From assembly GCA_024692565.1 (NCBI GenBank), contig JAILMN010000009.1, forward strand, positions 1-64,000: a stretch of 64,000 bases of DNA, in the 5' to 3' direction. Both the position numbers and the translations under genes were made by a program. Source of the stretch: Paludibacteraceae bacterium. GTDB taxonomy: Bacteria > Bacteroidota > Bacteroidia > Bacteroidales > Paludibacteraceae. The notes under the pieces are model-generated. The model ran no database searches. It was not told where the DNA came from and saw nothing but the letters and a program-made list of their open reading frames with translations. Shown here one piece after another: positions 1 to 64,000 of the stretch. Each line of letters starts with the position of its first letter. Positions within the stretch are counted from its first letter, which is position 1.

Positions 1-894
1 ATGCAGCTTGGCGATGAAGTAATCGTTCCGGCTAATACGTACATTGCTTCTATTCTTGCTATCACCGAGAATGGTCTGAAACCGGTATTAATAGAGCCTA
101 ATCCGGAAACATTGGAGATTGATGACACCAAGATAGAAGCAGCCATCACTCCACGCACGAAATCTATTCTTATTGTGCATCTCTATGGTCGTTGCGCAAT
201 GACGGAGAAGATAGCTGAGATTTGTAAGAAGCATAACTTACGGCTGGTAGAAGATAATGCTCAAGCGCACGGCTGTCTTTGGAATGGCAAACGTACCGGT
301 TCTATTGGTGAAGCCGCTGGTCATTCCTTCTATCCGGGTAAGAACCTCGGCGCATTAGGTGACGCTGGAGCTGTAACTACCGACAATAAGGAGTTGGCGG
401 ATGCTATGCGTGCACTTGCCAACTATGGCTCACAACGCAAATATGTCTTTAAATATACAGGCCGTAATAGCCGTTTAGACGAGATCCAAGCCGCTATACT
501 TGACATCAAGTTGTGCCACTTGGACGATGACATTGCTTTGCGTCAGCAAGTTGCGGATTATTTCTACGACCACATTTCCAATCCACTCATTTCTCTGCCG
601 ACACGCTTGCTACACCAACAAAACGTGTATCACTTGTTCCCGATATTGGTATCAGACGGCAAGCGTGACGCTCTGCACGATTATTTGGAGCAACGCGGCA
701 TAGGCACCGTTATTCATTATCCTATTGCTCCGCACAAACAAGAGTGCTATGCGCGTGAGACATGGAACATTCCACAATTATCCCTTCCGATAACCGAACG
801 TCTCGCTGATGAAGAACTCTCCTTACCGATGAGTCCGTGCATAACTTTAGAGCAATTAGAGTATGTGGTAAAAACTATTAACGAATTTGCATAA
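1..894 (+). CDS. DegT/DnrJ/EryC1/StrS-family PLP sugar aminotransferase (5' end outside window)
   Basis: [23 protein letters not shown] and [21 protein letters not shown] motifs typical of DegT aminotransferases; ORF open at left edge. Confidence 0.93.
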
Positions 895-905
895 ATATTT
901 CAGCT

Positions 906-1115
906 ATGTTCAAACATACTAAACGACTTTTGTCCGACATCCGTTTCTGGTGTCAAGAGATCAAACTCCGTCACCGCGAGAACACAGAGTGGGAGCGCAT
1001 CGAAGATGAAGAATGGCGTCATCCGATGGCTGGCTTTGGTTACTACACCACCATCAAACGCAACCGCGCCGAACGTAAACGCATTCACGCAGAACAACGC
1101 GAATTGATTAGCTAA
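906..1115 (+). CDS. small hypothetical protein
   Basis: 69-aa ORF 11 bp after the aminotransferase, same strand; no recognised domain. Confidence 0.4.
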   Translation: MFKHTKRLLSDIRFWCQEIKLRHRENTEWERIEDEEWRHPMAGFGYYTTIKRNRAERKRIHAEQRELIS

Positions 1116-1121
1116 TCGCCT

Positions 1122-1370
1122 ATGCTTATAGCCGTCAGATTTCGATATTACACCGCCACAACTCCCTCGTTTGATATTGTGGAGTTGAACGACAAACAAT
1201 GGCGTGAGTTCTTCTTGTTGGAGCGTAGTTTTATGCGCATGGAGTGGATGATCAATTTCCTCAACTGTCAACACCTCCGTCATAAGATCAAAGAACTCTG
1301 GTGGATTCCCATTGACGACCAATCTGCTCTCCATATTGACGAATCCGCTGTCATTCACAAACGCGACTAA
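1122..1370 (+). CDS. small hypothetical protein
   Basis: 82-aa ORF directly downstream, same strand; no recognised domain. Confidence 0.4.
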   Translation: MLIAVRFRYYTATTPSFDIVELNDKQWREFFLLERSFMRMEWMINFLNCQHLRHKIKELWWIPIDDQSALHIDESAVIHKRD

Positions 1371-1411
1371 AGATTCTTCCTTTGTGCCGACTATCAGTCG
1401 GTCGTTTCATT

Positions 1412-1441
1412 CGGTCACATCTCTGTGACCGTTTTTTCTTT
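1412..1441 (+). terminator. intrinsic terminator
   Basis: cggtcaca-tctc-tgtgaccg perfect 8-bp stem, 4-nt loop, followed by ttttttcttt. Confidence 0.75.
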
Positions 1442-1716
1442 GCATTTCGTCGATTGTCAATCGGCATAGTTTCGTTCATTGTGTTGGATGTCATCCAGCA
1501 AAGGGATATTAAGCAAATTTTACGCTCAGTGTATATTTTGCTTTTAAACATTTTTGGGATAGTTTTGGTGCTGCATTTTTTTTTGCTTTATCGTAAAAAT
1601 GACAGAAATCGGTACGAAATTCATAGTGAAATGACGGAATAAGTGTATAGATTTAGATGCAAGAAATGGACTAAGTGTATATTTTGATGCAAAAATAATA
1701 GAAAATGTGTAAAATA

Positions 1717-1748
1717 TTTGCACAATTTATTTATTTTTTGTACCTTTG
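1717..1748 (+). promoter_or_regulatory. Bacteroidota-type promoter for the rSAM/RiPP locus
   Basis: TTTG (1717-1720), 20-nt spacer, TACCTTTG (1741-1748). Confidence 0.65.
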
Positions 1749-1810
1749 CACTTGATTTTAGAATATAATATATTCTTCTTAAAATGCAATAGACTAAGTT
1801 CAATCTGCTG

Positions 1811-1879
1811 ATGGAGAATTTTTACATGAAGGATCTAAATAGATTTAAGTTTAACATTTACACCCAGGGTCTAAATTAA
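1811..1879 (+). CDS. possible 22-aa leader/uORF peptide MENFYMKDLNRFKFNIYTQGLN
   Basis: ATG...TAA ending 2 nt before the rSAM ATG at 1882, in the 5' leader of the locus. Confidence 0.3.
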   Translation: MENFYMKDLNRFKFNIYTQGLN

Positions 1880-1881
1880 TT

Positions 1882-3003
1882 ATGGGGGTATTTAAGAATC
1901 ACATATTATTTACATGCCCTATGTCTACGATAATGCCCATCGTACGACCTATTGGGAATTCATGTAACTTAAGGTGTGCATATTGTTACTATAACTCGAT
2001 AGATCAGAAATTATGTTCATCGAAAGTTATGTCGGACAAGATACTGGAGACTTTTATTTCGCAATTCATCGAATTATCAGGAAAAGAAGTTACTTTCGTA
2101 TGGCATGGTGGAGAACCTTTATTGGCGGGTATTGATTTTTTTAAACGAGTCATTGAAATTGAAAATTTATACAAAAGAAAAGGTCAGGTCGTTAAGAACA
2201 ACATTCAAACGAATGGTACTTTAATAAATAAGATATGGGCATCTTTCTTCAAAGAGCAAGACTTTCATATAGGAATGAGTTTAGATGGTATTCGTTGTTG
2301 CCATGATATGTTTCGTAAAAATCAATATGGGAATGGAAGTTTTACTCAAGTTATTACTGCTATTAACTTGCTGCGTGAATATAATATAGAACCAGGTATA
2401 TTGCAAACAGTGACACGTTTTTCTTTGAAGTATCTAAGAGAAAACTTTGATTTCTTTGTTGATGACTTAAAATTAACAAAATGGGGAGTAAACGTATACA
2501 ATGATGCAGGAAATATAAACCCCTTGCTGAAAAATCAATCATTATCGAATGATGAATATTTCTTTTTGTACAAGTCTCTCTTTGAATTTTGGTTGCAAAG
2601 AAATAACCCTGCTATAGAGATTAGAGAAATTAACACATTTATTAGTGGCGTTCTGGGGAAATATTCTGGCATTTGTCAAAATTCAGGTATATGCTCTTCT
2701 TTTATTGCAGTAGACCCAGATGGAACCATTACTCCAACATGCGAGAGTTTCTTTATTAATGATCGATATAAGATAAATAATAATCTTTTAAATAATAAGT
2801 TATTAACCATTCTTAATGGCGACATGAGATTAAATTACTCTAAGGTAATTAATCATATACCCACAGAATGTGCAGAATGCGAATGGTTCTCTGCATGCTT
2901 TAACGGATGCACTATGCAAAGAGACAAAAAAAATCATTATATATATTGCAAAGGAAGGAAAAAATTATTCTCATACTTGTGGGGATATTTGAATAATGTT
3001 TAA
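1882..3003 (+). CDS. radical SAM/SPASM peptide maturase (GrrM/anSME-like)
   Basis: CNLRCAYC (CxxxCxxC cluster), TFVWHGGEPLLAG, QTNGTL, SPASM Cys set CQNSGIC...TPTCES...CAECEWFSACFNGC...YC. Confidence 0.93.
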   Translation: MGVFKNHILFTCPMSTIMPIVRPIGNSCNLRCAYCYYNSIDQKLCSSKVMSDKILETFISQFIELSGKEVTFVWHGGEPLLAGIDFFKRVIEIENLYKRKGQVVKNNIQTNGTLINKIWASFFKEQDFHIGMSLDGIRCCHDMFRKNQYGNGSFTQVITAINLLREYNIEPGILQTVTRFSLKYLRENFDFFVDDLKLTKWGVNVYNDAGNINPLLKNQSLSNDEYFFLYKSLFEFWLQRNNPAIEIREINTFISGVLGKYSGICQNSGICSSFIAVDPDGTITPTCESFFINDRYKINNNLLNNKLLTILNGDMRLNYSKVINHIPTECAECEWFSACFNGCTMQRDKKNHYIYCKGRKKLFSYLWGYLNNV

Positions 3004-3021
3004 CCATATTAATTCCGCGTT

Positions 3022-3198
3022 ATGAATGCTTGTCTAAATTCACAAAATGCTCTAGCTTATTTGATTGAAAGAGTACAAAAGAGACCATCAATCATAGCCT
3101 CCCCAAGGGCTTTTATACCCCATGATGATGTGATCTCAAAAAACTATCAGGGAAATCATCAGAATTGGAACAATGGTGGCTTTACAAATCATCATTAG
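3022..3198 (+). CDS. candidate RiPP precursor peptide, 58 aa (not in ORF track)
   Basis: Translated by hand: MNACLNSQNALAYLIERVQKRPSIIASPRAFIPHDDVISKNYQGNHQNWNNGGFTNHH*; lies between maturase and methyltransferase; C-terminal HQN, WNN, FTN motifs. Confidence 0.85.
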   Translation: MNACLNSQNALAYLIERVQKRPSIIASPRAFIPHDDVISKNYQGNHQNWNNGGFTNHH

Positions 3199-3201
3199 AG
3201 G

Positions 3202-3235
3202 AAAGGCATGAAGGCATGTGCTCCTTCATGCCTTT
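3202..3235 (+). promoter_or_regulatory. 13-bp inverted repeat hairpin just after the precursor stop codon
   Basis: aaaggcatgaagg-catgtgct-ccttcatgccttt perfect 13-bp stem with 8-nt loop. Confidence 0.8.
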
Positions 3236-3817
3236 AATTGTATGAGGAAATTTTACAAGACACAATACGAGTTCTACTCTTCTTATTGTCTGGGCAAAAC
3301 AATATATGAGAGAAATGGTTTTGATGAATACCCGGAAACAGCGTATTCAATATTTATCAGTGCAATTGAGACATTGCCAGAAAAATCTTTAACAATAATC
3401 GACATCGGTTGTGGCAATGCTTCGTTATTAAAATATATTATTAGTTATACAAAAAAGAAAATCATACCATTTGGCGTAGATTTTTTAAGTGCCTCAATCA
3501 AAGAAGCACAGTCATATATATTACCCCTATTCTCCAATAATTTTTTGTGTGTTAATGCTATCGATTATATTTGGAAGCGTTCTTTTGATATAGTATTATT
3601 CGATCCGAGTATTTTAGCTAAAGACGATATTAACACTTTTTTTCAACGTATTAAACTATCAAAATCTCATTACTGCATAGTGTACGTATATTCAGATGCT
3701 ATCAGAATGCTTAAGATAGCGAATATAGTGGAAATTTTGCCTTCATTTGTTTCTGATAAGAACATATTATATGTAACACAAACAGAACAAATTTCATTAG
3801 TATTGTTTCATTTATAA
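3218..3817 (+). CDS. class I SAM-dependent methyltransferase-like protein (start may be 3242)
   Basis: TIIDIGCGNASLLKYI motif I; FGVDFLSASIKEAQ; FDIVLFDPS; same strand downstream of precursor. Confidence 0.75.
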   Translation: MLLHAFNCMRKFYKTQYEFYSSYCLGKTIYERNGFDEYPETAYSIFISAIETLPEKSLTIIDIGCGNASLLKYIISYTKKKIIPFGVDFLSASIKEAQSYILPLFSNNFLCVNAIDYIWKRSFDIVLFDPSILAKDDINTFFQRIKLSKSHYCIVYVYSDAIRMLKIANIVEILPSFVSDKNILYVTQTEQISLVLFHL

Positions 3818-3926
3818 TCCATATCTTCATAAAAGAACACAAACGGATATAAAATGAGAAAAAATATTGAAGAATGTTATTGAATGTATAAAAAATAGAA
3901 GAAAAAATACTTTTTTTACAAAAATA

Positions 3927-3959
3927 TTTGCATATGTCAAAAAAAAGCAGTACCTTTGC
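3927..3959 (+). promoter_or_regulatory. 33-bp conserved promoter module copy
   Basis: TTTGCATATGTCAAAAAAAAGCAGTACCTTTGC. Confidence 0.85.
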
Positions 3960-4000
3960 GCTCGTAAAAATTGTGTCTACACACAAAAAATGCAAATAAC

Positions 4001-5254
4001 ATGAATATACATCGTCCCATTTACCTGCAAAAACTTATCGATCGTCGTCATAACGGCATGATAAAAATCATAACCGGTATGCGCCGAAGCGGGAAGTCAT
4101 ATTTGCTTTTTAACCTGTTTGCCGATTATTTGAAAGGCGAGGGTGTAGATAATCAACATATCATCGCTATCGACCTGGAAAATATCTACAATGAGCACCT
4201 TCGAGAACCGTTGGAGGTGTTACAACATATAGACAGTCAGGTCAAAGATTCGAAAGAGTACTATGTGCTCATTGATGAGGTACAGTTACTCAATCGTTTT
4301 GAGGAAGTGCTGAATACGCTGCAGAAGCGTCCAAATATCGATGTATATGTTACCGGCAGCAATGCCCGATTCTTATCCAAGGATGTGATAACTACTTTCC
4401 GTGGTCGTGGCGATGAAGTGCGGGTACATCCTTTGAGTTTCTGTGAATATATATCTGCGCAGGCAGACATTTCCTTTATGGAACGTCATTTAAACGATTA
4501 CATGCGTCTGGGTGGACTGCCACAGACCATTGCCATGCAGCGTGAAGAACAGAAACGCGACTATTTGCAGCACTTGTTCGAAAATACATATCTGCTGGAT
4601 ATCAAGGAGCGGTATGATATACGTAACGATGATGACCTGGTAGAGTTGATAGATATTGTGGCAAGCAGTATAGGCAGCCTAACCAACCCTACCAAAATAA
4701 CCAACACATTCAAGTCCGTCAAGCAAAGCAACATTGCTCGTGACACGGTCAAGAACTATATCGACTACATGCAAGATGCGTTTCTCATAGAAAAGGCTAT
4801 TCGCTATGACATCAAGGGGCGCAAGTATATTGACTCGCCTGCAAAATATTACTTTGACGACTTGGGCTTGCGTAACGCGCGTTTGAATTTCCGTCAAACG
4901 GAGCCTACCCATCTGATGGAAAACCTCATATACAATGAACTGCGCTTACGTGGCTATTCGGTTGACGTGGGACAAGTCAATGTCTTTACGAAAAACGAAG
5001 AGGGTAAGACTGAACGAAGGCAACTGGAAGTGGATTTTGTTTGTAACCAAGGTGACCGCCGACTGTACATCCAATCGGCTCTCAATATAGATAGCGAAGA
5101 CAAGCAAAATCAAGAATTGGCGTCGCTGAAAAAGATAGACGACAACTTTCAAAAAGTGGTTATTGTTGGCGGTATGCAACCTACCTATCGTAACAATGAC
5201 GGGATATTGATACTTAATATCTTTGACTTCCTATTGAATAAAGTAACTGTTTAA
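4001..5254 (+). CDS. AAA ATPase, DUF4143 (AAA_14) family
   Basis: ITGMRRSGKSYLLF Walker A, YYVLIDEVQLL Walker B, VYVTGSNARFLSKDV, C-terminal LEVDFVCNQGDRRLYIQSA. Confidence 0.9.
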   Translation: MNIHRPIYLQKLIDRRHNGMIKIITGMRRSGKSYLLFNLFADYLKGEGVDNQHIIAIDLENIYNEHLREPLEVLQHIDSQVKDSKEYYVLIDEVQLLNRFEEVLNTLQKRPNIDVYVTGSNARFLSKDVITTFRGRGDEVRVHPLSFCEYISAQADISFMERHLNDYMRLGGLPQTIAMQREEQKRDYLQHLFENTYLLDIKERYDIRNDDDLVELIDIVASSIGSLTNPTKITNTFKSVKQSNIARDTVKNYIDYMQDAFLIEKAIRYDIKGRKYIDSPAKYYFDDLGLRNARLNFRQTEPTHLMENLIYNELRLRGYSVDVGQVNVFTKNEEGKTERRQLEVDFVCNQGDRRLYIQSALNIDSEDKQNQELASLKKIDDNFQKVVIVGGMQPTYRNNDGILILNIFDFLLNKVTV

Positions 5255-5292
5255 CGTTTTTACCCCAAAACCGAATAGAAACCGCAACACCT

Positions 5293-5415
5293 ATGACGAA
5301 TAATATTTTTCAAGGTCAATCGGTCAAGTCTTCGGCTATCAGTATGGTGCTCAATCGTTGGAAAGCCAACCACAAGATCGAGCAAATCGGCGAAGCACAA
5401 TTCCGCAAACTCTAA
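5293..5415 (+). CDS. small ORF, 40 aa
   Basis: MTNNIFQGQSVKSSAISMVLNRWKANHKIEQIGEAQFRKL* followed by a terminator hairpin; unknown family, could be a gene fragment. Confidence 0.35.
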   Translation: MTNNIFQGQSVKSSAISMVLNRWKANHKIEQIGEAQFRKL

Positions 5416-5420
5416 TCGTC

Positions 5421-5450
5421 AAGCACCCGGGGCAAACACCTCGGGTGCTT
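5421..5450 (+). terminator. terminator-like hairpin
   Basis: aagcacccg ... cgggtgctt 9-bp stem. Confidence 0.6.
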
Positions 5451-5738
5451 CATTCACATTTTCACAGATTCACACAAAAATGTGAGTAAAATGCAGAAAA
5501 ATTTCGAGGGCACCGACACGGCTACGCCGTCCCACCTCGAAATATAAGAGGAGATGGAGCAAGATCAAAAAACGGAGTAAACTCCTTATTCCTTGTCCAA
5601 CACAGTCCAATCTATACGAGTATAATTGGCCTAAATTGTCCAAGAAGCATTGTGAAAATGCATTTTTTTGATTTTGCTAAAGAAAAATTTGCATATGTGC
5701 GATTTTTGTTGTAATTTTGCGGCGCAAAATTTTTTGGT

Positions 5739-7091
5739 ATGGTACATGATTTATATGTTTTGATGATCACGGCGGGCATAGTGAGTCTGCTTTTCAAGCT
5801 GCTCAAGCAGCCGGTGGTATTGGGCTACATCGTAGCCGGAGTGTTGGTAGGACCGAACCTGTTCGGCGATAACTGGGTGGACCCCGAGAACGTGGAAGCA
5901 TGGGGTAACATCGGCGTGCTATTCGTGCTGTTCTGCATCGGTTTGGAGTTTCGGTTAAAGAACCTGTTCCAGAGCGGGAAGGTAGCGCTGGTAGGCGCGG
6001 CAACGATCATCGTCGGCATGCTCGTGTTGGGTTACGGCGTGGGTCGATTTGCGCTGATGGACAACATGAACTCGCTCTTCCTGGCGGCGATGCTGTGCAT
6101 GAGCAGTACGACCATCGTGATGAAAGCGATAGACGAGGCGGGGCTGAGCAAAGCGCGGTTCGTGAAAGGCGCGACAGGTATCCTGATTCTGGAGGACATC
6201 GTAGCCGTTGTGCTGCTGGTATTGCTGTCCAGCATCGCGGTGAAGAACAGTTTCGAGGGCGTGGAGTTGCTCAAGAAAGTAGGCGTGTTAGCGATCACGT
6301 TAGTGGTATGGTTCGTGGTCGGTATATTGATCATCCCGACTTTCCTTCGTAAGGTTCGTCCGTACCTGAACGACGAGACGCTGATCATCTTGGCCTTAGG
6401 TCTGTGTTTGGGCATGGTGCTGACCGCTGAAGAGGCGGGATTCAGTAGTGCCCTCGGTGCGTTCGTGATGGGAATGGTGCTGGCCGAGACACTCGAGTCG
6501 CACCGTATCGAGCATCTGATGGCGCCGCTGAAGAATGTGTTCGCCGCGATCTTCTTTGTGTCCGTGGGCATGATGATCAATCCTTCTTCGCTCGTGACCT
6601 ATTGGCCGTCGATACTGATTGTATCCATCGTCATCATCGTAGGTATGATCACGTTCGGCACGCTGGGTTGCTGGTGGGGCGGCGAGACGATGAAAGATGC
6701 AATGAGCACGGGATTCTCGTTCGTGCAGATAGGCGAGTTCTCATTCATCATCGCGGCGCTGGGAAGCAAACTGGGTGTGACCGATCCGGCGATCTATCCG
6801 ATCATCGTGGCATCGAGTGTGCTGACCACTTTCCTCACGCCGTATATCATGAAAGCAACCGTGCCGTGCTATGACTTCCTGTATAGCCATGCTTCGCCGC
6901 GTCTGAAGGCGAAAATAGACAAACGTGAAGCGGATGTGGCGAAGGCTGAGAAAGCGGCAGCGAATGCTTCGACAGAAGATAAATTTCAGTTGCACCGCGA
7001 GAAGGCTAACCGCGTGCTGCGGCATACGGTGGTCGCCAAACGGGTGGTGAATCTGTTTTTTGAAAACATGAGTGAGAATGATAATGAGTAA
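5739..7091 (+). CDS. CPA2-family cation:proton antiporter (KefB/NhaS-like)
   Basis: GYIVAGVLVGPNLFG, FCIGLEF, many TM helices, SSALGAFVMGMVLAET, FFVSVGMMINP. Confidence 0.92.
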   Translation: MVHDLYVLMITAGIVSLLFKLLKQPVVLGYIVAGVLVGPNLFGDNWVDPENVEAWGNIGVLFVLFCIGLEFRLKNLFQSGKVALVGAATIIVGMLVLGYGVGRFALMDNMNSLFLAAMLCMSSTTIVMKAIDEAGLSKARFVKGATGILILEDIVAVVLLVLLSSIAVKNSFEGVELLKKVGVLAITLVVWFVVGILIIPTFLRKVRPYLNDETLIILALGLCLGMVLTAEEAGFSSALGAFVMGMVLAETLESHRIEHLMAPLKNVFAAIFFVSVGMMINPSSLVTYWPSILIVSIVIIVGMITFGTLGCWWGGETMKDAMSTGFSFVQIGEFSFIIAALGSKLGVTDPAIYPIIVASSVLTTFLTPYIMKATVPCYDFLYSHASPRLKAKIDKREADVAKAEKAAANASTEDKFQLHREKANRVLRHTVVAKRVVNLFFENMSENDNE

Positions 7092-7097
7092 AGTGCA

Positions 7098-7865
7098 ATG
7101 TGTAAGGTTTATTTATTGGCGCTGATGCTGCTGGTAGCAGGCATCGCGCAGGCTCAGGAGAAGAGTGACAGCGTGACGGTGAGTGTTCCGCAGGAGGAGA
7201 TTCCGCTGTGGAAACAGAAGTTGTACTACGGGTATAACTTCGACATCTATTTCCACCACGACTCGCGGACGGACAAGAAAGAGAACGGCTGGTCGATTGC
7301 CCTCACGCCCGAAATAGGATGGAAGTTGAAAGAGCGGATCTACTTGGGTCTGCGTTTCGGCGGCTCGTTCCAAGATACATATACCAGTTATACCTATATG
7401 CGCGTGGACAGCACCAAATATACGGAGGACATCCGCGTGATGCACGGTTCATGGGAAGTGGCGCCTTACATGCGTTATCGCCTGAAGACGCTCTTTAACG
7501 GCAAGGTGGGTATCTGGCTCGAGGCGCACCTCTATACGGGCATGGAGTTTCCCCGCGTGGTGGACGGTATAGTGAAAGGTACAGACTATGAAGGCCTGCG
7601 CTACAACCTGACGTACGGTCTGCAGGTGTCGCCGGTCATCACGTATCAGTTCAACCGCAAGAGCACGTTCCAGGTGTTCTTCTCCATCCTGAGCTTCGGC
7701 TACAGCGGCACGACGCGGTTCTATGAAGACCCGCTGACCGGCGCGCGACACAACGAGTACAGCAACGATGTGATCATCTTCTCGGGTAAGTTGCGCAACC
7801 TGATAGCCAACCAACTCACGCCGGGTTTGTACGGCTTGCGTTTCGGTGTGCAGAAGAGCTTTTGA
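7098..7865 (+). CDS. outer-membrane beta-barrel family protein, hypothetical
   Basis: Signal peptide MCKVYLLALMLLVAGIAQAQ; alternating aromatic strands; terminal ...FGVQKSF. Confidence 0.7.
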   Translation: MCKVYLLALMLLVAGIAQAQEKSDSVTVSVPQEEIPLWKQKLYYGYNFDIYFHHDSRTDKKENGWSIALTPEIGWKLKERIYLGLRFGGSFQDTYTSYTYMRVDSTKYTEDIRVMHGSWEVAPYMRYRLKTLFNGKVGIWLEAHLYTGMEFPRVVDGIVKGTDYEGLRYNLTYGLQVSPVITYQFNRKSTFQVFFSILSFGYSGTTRFYEDPLTGARHNEYSNDVIIFSGKLRNLIANQLTPGLYGLRFGVQKSF

Positions 7866-7888
7866 CAGGTAATAGGTAATAGGTGAGG
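7866..7888. repeat. 7-bp-period tandem repeat
   Basis: c-AGGTAAT-AGGTAAT-AGGTGAG-g; contains the GTG start (7883) of the next gene. Confidence 0.7.
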
Positions 7889-10800
7889 AGCAAGGGCCTT
7901 TGGTGGAAAGTGCCGGTGGCATTGGTGGGCGTCACGTCAGGCATCGTGTTGCTGCTGCTGATTGCGGTAGCGAGCGTGCTGTATGTGCCGTCGCTGCGTC
8001 ATAAGGTGCTGGAGAAAGGTCTGGAGATCGCCCGCGAACAAACGGGGTATGACATCGATTTGGGCGACCTTTACCTCTCGCCGTTCCATCACTCGCCAAT
8101 GGTGCTCTACCGGGCGTACAAGGGTCAAGGCGACCTGCCGGTTGAGGTAGCGATAGACAGTCTCTTTGTCGGTCACCGCAACCAAGACACGCTGATCTAC
8201 ACCCGCACGCTGCGGCTGAAAGCCAAGGCCAGAACATCCGAAGTGAGCATTCGGGAATTTGCTTCTGTTCCCATCGAAGTGGATGAACTGCGGTTGGAAG
8301 AGACGACTTTCCATTCGGACAGTATGATTGCCTCGGTAGGCATCGATGCCGTCGTGCAGCGCTTGGAATTGACGAGTCCGCAGATACTGCTTGCCGAAGG
8401 GCAGTATCCGTTGCACGGCTTGCGGCTGGATGATGCGGATGTAGCCATCGACCTGCGTGAGACGCCTCCGGACACAACGGCGCAGAAGGATACCACGCCG
8501 CTGAAGATGGCGTTCGAAGCGCCGGATGCACTGCTGCGCAACGTACGTTTTCGCCTGACGCCGTTGGGTCTGGATATACAAACCGGCTATTTGGCCACGA
8601 ATGTGTTAGCGGACGTAGGCGCGAATATCTACGACGCACGGCGGTTGGACGTAGGGGATTTTGTATTCGGTCTGAACCAACTGCGCATTCCTGCCGACAC
8701 CATCTACGGCAACGCCTTCGTGGATTTGAATCATAACCACATCGAGAGTGGCGGTCTGCACGTGCGGTCCGATGCGATGGGCGCGAAAGCCGACCTCTAT
8801 ACGACGCAGATGAACCTCGAGACGATGCAGATCGATGTGACGGGTGAGGCGGAGTATCAAGGCAGCAAAGCGCGTCTGCGTGCGCGCTACGACATAGATG
8901 ACGAGACGTATGACGCGTCTGTGCACATTGAGCGCGTCAACCTCAGTGCGTTCCTAAAGGACAGTCCCCGTGCGGTGCTCGCCGGTGACATAGAGGCGCA
9001 GGGTAGGGGAATCAACCCGCAACGACCGATGCAGAGTAAGGTAAAACTGCGTTTGGACGAAGCGATCTACGGTCCGAATAACCTCTCCCATACCTCGTTC
9101 GAAGGGTCGACGGACAGCGTCACATCGTTGTCGCTTGCGATGCCGGGTCTAAACGCCGACATCTCTTCTCCTATGCCGCTCATGACGCTCATTGACCGAA
9201 TTATGCCGCTTGTGCAGACCGTAAGCGATTCTGCCGTCATCGCGTCTCTTACTTCGCTGGAGGACCTTACCGTTTTGGACACAATTCGTCAGAAGATCCC
9301 TGCGCTGAATGCCGATATATCCTTGCGCAAAGGCAGTCCGATACAGTTCGTAATCGATAACACCGGTGTGGATTTTAACGAACTTGCGGTATCGCTTCGC
9401 TCGGACTCTGCACAAACGACTTTCAGTTTGCCGCTTACCACGTTCCGCTTGCCCGATTCGCTGCGTCTGCCGGCGATAGAGACGGCGTTGGACCTTGCCA
9501 TGACGGAAGGGCGAACGGATGTATCGCTGACGGCGAACACACAGCTGACGGACGGCGCGATGAGTTTCGACGGACTATGCACCGATGCCGCATTCCGCAT
9601 GGATCTGAGGCGTGAAGGACGTGAGCTGCACGGTGACGGACGGCTGACACTCGACAGCGTCTCGTTCAGTGGCGCCGAATTGGGCAATCACACGATCGAT
9701 ATGCAGATAGCGCCGTCGCAAGAGTACCCCAACGCCATTCGCGCAGATATACAGACGGAAGATATCCCGATTGAACTGGTGAACAGTTTTGTGACATTGC
9801 CGGAAGACATCGCTATTCACGGAGCCGTCAAAGCCTCTGCATCGGTGGACGGTTTGCCGGCAAAGACCGACATCTCTGCCGAAGTGAAACCCATGGGCGT
9901 GAAGGCCAAATACAAGCCGTACGACATTGCGCTCAGTCTTGGCGAGACACCTATCGTCATGCGTCATAACAAAGTGGATCTCAACGGTTTACCCATCTAT
10001 GCCGTCGATAGTACGTACCTGGCGTTGAGCGGTGGTTTGGACCTGAATAGCATGCGCATGGACGTGAACTTGGCGGCAGACAGTTTTGCGCCGGTGAAGT
10101 TGCCGAAAGGCGGTCCGTTGCCGGTCTATGGAGAGTTGGCTACCGACATCCGCGGAAGCATCACCGGACCGCTTGACAGCATCGTGGCAGACGTCGATCT
10201 GACGCTGCTGCCTGTGACCGATATCACCTATCCGATCGATAAGAAAAACCTGGCGCAGGTCAAGCCGCACGGCACGGTCAATGTCAAATACCGGGCTGCC
10301 GAAGAAGACCCGCTTTCCCTCGGCGGGCAGATCAACGTGGATGACGGTTTCATCCGCTATTCGCCCAAAGCCTATCCGATTATGCCATTCCATGTGGACT
10401 CGGGCAGCAACGTGGCGTTCAACGGCCCTATCGGGCAGACGCGACTGAATGTATCTGCTTCGCAGAAAGTGAAAGCGGATGTGGAATCGGAGGGCGAGGA
10501 GACACGTCGTGTGGACTTCACGACCGGTGTGCGCGTCAACGGCGAAGTGGACTCCATCGGTCTCAAGAGCATCGGTTTCTTCCTTGAGGCTCCGGAGGAC
10601 GAGACCATCACGCGTGAGTTGGCTTCGCTGGACGAAGAGACACGCGAAGGACTTGCAGCCACGCTGCTGGCAACCGGTATGTATGTCGGCGAAAGCAATG
10701 TGGCGGCGCAGCGCGACGGGTACGCCCTCTCGTCCATCATCAACAGCCGCATCAATGCTGCGTTGGCCAATTCCAAGGTGGGTAAGTTCGTGGATATAGA

Positions 10801-12457
10801 TATCAGCAGCGGACAGACCACGCATGCCGGAGGTAAGAGCAACGACATGAATATATCCATCAGCAAGTCCTTTTTCAAGGACAGGCTGCGTATCACGCTC
10901 GGTTCTACCCTGACGGACAATCCCGAGATCAACGATACCAAAGGACTCTACATGAATTTCGCTGCCGATTACAAACTGACCAAGGAAGGCAATGTGTCGT
11001 TGCGTCTGTTCGCGCAACGCGACTTCAACAATATCCTCGAAGGCGAACTGTACAAATTCGGTCTGGGCGTACGGGCATTTAAGGATTGGCGGCGCAAGGA
11101 ACTTTTCCGCGGGGACAGTATCACCCGTACCTACGGCTTGGTGGCCGATGCCGGCGTGGCCTACCGTACGAACAACAGTATAGGTCCTGACCTGACGCTC
11201 AAGTCGTCCATCAAGAATCTCTTAGGCAAAGGCGAGACCTTCACCCTGAAAGGCAACGGCGCTTACTACTGGGCGCTGCGCAACCGCCATCCGGGCGACC
11301 CGAAGAAAACCGACACGTATAAATTAGGTTTGAATGCCTCGCTCATCTTCCCGTACCTGCATTGGACGGGCGAGAACAACCCCGAGGGCGACACGCGGTA
11401 TATGCTCGGCTACCAGTATGAGAACATCGCCGGCGGCTACGGCGTGCATAAGATTTCCGGTTCGTTTACCTATTTCATCCACTCGCCGAACAGCCCCTAT
11501 ATCACCCATGCTTTCACGCCTTTCTCGCTGTCCGTCGTCATGCTGAAGGCCGAATCCGACAGCCTGCTGGACAAGACCGCCGAGTACCCGCAGCTCATCA
11601 AGGTCCTCGCCAGCGACGAGTTCGTCCCCTCTATCGGCTATAATTTTATCTATAATGACTACCGTTCCCGTCGGGCGGTGAATACGATGCTCGACCTCGG
11701 AATCAAAGAGTCCGGCAACCTCATCAACGCCATCTATTGCCTCGCCGGCTATAAGTGGAACGACCGGGAAAAACCGCTGGGCAAGATCACGTTCAATCAG
11801 TTCGTGAAACTGACCGCCGAGCTGCGCAATAAATTCAACTTCACGGACCAGATTTCGATTGCCACGCGCCTGTATGCCGGCTTTAATATACCGTTGGGCA
11901 ATTCGTATTTCTCGCCCCTCTCCGAGGCGTTCTATACCGGCGGCCCGCTCAGTCTGCGTGCTGCGGCGCCGTATGCTTACGGACCGGGTAATTTTTACTC
12001 CGTCAAGTACAATCAGAACTTCTTCCATGCCGGCGATGTGAAGCTCGAGGCCAATTTCGAATTCCGCTTCCCCATCGTGTGGAAACTCTACGGCGCGGCT
12101 TTTGTCGATGCGGGTAATGTATGGAATTGGGTATCGAGCGCGACGTTGTTCAAGCAGGCGGGGATTGACGATTATATGGAGCGATTGCAGCTGAAGGAAG
12201 AATTGTACGACGGCATTCTGGACAATCCGGAGTTCTTTAAGCAAATCGCGCTGGGAACGGGCGCCGGTCTGCGTCTGGATATAGACGGTCTTGTGGTGCG
12301 TTTGGACTTCGGTATCGGCATCCATGCGCCGTATCAGACCTACCGCTATGACAAGGAGTGGAAAACGGACTACTCGCAACCCATCACGAGCTATTACAAC
12401 ATGCCGTCCTTCCTCGATGGCTTCCGCGTCAATTTCGGTATCGGCTACCCGTTCTGA
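7883..12457 (+). CDS. TamB/AsmA-like translocation-assembly protein fused to a C-terminal Omp85/TamA-type barrel
   Basis: N-terminal TM anchor and repetitive beta-strand region; TamB C-terminal ISISKSFFKDRLRITLGS; then ~430-aa barrel with GGPLSLRAAAPYAYGPG, AAFVDAGNVW, and terminal FGIGYPF; single continuous ORF. Confidence 0.85.
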   Translation: MRSKGLWWKVPVALVGVTSGIVLLLLIAVASVLYVPSLRHKVLEKGLEIAREQTGYDIDLGDLYLSPFHHSPMVLYRAYKGQGDLPVEVAIDSLFVGHRNQDTLIYTRTLRLKAKARTSEVSIREFASVPIEVDELRLEETTFHSDSMIASVGIDAVVQRLELTSPQILLAEGQYPLHGLRLDDADVAIDLRETPPDTTAQKDTTPLKMAFEAPDALLRNVRFRLTPLGLDIQTGYLATNVLADVGANIYDARRLDVGDFVFGLNQLRIPADTIYGNAFVDLNHNHIESGGLHVRSDAMGAKADLYTTQMNLETMQIDVTGEAEYQGSKARLRARYDIDDETYDASVHIERVNLSAFLKDSPRAVLAGDIEAQGRGINPQRPMQSKVKLRLDEAIYGPNNLSHTSFEGSTDSVTSLSLAMPGLNADISSPMPLMTLIDRIMPLVQTVSDSAVIASLTSLEDLTVLDTIRQKIPALNADISLRKGSPIQFVIDNTGVDFNELAVSLRSDSAQTTFSLPLTTFRLPDSLRLPAIETALDLAMTEGRTDVSLTANTQLTDGAMSFDGLCTDAAFRMDLRREGRELHGDGRLTLDSVSFSGAELGNHTIDMQIAPSQEYPNAIRADIQTEDIPIELVNSFVTLPEDIAIHGAVKASASVDGLPAKTDISAEVKPMGVKAKYKPYDIALSLGETPIVMRHNKVDLNGLPIYAVDSTYLALSGGLDLNSMRMDVNLAADSFAPVKLPKGGPLPVYGELATDIRGSITGPLDSIVADVDLTLLPVTDITYPIDKKNLAQVKPHGTVNVKYRAAEEDPLSLGGQINVDDGFIRYSPKAYPIMPFHVDSGSNVAFNGPIGQTRLNVSASQKVKADVESEGEETRRVDFTTGVRVNGEVDSIGLKSIGFFLEAPEDETITRELASLDEETREGLAATLLATGMYVGESNVAAQRDGYALSSIINSRINAALANSKVGKFVDIDISSGQTTHAGGKSNDMNISISKSFFKDRLRITLGSTLTDNPEINDTKGLYMNFAADYKLTKEGNVSLRLFAQRDFNNILEGELYKFGLGVRAFKDWRRKELFRGDSITRTYGLVADAGVAYRTNNSIGPDLTLKSSIKNLLGKGETFTLKGNGAYYWALRNRHPGDPKKTDTYKLGLNASLIFPYLHWTGENNPEGDTRYMLGYQYENIAGGYGVHKISGSFTYFIHSPNSPYITHAFTPFSLSVVMLKAESDSLLDKTAEYPQLIKVLASDEFVPSIGYNFIYNDYRSRRAVNTMLDLGIKESGNLINAIYCLAGYKWNDREKPLGKITFNQFVKLTAELRNKFNFTDQISIATRLYAGFNIPLGNSYFSPLSEAFYTGGPLSLRAAAPYAYGPGNFYSVKYNQNFFHAGDVKLEANFEFRFPIVWKLYGAAFVDAGNVWNWVSSATLFKQAGIDDYMERLQLKEELYDGILDNPEFFKQIALGTGAGLRLDIDGLVVRLDFGIGIHAPYQTYRYDKEWKTDYSQPITSYYNMPSFLDGFRVNFGIGYPF

Positions 12458-12506
12458 CCCTCTAATCTCTAATCTTTTTACCTCTTATCTATTACCTTTT
12501 ACCTAA
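12458..12506. repeat. 7-bp-period tandem repeat (7 units)
   Basis: CCCTCTA ATCTCTA ATCTTTT TACCTCT TATCTAT TACCTTT TACCTAA. Confidence 0.75.
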
Positions 12507-12522
12507 AAATCTTTGATTTTTC

Positions 12523-12554
12523 TTGCATATGCTATTATTTTTTTGTACCTTTGC
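12523..12554 (+). promoter_or_regulatory. Bacteroidota-type promoter of the RND operon
   Basis: TTG ... TACCTTTG spacing; ATG at 12606. Confidence 0.65.
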
Positions 12555-12605
12555 CGCGAATTTTCGTGCGCATGCATATAAAGGAAATTAAAACAACCCT
12601 ATAAC

Positions 12606-13694
12606 ATGAAGACAAACCATCTCTATTTACTTCTTTTTGCCGCCGTACTTACGGCCTGCGGAGGCAGTGCTCCGCAAGTGGCGCAGAGTTCGTATCAGAC
12701 GCTGACGATCAGCAAGAGTGACATCACCGTGCCGCTGAAATACAGCGCTACCCTGAAAGGTACCTCAGACGTGACCATCAAGCCGCAGGTAAGCGGTCAG
12801 CTGATGGAAGTATGTATCACCGAAGGACAGCAGGTGAAGAAAGGTACAGTGCTTTTCCGTATCGACAGCCGTGATGCGCAGCTCGAGTTGGAGTCGGCAG
12901 AGGCGAATCTGTTGGCAGCTCAGGCGCAGGAGAGTAGCGCCAAGTTGGAGTTCGAGAGTTCGAAGAACCTGTTCGCCAAAGGCATCGTGAGCAAATATAT
13001 GCTGGACAATGCGGAAAACGAGTACAAGCAGGCGCAGGCTTCGGTAGCGCAATATAGGGCGACCGCAGACCGCGCACGTGTGAACCTCGGTTACTGCACG
13101 ATCACTTCTCCTGTGGACGGCGTGATCGGTTCGATCCCTGTTTTCGCAGGTGACCAGGTGAATACCACGACGTATCTGACGATGGTGAGCGGCAACGCGA
13201 AGATGTATGCCGAGTTCTCCGTGAACGAGTCGGTTCTGGAAGAACGCGCGCAGGCAGGAACCAAGGACAACGGAAGCGCTTTGGCAGACTTCCCGGACGT
13301 GACGTGGTTGTTCAAGAGCGGCACGGAGTACGATCGCAAGGGTCGCATCACGAGTATCACCGGTACGGTGGACAAGACCACGGGTGCGCTGACCTGCAAG
13401 GCTACGTTCCCCAATCCGGACGGTGTGCTTTACTCGGGTGTTCAAGGTACGGTAGTAATCCCTATCGAGGTGAAAGATGTGATGGTTGTTCCGCAGAATG
13501 CTATCGTTCGTTTGCAAAACAAATCATTAGCGTATAAGGTAGGTCCGGACAGTTGTGCATACAGTACGATCGTGGAGACGGTAGGCATCAGTTCGGATCG
13601 CGACTTGGTGGTGACCAAGGGTCTGGAGGTAGGCGACGTGATTGTCACCGAAGGGGCGAACAACTTGTATGAAGGACAGAGAGTTCTCTTTTAA
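12606..13694 (+). CDS. RND efflux periplasmic adaptor (HlyD/AcrA family) lipoprotein
   Basis: Lipobox LTACGG; KPQVSGQLMEVCITEGQQVKKGTVLFRIDSRD; coiled coil; CTITSPVDGVIG. Confidence 0.94.
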   Translation: MKTNHLYLLLFAAVLTACGGSAPQVAQSSYQTLTISKSDITVPLKYSATLKGTSDVTIKPQVSGQLMEVCITEGQQVKKGTVLFRIDSRDAQLELESAEANLLAAQAQESSAKLEFESSKNLFAKGIVSKYMLDNAENEYKQAQASVAQYRATADRARVNLGYCTITSPVDGVIGSIPVFAGDQVNTTTYLTMVSGNAKMYAEFSVNESVLEERAQAGTKDNGSALADFPDVTWLFKSGTEYDRKGRITSITGTVDKTTGALTCKATFPNPDGVLYSGVQGTVVIPIEVKDVMVVPQNAIVRLQNKSLAYKVGPDSCAYSTIVETVGISSDRDLVVTKGLEVGDVIVTEGANNLYEGQRVLF

Positions 13695-13740
13695 TTGTAG
13701 ATTTTAGATTGCAGATTGCAGATTTTAGATTGACGATTTT
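13695..13740. repeat. 7-bp-period tandem repeat (6 units)
   Basis: TTGTAGA TTTTAGA TTGCAGA TTGCAGA TTTTAGA TTGACGA TTTT then ATG. Confidence 0.85.
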
Positions 13741-16700
13741 ATGAAGGAGAATATTTTCATTAAGCGAAGTGTGATGGCCATATCGATAGCGTTGGTAATC
13801 ATGCTCGTCGGATATATCAGCCTCAATACTTTGCCTGTGGAGCAATATCCGGATATCGCGCCTCCGACGGTAACGGTAACGGCTTCCTATTCGGGTGCAG
13901 ATGCCAATACCTGTATGACCTCTGTTATCCGACCGCTCGAAGAGCAGATCAACGGAGTGCAGGACATGACCTACATGACCGCTACCGCCTCTTCGACGGG
14001 TGACATCACTATCACCGTCTATTTCAAGCAAGGCACAGACCCCGATATGGCGACCGTCAACGTGCAGAACCGTGTGTCGCAAGCGGAACCTTTGCTGCCG
14101 AGTGACGTGCTGCAAACAGGTGTAACCGTCACCAAGCGTCAGAATAATATCCTGCAGATCACGGGTCTGAAATCAACCGACGGCAAATACGATGCGGACT
14201 TTATCTCCAATTATATTGACATCAACATCAAGCCGATGGTGTTGCGCGTGACGGGTGTAGGCGAGGTGAACAACTTAGGAAACACCTATGCGCTGCGTGT
14301 GTGGTTGAAACCCGACGTGATGGCGCAGTACGGTTTGACGCCGGATGATGTATCGAGTGCTATCTCCGCGCAGAGTTTCGTTACCTCTACCGGTACGCTC
14401 GGTCAGCAGTCTGAGAATGCGTATCAGTACCCCATGGAGTACAAAGGTACACTCAAGTCGATTGAAGAGTTTGAGAATATCGTGCTCCGTGCGCAGGATA
14501 ATAGCAACGTGCTGTATCTGCGTGATGTGGCGACGGTAGAGATAGGCGCCAGATCCTATACCATGTCTTCTCTGATGGACGGTAAGCCCGGATGCTTCTT
14601 TATGGTTTTTCAGTCGCCGGGAGCGAATGCTACGCTGGTCAACCAGAGTTTGGATGAGTTGTACGAGCAGATTAAACCGACGCTGCCTGCCGGGCTGGAG
14701 TTCGTGACGCTGGAGACCAGTAATGACTTCCTCTTTGCCGCCATTCATAATGTGGTGGAGACCTTGATTATCGCGATTTTGCTCGTTATCATCGTGGTGT
14801 ATTTCTTCTTGCAGAACTGGAAAGCGACCTTGATCCCGTCCATCTCGATCATCGTGTCGCTGCTCGGTACTTTCGCCATTGTGCAAGTGGCAGGCTTCTC
14901 CCTTAATATCATCACCCTCTTCGGATTAGTGCTCGCCATCGGTACGGTGGTCGATGATGCGATCGTTGTTGTCGAAGCCGTGATGGCCAAGCTCGAGACC
15001 GGTCAGATGAAAGGTTCGCCCAAGGACCAGGCAACGCAGGCTACCCGCGAGGCGCTGAGCGAAGTGTCGGTAGCCGTTATCTCCTGTACGCTCGTCTTCA
15101 TGGCGGTATTTATTCCTGTGACCTTCATGAGCGGAACGAGTGGCACCTTCTTTACCCAGTTCGGCGTGACGCTGGCAGGCGCCGTAGGACTGAGTTGTGT
15201 CTGCGCGTTGGTGCTCTGTCCTGCCCTCTGCGCCATCCTCATGCGTCCGACCGATGAGAAAGCGCTGGCTGGTAAGAAATGGAAGGGTATTGACTATTAT
15301 ACGAAAGTTGCTTACGAAGCGAGTTACAACGCCATCCTCGGCAAGTACCAGGGAGCGGTTCAGAAATACCTGAAGCGTCCGGCTTGGTCGTTTGCGCTGT
15401 TAGGCGGAGCCATCGTGCTGTTCGTGCTCTTCATGAAGATCCTGCCTTCGGGTCTCGTTCCGCAGGAAGACCAAGGTGTCATCCTCTGCGAAGTGCGTAT
15501 GCCGGAAGGTTCGACGCTGCATGAGAATGCCGAGATCATGAAGAAAGTGGAAGAGAAAGTGAAGGCCATTCCGGAGATGGAGAGCTACGCCATATGTAGC
15601 GGTTACGGCTTTGTCTCCTCCAGCGGCTCGAGTTATGCTTCGCTCATCATCCGTCTCAAAAACTGGGACGACCGTACGGGCAATGAGCACTATATCGACA
15701 ATGTGATCATGCGTTTCTACTTCGATTGTCTGTCGATTAAGAATGCGCAGGTACTGCCCTTCCAAACGCCGCAGATTCCGGGATACGGTACGTCGAACAG
15801 CATCGACCTGCAGGTTCAGGATAGGAGCGACGGAGATTTCTCTGATTTTGGAAACAAGACCAATGCACTCATGGTGAAACTGATGGAGCGTCCGGAGATA
15901 GCCAGCGCGATGTCCACTTTCTCGGAGCGTTTCCCGAAATTCAAAGTGCATGTCGATCCCGTGCAATGCGAACGCGCCGGTACGACTGCCAAAGCGGTGC
16001 TGAACACACTCGGCGCGTACTGCAGCGGTTCGTACGTAGGTAACTTCAACCAATTCAGCAAGGTTTATCAATTATGGGTAAGCGCTTCGCCGGAATATCG
16101 TCTGGATCCGTCGTCGCTGAATAATATGTATATCAAAGTGAAGGACGGTAAGATGGCGCCGCTGTCGCAGTTCGTGACGCTCGAAGAGATTGTCGGTACG
16201 TCTTCACAAAACCACTTCAACCTCTTCCAATCCATCTCCTGCTCCGTGACGCCCGCGAGCGGCTACTCGGAGGCGCAGGCACAGAAGGCCATCGATGAGG
16301 TTTTCAAAGAGAATATGCCGGCGTACTGTTCGTATGAGTACGGCTCGATGTCGCGTGAGGTGGCGTCCAGCGCGAAGGACAACACGACGCTTATCATCTA
16401 TCTGATCTGTATCATCTTGATCTACCTCATCCTCGGTTCGTTGTATAATAGTTGGCTCACGCCGTTCGCGGTGCTCTTGTCTGTACCGTTCGGCCTGATG
16501 GGTTCCTTCCTCTTCTCGTGGATCGGCAATAAGATGGGTCTGCCGGGAATGGAGAACAACGTCTATCTGCAGACCGGTGTCATCATGCTCATCGGTTTGC
16601 TCGCCAAGACCGCTATCCTCATCACCGAGTTCGCCAGCGAGCGTCGCAAACAAGGTCTAACGATCGTAGAGGCTGCGCTCGAGGCATGTAAAGACCGTCT

Positions 16701-16935
16701 GCGTCCGATCCTGATGACCGTCATCACGATGATCGCCGGTATGATCCCGTTGATCGTTGCCGGTGGCGCAGGAGCGAACGGAAACCGTGCTCTGGCGCTT
16801 GGCGTCGTAGGCGGTATGAGTATCGGTACGATCGCATTGCTGTTCATCACTCCGGCCTTCTTCATCATCTTCCAAACCCTGGAGGAGAAAATGAACGGAA
16901 CGCCGGTAGCTAAAGGGAAGGAGGACGCGAAATGA
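13741..16935 (+). CDS. RND efflux pump inner-membrane transporter (HAE1/AcrB family)
   Basis: IKRSVMAISIALVIMLVGYISL; EQYPDIAPPTVTVTASYSGA; GTVVDDAIVVVEAV; GLLAKTAILITEFA. Confidence 0.97.
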   Translation: MKENIFIKRSVMAISIALVIMLVGYISLNTLPVEQYPDIAPPTVTVTASYSGADANTCMTSVIRPLEEQINGVQDMTYMTATASSTGDITITVYFKQGTDPDMATVNVQNRVSQAEPLLPSDVLQTGVTVTKRQNNILQITGLKSTDGKYDADFISNYIDINIKPMVLRVTGVGEVNNLGNTYALRVWLKPDVMAQYGLTPDDVSSAISAQSFVTSTGTLGQQSENAYQYPMEYKGTLKSIEEFENIVLRAQDNSNVLYLRDVATVEIGARSYTMSSLMDGKPGCFFMVFQSPGANATLVNQSLDELYEQIKPTLPAGLEFVTLETSNDFLFAAIHNVVETLIIAILLVIIVVYFFLQNWKATLIPSISIIVSLLGTFAIVQVAGFSLNIITLFGLVLAIGTVVDDAIVVVEAVMAKLETGQMKGSPKDQATQATREALSEVSVAVISCTLVFMAVFIPVTFMSGTSGTFFTQFGVTLAGAVGLSCVCALVLCPALCAILMRPTDEKALAGKKWKGIDYYTKVAYEASYNAILGKYQGAVQKYLKRPAWSFALLGGAIVLFVLFMKILPSGLVPQEDQGVILCEVRMPEGSTLHENAEIMKKVEEKVKAIPEMESYAICSGYGFVSSSGSSYASLIIRLKNWDDRTGNEHYIDNVIMRFYFDCLSIKNAQVLPFQTPQIPGYGTSNSIDLQVQDRSDGDFSDFGNKTNALMVKLMERPEIASAMSTFSERFPKFKVHVDPVQCERAGTTAKAVLNTLGAYCSGSYVGNFNQFSKVYQLWVSASPEYRLDPSSLNNMYIKVKDGKMAPLSQFVTLEEIVGTSSQNHFNLFQSISCSVTPASGYSEAQAQKAIDEVFKENMPAYCSYEYGSMSREVASSAKDNTTLIIYLICIILIYLILGSLYNSWLTPFAVLLSVPFGLMGSFLFSWIGNKMGLPGMENNVYLQTGVIMLIGLLAKTAILITEFASERRKQGLTIVEAALEACKDRLRPILMTVITMIAGMIPLIVAGGAGANGNRALALGVVGGMSIGTIALLFITPAFFIIFQTLEEKMNGTPVAKGKEDAK

Positions 16936-18317
16936 GAAAGTATATAGCCATCATTCTGGCAGGAGTGGTACTTAGTTCCTGCGGCGTGTATAAGAAGTAT
17001 CAATCGCAGAAGGACGTGCCGGATGACGTGTTTGGTAGCGGGGACTCGATCGCGCAGATAGCGCTGAATGACTCTTCGATAGCGTCCATCTCCTGGCGTG
17101 AGTTCTTCACCGATCCGTTGTTGCAGACGCTGATTGACTCTGCGCTGGTGCATAATACGGATTTGCAGTCTGCGCGTATAGCCGTAGATCAGGCGCAGGC
17201 GAGCCTCAAAGCCGCTAAGTTGGCGTACCTGCCTTCGCTGTCCCTGAATCCGAGGGCCAGCATCTACACCACGATGAACACCGGCGGCTCGCTCAGCGGC
17301 GCGTCGTACACCTATGACATCCCGTTGCAACTGGATTGGAACATTGGCATATCGGGTTCAGTGACGGTGAATAAACGCAAAGCGCAGGCAGTCATGGAGC
17401 AGGCGAAAGCATCACGTGAGGCGATGCAGGCCAATATCATCTCAACTGTAGCGCAGGAGTATTTCACGCTGCTGCTGCTCGACCGCGAGTTACAGATTCT
17501 GATTGAAACCGACAGCCTCTGGAACGAGTCGTTGGAGACGGAGCGTGCGCTCTGGGAGAACGGAAAAGCGTACTCGACGGCGGTCAACCAGATGGAGTCA
17601 TCCTGCATGAGCGTGAAGGTACAGATCATCGAAACCCAACGCAGCATTCGTAACATTGAGAATACGCTGTGTAAACTGTTAGCCATCACTCCTCGTCCAA
17701 TCGCACGCGGCACATGGGGTGCATACGAGCTGCCCCTCCGTTTCGGTACGGGTGTACCGGCTTCGCTATTGGAGAACCGACCGGACATACGCGTGGCGGA
17801 CCAACAGTTGGCGGAGGCGTTCTATAACACTGCGCTGGCGCGTTCGCAGTTCTTCCCTTCCTTCTCGCTGCAAGGAATCTTAGGCTGGACCAACAGCGGC
17901 GGTATTATTGCCGATCCGGGTGCGCTGCTGCTCAAAGCCTTGGCTTCCCTCACTCAGCCCATCTTCGCGCAAGGTAAACTGCGCGCTCAACTCAAAATAG
18001 CCAAACTCAACCAAGAGGACAAACTCAATAATTATGTGCAGACGGTGCTCAATGCCGGCAATCAGGTGAACGAGTGTCTTGCGGATTGTCAGGCGGCGCA
18101 AGACAAAGATGTGCTGTACAAGCGTCAGGTTGAGGTGTTGAAGGATGCGTATGACGGTACGCACGAACTGATGGAGAGCGGGAAGGCGTCTTATATCGAA
18201 GTGCTGACGGCTCAGGAGTCGCTGTTGTCCGCGCAGCTGAGTGAAGCTGAGAATATGTATGATGGCGCCAACGCGCTGATAGGATTGTATATCGCGTTAG
18301 GTGGCGCTACAAAATAA
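16932..18317 (+). CDS. TolC/NodT-family outer-membrane efflux lipoprotein
   Basis: LSSCGVYKKY lipobox; LENRPDIRVADQQLAEAFYNTALARSQFFPSFSLQG. Confidence 0.95.
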   Translation: MRKYIAIILAGVVLSSCGVYKKYQSQKDVPDDVFGSGDSIAQIALNDSSIASISWREFFTDPLLQTLIDSALVHNTDLQSARIAVDQAQASLKAAKLAYLPSLSLNPRASIYTTMNTGGSLSGASYTYDIPLQLDWNIGISGSVTVNKRKAQAVMEQAKASREAMQANIISTVAQEYFTLLLLDRELQILIETDSLWNESLETERALWENGKAYSTAVNQMESSCMSVKVQIIETQRSIRNIENTLCKLLAITPRPIARGTWGAYELPLRFGTGVPASLLENRPDIRVADQQLAEAFYNTALARSQFFPSFSLQGILGWTNSGGIIADPGALLLKALASLTQPIFAQGKLRAQLKIAKLNQEDKLNNYVQTVLNAGNQVNECLADCQAAQDKDVLYKRQVEVLKDAYDGTHELMESGKASYIEVLTAQESLLSAQLSEAENMYDGANALIGLYIALGGATK

Positions 18318-18323
18318 ATCATT

Positions 18324-20354
18324 ATGGCAATTAAGAAGGATCATACAGGCATTTGGGTGATGGTGGTAGCAGCGGCAGTGCTGGAAGCTATCACTTGTAC
18401 CATGTATTTTACGAACCGTGCAGCTATTCGTGGAGAGGCGGAGTTGCGCGCGAAAACGGAACTGCGTAAAGCGGAGTTGGAGATCAAGACGCACACGGTG
18501 GAGATGGAGACCGCGGCGAAGACATTGGCGTCTTTAGCCGAGCAATACATTGACTGTCCGGACTCGATCTATAATGCTACGCGCCTGACGGTGGGTACGC
18601 TGCGTGAGAACACGAGCATGGCGGTAGCGTTCGTTCCGGACTACTTTCCGAAGAAGGGGCATTTCTACGAGATATGCAGTACCCGTTTCTCGGAGGACAG
18701 TATCTTCACGCGCCAGATAGGCAGCGCCGACCATGACTACACGCAGATGGAATGGTATCAGAACGGCTTTGTGCATGACAGCTGCTGGTGGTGCGAGCCG
18801 TACCTGGACAATGCCGGCGCACGGACGTATGTGGTCAGTTGTTCCTGTCCGGTGCGTGACCGGAAGGGCGAGATTGTAGCCGTCGTGTGTATCGACCTTT
18901 CGCTGAGCGAACTGAAGAACCTCTCCGACTACCTGCAGGTCTATCCCAACAGTTATTATACCATCCGTTCGAGTACAGGTACGGATATCGTTCCCGCGCC
19001 GGACACTATAGCCGGACGCAAGTATAATATATTTCATGAGGAGATTGATGATACCGGATGGCATATGGAGATTATCATCCCGGACGACGTGCTCTTCGCC
19101 GACCTCAACCGTATCGGTAAGATAGTCGGTATCCTGATGCTGTTAGGTCTCGGCGTGCTGGCGCTCATCCTCATCTACTCCGCCCGCACGACACGTAAGA
19201 TGTTGGAGTTCGCGGAGAAAAACCAACGTATCAAAGGCGAGTTGGAAGTAGCGCAGACGATTCAGAATGCGATGCTGCCGAAGGTCTTCCCGCCTTTCCT
19301 CGACCGCCTCGATCTGAACCTGTACGGCATGGTCAATCCTGCGAAAGAAGTTGGCGGCGACTTGTATGATTTCTATGTGCGCCACGATAAACTCTTCTTC
19401 TGCGTAGGCGACGTGAGCGGCAAAGGTGTGCCTGCCGCCCTTGTGATGGCGATGACGCGTTCTCTTTTCCGTGGCATCACGGCGCGCGAAGAGCAACCGG
19501 AACTGATTGTGCATAAGATGAACAAGGCCATTTCGGACCAGAATACGCAGAGTATGTTCCTTACGCTGTTCCTTGGCGTGCTGGATTGCAAAACGGGTCA
19601 CCTCGACTATTGCAACGCGGGGCATAACGCACCGGTGGCTCGCATTAACGGCGAATGGCAACTGCTTGACGTGCTGCCCAACCTGCCTATCGGTGTCGAA
19701 CCCGAGTTCGAATACAAAGCGCAACGGATGCAAGTGCAGTATAACGACCAGATCTTCCTCTATACGGACGGTCTGACCGAGGCGGAAAACAGTAGGCATG
19801 AGCAGTTCGGCGAGACGCGTATGATGGATTGCCTCCGATCCAGCGGTGCGCAACTGACGGCGCCGCGTGAACTGGTGGAAGACATGCAGCGGAGCGTGGA
19901 GACCTTCGTCGGTAGCGCTGAACAAAGCGATGACCTCACGATGCTCTGCATCCGCTATCAGGTGGCTGCACTCGTCATGCGAAATGACATCCAGCAGATA
20001 CCTACGCTCATCGAGTGGTTGGACGGTCTGAACCTGCCGATGGAACTTAATATGCCGATTAACCTGGCGCTGGAAGAGGTGGTCAGCAACGTCATGCTGT
20101 ACGCCTATCCGGGTAAGAGCGGACAGGTCTTCGTTGAGTTCTTTCGCGCCGATGAGCACCAGCTCGTCTTCACCATCACCGACGGCGGTATTCCGTTCGA
20201 CCCGACCCAACAGGCGGAGGCGGACATCACCCTCAGCGCAGAAGAACGCGCTATCGGCGGACTTGGTATTCACCTCGTGCGCCAACTCATGGATAATGTG
20301 AAGTACGAGCGTACAGACGGAAAGAATGTCTTGACCCTCGTCAAGAATCTCTAA
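18324..20354 (+). CDS. sensor (Cache-like) - SpoIIE PP2C phosphatase - HATPase (RsbW-like) fusion
   Basis: N-terminal TM and extracellular sensor; EVGGDLYDFY, VGDVSGKGVPAALVMA, NAGHNAPV, LYTDGLTEAEN; C-terminal NLALEEVVSNVMLYAYP HATPase. Confidence 0.93.
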   Translation: MAIKKDHTGIWVMVVAAAVLEAITCTMYFTNRAAIRGEAELRAKTELRKAELEIKTHTVEMETAAKTLASLAEQYIDCPDSIYNATRLTVGTLRENTSMAVAFVPDYFPKKGHFYEICSTRFSEDSIFTRQIGSADHDYTQMEWYQNGFVHDSCWWCEPYLDNAGARTYVVSCSCPVRDRKGEIVAVVCIDLSLSELKNLSDYLQVYPNSYYTIRSSTGTDIVPAPDTIAGRKYNIFHEEIDDTGWHMEIIIPDDVLFADLNRIGKIVGILMLLGLGVLALILIYSARTTRKMLEFAEKNQRIKGELEVAQTIQNAMLPKVFPPFLDRLDLNLYGMVNPAKEVGGDLYDFYVRHDKLFFCVGDVSGKGVPAALVMAMTRSLFRGITAREEQPELIVHKMNKAISDQNTQSMFLTLFLGVLDCKTGHLDYCNAGHNAPVARINGEWQLLDVLPNLPIGVEPEFEYKAQRMQVQYNDQIFLYTDGLTEAENSRHEQFGETRMMDCLRSSGAQLTAPRELVEDMQRSVETFVGSAEQSDDLTMLCIRYQVAALVMRNDIQQIPTLIEWLDGLNLPMELNMPINLALEEVVSNVMLYAYPGKSGQVFVEFFRADEHQLVFTITDGGIPFDPTQQAEADITLSAEERAIGGLGIHLVRQLMDNVKYERTDGKNVLTLVKNL

Positions 20355-20382
20355 ACTGACAACTGATAACTGACAACTTAAA
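20355..20382. repeat. 7-bp-period tandem repeat
   Basis: ACTGACA ACTGATA ACTGACA ACTTAAA. Confidence 0.75.
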
Positions 20383-20387
20383 AAGAT

Positions 20388-20690
20388 ATGAAAACGGAAA
20401 TTATTGAGAACGGCAATCAGATTATTGCCAAGTTCGCCGGTCGTTTGGATACTCCGGCATCAGTGCAGACTGCAGAAGAAGTGAAGCCGCTTTTGGAGGC
20501 TGCGAACAAAGAGATCATCCTCGATTGCACCGAACTGGAGTATATCTCTTCGTCGGGTCTACGCATCTTCCTCTCGGTGCGCAAGGAGGCTGCTACGCAC
20601 GGCAGTAAAGTGATTGTGCGCAATATCAACGCCGATATCCGTCAGGTCTTTATGATGACGGGTTTTGTGTCACTGTTTGAGATACAATAG
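20388..20690 (+). CDS. STAS-domain anti-sigma factor antagonist
   Basis: IILDCTELEYISSSGLRIFLSVRK, typical SpoIIAA/RsbV phospho-Ser region. Confidence 0.93.
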   Translation: MKTEIIENGNQIIAKFAGRLDTPASVQTAEEVKPLLEAANKEIILDCTELEYISSSGLRIFLSVRKEAATHGSKVIVRNINADIRQVFMMTGFVSLFEIQ

Positions 20691-20692
20691 TC

Positions 20693-21769
20693 ATGGATCT
20701 GCATTCGGAAATGATCATGACGGAGTACGAAGCGCAACTGCCGGTTTATCAGCGGTTGGAAGGCATCGTACAGCGTACGTTGGAGCAGGCGTTGGCGCGT
20801 AACAATATCCTTGTTACGGCGGTCAGCACGCGTATCAAAACGGCAGAATCCTTGGCCGGCAAATTGGCGTTGAAGGGGTCTAAGTATCAGTCAATCAGTG
20901 ATTTGACCGACATCCTCGGTGCACGTGTTATCACATTCTATACCGATGATGTGGACCATATAGCGGCGCTCGCGGAGCAGATGTTCGAAATCGATTGGGA
21001 GAACTCGGTGGACAAGCGCGCGCTGCACCAGATTGACAGCTTCGGCTATAACTCGCTGCATTATATCTGCCGCTTGCCGAAAAGTATCGTTGATGATCCG
21101 GACTGCCCTGCGCTGAACGAGATCCGCTTTGAGTTGCAACTGCGTACGACACTCCAGCATGCCTGGGCATCTATCAACCATGATATCGGATATAAGACAG
21201 GCGTGGAGATCCCGCGGGACTACCTGCGCCGTATCAACCGTCTGGCAGGTATCCTCGAGATGGCAGATGATGAGTTCAGCCGCATCCGAACGGAGATAAC
21301 CGACTATCGTCGCCGCGTGCAGCAGCTGGTGCAGAACGGCAAGTTGGACGACGTACAACTCGATGGCGATACCTTCACCAGTTATCTGCAGGCGAGACCC
21401 TTCGATGCGCTCAATAAACGCATCGCGTCCATCAACCAGGCCGAGATTGAAGAAGTGCCGCTCATTCGCTACCTGCGCGTCTTCAAAGAGTACGGCTGCA
21501 AGACCCTCGGCGACGTGCATCGCATGAAACTCAAATACGAGAACGATGCCTATCGACTCGCGCGGTATCAGTTGGGTAATACCGACCTCGATATCATCTC
21601 CTCCGCCGTAGGCGTGCAGAATATATGCATCATCTGTATCTTGGCAACCGGAGGCGGTAAGATGGGATTGATCCGACTCTTCGACCTCATCAACGGCCAT
21701 AACAACCAGAACGAAGCGCTTGCAGACATCACCTATGAGCAAGCCAGCAAACTACAAGTGGAAAACTAA
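20693..21769 (+). CDS. RelA/SpoT-domain (p)ppGpp synthetase-like protein
   Basis: SISDLTDILGARVITFY, FGYNSLHYI, LQLRTTLQHAWASINHDIGYK; no HD/TGS/ACT evident. Confidence 0.85.
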   Translation: MDLHSEMIMTEYEAQLPVYQRLEGIVQRTLEQALARNNILVTAVSTRIKTAESLAGKLALKGSKYQSISDLTDILGARVITFYTDDVDHIAALAEQMFEIDWENSVDKRALHQIDSFGYNSLHYICRLPKSIVDDPDCPALNEIRFELQLRTTLQHAWASINHDIGYKTGVEIPRDYLRRINRLAGILEMADDEFSRIRTEITDYRRRVQQLVQNGKLDDVQLDGDTFTSYLQARPFDALNKRIASINQAEIEEVPLIRYLRVFKEYGCKTLGDVHRMKLKYENDAYRLARYQLGNTDLDIISSAVGVQNICIICILATGGGKMGLIRLFDLINGHNNQNEALADITYEQASKLQVEN

Positions 21770-21781
21770 AAACTTATACAC

Positions 21782-22621
21782 ATGGAACCGATTAAAATTG
21801 ATTTGAACGACTATGTTCGTACGGGCGAAGGCGCAAATGGCGCCAGCTATAACCACAAGTCTGACCCATCCATCATGATGAAGATGTATTTCCGCAATTT
21901 CGAATCGGCAGCACTGGAACTCGAGGTGGCGCAGAAAGTATATAAAATGGGCATCCCGACACCCGAACCCGGTGACCTCGTAACGGACGGTAAGCAAATG
22001 GGTATCCGTTTCCGCCGTATCGACGGTAAAAAATCCTATTCGCGTGCCTGCGGAGACAATCCCGAGAAGGCCCCCGAGTACGGACGTGAGTTCGCGCAGA
22101 TGTGCAAGAAACTGCATGCTATTCATGTCGATACCACCCAATTTGAGAACGTCAAGGACCGCCTCTATACGATGCTCGCCAACAATCCCGATTTCACACC
22201 GGAGCAGAAGCAGAAACTGCATGATTTCATTGCTGCCGCACCGGATGGAGATACCGCTATTCACGGCGACCTGCAGTTCGGAAATGCCATCTTCACCGAG
22301 AAAGACGGCGTACGTACTTCCTATTTCATCGACCTCGGCGATTTCTGCTACGGCTATCCGATGTTCGACATCGGTATGGTCTATCTCTGCTGCTGCCTGA
22401 ATGATGAGTCGTGGACGATGGAGGTCAACCATATGTCGAATGCTACAGCGGCACGCTTCTGGAACGCTTTCGCACTCGAGTACTTCGGACCCGATGCCGA
22501 CATGGAAGAGGTGATGAAGCAGGTGAAGATTTATGCCGGACTCAAGACCATTATGATCGAGCGCGATACACACTGCGCAATGCCGCAGTTCCGCGCAATG
22601 CTCGAAGGAACAATTTATTAG
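21782..22621 (+). CDS. aminoglycoside-phosphotransferase-like kinase (APH family, TIGR02172-like)
   Basis: AIHGDLQFGNAIFTEKDG...SYFIDLGDFCYGYPMFDIG catalytic motifs. Confidence 0.85.
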   Translation: MEPIKIDLNDYVRTGEGANGASYNHKSDPSIMMKMYFRNFESAALELEVAQKVYKMGIPTPEPGDLVTDGKQMGIRFRRIDGKKSYSRACGDNPEKAPEYGREFAQMCKKLHAIHVDTTQFENVKDRLYTMLANNPDFTPEQKQKLHDFIAAAPDGDTAIHGDLQFGNAIFTEKDGVRTSYFIDLGDFCYGYPMFDIGMVYLCCCLNDESWTMEVNHMSNATAARFWNAFALEYFGPDADMEEVMKQVKIYAGLKTIMIERDTHCAMPQFRAMLEGTIY

Positions 22622-22664
22622 TAATAAATCGTCAATCGTAAATCGTTCAATCGTAAATAATTTT
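22622..22664. repeat. 7-bp-period tandem repeat
   Basis: ATCGTCA ATCGTAA ATCGTTCA ATCGTAA between CDSs. Confidence 0.7.
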
Positions 22665-23243
22665 ATGGCTAATAAATATATCGATACTGACCTCTTTGAC
22701 CGCGCAGCGGTCTTCGCCATCCGGGCGCACCATAATACCGAGCGTCGCGGCAAAGGTTTTCCCTATATCATTCACCCGATGGAGGCCGTGGAGATTGTCG
22801 CAACAATCACTACTGACCCCGAACTGCTGGCGGCTGCAGCGCTACATGACACTATCGAAGATACCGATGTCACCGTCGAGCAGATCCGTGCCGAGTTCGG
22901 AGAACGCATCGCTAACCTCGTGCACGCCGAGAGTGACCAGTTCACCGAAGGGGTGTCCGAAGAGGATAGTTGGCATGACCGTAAGCAAGCAGCCATAGAC
23001 CGGCTCGCAGCGGCGCCGCATGACGCGAAGATTGTGGCGATGGGCGATAAACTGAGTAATATGCGCGCCATATGGCGAGACTATCAGACCAAAGGCGATG
23101 CACTGTGGTCTATCTTCCATGTTAAGGATAAAGCTTCGCATGAATGGCACTATCGCGGTCTCGCCGCTTCACTCAGCGAACTGAGTGACACCTTCGCTTA
23201 CCAAGAGTTCGTCCGCCTCATCGATGAAGTCTTCACCCGTTAA
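22665..23243 (+). CDS. RSH/Mesh1-type HD-domain (p)ppGpp hydrolase-like protein
   Basis: RAHHNTERRGKGFPYIIHPMEAVEIV, AAALHDTIEDTDVTVEQIRAEFGERIANLVHAESD. Confidence 0.88.
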   Translation: MANKYIDTDLFDRAAVFAIRAHHNTERRGKGFPYIIHPMEAVEIVATITTDPELLAAAALHDTIEDTDVTVEQIRAEFGERIANLVHAESDQFTEGVSEEDSWHDRKQAAIDRLAAAPHDAKIVAMGDKLSNMRAIWRDYQTKGDALWSIFHVKDKASHEWHYRGLAASLSELSDTFAYQEFVRLIDEVFTR

Positions 23244-23258
23244 TACACATTACACATC

Positions 23259-23828
23259 ATGGAAAAGAAATTTGTTGTTACCATCGGACGCGAGTTTGGT
23301 ACCGGTGGACGAAAAATAGCCAATGAGTTGGCGCAGATATTAGGAGTGCAACTGTATGACCGTCAGCTGCTGGAACCCATCCGCGAGCGGCATAACCTCA
23401 CGCAGGAAGAGATAGACCACATCAAATCCGTCAAACCCAGCTGGTGGTATGAGAATGTGTCCCAGGATCTGTATAATGACGAGGAATTCCTCGTGCGCTC
23501 GCTTGCGGAGCGGGAGTCATGCGTCATCCTGGGGCGTACGGGTTTCCATATTTTCCGCGAGAATCCGAATGCGTTCAAGGTCTTCCTCATTGCGGACAAG
23601 ACATACCGCCGCGATAAAGTGGCGCGCCGGCTTAATATCAACGAAGGTAGCGCAGACACCCTGATTGACAAGGTGGACGAAGCGCGGGAGAACTTTACCA
23701 AAACCTTCAGCGGCAAAACGCGTTATGATGCGCGTAATTATGACCTCGTGCTCAATGTGACCGGTCTCGATGCACAGGAAGTGGCACGGTTTATAGCTGA
23801 GTGTGTACGTCGGCGCTTAGGACAATGA
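23259..23828 (+). CDS. cytidylate kinase-like family protein
   Basis: VTIGREFGTGGRKIANELAQILGVQLYDRQLL; CVILGRTGFHIF; RYDARNYDLVLNVTGL. Confidence 0.9.
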   Translation: MEKKFVVTIGREFGTGGRKIANELAQILGVQLYDRQLLEPIRERHNLTQEEIDHIKSVKPSWWYENVSQDLYNDEEFLVRSLAERESCVILGRTGFHIFRENPNAFKVFLIADKTYRRDKVARRLNINEGSADTLIDKVDEARENFTKTFSGKTRYDARNYDLVLNVTGLDAQEVARFIAECVRRRLGQ

Positions 23829-24628
23829 ATATTCAATTTGAGCATATAGATAATGCCCGCGACTTGGGCGGAATGAAAGGCGCAGGTGGACGACTCGTCA
23901 GGCCCCATCGGCTCATCCGTACGGCTCACCTCCACGACGCTTCCGATGACGACGTGCGGCGACTCAAAGAGAAATATAAGCTCTGCCGCATCTTCGATTT
24001 CCGTTCGCTGGGAGAGTCCCAAGCCGTCCCCGATCGCGAGATAGAGGGCGTGCAGCATCATCTGCTCCCTACCATCGACATGCGCGCCGAGCAGCAGACC
24101 GGCAAACCCATTCCCGACGAAGCTTTTCTCGAACTCGACCGGCATATTGTCAACTATTCCTTCTATCCCGAGGTACAGGTCATGGCGGCGAATATGTACC
24201 CCTCCCTCATCCGGAGTGAGTTTTCCCAACTCCAGTACGCTGCTTTCCTCAGACTCATCATCGAGGCACCCGAAGACGGCGGTATACTCTGGCATTGTGC
24301 CCAAGGCAAAGACCGCACAGGCTGGGGAGCAGCCTTCCTTATGTTTGCTCTTGGTATTTCCAAAGACGATATCATCGAGGATTTCGAACTCAGCAATATC
24401 GCCTACCGACCCATCGTTACCAAACTGAATGCAGATGTCGATGCACGCGGTGGAGGACAAGCCGAGAAAGCAGTCATACAGGCTTTCATGGGTGTCTCTA
24501 CGCCTAATTTCATCTCCACCCTCGATCTCATCGACCGCGAGTATGGCGGCATGACCAATTATCTCCACGAGATCCTCTGCCTCACACACGACGATATACT
24601 CACCCTCCGAAAACGATTCTTAGTATGA
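23825..24628 (+). CDS. tyrosine/serine protein phosphatase (Y_phosphatase3-like)
   Basis: NARDLGGMKG; ILWHCAQGKDRTGWGAAF (CX5R active site). Confidence 0.93.
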   Translation: MNIQFEHIDNARDLGGMKGAGGRLVRPHRLIRTAHLHDASDDDVRRLKEKYKLCRIFDFRSLGESQAVPDREIEGVQHHLLPTIDMRAEQQTGKPIPDEAFLELDRHIVNYSFYPEVQVMAANMYPSLIRSEFSQLQYAAFLRLIIEAPEDGGILWHCAQGKDRTGWGAAFLMFALGISKDDIIEDFELSNIAYRPIVTKLNADVDARGGGQAEKAVIQAFMGVSTPNFISTLDLIDREYGGMTNYLHEILCLTHDDILTLRKRFLV

Positions 24629-24766
24629 TACATTGTAACGAAGAAGTGGCGCGTTGCCTGCTCTGCCAGGACGCTCCTTGTGGCGCTAAAACTCATCCGT
24701 GACGGTCAACTATTCATCCTCCGCAACGGCAAGACCTACACCGCCCTCGGTGTGGAGATAAAGTAA
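24625..24766 (+). pseudogene. chimeric gene remnant: Cys-motif N-terminus plus out-of-frame C-terminal tail
   Basis: MIHCNEEVARCLLCQDAPCGAKTHP* (24625-24702); other frame ALKLIRDGQLFILRNGKTYTALGVEIK* ending 24766. Confidence 0.6.
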
Positions 24767-24855
24767 TAAGTAAGTAGAATTGGAGCGCTTCGGCGCTCCT
24801 TTTTGCTTACTAATATGAGCAAAAGTAATAATTTTTGAAAAAAAATGCAGAAATA

Positions 24856-24888
24856 TTTGCGTATATCAAAAAAAAGCAGTACTTTTGC
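24856..24888 (+). promoter_or_regulatory. 33-bp conserved promoter module copy, upstream of tRNAs
   Basis: TTTGCGTATATCAAAAAAAAGCAGTACTTTTGC. Confidence 0.85.
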
Positions 24889-24912
24889 ACCCGCTTTTGA
24901 AAAGAAGTACCC

Positions 24913-24986
24913 GGTGCGGTAGTTCAGTTGGTTAGAATACCGGCCTGTCACGCCGTAGGTCGCGAGTTCGAGTCTCGTCCGCACCG
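24913..24986 (+). tRNA. tRNA-Asp(GTC)
   Basis: GGTGCGG/CCGCACC acceptor, anticodon loop CTGTCAC, TTCGAGT T-loop. Confidence 0.93.
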
Positions 24987-24998
24987 CTTCTTTTTTAG

Positions 24999-25072
24999 GG
25001 TCCATTAGCTCAACTGAATAGAGTACCACACTACGGATGTGGGGGTTGCAGGTTTGAATCCTGCATGGATCA
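24999..25072 (+). tRNA. tRNA-Arg(ACG)
   Basis: GGTCCAT/ATGGATC acceptor, CCACA-CTACGGA-TGTGG anticodon arm, GGTTTGAATCC T-arm. Confidence 0.92.
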
Positions 25073-25080
25073 CATACAAA

Positions 25081-25121
25081 AAGAAAACTCATCTGAAAGT
25101 TCACTTTCAAGTGAGTTTTTT
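25081..25121 (+). terminator. terminator after tRNAs
   Basis: aaaactca..tgaaagt-tc-actttca..tgagtttttt hairpin with T-tract. Confidence 0.8.
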
Positions 25122-25189
25122 ATTTTGGATGTTGAACTCGCCCACGGCGAGGGCTAAGGATTACGAAGAAATCCTGCATGGATCACACG

Positions 25190-25226
25190 AAATCAGTGCA
25201 GTCAATCGGCTGCACTGATTTATTTT
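25190..25226. terminator. bidirectional terminator-like hairpin
   Basis: aaatcagtgcag-tcaatcgg-ctgcactgattt perfect 12-bp stem plus tatttta. Confidence 0.75.
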
Positions 25227-25237
25227 AGATTTCCTGC

Positions 25238-25750
25238 TTATTTTATATGCTCGATGATGTAGTAAGGGATATCGAGGGCTTGGATCTCGGCTTCGTAGCG
25301 CTCAAAGAGTTCCTGGCGGATGGCGTCTGAGCCATTGGAGCGGGTAGGGTCGGGTACCCAAGGGATATCGGGTTTGCAGAGCAGATAGACGTCCATCGGG
25401 TAGCGCAGGATAGCTTCGTTGAGCCATTCCGGCACGCGGCCAAAAGCATAGTCGAACCAAACCTTCGTGACAATCAGTTCGGTATCGAAAAAGTATTTAC
25501 GATTGGACGATTGACGATTGACTATATTGTCCAATTCTTCAATCTGGTGCTTGGCAATCTCGCAGAGTTCATCCCAAGTGACGTTCGTAGTGCCTTTGCG
25601 CGCCACGTATTCGCGCGCGTACTCAGGCACGCACGTTCCTTTATGCCGCGCGGAAAGATACTTAGCCAGCGTGCTTTTGCCCGTTGACTCAGGACCTATG
25701 ATGCCTACTTTGTAGGGTGTAGGGTGTGCGGTGTAAGGTGTAGAACTCAT
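25238..25750 (-). CDS. NadR-like (nicotinamide riboside kinase-type) ATP-binding protein
   Basis: VGIIGPESTGKSTLAKYLS P-loop; CVPEYAREYV; FFDTELIVTKVWFDYAFG; LLCKPDIPWVPDPTR. Confidence 0.9.
   Translation of the reverse strand: MSSTPYTAHPTPYKVGIIGPESTGKSTLAKYLSARHKGTCVPEYAREYVARKGTTNVTWDELCEIAKHQIEELDNIVNRQSSNRKYFFDTELIVTKVWFDYAFGRVPEWLNEAILRYPMDVYLLCKPDIPWVPDPTRSNGSDAIRQELFERYEAEIQALDIPYYIIEHIK
25498..25527. repeat. 7-bp-period repeat inside nadR-like CDS
   Basis: reverse strand AATCGTC AATCGTC CAATCGT AA, encoding VNRQSSNRK. Confidence 0.65.
25711..25746. repeat. 7-bp-period repeat encoding the nadR-like N-terminus
   Basis: reverse strand CTACACC TTACACC GCACACC CTACACC CTACA, encoding STPYTAHPTPYK. 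Confidence 0.75.
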
Positions 25751-28700
25751 CGTGTGAGCATCAGCTTGATGTTAAGACCGACGTTATCCGCCTTGACGGG
25801 GTAGGAGGACGAGATAAGCGGAGTCGTACTCTGGTGGTCATAGAAGAGCTGGAGGTTGATCTTCTGACTCAGCACGTAGTCCGCGGAGATCTTGATCGCC
25901 AGCACTTTATTGCCGGACGAAGCCTGCGTGATGCCTTCTTCAACCTTACGCAGCAGCATTTTTACATCTTTATACGACACATCGACCTGCAGCTTGAGGT
26001 CATTGCTTACTTTCTTCTGCCCGCCGTCTTTATTCTTGGTGATGAAATTGAGGTTCTTGATGGTGTATCCTGCGCCGAGGACGAACTCCGACGTGTGTCC
26101 TTCGGTCAGTTGGACGGACGTGACATTAAGCGCGAGGTTGCGCTGCTTGCGGTACTCGGCTTTGAAGGACAGCGAGTTTTTCATCGTCATGTTTACTCCG
26201 ATGAGCGGTGAGAAGGCTTCGGTAAGGGTCACATTGCTGATGTCGTACGTCGAGCTGGGGCTCGGTGCATCGTTCGTCACATCGCGCACGAAACCGATCA
26301 TCCGGTTGTCACCTGCCGCGCCTACCCATGTGCTGTAGCTGCCGAACGAGCCGATGGCGTACTTACAGGTGTAAGCGTGCGTGAGGGTGACGGATTTGAA
26401 GTGGTCTCGCAGGACGGGCAGTTTGCCTAATCCGTCGTAAGTGATAGACCAGTTGGGCAGAATCTTGAGGATGCCGAGGAATGGGTTGAGATTCATCGTC
26501 CGCGGGTCTTTGCCGGTGTAGGCAGAGAGGAAGGCAGGCACGAGTACATCGGCGGAGTTACTGCTAACGTGTCCGTGTTTATTCGAGTCGTACTTGGTGC
26601 CTTCAGGGATGTTACTCAAGAATCCGGTGGTCGGCAAGTCGATGCCGGTATATTGGTCTTGCACGCGCTGCGTGAGGATCTCGCGATTCTCCAGGAAGCG
26701 GTCGTATGCAGAGTTAGCGAAGTTCTCTTCTTGTGAGCCGACGCGACTGAACATCGTTCCGAGCGCTACCTGAGTAATGTTGAACGAGCCGGTCAGGTTC
26801 TCCTGCGGTTGGTCGTAACTATAGATGATGGACGAGGACTGCGCAAAATAGCGCTTCCCGTTCAGTTGCACTTTCAGTCCCGGCAACGGCTCAAGCGTCA
26901 GCTTGACATCAAAATCAGAGGTGTGCGCCCTCACGGCAGGTTGGACAACAGAGGTGTCGCCGGAGAGCCAGCCGTTGCGTTTAGCGCGGTCAATCATGTC
27001 GTTCGGGATGAAACCGAAGGCAAAGTCAAAGCCCGGGGCATAAACGCCATTGACGCGACTCTGACCCATGAAGCCTGCCTCGGGTTCGAAGCCCGGCAAT
27101 GTCATGGAGTTGGTCTCGCGATAGGTGACTTGCAGACGGCGGATCATCGTGCCGACATAGGTAAACATGTCGCCAGCCACTTGCGCCGGAGTCCGTTCGT
27201 TCGGGTCGCGCGAAGTGACGGTGATGGTAGCCTGAGCGCAGTCCGCTTTCGGCGTCAGCATCATCTTGGTGTTACCGGCAGGTTTGAACGAAACAGGTAT
27301 CTTCTTGCCCGTCGAATCGGTGACGATGACGGTGAGCAATTCACTATTGAGGCGGTGCGTGATCTCAATCGATTCGCCTTTGGTCAGACTCATCGTCTGG
27401 GTGTAATTCTTGGGTTTGAAGCTCTTACGCGACCCGCGACCCGAGTAGATTTGCGTAACCTGCTTCCAGTATTTGGACTTACCGTACCATGTTTCGAAAT
27501 TGATACTTCCGTCCACTTGCCACGACTGCTGCGAACTGACGGTATTGCCTCGGTTGACACCGTTCGAGGTGGACGAAGCCGTTCGCGTCCAGTTGTAGTT
27601 GGCGTTATACGAAGCGTTGGCGTTCAGCGCATCGAGGTACGGGATGCGGTTGAACGGCACATTCCAGCTGGCGGTGAATACTTGCTGGTAGGTGTAAGGC
27701 GAGCCCCAGCGCGCCAGCGAACGCTGGATTGTATCTTTCCACGCCTCGTAATGATCGTGGTTGAACTCTGCATCGAAATAGCGACCATTGAGGATTTCCG
27801 GTGTGTATTTGCCTTCATCGATAACCGCATTCATCGCCGATTGGAAGCTGAACTTCATGTTCTTGGTCAGGTCATATTTGATGTCCACATTGCGGTCCCA
27901 GGTGAAGTCTTTGCTGTAGGTGAGGTCCATCTTGTCCGATGCCGAACCGGCGAGATCACGCATCTGCATATGACTGAAGGTACGGTGCATATTGGTGCTG
28001 AAGGACCACGACTGCGGCAGGTAGTAGATATTCATCTCCTTCAGAAACTTCACTTTCTGCACTTTCTGCACTTTGGAGAAGGGTTCCCACGGCTTCGGGT
28101 TGAAGTTATAGGAGTATTGGAACGAACCCTTATGGTCGGTCGTGAGGTTTCGCTCCATCTCGGGCGAGTGCTCGTTCTGCTTGTTGTACGAAGCGGAGAT
28201 GGAGAAGTTAGCCGGGTCCACGAACAGGTCACGTTTCTTGGTATAGTGATGGTTGATCTTGAGGTTGCTGAGGCTGAACGATGTGGACTCGTGTACCGTA
28301 TTCGATAGCTGCTTGATGGAGTCTTTCTCGGCTTTTGTATCGTAGGTCTCGAGTGTTTCTTTGAGCTTCACATCGGTGTCGAGCGGGTCGTAGTCGGGGC
28401 TGGTGGTCTCGTTGCTGTACGAGACGTAGAGCGGCATCTGTATCTTCGCTTTCTCCGGGAAGAGTCGTCCGGCTTCAAGGGCTGCGCTGACGGATAACTG
28501 GTAGAAATTATCCATGTTACGATCCAGCACATTGGACTCGATCGAACCGTATCCGGCGGTTTCGAGTCTTCCTGCTACGTTGACCTGTGCGATGTCACTG
28601 ATGGCGAGTGACGCATTCGCCATGGCTGCCACACCGCCTTGCTCATTGAACTGACTCAGACGCAACTCGTTTACCCAGATCTCACCGGTAGCGTCATGCT

Positions 28701-31700
28701 GCCCGGCATTGCGCACACCGATCATGATGGTCTCGATATCCTCCAAAGTCGGGTTACCGAGGACGGTGATCTTATTCTGCGGCTTATCCGACGCCTCGTC
28801 ATAGATGATGTACGGAATGGTGTTGCTCACACCTTCGTTGCCTGCCCGTTTGGCTTTGTTACGCGATATCTTCGCCGCCGTCAGTACGTTCAACGGGAAA
28901 TCGAACATGTTCTCCTGCGGCCATACTTTGGCGCGGTCGGTAGGACTATTGTTGTTATACAGACCCGCTTCGGTGAGCTTCAGCGGAATTTCGTATTCAT
29001 AGTAGTTATTGCGTAAGTCCGAACCCATACGGATGAAGCAGGTGAGGTCGCCGTCGTGCAGGTTGGGGTCGGCGGATTCGATCTTCTCTGCATGGACGAA
29101 CATCTGCAGGTTCTTATACTGTCTCATATCGTAAGACGTATTCTTGTACATCGCCCGTGCGTCATGCGGGCTGAGGTTGGACACACGGAGCACCATCGCC
29201 TGCTCGTTCTGCGCGATGAGTTGTGCCTGTCCAGGGTCGGTCTGACGGCTCACACCCGGCGGCAGCACGTAGTTAACCGGCGTGCGGGTACTGTTCTCCT
29301 CGATGTTCACGGTCTGCACATCGATGGCTGCACCGGTATTAACGGCTACACCGACAGGAGCCAAGTCACGCGTGTACTGCCGCCAATCACCTCGTACGAG
29401 GTCGAGTGTAGCGAAACGCAGATAGGTCTCTTTCTCGCAGCCCGTGAGGTACATACGCATGAAGCGAATGGATTTCCAGTTACGTATCGAACCGATTTTC
29501 TGCACCGTGGCGCTGTCGCCGCGAAGAGGAATCTTGAATTGATACCATGTTACCTCGACTGTCTCGCCGTTGCGGAGCGTCACTTTGCGGACCTTCTTCT
29601 CCGTGATGTGCTGGCGTCCTACCTCCATCATATCGGGTCTGAGCAGCACTTTGTACTGGTAGTATTTCTCGTATTCGTTGAGAGTGTTGTCTTGGTTGAT
29701 ATCCTCGATATCCGGCGTGAGCGTAGCGGCCGTACCGTAACTCTCCGTCTGTTGCTCGGTAGCCGGCGAGTTACCTTCCGTACCGTTATAGTGCTTGTAG
29801 CGGTCGAGGATGGACACCTCTTCTTCGTCGTAGTCCGTACCGCGGTAGTAATGATAGAGGTCGCCGGCAGGGTCGTTACGCGGCGAAAAGCGGTCGGTAT
29901 TCCATTTATTCCATGTGCCGGAGGAAACACGAGACTGCAGTTCGGTCAGGTATTCTTTGTATGCCGGCCAGTTCTTCTCCTGCTCACTGTTCAGACCGTT
30001 CAGACCGACGTCTTGCAGCCCACGCGAACCGGCTTCGTTGCTGAATGCTACTACGGTGCTTGTGGTACGCGGGACATAACCCCAGACCGTCGAATCAACG
30101 CGACCGTTGTCTTCTGCCGAAACAGGCAGACCGTGCTCGAAGGCTTTCTTGCCGTCACGCAAGATATCCTCGCTGATATCACCGAGGTTGATGTACAGCT
30201 CGCCGTCGTACCCATCCGGGTTGGTCAGCGCCGGATCCATTAACCAGAACTGGATGTACTCGATATTCGCTTTCTCGAAGTCCGTATTATCCAATCGCCG
30301 CATGATACCACCCCAGCGTTTCTTGGGGTTGGTCAGATGACCGTCGCTGTTGATTTCCGAAGCGCTGATGTTATACGAACCTCGTTCTTCGGGGTAGTAC
30401 GCGAGGTTGAGGATAGGCAGTTTGGTATCTACGTTCGTTGCCTCTTGGCGGTTGGGGTAGATCTCGTCCTGATAGACGATACGCGTTCGATGGTCGCTCA
30501 TCGCCACCAAGTCGTTCTTGATGTGCGCCGGCGTGTTCGTTTGCGGGTAGCCGAAGATAGGATCGACGGAGTACCACGCGAGGTGCGCACGGTTCTTGTT
30601 GTAAGACGTGAGATTGATGTGCTTGGACTCCTCGAAGACGGTAGGCGTGGATGCTAAGAACCAATAACTCGGATAGTGCACATCGATGTTGGTGGTGGTG
30701 CTCTCGAAGTCGTCTATGTATGCCGTTCCGACCGAACCCACATCGTTCGTGTGACCCGGAATAAGGTGCGCGAACTCGGCATTGATGGAGAAGGTGGAAG
30801 GTGCGGTAGCGTTGATCCAAGGAATCTTATCGATAGCGTTGGTGAGCCACTGCATCTCGGTTTTCCAACTTCCGTTAACGCCCCAGATCGTGTTCGCCAA
30901 GGGCTCCGAACCTGTGTTCACTTTGGTCGTCAGCGGACGCTCGCGAAGGTGCATGATGGTACCACCGATAATGAGGTCTTTGTTGAATTCGTACTCCAGG
31001 TGCGCACCGAAGAGGCTCTTGCGCTGCATGGAGAAGGTGCTTTGGTTCTCCAGTTTGACATCTACGTTCGTGCCGGACTCGAGGATGGACGTATTGAGGA
31101 TGGTCACCGTTCCCATCGTGTAGTCCACCGTATAATCGACGTTCTCGATGAGGGTGGCACCGCCTGCAGTTACAGTTACCGAGCCGCGAGGCACGTTCAT
31201 CGCGCCCAAGCGAATCTCGCTGCCGTTGGATCCTTTGTACCGACCCGTGAGGTGGAACTTGTTCTTCTCGCTCAACTCCTGCGCCACGACGAGCGTGGAG
31301 TCATACAGTTCGGGGAAGCAGTATTTGGCGGTCAACCGCGGGTCATTACCCAGCGCTGCGGCCAAGTGGCTGCCGAAGGGTTCTAGTACGGGGAAGATGA
31401 TCTTACCGCCGCTGGAGTAAACGGTGAGTCCTTCGATATAGTCGAATCGTCCGTCCGGGCTGGCGTTATGCTTCTGGTCCAAGCGGTCGAGGTTCATCAC
31501 GCGGATGAGTTGCTTGCCGTCGATAGGTCCTTCGTTCAGGTACTGCATCTCCGTTCCCACCGAGTCGTTGCGGTAGGTAATGTACAGTTCGAACTTATCG
31601 GAATTGATACTCGTGGCACCGAGCGAGTAGATGTTTTTCATCATCAGGTCCCATGTGCCGCGCTTCTTGACAGTCGGTGCGTTGGCGCTCGATTTCAGCA

Positions 31701-33270
31701 TCTTCAATGCCAGCGCTGCAGGCGCACGCAACTCATCGCTACCGTCCGTGGAGAACTCGCCCACCTGATAGATGCGGCCATTGTATGAGTATTCGTATGC
31801 CACGGCGAGCACCTCGTCTTGGTTCAGCGCCGCTTTCAGCGAGATGTATCCCAAGGCTGCGTTGAGCGTATATTCGCTGCTCGACAGCAACCGTGCCGAT
31901 TCGATTTTCTCAAAGTCCACACCGCCTTGCATGCCGTTCAGTCCTTCGAGAGCAGTGCTCGTCAGTTGCAGGTCGCGGAAGGGCGTGGCGCGTACGGTTT
32001 CGTACAGGCTGTTGGTGTTGTTATCCGGTGCTCCTGTCGGTGTGCCGGTCCAGGACGTATTCTGTACGTGCGCGTTGTTCTCACCGAGGTCGGTGAAGGC
32101 CACGATGTTACGCGCCTGGTCGTAGTTGCCGCGTTTATTGGTGATCCAAACCTCAATCTTGTTGATCGTCACACCGGACGCGATATACGGCACGGACTCC
32201 ATCGCTTTCTCGTAGTTATCGCGGAAGAAATGGCCGAGGAAGAAGTGTCGGTTTTCGTCGTAGTTATCTCCCGACACATCGAATTTGGTCATCTGCGCGC
32301 CGCCTTTGCTGCTCACCGTCTGCGCCTCACTGTTCTGCTGCGATATAAGGGCTTGGATGCGGAACTTACCGAACTTCAGATTCGCTTTGATACCAAAGAG
32401 CGCCTTGCTGCCGCGGATGAGCGAACTCGGCAGGTCCAGACTGACGTTACCCGCTTCGATGGATTGGATGATATCGTCTTCCTCGCCCTTGTAGTTAAGT
32501 TTGAGGTTTTGCTGGTCGAAGGAGAACGAGGCTTCGGTGTTGTACGAGAGGTTGAAATTGATTTTCTGACCCACTTTACCTTGGATGCTTGCTTGGATCT
32601 TCTCGTCGAAATTGAAGATGTTGTTGTTGCGCGCGCGTAGCGTTAGAGAGGGGTTGGCGATGTACTGATGCTTGAAGCCGAAGAGCAACTCTGCCGAACC
32701 CTGCATCTTCAGTTGCACACCACCCGGTCCGAAGATCTTATCGGCAGGACCGATATTGAATTTCATGTCGGTGATGTCAAATTTCTTCTCGTTGTTATGC
32801 TCCACCTCGCCGATTTTCTGCTGCCAGTAGTTATGCATGATCTGCCGTTCGGAAAAGCGGTTGTACTCATCGGCGGTCATCATATATGGCGTGGTGATAT
32901 CGGTGTCACCCATGCGCGTGTGGAAGACGTAGGTGCCGCTTACCGGGTCGTACTCCACCGTTGTGCTGATGTTATCCGGATCGCGCAGGTAGATGGAGCC
33001 GTTTGGTGCCCAAATGGCACTGTCCCCCTCCGTTTCCGTGACGTAGTCCGCAACGTCCTCGGGGGTCTTGTCTGCAGTCTGATTGCCGGCGTCTGACTTC
33101 TGATTTCTGACTTCTGATTTCTGATTCTCCTTCTCTTTCTCCGCTTCCTTGCGTGCTTTCTCCTCTGCCACCAATTGTTTGAGTGACTTCTGGGCGTACG
33201 CAGGTTGGACCGCCGTGATACTCCACAGCAGCAAAAGAACGAATATTATATAGGAAAATCTAAATTTCAA
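25747..33270 (-). CDS. sprA: T9SS outer-membrane translocon / cell-surface protein SprA
   Basis: 2507-aa ORF with signal peptide; SprA-type sequences such as GTAYIDDFESTTTNIDV, YIQFWLMDP, GEIWVNELRLSQF; beta-barrel C-terminus. Confidence 0.94.
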   Translation of the reverse strand: MKFRFSYIIFVLLLLWSITAVQPAYAQKSLKQLVAEEKARKEAEKEKENQKSEVRNQKSDAGNQTADKTPEDVADYVTETEGDSAIWAPNGSIYLRDPDNISTTVEYDPVSGTYVFHTRMGDTDITTPYMMTADEYNRFSERQIMHNYWQQKIGEVEHNNEKKFDITDMKFNIGPADKIFGPGGVQLKMQGSAELLFGFKHQYIANPSLTLRARNNNIFNFDEKIQASIQGKVGQKINFNLSYNTEASFSFDQQNLKLNYKGEEDDIIQSIEAGNVSLDLPSSLIRGSKALFGIKANLKFGKFRIQALISQQNSEAQTVSSKGGAQMTKFDVSGDNYDENRHFFLGHFFRDNYEKAMESVPYIASGVTINKIEVWITNKRGNYDQARNIVAFTDLGENNAHVQNTSWTGTPTGAPDNNTNSLYETVRATPFRDLQLTSTALEGLNGMQGGVDFEKIESARLLSSSEYTLNAALGYISLKAALNQDEVLAVAYEYSYNGRIYQVGEFSTDGSDELRAPAALALKMLKSSANAPTVKKRGTWDLMMKNIYSLGATSINSDKFELYITYRNDSVGTEMQYLNEGPIDGKQLIRVMNLDRLDQKHNASPDGRFDYIEGLTVYSSGGKIIFPVLEPFGSHLAAALGNDPRLTAKYCFPELYDSTLVVAQELSEKNKFHLTGRYKGSNGSEIRLGAMNVPRGSVTVTAGGATLIENVDYTVDYTMGTVTILNTSILESGTNVDVKLENQSTFSMQRKSLFGAHLEYEFNKDLIIGGTIMHLRERPLTTKVNTGSEPLANTIWGVNGSWKTEMQWLTNAIDKIPWINATAPSTFSINAEFAHLIPGHTNDVGSVGTAYIDDFESTTTNIDVHYPSYWFLASTPTVFEESKHINLTSYNKNRAHLAWYSVDPIFGYPQTNTPAHIKNDLVAMSDHRTRIVYQDEIYPNRQEATNVDTKLPILNLAYYPEERGSYNISASEINSDGHLTNPKKRWGGIMRRLDNTDFEKANIEYIQFWLMDPALTNPDGYDGELYINLGDISEDILRDGKKAFEHGLPVSAEDNGRVDSTVWGYVPRTTSTVVAFSNEAGSRGLQDVGLNGLNSEQEKNWPAYKEYLTELQSRVSSGTWNKWNTDRFSPRNDPAGDLYHYYRGTDYDEEEVSILDRYKHYNGTEGNSPATEQQTESYGTAATLTPDIEDINQDNTLNEYEKYYQYKVLLRPDMMEVGRQHITEKKVRKVTLRNGETVEVTWYQFKIPLRGDSATVQKIGSIRNWKSIRFMRMYLTGCEKETYLRFATLDLVRGDWRQYTRDLAPVGVAVNTGAAIDVQTVNIEENSTRTPVNYVLPPGVSRQTDPGQAQLIAQNEQAMVLRVSNLSPHDARAMYKNTSYDMRQYKNLQMFVHAEKIESADPNLHDGDLTCFIRMGSDLRNNYYEYEIPLKLTEAGLYNNNSPTDRAKVWPQENMFDFPLNVLTAAKISRNKAKRAGNEGVSNTIPYIIYDEASDKPQNKITVLGNPTLEDIETIMIGVRNAGQHDATGEIWVNELRLSQFNEQGGVAAMANASLAISDIAQVNVAGRLETAGYGSIESNVLDRNMDNFYQLSVSAALEAGRLFPEKAKIQMPLYVSYSNETTSPDYDPLDTDVKLKETLETYDTKAEKDSIKQLSNTVHESTSFSLSNLKINHHYTKKRDLFVDPANFSISASYNKQNEHSPEMERNLTTDHKGSFQYSYNFNPKPWEPFSKVQKVQKVKFLKEMNIYYLPQSWSFSTNMHRTFSHMQMRDLAGSASDKMDLTYSKDFTWDRNVDIKYDLTKNMKFSFQSAMNAVIDEGKYTPEILNGRYFDAEFNHDHYEAWKDTIQRSLARWGSPYTYQQVFTASWNVPFNRIPYLDALNANASYNANYNWTRTASSTSNGVNRGNTVSSQQSWQVDGSINFETWYGKSKYWKQVTQIYSGRGSRKSFKPKNYTQTMSLTKGESIEITHRLNSELLTVIVTDSTGKKIPVSFKPAGNTKMMLTPKADCAQATITVTSRDPNERTPAQVAGDMFTYVGTMIRRLQVTYRETNSMTLPGFEPEAGFMGQSRVNGVYAPGFDFAFGFIPNDMIDRAKRNGWLSGDTSVVQPAVRAHTSDFDVKLTLEPLPGLKVQLNGKRYFAQSSSIIYSYDQPQENLTGSFNITQVALGTMFSRVGSQEENFANSAYDRFLENREILTQRVQDQYTGIDLPTTGFLSNIPEGTKYDSNKHGHVSSNSADVLVPAFLSAYTGKDPRTMNLNPFLGILKILPNWSITYDGLGKLPVLRDHFKSVTLTHAYTCKYAIGSFGSYSTWVGAAGDNRMIGFVRDVTNDAPSPSSTYDISNVTLTEAFSPLIGVNMTMKNSLSFKAEYRKQRNLALNVTSVQLTEGHTSEFVLGAGYTIKNLNFITKNKDGGQKKVSNDLKLQVDVSYKDVKMLLRKVEEGITQASSGNKVLAIKISADYVLSQKINLQLFYDHQSTTPLISSSYPVKADNVGLNIKLMLTR
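33091..33127. repeat. 7-bp-period repeat inside sprA
   Basis: TTCTGAC/TTCTGAT units; encodes NQKSEVRNQKSDAGNQ. Confidence 0.8.
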
Positions 33271-33303
33271 TCGTACCTCGTCAATCGTCCAATCGTCAAT
33301 TAT
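33266..33303. repeat. 7-bp-period repeat between ruvA and sprA
   Basis: ttcaatcg tacctcg tcaatcg tccaatcg tcaatta. Confidence 0.65.
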
Positions 33304-33920
33304 TAAAGCATGGTCAATGCTTTTCGAATCACTCCTTCCACGCTGAGCGTCGGTTCGGCTTTCAATATCTTATCCACCGCTTTTCCGCTTGCCTGTGCCG
33401 CGAAGCCCAACATCGTCAGCGCACTGATGGCTTCGGCGCGTACACCATTCATCATTTCATCATTAAGCGAAGCGTCACCATTAAAGAGTTCGGTCGGGTC
33501 GCCGCCCAAGTCGAGTTTGAGTGCTTTGTCTTTGAGGTCCACGATGATACGTTGTGCGGTCTTGCTGCCGAGTCCTTTCACTTTCGCCATCGCCTTGGTG
33601 TTACCCGTTGCGATGAGCATACGCAGTTCTTCTGCGGTGAAAGCCGACATAATCATTCGTGCCGTGGCAGCGCCCACGCCGCTGACGGTCATCAGCAGTT
33701 CGAATAGTTGCCGTTCGGCTTTGGTCACAAACCCATATAAGTCATGCGAGTCCTCGCGGATTACTTCCGTGGTGAATAACTTGGCTTCTTTCTCTTCGTT
33801 GCCGACGAGTGCCGAGTAGCCGGGTAGCGTGATGGCGATGTTGTAACCCACGCCGGAAGCCTCAATAATCGCCTCCGCAGGGTTGAGCTCAACCAATGTT
33901 CCTTTGATATATTCAATCAT
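33303..33920 (-). CDS. ruvA: Holliday junction branch migration protein RuvA
   Basis: MIEYIKGTLVELNPAEAIIEASGVGYNI; VSGVGAATARMIMSAF; VKGLGSKTAQRIIVDLKDK. Confidence 0.97.
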   Translation of the reverse strand: MIEYIKGTLVELNPAEAIIEASGVGYNIAITLPGYSALVGNEEKEAKLFTTEVIREDSHDLYGFVTKAERQLFELLMTVSGVGAATARMIMSAFTAEELRMLIATGNTKAMAKVKGLGSKTAQRIIVDLKDKALKLDLGGDPTELFNGDASLNDEMMNGVRAEAISALTMLGFAAQASGKAVDKILKAEPTLSVEGVIRKALTML

Positions 33921-33960
33921 AATTTCCTACGCGTAAGCGCATACTCACGCAATTTAGCCC

Positions 33961-33993
33961 GCAAAAGTACTGCTTTTTTTTGACATACGCAAA
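33961..33993 (-). promoter_or_regulatory. 33-bp conserved promoter module copy (ruvA)
   Basis: reverse complement TTTGCGTATGTCAAAAAAAAGCAGTACTTTTGC. Confidence 0.85.
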
Positions 33994-34007
33994 TATTTTT
34001 GCATTTT

Positions 34008-34040
34008 TCTTGTGTATATAAAAAAAAGCAGTACTTTTGC
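34008..34040 (+). promoter_or_regulatory. variant copy of 33-bp promoter module
   Basis: ...TTGTGTATATAAAAAAAAGCAGTACTTTTGC. Confidence 0.75.
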
Positions 34041-34047
34041 AGCTGCT

Positions 34048-34275
34048 ATGAAAACATTCAAACAAATCGTCAAGAGTTATACGCAAATCAGTCTGATGTT
34101 GCGGATATTTATCGGTCTGGTCATCGGTGCGGCGCTGGGGTTGATAGTGCCATCATGGTGGCAACCACCATTAGTAAAATCTTTTTCATATTCATTGTTT
34201 GTTGATTTTAGTTATTCTTTTTTGGTTGCGACCAGATCCATCAATCCGCTGCCGCTCAGGGTGAGGCCCATGTAG
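34048..34275 (+). pseudogene. 5' remnant of a dicarboxylate/Na+:serine-threonine symporter (SstT/GltP-like)
   Basis: MKTFKQIVKSYTQISLMLRIFIGLVIGAALGLIVPSWW resembles the symporter N-terminus, then unrelated sequence. Confidence 0.7.
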
Positions 34276-34440
34276 GTCCCCCTCATAAAGACATCTACCG
34301 TCCATTTGATCTGGTTACCCGTGAGCACACCAAAGAAACGCATCGCGAGCATCTTTCGGGTCACTCTTACCACGTTCGCAACTACATAACACTGCTACCG
34401 CCAGTAGCATCATAACGATAAATGGAAATGACTTTTTCAT
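34212..34440 (-). pseudogene. frameshifted small lipoprotein
   Basis: MKKSFPFIVMMLLAVAVLCSCERGKSDPKDARDAFL, +1 nt, then GVLTGNQIKWTVDVFMRGTYMGLTLSGSGLMDLVATKKE*. Confidence 0.7.
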
Positions 34441-34552
34441 GATATTCATTATGTTAAAAAACATTTTCGGCGGCAAAGGTACAAAAAAAAATTTTGAATA
34501 CGCAAGCGCATACGTATAAATTTACGAATTGTCACTAAAAACACAAAAAATA

Positions 34553-34585
34553 TTTGCGTATGTCAAAAAAAAGCAGTAATTTTGC
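34553..34585 (+). promoter_or_regulatory. 33-bp conserved promoter module copy (surA-like operon)
   Basis: TTTGCGTATGTCAAAAAAAAGCAGTAATTTTGC. Confidence 0.85.
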
Positions 34586-34669
34586 ACGCTATTTTGTGCG
34601 GACGGCACGATAGTTGTTGAAAACGGGGTAAAAATAATAGGAATACATATTCTAAAAACAAACGATACA

Positions 34670-36439
34670 ATGATGAAAAAAAGTATGCTTTTTTTAGCCG
34701 GAGCGATGATGAGTATCATGGCGATGGCGCAATCGGAGACCTTGATGACAATCAACGGTAAGCCGGTGAGTGCAGAGGAGTTTCTGTACATTTATGAAAA
34801 GAACAACCAGGCGGGTGCGATGGATCCCAAGTCGATGGACGAGTACCTGGAGATGTTTATTAACTTCAAGCTCAAAGTAGCGGAAGCCGAGAGTCAGGGT
34901 ATCGACACGACGGCGGCATTCAAGAAGGAGTTGAAGGGTTACCGTGCGCAGGCTATACCGAAGTACCTGCAGGACGATCAGGCGATCGACAGTTTGGTTA
35001 GACTGAGTTGGCGTCACATGAGTAAAGACCGTCGTGCGGCGCATATAGCTATCCAGTGTCCGGCGAGTGCGAGTGCAGGTGCTACGGACAGTGCGTTGGC
35101 GAAGATCAAAGAGGCTCGTGAGCGCGTGACGTTAGGTCGTCAAGTGATGAAGGGCAAGGGTAAGAAAGCGAAACTGGTTCGCGAGAAGCCGGAAGCGTTT
35201 GATGCAGTAGCCCGCGAGATCAGTACCGACCCGCAGGTGCAGAACAATGGCGGCGAGTTGGGTTGGATAACCCCGTTCCGTTACGTCTATCCGTTGGAAG
35301 AGGCGGTGTATAACACGCCGGTAGGTGAAGTGAGTGAGGTATTCCGCACGCAGTACGGATTCCACATCGTGCTGATTGAGGAAGAGCGTGATCACAAAGA
35401 GGTGAAGGCGGCTCACATCATGAAGATGGTGCCGGCAGACAGTCTGGACGCGGAGAAGAAAGCGCAGATCGAGGAGATAGCCAAGAACGTGACGAAGGAT
35501 AACTTCGCCGAGGTGGCTAAACTCGAGTCGGATGACCGCGGTAGCAGCAGTCGTGGCGGTGAGCTCGGTTGGTTCGGCAAAGGTATGATGGTGAAGGAAT
35601 TCGAGGACGCTGCGTTCGGTCTGCAGCCGGGTGAGATGAGTAAGCCGGTTCGCACGCAGTACGGATGGCACATCATCCTCAAAGAGGACGAGCGCGGTAT
35701 TCAACCGCTTGATTCGATTCGTCCGCAGATACTGCGTCAGGTGCAGCGTGACGACCGCATGAAAGAGGCGGAGAAGAGTTTCATCGCCAAAGTGCGCCGC
35801 GAGTACAACCTGCCGGCTCAGATGAGTGACGCCGATGTGAAGGTATACGCGGACGAGCACTTAGAGGCTAAGTATCCGGACTTGAAGAACCTGGTACAGG
35901 AGTACCACGACGGTATCCTCCTGTTCGAAGTGTCGCTGCGCGAAGTATGGGACAAGGCGGCAAAAGACACGGCAGGTCTGGAGAATTATTTCAAAGCCAA
36001 CAAGAAGAAATACACGTGGGAAGCACCGCGTTGGAAGGGATACGTGCTGCAATGCAAAGACAAGAGCAGCGCCAAGGCCGCACAGGCTATTGTGAAGAGT
36101 GCTAACCCCGATTCGATACAGAGTTACATCGCTCGCCGCATCAATAACGACAGCGTGACGAACGTCAAAGTGCAGCACGGGTTGTGGGAGCAAGGAAAGA
36201 ACCCGGCTGTGGATAAGTTCGGTCTGAAAGTAAAGAACGCCGAGTTTAAGGCCAACGAACAGTTGCCGATTGTGGTATGCCTGGGTAAGAAGCTGAAAGC
36301 ACCGGAGGTATGGAGCGACGAGAAGGGCAAAGTGACCACCGACTACCAGGATTTCCTCGAGACGGAGTGGATTAAGAAGTTGCGCGAGAAATATCCGGTG
36401 GTTATCAACGAAGACGTTTGGCAGAAGATTCGTAAGTGA
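34670..36439 (+). CDS. peptidylprolyl isomerase, PpiC/SurA-like, two parvulin domains
   Basis: Two parvulin repeats: GELGWITPF...VFRTQYGFHIVLI and GELGWFGKGMM...PVRTQYGWHIILK. Confidence 0.93.
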   Translation: MMKKSMLFLAGAMMSIMAMAQSETLMTINGKPVSAEEFLYIYEKNNQAGAMDPKSMDEYLEMFINFKLKVAEAESQGIDTTAAFKKELKGYRAQAIPKYLQDDQAIDSLVRLSWRHMSKDRRAAHIAIQCPASASAGATDSALAKIKEARERVTLGRQVMKGKGKKAKLVREKPEAFDAVAREISTDPQVQNNGGELGWITPFRYVYPLEEAVYNTPVGEVSEVFRTQYGFHIVLIEEERDHKEVKAAHIMKMVPADSLDAEKKAQIEEIAKNVTKDNFAEVAKLESDDRGSSSRGGELGWFGKGMMVKEFEDAAFGLQPGEMSKPVRTQYGWHIILKEDERGIQPLDSIRPQILRQVQRDDRMKEAEKSFIAKVRREYNLPAQMSDADVKVYADEHLEAKYPDLKNLVQEYHDGILLFEVSLREVWDKAAKDTAGLENYFKANKKKYTWEAPRWKGYVLQCKDKSSAKAAQAIVKSANPDSIQSYIARRINNDSVTNVKVQHGLWEQGKNPAVDKFGLKVKNAEFKANEQLPIVVCLGKKLKAPEVWSDEKGKVTTDYQDFLETEWIKKLREKYPVVINEDVWQKIRK

Positions 36440-36442
36440 TAG

Positions 36443-38068
36443 ATGCGGAAGTACGCGCCGTACATATTTATCGTAGGTTTGTTCCTCTGTCTTTACGGAG
36501 TGTTATATGAACGCCCCGTTCGTTGGGATCTGACGGACGACAAGCGCTATAGTCTGAGCGAAGCGAGTAAGAGTTTGCTGCGGCAGACGGATGCGCCTAT
36601 CGAAGTGACGTTGCTGTTGGACGGCGACCTCAATGCCGGTTTCCGGAGGTTGAAGAAAGCGACCGAGGAGACGATAGAGGAGTTGGCGGTGTATAGTGAC
36701 CTTAAGGTTGTTAAGGACTATAAGGACAATAAGGACTCGTTGGGTTTGCGACCGATTGTTATTCACGAGCGGGAGCAGAACGGCAAGACGGCACAGACGA
36801 CGGTTTATCCGTACGCCATCATGCGTTACAAGGGTCGCCGTGCGGTGGTGAAGTTGCTCAATAACACACGCGGGATGAGCGGTGAAGAGAATCTGAACGC
36901 CAGCATCGAGCAACTCGAGTTCGCGTTCATGGAAGCGCTGCACCTGTTGCAACAGACGGAGACGCCGCGTGTGGCGATTTTGGAAGGGCATGGAGAGCCG
37001 GACGAGGCACATACGTACGATCTGATGGCGGCGCTGAGTAAGTACTTCCAGGTGGATAGGGGAGCGATCAGCGATCAGTCATCAGTTGTCAGTTCCCACA
37101 TCCTGGACGGGTACAAAGCGATTATCGTGGCGAGTCCGCAGACAGCATTCAGTGACGCAGAGCGCTTTATCATCGACCAATACATCATGCGAGGCGGTGC
37201 GGTGCTGTGGGCATTGAACGGAGTGCAGTTGAGCGAACAGGTGCTGCAGCGAGAAGGCTTCACACCTATCTTACCGTTGGAGTTGGGACTGACCGATTTG
37301 CTTTTCCGCTACGGCGTGCGCGTCAACCCTGCGTTGATACAAGATATTCAGTGTCTGCCGATACCGGTTAATGTGAGCAGCGACCCGCAGCAACCGAATC
37401 TGCAACCGATGCCGTGGACCTATGCGCCGCTACTGCTGACGAGTCAGGGTTCGCCGATTACGAAGAACGTAGGACAAGTGATGAGTACGTTCGTCAGTCC
37501 TATTGACGCGGTAGGCGGTGACGACGGTATCGAGAAAAGGGTGCTGTTGGCCACGAGTACTGCCAGTCGTGTGACGGCGACGCCGGGTGAGGTGGATCTG
37601 AACGAGATGAACCCGGACGTGAGTTCGTTCAAGTACCAGTACGTGCCGGTAGCGGTGTCGTTAGAGGGTTCGTTCGCGAGCGCCTATGCCCATCGCATGG
37701 TGCCGGAAGGTGTGGAGAGCGACGGGATCATCAAGCAGGGCGAGAAGACGCGGCAGGTGGTGATAGGTAGCGGTAGTGTGCTGATTAACGAAGTGCAGAA
37801 AGGGCAGGCGCTGCCGATGGGTTACGACCGCTACAGCGGTATGCAGTTCAGTAACCGAGACGTGATTGTCAATGCCATCTTATGGCTCACGGACGCTGAC
37901 GGACTGATCAGTCTGCGCGAGAAGAGTGTGGCGCTGCGGCTGCTTAACGACAAACGTGCGCATGACGAACGCGCCAAGGTGCAGACGGTGAGTGTAGTGA
38001 CACCGATCGCCGTGCTGGCACTGATAGGAGGTTTGGTTTGGATAATACGAAAACGAAAATACGAATGA
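36443..38068 (+). CDS. GldG-like ABC-type/gliding-motility auxiliary protein
   Basis: N-terminal TM, RVRWDLTDDKRYSLSEASK-like segment, GHGEPDEAHTYDLMAALSKYF, C-terminal TM. Confidence 0.85.
   Translation: MRKYAPYIFIVGLFLCLYGVLYERPVRWDLTDDKRYSLSEASKSLLRQTDAPIEVTLLLDGDLNAGFRRLKKATEETIEELAVYSDLKVVKDYKDNKDSLGLRPIVIHEREQNGKTAQTTVYPYAIMRYKGRRAVVKLLNNTRGMSGEENLNASIEQLEFAFMEALHLLQQTETPRVAILEGHGEPDEAHTYDLMAALSKYFQVDRGAISDQSSVVSSHILDGYKAIIVASPQTAFSDAERFIIDQYIMRGGAVLWALNGVQLSEQVLQREGFTPILPLELGLTDLLFRYGVRVNPALIQDIQCLPIPVNVSSDPQQPNLQPMPWTYAPLLLTSQGSPITKNVGQVMSTFVSPIDAVGGDDGIEKRVLLATSTASRVTATPGEVDLNEMNPDVSSFKYQYVPVAVSLEGSFASAYAHRMVPEGVESDGIIKQGEKTRQVVIGSGSVLINEVQKGQALPMGYDRYSGMQFSNRDVIVNAILWLTDADGLISLREKSVALRLLNDKRAHDERAKVQTVSVVTPIAVLALIGGLVWIIRKRKYE
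37064..37098. repeat. 7-bp-period repeat inside gldG-like CDS (5 units)
   Basis: GCGATCA GCGATCA GTCATCA GTTGTCA GTTCCCA; encodes AISDQSSVVSS. Confidence 0.85.
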
Positions 38069-39522
38069 TAGTGAAAAAATTAGTAGTCTTTGTTCTTTGT
38101 GCTTTATGCGGCTTATCCGTCAGGGCACAAGAGTTACTCAATTACCCGTTGGATACGGTCAACGGCGAAGAGGTGTACCGCTACGAGGTGGAGCGCAGTG
38201 TGGGTCTGTACCGCATCGGTGTGAACTTCAACGTGACGCCGAACGAGGTGGTGCGACTCAATCCGCAACTGAAGGAGCGCGGTCTGCACTACGGTGAGAT
38301 TTTGTTGATTCCGACGGGACGTAAGGTAGAGGTCAAGCCGCAGGTGGTGGAGTCCGCTCCGCGTGTGATTGAAACGCGCGTGACTGAAACACGTGTGCTG
38401 CCGGTTGAAGCCAAACAGGCAGAAGCGAAACCGGCAGAGAAGCCCGTGGAGAAAGCCGCAGAGGTGCAGCCGGAAGTAGAGGCAGAGTTCAATGCTGTGA
38501 CAGCCGACACCGTAGCCAAAGCGGACACCGTGGTGACGAGCGACAGCGTGGTAGCCGATGGCCGTAGGGTAGTGGAGTTGGCGCTGATGCTGCCGTTCGA
38601 GAGTCAGCAGACCAAGCGCAGTGCGAATGCGGAACGCATGACCGAGTTCTATCAAGGTGTGCTGTTGGCATTGCATGAGTTGCAGAACGACAGCACGTTG
38701 TACCGCCTGCGTGTGTACGATACGGAGCGCAGTGAGCGTCGTGTAGCCGCATTGTGCGAGAGCAATGAGTTGGACAGCGTGCGTGCGGTGTTGGGTCTGG
38801 CTTATTCGATTCAGATCGAGCGTATGGCTAACTGGTGCGACGCACATCAGGTGCCGCTGTTGTTGCCGTTCAGTGACGATTCGGAGTTGGCTCGTCACCC
38901 GCAGATGCTGCAGTTCAATTCGACAGACGAGCAGAAAGCCGACAGCCTGTGCCGTTGGATCGCGAGACGCGACGCACAGTGCATCACGGTTGAGGCCCGC
39001 GAGGCGGATATTTCACCTTCCACGCGTGCTTTGCGTAAGATGCTCAAGCAACGTAATATCGCTACCAAAGCGATTCCGATGACGTCTGTGATGAATGACT
39101 CCGCAACCGTGCTCTTGGATCCCGACCGCGAGAATATCATCATCTTGCATAGCGACCGCTATATGCATGTGCGTCTGCTCATTCCGCACCTTATGAAGTG
39201 GAAAGAGGCAGGGTTTAAGATTCGTTTGGTCAGTCAGTACGCTTGGCAGAAAGAGCGCATCGACTTGCCGCAAGTTTATGCGTCGATGTTCACGGGTAGC
39301 GGTAAGAGCAGTAAGTACGAAGCCCTTTGGAGCAAGTATTTCGCGATGCAACACATGAGTGCCGTTCCGCGTTACGACCTGTTGGGTTACGACCTAATGC
39401 ACACGCTCATCGCGTGGATGCAAGGAGAGCGCGCACACGAGGGTCTGCAATCGACCATCCGCTGGCAGCAACTGAATAGTGGCGGTTGGCAGAACGCGAA
39501 TGTCGAAGTGGTGGAGAAATAG
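38065..39522 (+). CDS. LysM-domain protein with periplasmic-binding-protein-like C-terminus
   Basis: Signal peptide; YEVERSVGLYRIGVNFNVTPNEVVRLNPQL (LysM); VELALMLPFESQQTK...LALHELQNDS type-1 PBP-like. Confidence 0.8.
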   Translation: MIVKKLVVFVLCALCGLSVRAQELLNYPLDTVNGEEVYRYEVERSVGLYRIGVNFNVTPNEVVRLNPQLKERGLHYGEILLIPTGRKVEVKPQVVESAPRVIETRVTETRVLPVEAKQAEAKPAEKPVEKAAEVQPEVEAEFNAVTADTVAKADTVVTSDSVVADGRRVVELALMLPFESQQTKRSANAERMTEFYQGVLLALHELQNDSTLYRLRVYDTERSERRVAALCESNELDSVRAVLGLAYSIQIERMANWCDAHQVPLLLPFSDDSELARHPQMLQFNSTDEQKADSLCRWIARRDAQCITVEAREADISPSTRALRKMLKQRNIATKAIPMTSVMNDSATVLLDPDRENIIILHSDRYMHVRLLIPHLMKWKEAGFKIRLVSQYAWQKERIDLPQVYASMFTGSGKSSKYEALWSKYFAMQHMSAVPRYDLLGYDLMHTLIAWMQGERAHEGLQSTIRWQQLNSGGWQNANVEVVEK

Positions 39523-39543
39523 GTAAAAGGTAATAGTGAATAG
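39520..39543. repeat. 7-bp-period repeat
   Basis: TAGGTAA AAGGTAA TAGTGAA TAG; overlaps upstream stop and downstream GTG start at 39536. Confidence 0.65.
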
Positions 39544-40222
39544 AAGGCGGTACATAGTAGTCCTGATGGTTTGTGCGTTGTGCTGTTTGGCAGTCAAGGC
39601 GCAACCCCGTTTGCTCATACCTGAGTATTGGGTAGGAGTACACGGTGGTGTCAGCGCGAGCAGTATCTTGTTCACGCCGTCCGTGGACCATATGTCGCCG
39701 ATCACCAACGCGTGCGTGCTGGGTGGCAACGGGGGACTGACTTTCCGCTACGCCGGACATAAATACTGTGCGCTGCAGGTGGAGTTGAATTATGTGCACC
39801 GCGGTTGGGCAGAGAAGAACAGCACAACGGGTGAGTACTACTCCCGCAGTCTGCACTATGTGGAGTTGCCGCTGCTGATGAATATCAATTTCGGTAGTCC
39901 TACTTGCCGTTGGTTCTTGAATCTTGGCCCGCAGATCGGTTATTGCGTGAAGGATGAAGGCAATAAAGGCGACCTGATGAACGGCAGCAGTGCGTACGAA
40001 TACGCGCCGATTGATCATCCGTTCGACTGGGGACTGCTGGTGGGAACCGGTGTTTATTTCCGCACCGCCAAAGCCGGTGTGTATCAGTTGGAGGCGCGGT
40101 TTGACTTCTCGTTCGGAGGTATCTACGGTACGAGTTTATTGGACCACTACAGTATGGCCAACCCGATGGATTTGAGTATTAACTTAGCGTGGTTTTACGA
40201 TATTAAACGGAAAAGAAAATGA
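39536..40222 (+). CDS. PorT-like outer-membrane beta-barrel protein
   Basis: Signal peptide; GVHGGVSASSILF; barrel pattern; MNINFGSPTCRWFLNLGPQIGY. Confidence 0.75.
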   Translation: MNRRRYIVVLMVCALCCLAVKAQPRLLIPEYWVGVHGGVSASSILFTPSVDHMSPITNACVLGGNGGLTFRYAGHKYCALQVELNYVHRGWAEKNSTTGEYYSRSLHYVELPLLMNINFGSPTCRWFLNLGPQIGYCVKDEGNKGDLMNGSSAYEYAPIDHPFDWGLLVGTGVYFRTAKAGVYQLEARFDFSFGGIYGTSLLDHYSMANPMDLSINLAWFYDIKRKRK

Positions 40223-41208
40223 CGTATCTGATCATTCGTTTGGCAACATTAGGCAACGTAGCTATGACGGTTCCCGTGATAGCTTCGGTTAGTCGTCGTT
40301 ATCCGAATGACCGGTTCATCATTGCTGCGAAGAAACCCTTGGGCGCAATGTTCGCTTCGATGCCGAATGTGGAGTTTCGTGAAGTGGACAACCACATCGA
40401 CTGGCAAGGAGTGATTGACCTTTGGCGCGCTTGGCGGAACGAGATAGATGCAGTCATTGACTTGCAGAACGTGCTGCGCACACGGGTCTTCGGCAGCCTG
40501 ATGCATTGGAGCGGTAAGCGCGTGACGCGGGTGCGCTACGGACGGTTGCACAAGCGGATGATCACCATCTTCGGTATCGGCAAACGTTCGTTGCCGACGG
40601 AGTTTCAGCGCTACGAGGAAACTTTCCGCCGCGCAGGATTAGAGACCGATGAGGACTTTACGGCGTTGCCGGTTAACAAGTCTGCCGCTGCGGCTGTTCG
40701 CAAACGTTTCGGTAAGAAAAGCGGTCGCTGGATAGGCTTGGCGCCATTCGCCAAATCGCGTTCGAACATGCTGCCGTACCGTGTGACCAAAGAAGTGATT
40801 GAGCGCTTGATACAAGCGCCGCAGACGGAGATTTTTCTCTTCGGTGCCGGCGAGATAGAATGCGAGATGTTGCGTCAGTGGTCCACCGTCTTCCCGCGCA
40901 CGCAGAGTGTAGCCGGAAGTCTTAAGTTGGAAGAAGAATTGGAACTGATGCGGCAGTTGGACGTGATGATTTGTATGGACAGTGCGAACCAACACTTGTC
41001 GAGTTTGGTAGGTCTGCGCGCCGTGAGTGTTTGGTGCGCCACGCACCCGATGATAGGTTTCGCCGGATGGAAACAAAACCCCGCAGACATCATCCAGCGT
41101 CATGACTTACAATGCCGTCCGTGTACCTGTCACGGCACGAATCACTGCCGGTATCGCAATTATGCCTGCCGGGAGATCAAAGCAGAAACAATAATACAAC
41201 AAATATGA
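40219..41208 (+). CDS. glycosyltransferase family 9 (heptosyltransferase-like)
   Basis: RLATLGNVAMTVPVIASV; AVIDLQNVLRTR; CMDSANQHLSSLVG. Confidence 0.92.
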   Translation: MTYLIIRLATLGNVAMTVPVIASVSRRYPNDRFIIAAKKPLGAMFASMPNVEFREVDNHIDWQGVIDLWRAWRNEIDAVIDLQNVLRTRVFGSLMHWSGKRVTRVRYGRLHKRMITIFGIGKRSLPTEFQRYEETFRRAGLETDEDFTALPVNKSAAAAVRKRFGKKSGRWIGLAPFAKSRSNMLPYRVTKEVIERLIQAPQTEIFLFGAGEIECEMLRQWSTVFPRTQSVAGSLKLEEELELMRQLDVMICMDSANQHLSSLVGLRAVSVWCATHPMIGFAGWKQNPADIIQRHDLQCRPCTCHGTNHCRYRNYACREIKAETIIQQI

Positions 41209-41969
41209 GTAAAGTTATTTCATTAGCAAACCAAAAAGGAGGCGTGGGCAAAACCACTACTTCCATTAACTTGGCCGCTGCTTTGGCAGCGCAAGGCAAA
41301 CGTGTCTTACTGATTGATGCCGACCCGCAGGCGAACACTTCGTCGGGTCTGGGTGTAGAGATACGCGAGTTGGACAACACGATCTATGAATGCCTGATCA
41401 ACGGCGTAGATCCGCACACGGCGATTGTGCAGACGAACACGAAGAACCTGAGTCTTATCCCGAGTCACATTGACCTCGTAGGCGCAGAGATCGAGATGCT
41501 CAATATCGAGCATCGCGAGCAATTGCTGAAGAACGTGCTGACGCAGGTACGCGACGAGTTCGACTACGTGCTGATCGACTGCAGTCCGTCGCTTGGTCTG
41601 ATCACCGTTAATGCGCTGACCGCCAGCGACAGCGTGATCATCCCTGTGCAGTGCGAGTTCTTTGCCCTCGAAGGCATCGCGAAATTGCTGAACACGATCA
41701 AGATCATCAAGTCCAAGTTGAATCCGAGTCTGAAGATCGAAGGCTTCCTGCTGACGATGTTCGACAACCGTCTGCGCCTGAGCAATCAGGTGTACGAAGA
41801 GGTGAAGCGTCACTTCGGCGACCTGGTGTTCAACACGGTTATTGCGCGTAATGTGCGCCTGAGTGAGGCTCCTTCGCACGGTGTTTCCGTACTCGAATAC
41901 GACCCGAGTTCGAAGGGTGCGCAGAACTATAAGTCGCTTGCCAAAGAATTGATTAAACGAAACAAATAA
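41205..41969 (+). CDS. parA: chromosome partitioning ATPase ParA/Soj
   Basis: MSKVISLANQKGGVGKTTTSINLAAALA. Confidence 0.97.
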   Translation: MSKVISLANQKGGVGKTTTSINLAAALAAQGKRVLLIDADPQANTSSGLGVEIRELDNTIYECLINGVDPHTAIVQTNTKNLSLIPSHIDLVGAEIEMLNIEHREQLLKNVLTQVRDEFDYVLIDCSPSLGLITVNALTASDSVIIPVQCEFFALEGIAKLLNTIKIIKSKLNPSLKIEGFLLTMFDNRLRLSNQVYEEVKRHFGDLVFNTVIARNVRLSEAPSHGVSVLEYDPSSKGAQNYKSLAKELIKRNK

Positions 41970-41975
41970 ACGCAT

Positions 41976-42806
41976 ATGAAGAAACATACAGGTTTAGGGC
42001 GCGGTTTGGACGCCCTGATTGATACTTCGCACGTGGATACCAACGGCGGCAGTTCGATTTCGGAGATTGAGTTGAGCGCTATCGTGGCTAACCCTGATCA
42101 GCCGCGTCGCACGTTCGATGAAGAGGCACTGCAAGAGTTGGCGGACTCGATCCGTGAGCACGGCGTGATCTCGCCTATCACGTTGCGCGACAACGGCGAC
42201 GGCACCTACATGATCATCGCCGGTGAACGTCGTTTCAGAGCCAGCAAGATCGCCGGACTCGAGCGTATTCCTGCTTATATCCGCACTGCCAAAGACGAGC
42301 AGGTGATGGAGTGGGCGTTGATTGAGAATATCCAGCGTGAAGACTTGGATGCCATCGAGATTGCGTTGGCGTACCAACGTCTGATGGACGACTATAACCT
42401 GACGCAAGAGCGAATGTCCGAGCGTGTGGGTAAGAAACGCGCTACGGTGGCGAATTACCTGCGTCTGTTGAAGTTGCCGGCAGAGATTCAGGTGGGCATC
42501 AAAGAGCGGAAGATCGAGATGGGCCACGCCCGTGCTATCCTCGCTACGCCGTATGCAGAACGTCAGCTGGCGTTGTACCAGCGAATCCTCAAAGAGGGAC
42601 TGTCCGTGCGTAAGGTGGAAGAGTTGGCGCAGGAAGACAAGGCGGAAGCGAAGAAACCGAAGGTGAAGAGTGAGAATCCTCATGCTGCGCTGGAGAAAGA
42701 ACTGAGTGCTGCTACCGGACTGAAAGTCAAAGTGCAGGAAGGCAAAGTGGTTATTGCTTTCGCCAACGAAGACCAATTGCAAACGATTGCTGCTAAACTG
42801 CGTTGA
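41976..42806 (+). CDS. parB: chromosome partitioning protein ParB
   Basis: GLGRGLDALI; IVANPDQPRRTFDEEALQELADSIREHGVISPI; IIAGERRFRASK. Confidence 0.97.
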   Translation: MKKHTGLGRGLDALIDTSHVDTNGGSSISEIELSAIVANPDQPRRTFDEEALQELADSIREHGVISPITLRDNGDGTYMIIAGERRFRASKIAGLERIPAYIRTAKDEQVMEWALIENIQREDLDAIEIALAYQRLMDDYNLTQERMSERVGKKRATVANYLRLLKLPAEIQVGIKERKIEMGHARAILATPYAERQLALYQRILKEGLSVRKVEELAQEDKAEAKKPKVKSENPHAALEKELSAATGLKVKVQEGKVVIAFANEDQLQTIAAKLR

Positions 42807-43444
42807 GAAGGCTGCTATCCATAGTGCTGATGTGTTGTCCGTTGTTCCTTTGGGCGCAGCGGGACAGCATTCATTACCGACCGGATACGACGTCCTCCAA
42901 AGCCGACTACCGCTATTTTATCAACCTCACCAAGAAACCCGATGCCATCAAGGCCGTTTGGCTGGGTGCTATCGTGCCGGGTGCAGGGCAAATATATAAC
43001 AAGTCTTATTGGAAGTTGCCGATCGTCTATGGTGCGTTCATGGGTTGCGGATACGCCATCACATGGACGCAGAACCGTTATTCCAACTATAAGACGGCGT
43101 ACCTTGATTTGTACAACGATGACCAGGCAGGCACGGTGACGGAAGACCCGAGTAAGACCTATATCGCCGTGCTGCCGGACGGGTACGATTTGGCGCGCGT
43201 AGGAGGTACAAGCACTTGGATGAATACCCTCAAAAGCCGACAGAGCACCTATCGGCGCTACCGTGACTATTCAATCTTGACCACCGTCATCGTCTATGCG
43301 CTGAGCCTCATTGATGCTTACGTTGATGCGCAGTTGTTCGACTATGACATTTCGCCGGATCTGTCATTGAATTTGGAGCCGCAAATAAATTACGATTTAC
43401 AGCATAACCAAAGTGCTGAATTAAAATTAGCTATACAGTTTTGA
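42803..43444 (+). CDS. DUF5683 family protein
   Basis: KKPDAIKAVWLGAIVPGAGQIYNKSYWKLPIVYGA, conserved parAB-downstream protein. Confidence 0.9.
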   Translation: MRRLLSIVLMCCPLFLWAQRDSIHYRPDTTSSKADYRYFINLTKKPDAIKAVWLGAIVPGAGQIYNKSYWKLPIVYGAFMGCGYAITWTQNRYSNYKTAYLDLYNDDQAGTVTEDPSKTYIAVLPDGYDLARVGGTSTWMNTLKSRQSTYRRYRDYSILTTVIVYALSLIDAYVDAQLFDYDISPDLSLNLEPQINYDLQHNQSAELKLAIQF

Positions 43445-44778
43445 AAAAGATTTTTGGTATTATAGGTTGCTGCGTGGCGGCGCTGACGCTGCATGCGCAG
43501 GAATTAGAAACAGACAGCTTAGACACGGATTCGATGTCCGTTGTGTCGCTGGAGTTGGTGCCGATGCAGGCGGCAGACAGTCTTGCCTCGGAGGAAGCCA
43601 TTATCCCGATTGTGCCGTACTATCAAAATTGGCAGAACAGTGACCTGAGCGATCTGGAAACGCGCTCATTGGAATGGAGTCTGCGTTGGCTGGACACGAC
43701 GGACTGCCTTGCTACGCATGACACAACTACCTTGCCGGACTCGGTGTATAAGGCGCGTCTGCAAGCTCTGCCGTGCGTGATTGAGTTGCCGTATAACGAG
43801 CGCGTGCGCGCGTTCATATTACGTTATGTGAAACGCAGCCCGAAGCAGGTAGCGCGAATGATGCGGATGGGAGAGTATTATTTCCCGATTTTCGAAGAAG
43901 CACTTGGTCGCTACCAGTTGCCGTACGAACTGAAATACCTGCCTATCATCGAGTCGGCGCTGAATCCGATGGCGCGTTCGCATGCCGGCGCAGCAGGTTT
44001 GTGGCAGTTTATGCCGGCTACGGGTAAGCTTTTCGGACTCGAGATTAACTCGCTTGTGGACGAACGTATGGATGTCATCAAAGCTACCGACGCTGCCTGC
44101 CGATTCCTTAAAAGTATGTACGCCGTGTACCACAACTGGAATCTCGTCATCGCGGCGTATAACTGCGGTAGCGGTAATGTGAACAAAGCCATCCGACGTG
44201 CGAACGGCAAACGGGATTTCTGGTCTATATACCCTTACCTGCCGATGGAAACACGTAACTACGTGCCTATTTTCATTGCTGCCAACTACGCGATGAACTA
44301 CGGACAAGAACATGGTATCTGTAAAGCACCCGTAGAGAAGACAATGCTCACCGACACGATCTGCACCATGCAGCGTCTGCATTTGCAGCAAGTGAGTGAG
44401 AAATTGGATATTAACATCGAGGAATTGCGTCGTCTGAACCCGCAGTATTCGCAGGATATTCTGCCCGGCGGTAGTATGTATGCGTTGTGCTTGCCGTCCG
44501 AGAAAGTGGGGCTGTACATCGCGCAGGAAGACAGTATCATTGCGTACAAAGCCGACAGCCTCATCAACAACCGCCGTGCAGAGATTGACTTGGCGAAAGT
44601 GACTTCGGCTACAGGTGCTTATCGCGTCAATGGTGTGATCTATTACACCATCAAAAACGGTGATACCTTAGGCGGCATCGCCAGAAAATTCCACTGCTCC
44701 ATCAAGCAAATCAAGCAATGGAACGGCCTGAAAAACGATAATATCCGCGCCGGTAAGAAACTGAAAATATGTAAATAA
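43441..44778 (+). CDS. membrane-bound lytic murein transglycosylase MltD-like (SLT + LysM)
   Basis: LPYELKYLPIIESALNPMARSHAGAAGLWQFMPATGKLFGL; VIAAYNCGSGNVNKAIRRA; C-terminal LysM. Confidence 0.95.
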   Translation: MKKIFGIIGCCVAALTLHAQELETDSLDTDSMSVVSLELVPMQAADSLASEEAIIPIVPYYQNWQNSDLSDLETRSLEWSLRWLDTTDCLATHDTTTLPDSVYKARLQALPCVIELPYNERVRAFILRYVKRSPKQVARMMRMGEYYFPIFEEALGRYQLPYELKYLPIIESALNPMARSHAGAAGLWQFMPATGKLFGLEINSLVDERMDVIKATDAACRFLKSMYAVYHNWNLVIAAYNCGSGNVNKAIRRANGKRDFWSIYPYLPMETRNYVPIFIAANYAMNYGQEHGICKAPVEKTMLTDTICTMQRLHLQQVSEKLDINIEELRRLNPQYSQDILPGGSMYALCLPSEKVGLYIAQEDSIIAYKADSLINNRRAEIDLAKVTSATGAYRVNGVIYYTIKNGDTLGGIARKFHCSIKQIKQWNGLKNDNIRAGKKLKICK

Positions 44779-45110
44779 TGGCAGATTTGGAGAAAATATA
44801 TTATTCGCTTCGCGAAACGGAGAAAGAAACCGGTGTGCCGGCTTCTACTTTGCGTTTCTGGGAGCGAGAGTTCACGGAGTTGAATCCGCGCAAAGACGGG
44901 CACGGCAACCGTTACTACACGCGTGAAGACCAGGAACTCATCAAGCGCATCAAATACATCCGCGATGATTTGCACATCACGCGCATAGAAGCTATCCGCC
45001 GCGAGTTGCGCAGCAACACCAAGCACTCCGACGAACGCCAAGCCGCACTCGACATCCTCCTCCGCGTCAAAGAGGAACTATGTGAAATACGAAAAATGAT
45101 TAAGCAATGA
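44778..45110 (+). CDS. MerR-family transcriptional regulator
   Basis: YYSLRETEKETGVPASTLRFWEREFTELNPRKDGHGNRYYTREDQELIKRIKYI. Confidence 0.94.
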   Translation: MADLEKIYYSLRETEKETGVPASTLRFWEREFTELNPRKDGHGNRYYTREDQELIKRIKYIRDDLHITRIEAIRRELRSNTKHSDERQAALDILLRVKEELCEIRKMIKQ

Positions 45111-47551
45111 AGATAGATTGGAAGAAAATCGCCCCTTATCTGGTGGCTTTGATAGTGTTTGTAGGCTTTGCTATCGCCTACTGCTCGCCTATCCTGGACG
45201 GAAAAGTACTGCAAGCAGGTGATGTGAATAACTGGAAAGGAGCTGCACAAGAGGCGCTGGAATATAGAGACGCAACCGGCGAATCTACATGGTGGACGAA
45301 TTCTATGTTCGGCGGCATGCCTACTTTTCAGATTGCAGGTGGTGTCAAATCCGGCGGTATCGTAAGTTGGTGGAGACGAATCCTCCAAAACACCTTAGGC
45401 GAACCCCCTGCTGCCATCAGCCTTTATTTCATCGGATTCTTCCTGATGCTACTCTGCTTCGGCATTAATCCCTGGCTGGCGATTATCGGTGCGCTTGCGA
45501 TAGGTCTTTCATCCTATTTCTTCATCATCATCCCGGCCGGACACATGTCCAAAGCCTTTGCGCTCGGAGCCTTAGCCCCCATCATCGGTGGTGTCTATGC
45601 GCTGTTCCGCAAACGCTATTGGCTCGGTATCCCGATGATTCTTTTCTTTGCACCATACGGTATCCTGCTCCACCCGCAGATGACCTATTATGTCGGCATG
45701 CTTATCGGCGTGATGATCATAGCGGAGATCATCATGGCATGTATAGCAAAGGACTGGAAAGGGTTGGGAATCAGTCTCGGCATCATGATACTTTGCGTCG
45801 GCCTCATCTACGGCAGTCGTTACACGAGCATGAAGATGAACAGCTCTTATCTCAAAGAGACCATGCGCGGCGGACATAGCGAATTAACCAAGCAGGCACA
45901 AGACAAACCTGCTGAAGGACTTGACCTCAAATATGCCACCGATTGGAGTTATGGTAAAGGCGAGACCATGACACTGCTAATCCCTAACTGGGAAGGCGGA
46001 GCCAGCGGATATAACTTGGGAAAAGACTCCGAACTGAGCAAAGCGCTACGCAAACAGGGTGTGTCCAAACGTGACGCGGAAGCATTCTGCGAACACGCGC
46101 CTACTTATCGCGGCGAGAAAATGTTCACATCCGGAGCGGTCTATGTCGGCGCGATCATCTGTTTCCTTTTCGTTCTCGGTCTGCTCATCGTACCCGGCGC
46201 ATACAAGTGGGCACTCCTCTTCGCGACACTTATGTCCATTTTCCTCGCGTGGGGAAAGAATATGATGTGGCTTACGGAATGGTTCTTTAACTACTTCCCG
46301 ATGTACAATAAATTCCGCGCCGTGGAATCCATCCTCGTTGTCGCAGAGATCACAATGCCGCTGCTCGGTTTTATGGGATTGCAACGTATCATCAACGGCG
46401 AAGTAGAATGGCCGAAACTGCGCAACAGCCTGTTCATCGCAGGCGGGGTAATCGGACTTTTATGCATATTTGCAGCGACTTTAGTCGGAGGTTTAAATAT
46501 GTCCAGTACCTTCGACGCACAATGGAAAGATCAGATGCCGCAGTGGGTATATGATGCCATCCTTAACCAACGTGCAGCAATGGCGAAAGCCGACGCTTGG
46601 CGTTCACTGCTCTTCGTTGCTTTTGGCTTTGCTCTCACTTATTGGTATGCTTGGCAACGCCAGAAAGAGTCACAACCGAAATACACTTATATCTTCTGCG
46701 CAGGATTGGCTGTACTCATTCTCGCAGATATGATTCCCGTGGACAAACGCTTCTTCAATAACGATAATTTCGTTAAACCGAAGGATAGCGAAGCATTCTT
46801 TAAGATGCAACCTTGGGAGGAACAGATATTGCAAGACAAGAGCCTCGACTATCGCGTGCTGAACCTCAATACGAACACGTTCAACGATGCGCGCACCAGT
46901 TATCGCCTCAAATCAATCGGAGGCTATAGTGCTGTTAAGTTGCGCCGTTACCAAGACCTTATTGACGAGCATATTTCCAACATGAATTGGAATGTGCTGA
47001 ATATGCTCAACACCAAATATATCGTCACGCGTCAAGGTGTTTATCCAAACCCAGATGCGATGGGTAATGCTTGGTTCGTCAATGATGTGCAGTTTGTACC
47101 GACGCCCGATGATGAGTCTGCAGCACTTAACACGCTTGATCTTCATAAGACGGCCGTAGCTGATGAGAAATTCCGCGAAGTACTGACTTGCGAACCGCAG
47201 CCGGCAGAAGCGGACGAGATTATTCTCACGCAGTACAAACCCAACGCGCTCACTTACGCTGCTAACGTTGCCTCTGACCGCGTAGCTGTCTTCTCTGAGA
47301 TATACTACCCAGACGGATGGCATATTTACGTTGATGGCAAAGAGATTGCTCTCGGTCGCGTGAACTATGTTCTCCGTGCTGCAGTCATTCCTGCAGGAGA
47401 ACACACCATCACGATGTCGTTCGTGCCAAGCATCCTGCATTGGGAGTGGATGTGTATCACCCTCGCGATTCTCACGATTCTTATCAGTATCGGATGTATC
47501 ACTTGGCCGCTGTGGAAACGATTCGTTACAAAAAAAGAGTTGCTCAATTGA
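45107..47551 (+). CDS. YfhO-family membrane protein
   Basis: Multi-TM; SMFGGMPTFQI; VFSEIYYPDGWHIYVDGKE; C-terminal TM. Confidence 0.92.
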   Translation: MKIDWKKIAPYLVALIVFVGFAIAYCSPILDGKVLQAGDVNNWKGAAQEALEYRDATGESTWWTNSMFGGMPTFQIAGGVKSGGIVSWWRRILQNTLGEPPAAISLYFIGFFLMLLCFGINPWLAIIGALAIGLSSYFFIIIPAGHMSKAFALGALAPIIGGVYALFRKRYWLGIPMILFFAPYGILLHPQMTYYVGMLIGVMIIAEIIMACIAKDWKGLGISLGIMILCVGLIYGSRYTSMKMNSSYLKETMRGGHSELTKQAQDKPAEGLDLKYATDWSYGKGETMTLLIPNWEGGASGYNLGKDSELSKALRKQGVSKRDAEAFCEHAPTYRGEKMFTSGAVYVGAIICFLFVLGLLIVPGAYKWALLFATLMSIFLAWGKNMMWLTEWFFNYFPMYNKFRAVESILVVAEITMPLLGFMGLQRIINGEVEWPKLRNSLFIAGGVIGLLCIFAATLVGGLNMSSTFDAQWKDQMPQWVYDAILNQRAAMAKADAWRSLLFVAFGFALTYWYAWQRQKESQPKYTYIFCAGLAVLILADMIPVDKRFFNNDNFVKPKDSEAFFKMQPWEEQILQDKSLDYRVLNLNTNTFNDARTSYRLKSIGGYSAVKLRRYQDLIDEHISNMNWNVLNMLNTKYIVTRQGVYPNPDAMGNAWFVNDVQFVPTPDDESAALNTLDLHKTAVADEKFREVLTCEPQPAEADEIILTQYKPNALTYAANVASDRVAVFSEIYYPDGWHIYVDGKEIALGRVNYVLRAAVIPAGEHTITMSFVPSILHWEWMCITLAILTILISIGCITWPLWKRFVTKKELLN

Positions 47552-48641
47552 GCAGCTCTTTAAATTTTTTCTCCACCGCTTCGTTGGAATAATTATCCAA
47601 GAAACACTGCCGCGCTTGCTTATTAAACCGCGGCCGCGGGTGTTGCGCGAAGTCATTGATGCAGGCGATAAACTCTTCCGGTGTGTTGCACCGCCAAGCA
47701 TTCACGCCCTCTTCAACTTGATAGCCTTCCAATGCCTCATTTGTCGCGATGATATTCTTTCCGTACATTAGGCTTTCGCAGGTCTTCACCTTCATGCCCG
47801 AACCGCTGAAGATAGGTAGCACCATCAAATCGGCTTGCTCAAAATAAGGCTGTAGATTCGGAGCATCGGATATCACTTCGATATCTCTCAATAACTCCGG
47901 TTGCTCTTCTTTCAGTTTCCCCATATTCCGCCCGACTATCTTCACCTCCACATTCACATGCGGGTACACGTTGCGCATGAACCATAATATTCCTTCATTA
48001 TTTGCCAAGAAGTAGGAGCCTAAAAACAAACACAACGGTCGTTGACCTGTCCGCACTTTTGTGCCCGGTTTTACCTCTTTGCGTGTGTCTGCTAATGCTA
48101 CAGGAATCTCTACTTCTGCTGTCCTATGATAACGCTGCTGCAACTCCGCTTTGTCTCTTTCATTCAGAACAATAACGGTGTCTGAGCAATCGCAACTCCA
48201 ACGATCATTCCGGTCTGCCAAACGAATCAGCACATTCCGGAACGGCAAACGCTTAGGCATCTTGGCATCCATATATAGTACCTCCACATTCTGGAACGAA
48301 GTGATGATCTTACCCTTATAATTTGCTTTCTTCAACGCCTTCGCAATAATGCCAAATATGCTGCGGTCAATAAACACAAAATCCTTTCCCTCTGCCTTAC
48401 GGACAATGTCCTTCACCTTAGCAGGGGTCAAACCCAAGAAATAGCCGAACGGCATCAACATCGCGCCTTTTGCATACTCTGCGATGGAACTCTTGCCGGC
48501 CTTATCGTGCAGATAATACACCTCTACATTCTCTTCCCCAATCACACGTCCCAGCATCTCCAGGTTCTTCTTCGTCCCCTGGTCTCCTCCATTCATTACC
48601 ATTCCAAACGGTCTGTATTGTATGAAAAGTAGTTTGTTCAT
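47544..48641 (-). CDS. glycosyltransferase (GT-B, family 4-like)
   Basis: LMVLPIFSGSGMKVKTCESLMYGKNIIATNEALEG. Confidence 0.85.
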   Translation of the reverse strand: MNKLLFIQYRPFGMVMNGGDQGTKKNLEMLGRVIGEENVEVYYLHDKAGKSSIAEYAKGAMLMPFGYFLGLTPAKVKDIVRKAEGKDFVFIDRSIFGIIAKALKKANYKGKIITSFQNVEVLYMDAKMPKRLPFRNVLIRLADRNDRWSCDCSDTVIVLNERDKAELQQRYHRTAEVEIPVALADTRKEVKPGTKVRTGQRPLCLFLGSYFLANNEGILWFMRNVYPHVNVEVKIVGRNMGKLKEEQPELLRDIEVISDAPNLQPYFEQADLMVLPIFSGSGMKVKTCESLMYGKNIIATNEALEGYQVEEGVNAWRCNTPEEFIACINDFAQHPRPRFNKQARQCFLDNYSNEAVEKKFKELLN

Positions 48642-49660
48642 GATTGTTTCAGCAATTGAAGCATTTTCTTCACACGGATGAGGAAAGTATGCTTGTCTAT
48701 AATCACTTTATACGCCCGCTCTGCGTCTTTGGACATATTGTGCGACAAGGCATAATCTATCAGCGTATACATCTGCTCTTCGTTCTCATATATACCGATT
48801 TCTCCTTTCGCAAAAACCGAGCGAATAAACGGATTGGCATCACAAATCTGATAAGCCCCAGCACCACTTGCCTCAAAGAACCGTTGGTTAGCTCCATTGA
48901 AGGTTTGTTTATGATGGATATTCAAAGCTATCTTCGTACGCGCATACAAATCATTCACCTCTTGTGGTGGGATATTATAATTAAGGAACACATTCCTATT
49001 TTTACGGAAAAGCCAAGTGATAGGATTCTTGAAATACGGCTTGTATTCACCATAAATGCGTATATTCAACTGCGGATAGTGCTCTACAAGCCGTTCCAAC
49101 ATATGTATGCGTTTCTGACTTGTGTAAATTGTACCGACAAATAAAATATCGATATCTTTTTCTGCCTTTTGCGGGTAATAGACCATTGTGTCACATGCCA
49201 AAGGAAGAAAATAAGCCTTTTTGCCTTGCTTCGCAAAATATTCAACATCCGTTTCCTCAAAACAGCACACCACATCCGCATGATTAATATGCTTCTCACA
49301 CATCGCCCTATCCGGTCGCAGTACACTGTCATACATCCAAAGGATCACTTTCGCTCCTTGTTGGCGGAAATAATCCAATGTGTCGTCCTTCAAAATCGTG
49401 CCATTGTAACTAAACACAACGTCTGGCTTGAATTCATCAAACACGTGCTCTATATAGACCTTGTATTTCTGTCTGCTTTGTTCGCGTAGTCGCTCACGGT
49501 TGAGGGAGAATTTATGCCGCCAACGAAGCCATCCTTTGAACGGATGAATAGGTTCGTCGTAATTTTCAATCCGCACTTGGTAGCCCAACTGCTCAAATGC
49601 ACGGCCTACACTTCGCTCGTAACCAAAGAAAGGCGAGGATATTATCAGTACTTTAGGCAT
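48638..49660 (-). CDS. CgeB/DUF3880-like glycosyltransferase
   Basis: MPKVLIISSPFFGYERSVGRAFEQLG; VNDLYARTKIALNIHHKQTFNGANQRFFEASGAGAYQICD. Confidence 0.85.
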   Translation of the reverse strand: MPKVLIISSPFFGYERSVGRAFEQLGYQVRIENYDEPIHPFKGWLRWRHKFSLNRERLREQSRQKYKVYIEHVFDEFKPDVVFSYNGTILKDDTLDYFRQQGAKVILWMYDSVLRPDRAMCEKHINHADVVCCFEETDVEYFAKQGKKAYFLPLACDTMVYYPQKAEKDIDILFVGTIYTSQKRIHMLERLVEHYPQLNIRIYGEYKPYFKNPITWLFRKNRNVFLNYNIPPQEVNDLYARTKIALNIHHKQTFNGANQRFFEASGAGAYQICDANPFIRSVFAKGEIGIYENEEQMYTLIDYALSHNMSKDAERAYKVIIDKHTFLIRVKKMLQLLKQS

Positions 49661-50489
49661 GCTGCATAATTTGTTTGATTTTTGTATTGTCGCCATAGGT
49701 ACAGGGCGAGTCATAAGGACGATCTGGGAACGCTCCGTAATTGAGTTGGATATCCAAATGATGTTGCTCGATAAATTCCGTTACGGCTTCGCCTAATGAT
49801 TTGGGTTCACCGGTACAGCAATTGATGATTCCATCTACTTCATTTTGCAGAACTACAGCCACAATCTGCTCCACCAACTTATCTACATGCATAAAATCAT
49901 ATTGGTTCTTGCCGGAAGTAAAGGGAAACGTCTTCTCTCCACGCTCTGCAGCCTCCAGTAGTTTGGTAAAGATGGAGTGATTGCGCAGATCATCTCCGTA
50001 GATGTAGTATCCTCTCAGCCACTGCAGTTGACAGTCATTCTGTTTGCAGTACAACATCAGACTCTGCCGCAACGCATTTTTCGCGATAGCATATAGCGAC
50101 TGCGGATTACAGGGTGTGTTCTCATCTATCTTACCCACATGATATCCCACCTCGTGCATTGTGCCCATTACAGCCAATTGCTTCAACCCATGACTAATCA
50201 AGTTTGTCAAAAACGCATAGTGCAAACTTAAATCTTGCATCTGCTTGGGCGAGTTATGCACAAATCCGTCACGCCAAGCAAAATGTACACACACATCAGG
50301 CTTGCCTAACAAACTATACGCGTCGTCTGTCTCCGAACAATCAAACACATTGTATTTAATCACCTGCGCTTGCGGATTGATATGATCCGTAGCTATATCG
50401 CACGCTATCACTTGGTGACCTTTGCTCAACAACACATCCACCACGTGACTACCAATATAGCCGTTTGCTCCTGTTACTAATATCTTCAT
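49653..50489 (-). CDS. NAD-dependent epimerase/dehydratase
   Basis: MKILVTGANGYIGSHVVDVLL; YAIAKNALRQSL. Confidence 0.93.
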   Translation of the reverse strand: MKILVTGANGYIGSHVVDVLLSKGHQVIACDIATDHINPQAQVIKYNVFDCSETDDAYSLLGKPDVCVHFAWRDGFVHNSPKQMQDLSLHYAFLTNLISHGLKQLAVMGTMHEVGYHVGKIDENTPCNPQSLYAIAKNALRQSLMLYCKQNDCQLQWLRGYYIYGDDLRNHSIFTKLLEAAERGEKTFPFTSGKNQYDFMHVDKLVEQIVAVVLQNEVDGIINCCTGEPKSLGEAVTEFIEQHHLDIQLNYGAFPDRPYDSPCTYGDNTKIKQIMQHA

Positions 50490-50496
50490 ACTATAC

Positions 50497-51078
50497 TTAT
50501 TTTCCTTCTACTTTTTCCCACATTTGGGTCTTTTTATTATACCTCTTTATCACGCGTGCCGGAGCACCCACTGCCACGCAATAATCCGGTATATCGTGCG
50601 TCACAACCGAATTGGCGCCAATCGTGCAATGCTTGCCGATAGAGGCTCCTATAATACAAACGTTCTCCCCTATCCACGAACCTTCACCGATTCGAATCTT
50701 TTTAAGTTGTTTGATCGGCTGCTCGATAATAGGCTTGGAAACATCCTCATATGTATGCAAATTATCGGATATATAAACTTTGTCTGCGGTTAGTACAGAA
50801 TCCTCAAAAACGATTTCACTCGTCGCATATATGTGATTGAAATTCCCGATTGAGCAATTGTTACTAATTATCAATTGAGGCTTGTCATTGTTCGTCAGCG
50901 GCATAGCCGCCAGCCACGAATGTTCACCGACCACCACATGGTCTCCTACCGATATATTCTTCTTTCCGTCTATTTGCAGCGGACATAAGATTAACGACTT
51001 CTTTCCAAAATGACGAAAAGAAGAAGGATAGCTTAAAACAGACTTTAACTTAGCTGATATTTTTGTTATAGTGTTCAT
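50497..51078 (-). CDS. left-handed beta-helix (hexapeptide) acyltransferase
   Basis: WIGENVCIIGASIGKHCTIGANSVVTHDIPDYCVAVGAPARVIKRYN. Confidence 0.94.
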   Translation of the reverse strand: MNTITKISAKLKSVLSYPSSFRHFGKKSLILCPLQIDGKKNISVGDHVVVGEHSWLAAMPLTNNDKPQLIISNNCSIGNFNHIYATSEIVFEDSVLTADKVYISDNLHTYEDVSKPIIEQPIKQLKKIRIGEGSWIGENVCIIGASIGKHCTIGANSVVTHDIPDYCVAVGAPARVIKRYNKKTQMWEKVEGK

Positions 51079-52346
51079 CTTTTGTTTATAATTTCGTTGT
51101 AACGATTTACACCCATCCCCAACACATCTGTCAATAACTGTTGAGCACTTTGAGTATAACCGTTATCCGGAGTGATAGAAAGATATTGCCTTAATTGCTC
51201 TTTTGAAGTGAAGATCTCATCTAACATTTTGAAATCTAGATTCTCATTTATTCCCCATCTTAAAGGGCGCACTCCATAGTACAAACATTCAAAATAAGCC
51301 GTTGTATTATGGGTAATTGCCACTTTATATTCATTAGAAGATAGCAGTTGGCGTATCGTTTGGCTCTTTTCAATTATTTCTAAGTGTGGATATTGCACTA
51401 TATACTCTTCGCTAATCATTGACGAAGGATGAGGTTTAATAGAAAAAGTTATTCCCATTTCCCGCCCGACTTCATCTGCTATGGGTAATAATTTCTTTAT
51501 ATCATCGTCATAGTAACTGACTCCACTTAAAATCAAGCATTTCTTGCCTACTTTATCGTAAGTAATCTCCCGATAAGGATATTTAGGATTGCCCGCTACA
51601 TATATCCTCTCCGCTATAATCCCAAAATGTGTTTCCAAATCTGCTTTCTGATCCTTACTAAATGCTAATGCATAGTCGGACTGTATGTTAAGGCCCAGCA
51701 CTACATCATTGGTAATATGCTGACGGTAATGGCCCAAAATGCCATGGAATGTAGTATAGGTAACAACTCCTTTCGTTTTAAAAAATAATGTCAGCAATGA
51801 TTCGTAATATGTTGTCGCGGAAAAAGGGACCAACTTGCGTCCTCTCAAATCCACATCCTGAAAACTATCTGATAAGACATCTACATTTTTTTTATAGGCT
51901 ACTATACAAGCCGCTAAATAGCACCGCTTTTTGAAAGAAAGTTGTAAGCGTTTCGCAACTGCAAAATATTCTTTTATAACTAGGGGAAGCACTCCCCATG
52001 GACGATATTTATACGCAATTTCAACCCATACTGAATCATTGATGGAGGATTGCACCAAATGAGACATTTCGCGATGATCTTTTCTTATAGTGGCATTAAA
52101 CGTACATATCGTCGTAGCCATCGAAAATGCGCGTCGCAAATTGGTCGGGTCAACACGTTTAAGCAATTCACATCCTACATGATACCAATCTGGATTAGCG
52201 CCAGCAACGTACAAACTGATTATTTCTGAAGATAATGCATCTACTATATTGATGCCTTTATAAGAGTACTTCCATGACTCTCGAATCCCCAAATATGATA
52301 GATATTGGTTATAGTTGTCCGTATTTTTCCAGGCTTCTACATTCAT
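51075..52346 (-). CDS. GT-B-like surface polysaccharide glycosyltransferase (putative)
   Basis: GHYRQHITNDVVLGLNIQSDYALAFSKDQKADLE; FSIKPHPSSM; KVAITHNTTAYFECLYYGVRPL. Confidence 0.6.
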   Translation of the reverse strand: MNVEAWKNTDNYNQYLSYLGIRESWKYSYKGINIVDALSSEIISLYVAGANPDWYHVGCELLKRVDPTNLRRAFSMATTICTFNATIRKDHREMSHLVQSSINDSVWVEIAYKYRPWGVLPLVIKEYFAVAKRLQLSFKKRCYLAACIVAYKKNVDVLSDSFQDVDLRGRKLVPFSATTYYESLLTLFFKTKGVVTYTTFHGILGHYRQHITNDVVLGLNIQSDYALAFSKDQKADLETHFGIIAERIYVAGNPKYPYREITYDKVGKKCLILSGVSYYDDDIKKLLPIADEVGREMGITFSIKPHPSSMISEEYIVQYPHLEIIEKSQTIRQLLSSNEYKVAITHNTTAYFECLYYGVRPLRWGINENLDFKMLDEIFTSKEQLRQYLSITPDNGYTQSAQQLLTDVLGMGVNRYNEIINKR

Positions 52347-52358
52347 CGCTGCTTCAAA

Positions 52359-53660
52359 TCAAAATGCGCCTATACGATTAACGATATCCATTGGGTTTGA
52401 ATATTTGGCTATTTCAGAAGATACACTGTGCTCCATGGATAATTTAGAGATAACGTCTTCCAATATTTTCTCTTCATATTGAGCAGGAATGACTACTATA
52501 CCATCATTGTCGGCAAAAATCAAATCTGATGGAGATATCGAAACACCTTGAATATGAATTGTCCTATTGAAACTCTCCATTGTTGCGCGTCCCCTAACGT
52601 CTTTACAATTAAATCCTTCAGAAAAAACAGGATAATTCATTTTCTCCACATTATCTCTATCCCGGGTAACACCTCCGATTATCGTAGCACTCGCACCAGA
52701 GCGAATGGACAACATCGTGTTCAATTCACCGAAATAGGCATAATTGCTACATTCATTTTCTACAATGATAATGTCATTATCCGATATTTCGGAATAAGAA
52801 TTTAAGGCATCGTATATTCCATGAAAATCTTCTCCGTCCTTCAATTTCCGCAATTTAAGAGTTCGAGCTCTACCGAATACTTTCGTTCCTGAGATATTAC
52901 AATGCAGACCTGTTATAACTTGATTCGTCAAACCATTGTCATCCAGCACATCTGATAATTGTGCACTGTTAATGGATTTTTTCAAAAACTCAAGACGTCT
53001 GTTTTCCTTTGCTTTTAAGCCTTTTGAGATAACCTCTGCAAACTCAAAATCTAATGGATAATTAACATCCGTAGCTTCTATAGGCTCAGCTTCCAATAAA
53101 TAGGGATTATTTCCATACCTTCTTTGTTTATTACGAGCTATGCCTCGATTGGTTATGTAAAGCCCCATAGTCTCTATTATTGTGTCTGGCAAATCTTTGC
53201 TGTTTGGAATATGTTCCCAGTCATAGTTGGGACCTTCCTCTCCCCACGTATATTGCTTATCTTTTCTAACAAGAACTACAGAATCATATATATCACCCTG
53301 CTCCTTTAGAATATTTATTCCTCGCTCTATAGTTTCTGGCTTTATAAATGGTGAGGTACATAAAATTTGCACATAAATATCTGCCTCTACTTGACGCGCT
53401 TCGTTATAGAATAGAGCGTGCCCATCTGTCTTGTTAGAAGCCAAGGCCGGATCGCGTTTAAGATATGTACAACCCGTATATTGGCCCATTTCGTATATTT
53501 GATCGGACTCCGTATCAAGATACACCTCATTGATGAATGAACATTTCATCAACTTCTCTAATGTATGCAGAAAAAGAGGCTTGCCGTTAAGCAACGATAT
53601 ATTTTTGTTCTTTATTCGCTCGCTTGTGCCCTTTACAGGTAAAAATGCTACTACTTTCAT
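52359..53660 (-). CDS. bifunctional: N-terminal CMP-acylneuraminate/ulosonate cytidylyltransferase-like + C-terminal RraA/HMG-aldolase-like domain
   Basis: VVAFLPVKGTSERIKNKNISLLNGKPL; QILCTSPFIKPETI; C-terminal SGASATIIGGVTRDRDNV and ISPSDLIFADNDGIVVIPA (RraA signature). Confidence 0.85.
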   Translation of the reverse strand: MKVVAFLPVKGTSERIKNKNISLLNGKPLFLHTLEKLMKCSFINEVYLDTESDQIYEMGQYTGCTYLKRDPALASNKTDGHALFYNEARQVEADIYVQILCTSPFIKPETIERGINILKEQGDIYDSVVLVRKDKQYTWGEEGPNYDWEHIPNSKDLPDTIIETMGLYITNRGIARNKQRRYGNNPYLLEAEPIEATDVNYPLDFEFAEVISKGLKAKENRRLEFLKKSINSAQLSDVLDDNGLTNQVITGLHCNISGTKVFGRARTLKLRKLKDGEDFHGIYDALNSYSEISDNDIIIVENECSNYAYFGELNTMLSIRSGASATIIGGVTRDRDNVEKMNYPVFSEGFNCKDVRGRATMESFNRTIHIQGVSISPSDLIFADNDGIVVIPAQYEEKILEDVISKLSMEHSVSSEIAKYSNPMDIVNRIGAF

Positions 53661-53666
53661 GGCATT

Positions 53667-54617
53667 CTATAAATCATTATAATTTAATATTCCTACAAAT
53701 TCGTCCTTTTCATTTACAACAACAAGCGTATTTCGCTTGGTTGTTTTGAACATATTTTCCGCTTCTGATAGTGAGGACTCCTGAGTAATCTTTTTAGGAT
53801 TAACCGTCATTATTTCGTTAATGGATAAAGTTAGACTATCATTATCAGCCTTTTGTAGAGCCCTACGTATATCTCCGTCAGATACGACTCCTACCACATT
53901 TTTTCCTTCAAGTACGATAGCCAAGCCTAACTGGCCTTTACTGATAATGGGTAATGCCTCGCGGATAGTCGATAGTCTTGCTAAAATTGGCAAATCCCTC
54001 GTGCGCGCCATACTTCTCACCTTTGTCAACAATCGTTTCCCTAAAACACCTCCAGGATGAAAGCGGGCAAAATCTTCGGGCTGAAAGTTCCTTTTCTGCT
54101 CTAATGCACATGCGAGTGCATCTCCCATTACCAATGTGGCCGTAGTGGATGCTGTTGGAGCCAGATTCAAAGGATCAGCCTCTTTATCGACATGAATATT
54201 GATATGAACGGAACTATATTGAGACAATAGTGAACTCGAATCTCCCGAAATGCCTATTATAGGAACACGCCGATCCATTAGTGTAGGGATAATGCGCAAG
54301 AGTTCATCCGTATTTCCCGAATAGGAAATAGCTACCACAATATCGTCCGATGAAACCATTCCTAAATCACCATGATACGCATCCAATGGGTTGAGAAAGA
54401 ACGCCGGCGTGCCAGTACTGGCCAACGTCGCAGCAATTTTACGCCCGACATGACCGGATTTTCCCACACCGGTGACAATACATTTCCCCTTGCAATGAAA
54501 AATCAATTCAACTGCTTTCTCAAAATTTTCATCAATATGGTCCAGCATTGCCAATATCGCCTCTGCTTCTTCCCGTAGGCATTGCTTCCCCATTTCTACT
54601 ACAGAAAACTTTTTCAT
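53667..54617 (-). CDS. KpsF/GutQ-family arabinose-5-phosphate isomerase-like (SIS + CBS)
   Basis: GKCIVTGVGKSGHVGRKIAATLASTGTPAFFLNPLDAYHGDLGMVSSDD; paired CBS. Confidence 0.95.
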   Translation of the reverse strand: MKKFSVVEMGKQCLREEAEAILAMLDHIDENFEKAVELIFHCKGKCIVTGVGKSGHVGRKIAATLASTGTPAFFLNPLDAYHGDLGMVSSDDIVVAISYSGNTDELLRIIPTLMDRRVPIIGISGDSSSLLSQYSSVHINIHVDKEADPLNLAPTASTTATLVMGDALACALEQKRNFQPEDFARFHPGGVLGKRLLTKVRSMARTRDLPILARLSTIREALPIISKGQLGLAIVLEGKNVVGVVSDGDIRRALQKADNDSLTLSINEIMTVNPKKITQESSLSEAENMFKTTKRNTLVVVNEKDEFVGILNYNDL

Positions 54618-54652
54618 TATCTTCGATATTTAGTTTCTTTTAAAAATTTGCG

Positions 54653-54757
54653 TTGGCACTTTGACACTTTGACACTTTCGATATAAAGCATTGTAAATTT
54701 GCATGTTATGCGCATATTTAGTCTCTAAAAAGAGTGCCAAAGTGCCAAAGTGTCATC
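54653..54757. repeat. inverted pair of 8-bp tandem repeats
   Basis: arm 1 ttggcactttgacactttgacactttc (CACTTTGA x3), arm 2 gagtgccaaagtgccaaagtgtca. Confidence 0.75.
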
Positions 54758-54851
54758 ATATTTTTTTCTTTGTATATGCTGTCGCGATCTATTTTTTAAT
54801 GAGGCTTCAGGGAGGCTTGTTCTTAGGGTGATGTAAGGACTAAAGTCTAGG

Positions 54852-54884
54852 ATTACCTCGATATTACTCCGATATTACCTCGAT
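54852..54884. repeat. 11-bp tandem repeat x3
   Basis: ATTACCTCGAT ATTACTCCGAT ATTACCTCGAT. Confidence 0.8.
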
Positions 54885-54896
54885 AAAGGATCGATG

Positions 54897-55391
54897 TTAT
54901 TTTGATTTCAAAATCTCATCTGCTATCTCGCGGATTGCTCCTTGTCCTCCGGGTGTCTTTAGCACATGTATTCCCTTTATGGCTTTCACTTCCGGACGTG
55001 CGTTCGGCGGGCAACAGGGGAATCCTACCGCGCTGAGAATATCAATATCATTGATATCGTCTCCCACATAGCAGACTTCCGCTAATGTGATACCCAATTT
55101 ATCGCAAATCTTCTGCGCTGCACCCAATTTGGTCATACTTCCCGGTCGATCCTTACTGCCGACACTCAGATACAGGAAATCCAAGTGCAGTTTCTCTGCA
55201 CGCGCTTTGACAATCGGTGATTGCTCAGACGTCAAGATTCCGCAAGGAATACCTGCACGTCGCAGACAAGCCATACCCATTCCGTCATACACACAGAAAC
55301 GCTTCATCGCGTCGCCTTCTGCTGTATAATACATGCCGCCATCCGTCAGGCAACCATCCACGTCTGTTAGAAATAACTTAACCTCTTTCAT
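54897..55391 (-). CDS. KdsC-like HAD phosphatase (3-deoxy-ulosonate-8-phosphate phosphatase-like)
   Basis: KLFLTDVDGCLTDGGMYYT; GILTSEQSPIVKARAEKL; VCYVGDDINDIDIL. Confidence 0.93.
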   Translation of the reverse strand: MKEVKLFLTDVDGCLTDGGMYYTAEGDAMKRFCVYDGMGMACLRRAGIPCGILTSEQSPIVKARAEKLHLDFLYLSVGSKDRPGSMTKLGAAQKICDKLGITLAEVCYVGDDINDIDILSAVGFPCCPPNARPEVKAIKGIHVLKTPGGQGAIREIADEILKSK

Positions 55392-55409
55392 CTGCGTTTA
55401 TTCAGTATT

Positions 55410-56087
55410 TTATTCTCTCTTCAAATCTTCCTTGTACGTAATTTTCTTGTTCGTCTCCTCGCCGGGTACGATATAAATCGGTACTTCCGGCATATATTTA
55501 TTTACAATTCCTGCATCGTCGGTCGCGATGATATCGCCGCTCTTCAATGCGCGCTCAAAAGCTTCTGCAATCACATTCAAATGAAACGCTTGGGGCGTTT
55601 GCGCACGCATATATTCAGCTCGCGAAGGAATACTTTCTACCTTATTTTCTGCCACGCGGTATAGCGTGTCCGTCACCGGCACTGCCACCGTCACTGCCTC
55701 ATGTTCCTTCAGCGCTGCAGCTACATCAGTCAAAATACGCTGACTGACAAACGGTCGCGCCGCATCATGGAACCACAAACTGACATCTGACTTCTGACAT
55801 CTAATCTCTTCTATCGCCTTCCACGACGACTCCCATCGTTCGTTCCCGCCGGGAATAATATGCTGCACTTTTTGCCAACTGTTCTGCAGACAAAGCCGCT
55901 GCGCTTCGGCAATCCAATCCGAATGCATGACGATAGCAATCTCATCAATGCACTCCGCCGCTTCAAACGCATCTACCGAGTGCTCCAAAATAGAACGCCC
56001 ATCCTCCAACGGTAACAACTGTTTTGGTGTGTTTCCTCCAACTCTGCTACCCGTTCCTCCGGCTAATATAACAGCAATGTGCTTCAT
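55410..56087 (-). CDS. IspD-family cytidylyltransferase
   Basis: HIAVILAGGTGSRVGGNTPKQLLPL; WFHDAARPFVS; RAQTPQAFHLNVI; DDAGIV. Confidence 0.92.
   Translation of the reverse strand: MKHIAVILAGGTGSRVGGNTPKQLLPLEDGRSILEHSVDAFEAAECIDEIAIVMHSDWIAEAQRLCLQNSWQKVQHIIPGGNERWESSWKAIEEIRCQKSDVSLWFHDAARPFVSQRILTDVAAALKEHEAVTVAVPVTDTLYRVAENKVESIPSRAEYMRAQTPQAFHLNVIAEAFERALKSGDIIATDDAGIVNKYMPEVPIYIVPGEETNKKITYKEDLKRE
55779..55812. repeat. 7-bp-period repeat inside ispD-like CDS
   Basis: ACTGACA TCTGACT TCTGACA TCTAATC TC; encodes RCQKSDVS. Confidence 0.75.
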
Positions 56088-56114
56088 AAGTCCATTTTTA
56101 CCCAAATTAGCGTG

Positions 56115-56146
56115 CAAAAGTACTCAAAAGTTTTTATTTATGCAAA
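56115..56146 (-). promoter_or_regulatory. Bacteroidota-type promoter for ispD-like gene
   Basis: reverse complement TTTG...TACTTTTG. Confidence 0.55.
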
Positions 56147-56181
56147 TAAAAAACGTGGTTTGACGATATTTTACAAAAAAA

Positions 56182-56213
56182 TTTGCACAATTGATATTTT
56201 TTTTGTACTTTTG
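56182..56213 (+). promoter_or_regulatory. Bacteroidota-type promoter for GT4/heptose operon
   Basis: TTTG(56182)...TACTTTTG(56206). Confidence 0.6.
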
Positions 56214-56239
56214 CGGCGAAATTGTAAAATTGCATTATT

Positions 56240-57373
56240 GTGCGGGTAGGTATAGCAGGTACAGCGTGGCCGTATAGAGGAGGTTTGGCAGCGTTCAACG
56301 AACGCTTGGCGCGGCAGTTTTTGTCCGAAGGACACGAGGTGAATATCTTCACCTTTTCTATGCAATATCCGGACTTCTTATTCCCTGGTAAAACTCAGTA
56401 TTCGGACGCGCCGCAGCCGGAAGACTTATCGATTAGCCGCACAATTAACAGTGTCAATCCTTTCTCTTGGTTCAAAACTGCACGAGCGATTCGCAAAGCA
56501 GGTATTGAAGTGCTGGTCATCAAGTTCTGGATTCCTCTGATGGCGCCTTGTTTGGGCACTGTCGCACGTCTTGCACGACGCAAAGGAATACGCGTGGTGT
56601 CCATATTGGATAATGTGATTCCGCACGAACCGCATTTCTGGGATAAATGGCTCATCCGTTATTTCATCCGGAGCGTGGACTCGTTCATCGCGATGTCCGA
56701 AAGTGTGAGAGAGGATTGCTTGAAATTCCTTCCGGCTTCGCGTCATGACGTAGTAACGCTGTCGCCGCACCCACTGTATGACAATTTCGGCGAAGCCGTT
56801 CCCAAAAATGAAGCACGTTCATTCTTGGGCTTGCCGCAAGACAAAACAATACTCCTTTTCTTCGGGTTTATACGCGACTATAAAGGTCTTGATTTGCTGA
56901 TGAAGGCATATAAGAAAGCTTATACAAAAGACCTGCTGCTCGTTGTTGCCGGTGAGTTCTATAATAATGCGCAGCAATATAGTGAGTTGGAGAAAGAGTT
57001 AGGGTTGGAAGGCACGATTGAATGGCGCACAGACTTTATTCCGGACGACAAAGTAAGGTATTATTTCTCGGCGGCTGACCTCATTGTGCAGCCCTACAAA
57101 ACCGCCACACAAAGCGGTGTGACGCAGATCGCATACCACTTTGAGCGACCAATGTTGGTGACCCGCGTAGGCGGACTTGCAGAGATTGTGCCTAATGGAA
57201 AAGTGGGCTATGTATGCGAAGTTAACGAAGACGAGATCGCTGAAGCGATACGTTCTTTTGCTGTGATGGATACGAAACAACGGGATGCATCATTCCGCAA
57301 GAATATACAAAACGAAAAACAAAAATACGCGTGGTCTGCAATGACCGCAAAAATATATGATAATACGAAGTAA
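56240..57373 (+). CDS. glycosyltransferase family 4
   Basis: GIAGTAWPYRGGLAAFNERLARQF; LFFGFIRDYKGLDLL; QPYKTATQSGVTQIAYHF. Confidence 0.9.
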   Translation: MRVGIAGTAWPYRGGLAAFNERLARQFLSEGHEVNIFTFSMQYPDFLFPGKTQYSDAPQPEDLSISRTINSVNPFSWFKTARAIRKAGIEVLVIKFWIPLMAPCLGTVARLARRKGIRVVSILDNVIPHEPHFWDKWLIRYFIRSVDSFIAMSESVREDCLKFLPASRHDVVTLSPHPLYDNFGEAVPKNEARSFLGLPQDKTILLFFGFIRDYKGLDLLMKAYKKAYTKDLLLVVAGEFYNNAQQYSELEKELGLEGTIEWRTDFIPDDKVRYYFSAADLIVQPYKTATQSGVTQIAYHFERPMLVTRVGGLAEIVPNGKVGYVCEVNEDEIAEAIRSFAVMDTKQRDASFRKNIQNEKQKYAWSAMTAKIYDNTK

Positions 57374-58382
57374 AGCACCTTTACGCCTGGGTTTGGCAGG
57401 AGGAGGAACGGATGTTTCTCCTTATTCCGATCTCTACGGCGGCGCAATCCTCAATGCCACGATTTCGTTGTATGCATATACAACGATTGAACCGTTGGAC
57501 AACCACAAAATCATTTTTTCTTCCCCTGACGCTGGACTCGAAGAAGTCTATGATGCGACAGAACAATTAGACACGAACGGCTATTTTGTGCTTGCCAAAG
57601 GTGTCTATAACCGCGTGGTGAAAGACTTTGCGCACAAGCCCTTGTCTTTCCGCATCACAAGCCACGTTGATTCGCCGGCAGGTAGCGGACTCGGTACGTC
57701 CAGTACGCTGGTAGTCAGCATCTTAGGTGCTTTTGCCGAATGGCTTAAGTTGCCGTTGGGCGAATACGATTTGGCACGCTTGGCTTATGAAATTGAGCGC
57801 AAGGATTTGGCAATGGCAGGAGGTAAACAAGACCAATATGCTGCGACCTTCGGAGGATTTAACTATATGCAGTTCCTACAGGACGACAAAGTCATTGTCA
57901 ACCCGCTTCGTATTCGTCAGCGTTATCAGGACGAGTTAGCGCACAATTTATTGCTGTATTACACGGAAACGAGTCATGTGAGCGCAGAGATCATCCAAGG
58001 ACAAATAGACAACGTCAAAGCCAATAACAACAAGTCCATCGAAGCCATGCATCAACTCAAAGAGCAGGCCGTTTGGATGAAAGAGAGCCTACTGAAGGGT
58101 GATATCGATGCCATCGGAGAAATCCTCAATTTCGGATGGGAGCATAAGAAAAAGACGGCTTCCGGTATCACGAATCCGTTGCTTGACGACATCTATCAAA
58201 CGGCTATTAAAGCCGGCGCTACAGGTGGTAAAGTGAGTGGTGCAGGCGGAGGAGGATTTATGTTCTTCTACTGCCCTAAAACCAGCCGTTATGCCGTAGA
58301 AAAAGCCTTAACGGAGAAGTTCTCCGGACAAGTCAAACGTTATGAATTTACCGCAGAAGGATTAAAAACATGGACACTATAA
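57357..58382 (+). CDS. hddA: GHMP kinase, D-glycero-alpha-D-manno-heptose-7-phosphate kinase-like
   Basis: SKAPLRLGLAGGGTDVSPYSDLYGG; SPAGSGLGTSSTLVVSILGA; GATGGKVSGAGGGGFMFFYC. Confidence 0.93.
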   Translation: MIIRSKAPLRLGLAGGGTDVSPYSDLYGGAILNATISLYAYTTIEPLDNHKIIFSSPDAGLEEVYDATEQLDTNGYFVLAKGVYNRVVKDFAHKPLSFRITSHVDSPAGSGLGTSSTLVVSILGAFAEWLKLPLGEYDLARLAYEIERKDLAMAGGKQDQYAATFGGFNYMQFLQDDKVIVNPLRIRQRYQDELAHNLLLYYTETSHVSAEIIQGQIDNVKANNNKSIEAMHQLKEQAVWMKESLLKGDIDAIGEILNFGWEHKKKTASGITNPLLDDIYQTAIKAGATGGKVSGAGGGGFMFFYCPKTSRYAVEKALTEKFSGQVKRYEFTAEGLKTWTL

Positions 58383-58948
58383 TTCGTTCTATTACAGAGA
58401 GTATCGCAACCAAACAGCAGATCTTAAACAACAAGCCGTTGTTGGAAACGATTCAGGCCGTAGCGGACGTCATCGTTAAAGCGCTGCGTGACGGCAAACG
58501 TATTTTATGGTGCGGCAACGGCGGTAGTGCAGCTGATGCTCAACATCTCGCAGCCGAGTTATCCGGACGCTTTTATTATGACCGCCCGCCGCTCAACTCC
58601 GAGGCGATGCATTGCAACACGTCGTATATGACGGCTGTAGCCAACGATTACGGCTATGACCTTATTTACGCACGCATGATTGATGGCGCTTGCAAACCCG
58701 GCGATGTGTTGGTGGGCATCTCGACTTCGGGTAATTCGAAGAATATATGCAATGCTTTTCGCAAAGCGAAAGAGTTAGGTGTTATCACCGTGGCGATGAC
58801 GGGTGCTACGGGCGGCGAGATGAAAGCGATGGCGGACTATCTGCTTAATGTGCCGTCTGACGACACTCCGCGGATCCAGGAGTCGCACATCATGCTTGGT
58901 CACATCATCTGCGAGATTGTCGAAGCGCAAATGTTCCCACGTGTTTAA
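58370..58948 (+). CDS. gmhA: phosphoheptose (sedoheptulose-7-phosphate) isomerase
   Basis: LWCGNGGSAADAQHLAAELSGRFYYDRPPL; VGISTSGNSKNI; MLGHIICEIVE. Confidence 0.96.
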   Translation: MDTIIRSITESIATKQQILNNKPLLETIQAVADVIVKALRDGKRILWCGNGGSAADAQHLAAELSGRFYYDRPPLNSEAMHCNTSYMTAVANDYGYDLIYARMIDGACKPGDVLVGISTSGNSKNICNAFRKAKELGVITVAMTGATGGEMKAMADYLLNVPSDDTPRIQESHIMLGHIICEIVEAQMFPRV

Positions 58949-60104
58949 GGAAGCGGTCATATTAGCCGGAGGCTTCGGGACTCGTCTGAGTCACGTAGTG
59001 AGCGATGTGCCTAAACCGATGGCGCCGGTCTACGGCAGACCGTTTTTGTGTTATTTGCTTGATCGCTTGGCTGATGCAGGTATTCAACGCGTGGTGCTTG
59101 CTACGGGTTATATGCACGAAGTCATCGAGACCTATTTCGGTACTGGGTACCAAGGCTTGGAAATCATCTATTCGAATGAAGATCAGCCGCTCTTCACAGG
59201 CGGCGCCATTCGTCAGGCGGCAGAGAAGATTCAGTCCGAAGATTTTGTGGTACTCAACGGTGACACCCTTTTCGATATTGATTTTCAACAACTATACGAT
59301 TTTCATACCTCGCACGATGCGCATCTAAGTATTGCGTTGCGACGTGTGGAAGACACCGGTCGATACGGAGCTGTAACCTGCGAGAATGACCGCATCGTGG
59401 CCTTTCATGAGAAGACAGAGAGCCAAGGTGCAGGTGATATCAACGGAGGCATCTATGCCATCAATCGCGCGTGGCTGCTAAACCAAGACTTGCCTACGAA
59501 ATTTTCGTTCGAGAAAGAACTGATGCAACCGCTCGCAGGTGACCCGCATTTCTACGGACTCAGTTTCAACAATTATTTTATCGATATTGGTGTGCCGGAC
59601 GACTATTTCCGCGCGCAGCAGGAATTCAAGACACTCTTCCCTCAAGATGAGTTCTTATTTCTTGACCGTGACGGTATTCTCAACAAACATCTGCTGGGAG
59701 ATTATGTGCGAAACTGGAGTATGTGGGAATGGCTGCCGGGCATACTGGAAGCGATGCCGGTGCTCGCTAAACGATTCAAACGTATCTTCATCGTCACGAA
59801 TCAGCAAGGAGTAGGAAAAGGTCTGATGACTGAAGAGGACTTGGAAGATGTGCACCGCCATATGTTGGCCGATATAGAAGCTGCCGGCGGCCGCATAGAC
59901 AGAGTCTATGTATGTACGGCTTTGGAGAGCGAGAAGAGTCCGAATCGCAAGCCTGAGATAGGCATGGCGCTACAGGCACAACATGACTTCCCCGAAGTCG
60001 ATTTTCATCGTTCGGTGATGGTAGGGGATAGTAAATCAGACGAACTCTTTGCGCAGCGATCACGCATGCGTTTCTTGGAAAGCATTCCAGCCCTGAGCCT
60101 TTAG
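58941..60104 (+). CDS. fusion: HddC-like heptose-1-phosphate guanylyltransferase + GmhB-like heptose-bisphosphate phosphatase
   Basis: EAVILAGGFGTRLSHVVSDVPKPMAPVYGRPFL nucleotidyltransferase; then EFLFLDRDGILNKHLLGDYV HAD phosphatase, VTNQQGVGKGL, MVGDSKSDELFA; GTG start 58941 proposed. Confidence 0.9.
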   Translation: MFKEAVILAGGFGTRLSHVVSDVPKPMAPVYGRPFLCYLLDRLADAGIQRVVLATGYMHEVIETYFGTGYQGLEIIYSNEDQPLFTGGAIRQAAEKIQSEDFVVLNGDTLFDIDFQQLYDFHTSHDAHLSIALRRVEDTGRYGAVTCENDRIVAFHEKTESQGAGDINGGIYAINRAWLLNQDLPTKFSFEKELMQPLAGDPHFYGLSFNNYFIDIGVPDDYFRAQQEFKTLFPQDEFLFLDRDGILNKHLLGDYVRNWSMWEWLPGILEAMPVLAKRFKRIFIVTNQQGVGKGLMTEEDLEDVHRHMLADIEAAGGRIDRVYVCTALESEKSPNRKPEIGMALQAQHDFPEVDFHRSVMVGDSKSDELFAQRSRMRFLESIPALSL

Positions 60105-61085
60105 CGGTAGTTCTTCGCCGTTGCGACCGATGAGGTTGCAACCGTATTCCTGCTTCGTGATGTGGCCGATGATGTAGAGGTCTTCCACAGGAATCAATTT
60201 CTCGTAGTCATCCAGCGAACAAGTGAACAGCAACTCATAGTCCTCGCCGCCGTTCAGCGCACATGTAACGATATTGAGGTTCATCTCCTCGGCGAGTGCC
60301 GCTGCCTGGAAATCGATGGGCAGTTTATCTTCATAGACGCAGCAACCGACACCCGACTGCGTGCAAATATGCAGTAATTCGGATGACAAACCATCCGAGA
60401 TATCCATCATCGCTGTCGGCTTAACGCCGGCTTTGCGGAGGGACTCAAGAATATCGCGGCGTGCTTCGGGTTTAAGTTGGCGCTCCAACAAGTATTCTTT
60501 GCCTTCAAAGTCCGGTTGCTCTGCGTTCGCAAGCCGTTCCCGCTCCAGCAGTTGAAGTCCCATATACGCTGTGCCGAGATTGCCGGAAACGCAAATCAGG
60601 TCATTCAATTTCGCGCCATCACGATAGACGATATCTTTCGCTGCGGCAGTACCCAAACAAGTAATCGAAATAGTCAAACCCGTCATGGACGCACAAGTGT
60701 CCCCTCCCACAAGATCGACGCCGTAGCGCTCGCACGCGAGGCGAATGCCGCTATAGAGCGCCTCGATATCTTCAACGGAGAACCGCTTACTGATACCTAA
60801 GCTCACCGTGATCTGGGTCGGTGTGCCGTTCATCGCGTAAATATCGGAGAAATTAACCACCGCAGCCTTGTATCCGAGGTGCTTGAGCGGCACATATTCG
60901 AGATTAAAATGGATCCCTTCGAGTAATATGTCGGTGGTCATCAGCACTTTCTTCGAGCCAAAATCCATCACCGCACAGTCGTCTCCGACACCTTTCTTGG
61001 TACTCGGTTGCACAGGTTTGATATCCTTGGTGAGATGCTTGATCAACCCGAACTCACCCATAGTAGCTATTTCCGTTTTTGCCAT
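60060..61085 (-). CDS. thiL: thiamine-monophosphate kinase ThiL
   Basis: GVGDDCAVMDFGSKKVLMTTDILLEGIHF; VNFSDIYAMNGTPTQI; DISDGLSSELLHIC. Confidence 0.95.
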   Translation of the reverse strand: MAKTEIATMGEFGLIKHLTKDIKPVQPSTKKGVGDDCAVMDFGSKKVLMTTDILLEGIHFNLEYVPLKHLGYKAAVVNFSDIYAMNGTPTQITVSLGISKRFSVEDIEALYSGIRLACERYGVDLVGGDTCASMTGLTISITCLGTAAAKDIVYRDGAKLNDLICVSGNLGTAYMGLQLLERERLANAEQPDFEGKEYLLERQLKPEARRDILESLRKAGVKPTAMMDISDGLSSELLHICTQSGVGCCVYEDKLPIDFQAAALAEEMNLNIVTCALNGGEDYELLFTCSLDDYEKLIPVEDLYIIGHITKQEYGCNLIGRNGEELPLKAQGWNAFQETHA

Positions 61086-61102
61086 ATAAATCAATTTTGC
61101 GT

Positions 61103-61135
61103 GCAAAATTACTGCTTTTTTTTGACATATGCAAA
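61103..61135 (-). promoter_or_regulatory. 33-bp conserved promoter module copy (thiL)
   Basis: reverse complement TTTGCATATGTCAAAAAAAAGCAGTAATTTTGC. Confidence 0.85.
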
Positions 61136-61161
61136 CAAATTGCTTTTTTTTGCCCGAATTA

Positions 61162-61194
61162 TTTGCGTGTACGAAATATTTTTCGTAATTTTGC
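61162..61194 (+). promoter_or_regulatory. Bacteroidota-type promoter for the GH13 lipoprotein
   Basis: TTTGCGTG...TAATTTTGC. Confidence 0.6.
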
Positions 61195-61216
61195 AGCCGC
61201 AAAACAATCTTGTATC

Positions 61217-63091
61217 ATGAAGAAAACGATTATTCTTATGCTATCCATGGCATTGATCGCTTGCTCAAGCAAGCCGTGTTTGGAGGACGAGTGCCTCTAT
61301 AGTTCCCGTCAGACGAAGTTCGCTTTTTGGTCGAATGTGGCCGAGCAGATGGAAGTCCTCATCTATGATGAGGCGAATGGCGAAAAGCCGGATAATGTGG
61401 TCAGCCTGACCAAAGGTGACGATGATTTCTGGTGTGCAACCGTCAAAGGTGACCTCGCGGGTAAGTTCTACACCGTGCGTTCGTTCCAGAATGGCGAATG
61501 GAGTGCCGAGAGTCCGGGTATCTTTGCGAAAGCCGTGAGTATCAACGGACAGCGCGCTGCGATCCTCGACCTCAAGAAAACCAACCCCGAAGGATGGGAC
61601 AAAGACAAACGTCCGGCAATGACCGATCCTACGGATATCGTGGTCTATGAGACCCACCTGCGCGACTTCACGATATCGCCCAATTCGGAGGTGGAGCACA
61701 AGGGCAAGTTCATTGGCCTGACCGAAGAAGCCCCGTTGCAGTACTTGCAGGAATTGGGTATCACCCACCTGCAGATCCTGCCTATGTTCGACTACGGCTC
61801 CATCGACGAGACAACGCTTGACCAGAATAAGTATAACTGGGGCTACGACCCGGTGAACTACAACGTTCCTGATGGCGGTTACAGCACCGATCCGGCTGAC
61901 CCGGCTTGCCGTATTCGCGAAGCGAAAGCCATGATCCAGGCGCTGCACAAAGCCGGTATCCGCGTCGTTATGGACGTCGTTTATAACCACACTTTCGATG
62001 TCATGGGATGTGCCCTCGGACGCGTGGTGCCCAAGTATTTCTACCGCCTGAATGATGACGGCACGTTTGCGAATGGCTCGGGCTGCGGCAACGAAACAGC
62101 CTCCGACCACGAGATGTACCGCCGCTTCATGGTTGAGTCCGTCTGCTACTGGGCGCGCGAGTACCACATCGATGGTTTCCGTTTTGACCTCATGGGTATC
62201 CATGACCAAGAGACGATGCGTCAGATTCGCGCCGCGTTGGACGAGATCGACCCGACTATCCTCACCTATGGTGAGGGCTGGGCAGCGATGGCACCCGCTT
62301 ACCCGTACGAAGGGCTTGCCATGAAACAATGGACATACAAAATGCCGCGCGTGGGCGCATTCAGCGATGACATCCGCAACGCCCTCATCGGTAGCCCGTT
62401 CGACCATGAGCGCGGTTTCGCTTCCGGCAACCCTGCCTCCGTCAAAGATGTGATGCGCGGACTGATCGCTTGCCCCGAATGGAGCGGCGAACCCATGCAA
62501 CACGTGTCCTATATCACCTGCCACGACAACTACTGCCTGCGCGACCGTATCGAGGTCAGCGCCAAGGGCGAGACCGAGACAACCAAACTGCGAATGAATA
62601 AACTCGCGCAGACCGCTGTCCTGGTGTCGCAAGGTATGTCGTTCCTCTACGGCGGCGAAGAACTCTACCGCACCAAACGCGGCATCGACAACAGCTATCA
62701 GAGCCCCGACAGCATCAATATCATCCCGTGGGAAAACCGCGACCGCTATCCGGATCTGTTCGAGTACTACCGCCAGATGATCGCTATCCGCCGTGCGCAC
62801 AAAGGCTTCCGTCTCGGTAGCGCAGACGCGGTAAAAGAGCATGTGGAGTTCCTTGATTCGGACAACGAGAACCTCATCATTTATCGCATCAATAACCTCG
62901 AAGGTATCGACTCCGCAGCGGCGCTCATTGTGCTGCTCAACGGTAGCGCAGAAACGCTCAACGCAGCGATTCCCGAAGGCGCATACGCCATCCTCGCTTT
63001 CGATGGCGAAGCGGACGTCAACGGCTTAGGCGACTACGCGGGCAACACCATCCCCGTAGCTCCGTATTCGGCAACAATACTTGAGGAATAA
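61217..63091 (+). CDS. GH13 type I pullulanase-like lipoprotein
   Basis: Lipobox LIACSS; VYETHLRDFT, YNWGYDPVNYNVPDGGYSTDP, VVMDVVYNHT, GFRFDLMGIHD. Confidence 0.92.
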   Translation: MKKTIILMLSMALIACSSKPCLEDECLYSSRQTKFAFWSNVAEQMEVLIYDEANGEKPDNVVSLTKGDDDFWCATVKGDLAGKFYTVRSFQNGEWSAESPGIFAKAVSINGQRAAILDLKKTNPEGWDKDKRPAMTDPTDIVVYETHLRDFTISPNSEVEHKGKFIGLTEEAPLQYLQELGITHLQILPMFDYGSIDETTLDQNKYNWGYDPVNYNVPDGGYSTDPADPACRIREAKAMIQALHKAGIRVVMDVVYNHTFDVMGCALGRVVPKYFYRLNDDGTFANGSGCGNETASDHEMYRRFMVESVCYWAREYHIDGFRFDLMGIHDQETMRQIRAALDEIDPTILTYGEGWAAMAPAYPYEGLAMKQWTYKMPRVGAFSDDIRNALIGSPFDHERGFASGNPASVKDVMRGLIACPEWSGEPMQHVSYITCHDNYCLRDRIEVSAKGETETTKLRMNKLAQTAVLVSQGMSFLYGGEELYRTKRGIDNSYQSPDSINIIPWENRDRYPDLFEYYRQMIAIRRAHKGFRLGSADAVKEHVEFLDSDNENLIIYRINNLEGIDSAAALIVLLNGSAETLNAAIPEGAYAILAFDGEADVNGLGDYAGNTIPVAPYSATILEE

Positions 63092-63125
63092 CTGAAAACC
63101 GATTACTGATTACTGATCACTAATC
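63091..63125. repeat. 7-bp-period tandem repeat overlapping the uvrB 3' end
   Basis: ACTGAAA ACCGATT ACTGATT ACTGATC ACTAATC. Confidence 0.85.
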
Positions 63126-64000
63126 GCTTGCAGCCTGTTCTGCATCTCCAGCATCTCGTCGCGGAGGAAAGCGGCCATCTCAAAATCGGTTGCTTTCGCT
63201 GCGGCGAGCATTTGTTTGCGTTTCTGGTCGATGGCTTTGGTCAAGGTCTGAATGTTCATCTTCTGCCATTCGGCTTGTTTCCAACTCTCCTTGATCGCCT
63301 CGGTCAGCTTCCGTTTTTCTTCCTCCGGATCGCGGTACAGACCCGCTAACGCAGAAGTGTTGATCTCTTTCTTGATGGCGGTCGGCGTGATGCCGTGCTC
63401 CTCGTTGTAACGCATCTGAATAGCGCGACGACGGTTGGTCTCGTCAATCGTAGCCTGCATCGCCGGCGTGATTTTATCCCCGTACAACACAGCTCTGCCG
63501 TGCACATGCCGCGCCGCACGACCTACCGTCTGCGTCAGACTCCGTTGGTCGCGTAAGAAACCCGTCTTATCGGCATCAAGAATAGCTACCAGACTTACTT
63601 CCGGCAAGTCCAGACCTTCGCGCAACAGGTTCACACCTACCAGCACATCGTACTTGCCGAGCCGCAGGTCTTCCATGATCTTCACGCGCTCGATGGTGTC
63701 AATATCGCTGTGTATATACGCGGACTTGATGCGATATTTACGCAGGTACTCGTCCAACTCTTCCGCCATTCGCTTCGTCAGCGTGGTCACCAAGCAGCGC
63801 TCGTTGCGGTGAACACGGAACTTGATCTCGTCCATCAAGTCATCCACTTGATCCTTGGTCGGACGCACTTCAATCTCCGGATCCAACAAGCCCGTCGGAC
63901 GAATCAACTGATCAATCACAATGCCCTCACTTCGCTCCAATTCATACTCATCCGGCGTCGCTGACACATAGATGGTCTGACCCGTTTTGGCTTCGAACTC
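63110..64000 (-). CDS. uvrB: excinuclease ABC subunit B, C-terminal part (gene runs off right edge)
   Basis: TGQTIYVSATPDEYELERSEGIVIDQLIRPTGLLDPEIEVRPTKDQVDDL; DVLVGVNLLREGLDLPEVSLVAILDADKTGFLRDQRSL; UVR motif. Confidence 0.98.
   Translation of the reverse strand, partial: EFEAKTGQTIYVSATPDEYELERSEGIVIDQLIRPTGLLDPEIEVRPTKDQVDDLMDEIKFRVHRNERCLVTTLTKRMAEELDEYLRKYRIKSAYIHSDIDTIERVKIMEDLRLGKYDVLVGVNLLREGLDLPEVSLVAILDADKTGFLRDQRSLTQTVGRAARHVHGRAVLYGDKITPAMQATIDETNRRRAIQMRYNEEHGITPTAIKKEINTSALAGLYRDPEEEKRKLTEAIKESWKQAEWQKMNIQTLTKAIDQKRKQMLAAAKATDFEMAAFLRDEMLEMQNRLQAISDQ

Follow-up and report, generated by a model that had tools for sequence, protein, structure and literature searches.

Triceptides are defined by a bond between an aryl carbon and a Cbeta that joins residues i and i+2. 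In the described systems, such as XncB, OscB, MscB, YxdB, HaaB and YhhB, a SPASM maturase adjoins a short precursor with C-terminal aromatic-x-Asn/Asp motifs. OscB links Trp to the Cbeta of Asn or Asp, and three-residue cyclophanes initiated by His are known from HaaB, YhhB and ScaB (PMC11002830). Dynobactin combines a Trp-Cbeta(Asn i+3) link with a link from a Tyr-Cbeta to His N-tau (PMC11002830), and two Aro-x-x-Asn motifs characterise a cluster that is still uncharacterised (PMC9062424). In a paper on RiPP mining in Bacteroidales (PMC10352776), cyclophanes and triceptides are not mentioned.

Here we analyse a stretch of 64,000 nucleotides from a Paludibacteraceae bacterium (contig JAILMN010000009.1), called the window in the following, which carries a low-GC cassette of three genes. 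The middle place is taken by a precursor ORF of 58 codons, located between a radical SAM/SPASM maturase and a methyltransferase. On the best reading of the sequences, the cassette represents a new and rare triceptide-like subfamily whose product would carry as many as three i-to-i+2 rings (His-Asn, Trp-Asn/Asp and Phe-Asn) and would also be methylated. The following features were located:

1717-1748, + strand: Bacteroidota-type promoter-like site (TTTG, 20 nt, TAccTTTG; pattern at 1741) at the cassette head, with a putative function
1882-3003, + strand: radical SAM/SPASM peptide maturase, 373 aa, from profiles and alignment
3022-3198, + strand: precursor peptide, 58 aa, from ORF reading, the RUG12969 homologue and substitution counts
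3022-3138, + strand: leader, residues 1-39, with a predicted boundary
3139-3195, + strand: core, residues 40-58, KNYQGNHQNWNNGGFTNHH
3145-3156, + strand: Y42-Q-G-N45, invariant, candidate dynobactin-like ring, Aro-x-x-Asn (i to i+3)
3157-3165, + strand: H46-Q-N48, proposed His-Asn three-residue ring
3166-3174, + strand: W49-N-N51, proposed Trp-Asn/Asp ring
3181-3189, + strand: F54-T-N56, proposed Phe-Asn ring
3202-3235, + strand: 13-bp hairpin between precursor and methyltransferase (inverted repeat I1), kept in RUG12969
3242-3817, + strand: class I SAM-dependent methyltransferase, 191 aa, with a DIGCGN motif and a conserved YERNGFDEYP near the N-terminus
3927-3958, + strand: second Bacteroidota-type promoter-like site (pattern at 3951), before an AAA/DUF4143 gene

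The precursor gene and its homologue

The ORF starts with ATG, 18 nt behind the stop of the maturase, and its sequence is identical to the one given in the original prediction. With 58 aa it lies under a 60-aa limit. Its [WFYH]-x-N motifs are H46QN48, W49NN51 and F54TN56, and there are no others. With the composition of the peptide kept, at least three such motifs were obtained in 13.5% of whole-peptide shuffles (P = 0.13) and in 25% of tail shuffles, a consequence of the many Asn, His and aromatic residues in the tail; the motif count by itself was therefore dropped as proof of a precursor. Of all ATG ORFs in the window with a length of 30 aa or more (343 in total), this peptide alone has more than one motif within its last 20 residues. 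A profile search of the peptide with the NCBIfam precursor families gave no match. Taken singly, without a homologue, the peptide sequence is suggestive only.

Where the motif count is weak, the question is settled by a homologue. An alignment-based scan of a genome collection of 85,462 species revealed one sole strong relative of the maturase (70% identical), in the uncultured Bacteroidales bacterium RUG12969, a rumen MAG (locus L071). Maturase, precursor and methyltransferase have the same order there and the flanking genes differ; the RUG12969 precursor sits directly 3' of its maturase, in the same place as in the window. This peptide, MNAYPNSNNVVANLISKVQEKPLSITSKRAFEPHLDVISKDYQGNHQNWNDGGFTNHH, aligns with the precursor over 58 of 58 residues without an indel at 69% identity. 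The identity amounts to 59% in the leader and to 17 of the 19 residues in the core. H46-x-N48 and F54-x-N56 are unchanged and the only motif change turns W49-N-N51 into W-N-D, while Y42-Q-G-N45 is fully conserved, including the residues outside the three motifs, and the three His of the core (46, 57 and 58) are invariant. Of the two outcomes that had been named as refuting the original prediction, a loss of motif positions and an interruption of the ORF, neither was found in RUG12969. The leader-core division and the three aromatic-x-Asn motifs of the prediction are borne out in one close homologue, with Asn51 replaced by Asp.

Between the two cassettes synonymous sites are near saturation (pS 0.69-0.81). 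The dN is lowest in the core (0.04, with a dS beyond measure) and reaches 0.18 in the maturase, 0.29 in the leader and 0.33 in the methyltransferase. The core differs by 2 nonsynonymous changes in 48.3 sites versus 7 synonymous changes in 8.7 sites (Fisher P = 5e-6), the same contrast for the whole peptide gives P = 2e-9, and nonsynonymous change is weighted to the leader rather than the core (P = 0.002). Purifying selection acts on the precursor peptide, as judged from one pairwise comparison between the two close members in all. One of the two core replacements is the Asn51 to Asp exchange. Since OscB accepts Asn or Asp (PMC11002830), the step from W-N-N to W-N-D is the conservative change expected by the model and is, by analogy, of the type tolerated by three-residue cyclophanes. 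The 58-codon ORF is almost certainly a genuine RiPP precursor, and we have very little doubt that it pairs with the adjacent maturase.

Classification of the maturase

The maturase possesses the full set of radical SAM and SPASM cysteines, with C28, C32 and C35 in the CxxxCxxC motif and eight SPASM cysteines (C265, C271, C287, C330, C333, C339, C343 and C356). No cut-off of a curated family was reached among the NCBIfam profiles, GrrM included. The best profile was that of the anaerobic sulfatase maturases (TIGR03942, 259.8 bits, cut-off 349.45), followed by DynA (216 bits, cut-off 450). DarE and DarW (133 and 140 bits, both with a cut-off of 650) stayed below as well, and the same holds for GrrM/OscB (TIGR04261, 135.9 of 310 bits), XyeB (94.7 of 450), FxsB (100.6 of 370), YhhB (136.7 of 445) and AmcB (126.5 of 425), whose cut-offs mark named families and are not defining for cyclophane chemistry. 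The likeness to GrrA-type precursors that had been proposed is limited to the W-x-N and F-x-N motifs with GG between them; the score of the maturase, the lack of a Gly-rich repeat array and the lack of a precursor profile match place the locus outside the GrrM/GrrA family.

The top profile and the best solved relatives (PDB 4K37; same fold family and cysteine pattern, about 30% identity) could indicate an anaerobic sulfatase maturase next to an incidental small ORF. However, in a tree of 143 rows, calculated by a quick method and with some long branches, the window maturase lies outside a clade of 121 rows (support 99) and groups with its counterparts in L071 and L072 (support 99), then with L073 (82). 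From its 'C-D' motif (120 of 121 rows) and profile similarity we read this clade as sulfatase maturases. Sulfatase maturases have a catalytic Asp behind their third SPASM cysteine. Where 120 of the 121 rows show this Asp, the window maturase has Glu288, which aligns to the C-D of a solved sulfatase maturase. Further, no Cys/Ser-type sulfatase (Cys/Ser-x-Pro/Ala-x-Arg) was found in the source genome (77% complete), in which two PF00884 matches are without the active-site motif; the only string of sulfatase-motif shape, SGAFR in L159, is placed deep in the protein and away from the sulfatase active-site position. Together with the strong purifying selection on the adjoining ORF and a score below the family cut-off, this makes a sulfatase maturase highly improbable, and clade position, Glu288 and the lack of a formylglycine-type sulfatase in the 77% complete genome largely refute it.

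The surroundings of the related enzymes point to peptide substrates. A neighbouring small peptide with at least three [WFYH]-x-[ND] motifs occurs beside 13 of the 21 maturases outside the clade versus 2 of the 121 inside (P = 2e-11, an optimistic value, as it treats related rows as independent and includes the window locus). The closest outgroup maturase, from L072, is 37% identical and belongs to a genome of 0.6 Mb; its precursor overlaps the end of the maturase gene and contains ...SVAWGNNWADWNNSPQHNDWEDW... Peptides directly 3' of their maturases are found in L051 (...SWGNQWRDHIPDSI) and L053 (...AWKNQWRDHIPD). These two (L051:5113-5319 and L053:5339-5539), which adjoin related maturases, have W-x-N-Q-W-R-D-H-I-P-D in common at or near the C-terminus. 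Within the genus of the window, the Y-x-D loci L016, L017, L020, L023 and L024 likewise combine small aromatic-x-Asp precursors with a related maturase; unlike the window locus, they have a maturase that is 26-29% identical to the window maturase, a precursor 5' of it and a Tyr/Asp core, and no such methyltransferase was seen in them.

Other peptide loci were observed alongside. Just 5' of the RUG12969 cassette a second precursor (L071:4486-4626, ...HHDYVDNWPDYSHSDYSDSWRDSH) and a radical SAM maturase (4855-5970) form an aromatic-x-Asp locus that is probably co-transcribed with the cassette. On the reverse complement of the same contig (L156/L157), a third aromatic-x-Asp locus at 15847-17081 comprises ...FRDWDDNWSDSWSSDSWGDSYG and then a 357-aa radical SAM protein, and at 13631-15127 a very divergent 437-aa radical SAM protein is followed by a 53-aa Cys-containing peptide. 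A conserved family of small Tyr-x-Asp-rich peptides (e.g. ...YDYSDYHSDYADYD) was detected in L058, L059, L060, L061 and L066 from the window's genus and in L067 from another family; here the peptide is usually followed by an unassigned ORF of about 150-200 aa, and then comes a radical SAM/SPASM maturase nearest to the DynA profile. This family resembles the YxdB-type triceptides.

Proposed ring pattern of the core

The precursor probably gives rise to a cyclophane-type, triceptide-like RiPP by i to i+2 chemistry. A radical SAM/SPASM maturase is located next to a short precursor, and conserved aromatic-x-Asn/Asp core motifs are present in one close homologue and in motif-bearing peptides beside related maturases; with the known triceptides the locus also shares the Asn/Asp interchange and, in His-initiated rings, a precedent for its first motif. 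In contrast to them, its maturase reaches no curated family cut-off, its precursor is located 3' of the maturase, a methyltransferase is part of the operon, and the core carries a His-x-Asn motif within a contiguous H-x-N-W-x-N. Membership in the triceptides is provisional, since a sequence does not reveal the defining bond and the enzyme falls into no curated maturase family.

Glycine has no beta-carbon, and for this reason Y42-Q-G44, originally counted as an extra motif, cannot form a normal three-residue ring. Y42-Q-G-N45, however, equals the three motifs in conservation, which leaves room for another ring pattern. The main rival is a dynobactin-like product in which the maturase forms an Aro-x-x-Asn ring (i to i+3) between Tyr42 and Asn45 and at least one His- or Trp-based link further on, instead of three i to i+2 rings. 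The second-best profile of the maturase and the bonds of dynobactin itself fit this pattern, as does the cluster with two Aro-x-x-Asn motifs (PMC11002830, PMC9062424). Yet the maturase stays far under the DynA and DarE cut-offs and the rest of the core does not match; the relatives L072, L051 and L053 and the neighbours within RUG12969 have a dense aromatic-x-Asn/Asp spacing, and Asp51 in place of Asn51 suits an i+2 partner. We consider the dynobactin-like pattern unlikely.

SPASM enzymes are chemically diverse, and the core histidines 46, 57 and 58 are invariant. A genuine RiPP locus might thus use other chemistry (ether or C-N bonds, epimerisation, hydroxylation), or the reaction might be confined to one motif or two, with the His residues binding a metal, the more so as three rings in this subfamily are read from sequence. 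The motif spacing and the Asn/Asp exchange fit three-residue cyclophanes specifically, though, and the peptides beside related maturases have the same spacing; the chance of such other chemistry appears small.

The odds that a ring forms at His46-Asn48 are about even. A His-initiated ring had been expected to be unusual. This is true of the motif, as no precedent for a His-x-Asn ring was found, but His-initiated three-residue cyclophanes are known (PMC11002830), so that His-x-Asn would be a new motif and not a new chemistry.

Hairpin, methyltransferase and transcription

Both promoter-like sites resemble the Bacteroidota promoter consensus. The downstream one probably starts the next transcription unit and would mark the end of the cassette. 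From the sites before the maturase and before the next gene it follows that maturase, precursor and methyltransferase are probably a single transcription unit. The hairpin between precursor and methyltransferase has the arms GGCATGAAGG/CCTTCATGCC in the window and GACACGGAGG/CCTCCGTGTC in RUG12969, which differ by three double, compensatory changes. Its folding energies (-20.2 kcal/mol in the window, -23.4 kcal/mol in RUG12969) are below those of all 1000 mononucleotide shuffles in both cases. We propose a leaky terminator or an mRNA-stabilising element; no Rfam match was obtained in window positions 1370-4010. Neither this hairpin nor the methyltransferase gene had been noted in the original prediction.

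For the methyltransferase an AlphaFold model of only fair quality (pLDDT 62) was obtained from two sequences. The model backs the predicted fold alone, and Foldseek returned generic Rossmann methyltransferases. A likeness to the plantazolicin methyltransferase BamL (phmmer E = 0.008) was discarded, as it covered the SAM-binding part only and was not reproduced by a two-sequence profile, with which BpumL, a relative of BamL, matched at E = 0.13. The peptide is a possible target, RNA a less likely one.

A DegT-type aminotransferase gene and two small ORFs are located 5' of the cassette and an AAA/DUF4143 ATPase gene 3' of it. The cassette contains neither an exporter nor a protease gene, and a search of the 77% complete source genome for a C39 peptidase gave no match.

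Distribution and probable horizontal transfer

The cassette is rare and is known from the window and RUG12969 among the genomes searched. No close relatives were found in 178 genomes of the genus, no close members in 397 other genomes of the phylum (E <= 1e-62) or in 297 genomes around RUG12969 (1e-56), and none in viral contigs, plasmids and phages that were searched directly. The methyltransferase is present in 1 of 295 genomes of the order, namely the source genome itself. The GC content of the cassette is 31% versus 50% for the window, and in RUG12969 it is 32% versus 42% for the contig. Low GC in both hosts, differing neighbours and patchy presence suggest that the cassette moved horizontally among gut and rumen Bacteroidales. 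In an empty-site test, genome G015 matched window positions 1-1097 at about 96%, followed by unrelated genes, and shared with positions 3926-3968 only a generic 43-nt promoter, for which reason exact insertion ends are not definable. No repeats of the kind that border mobile elements were seen on either side of the cassette. At the edge of this low-GC unit, an 82-aa ORF (1122-1370) without a Pfam match lies on DNA that recurs elsewhere at 87-96% identity in several genomes of the same genus. This piece may be mobile or prone to recombination.

Proposed maturation and significance

In the proposed pathway, the maturase would recognise the leader of the precursor, take the beta-hydrogen from the Asn/Asp two residues past each aromatic residue and link the resulting beta-carbon to the side chain of that aromatic residue. 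This would close as many as three small rings in the last 13 residues, His46-Asn48, Trp49-Asn51 and Phe54-Asn56. By means of the hairpin, more precursor than methyltransferase would be made. The methyltransferase would add a methyl group before or after leader removal, and proteins encoded outside the cassette would remove the leader and export the product, whatever its final activity may be.

Tentatively, and with slightly less than an even chance in our estimation, these features could define a new triceptide subclass, in which one maturase forms a His-x-Asn ring, a Trp-x-Asn/Asp ring immediately after it and a further ring at Phe-x-Asn, and the product is completed by a dedicated methyltransferase. 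Neither a ring of the His-x-Asn type nor methylation would then have a precedent among triceptides, as far as we found in the literature; papers on H-x-N triceptides or on methyltransferases of triceptides did not turn up in a search with little coverage of subscription journals.

The study also shows that a precursor shorter than the usual gene-calling lengths can be validated by one distant homologue. Small peptide products of gut and rumen Bacteroidales are little known, and the cassette would be a compact and testable three-gene addition to the cyclophane peptides. It would serve to test whether a single enzyme accepts His, Trp and Phe for adjoining rings, and what contribution a methyltransferase makes to a cyclophane product.
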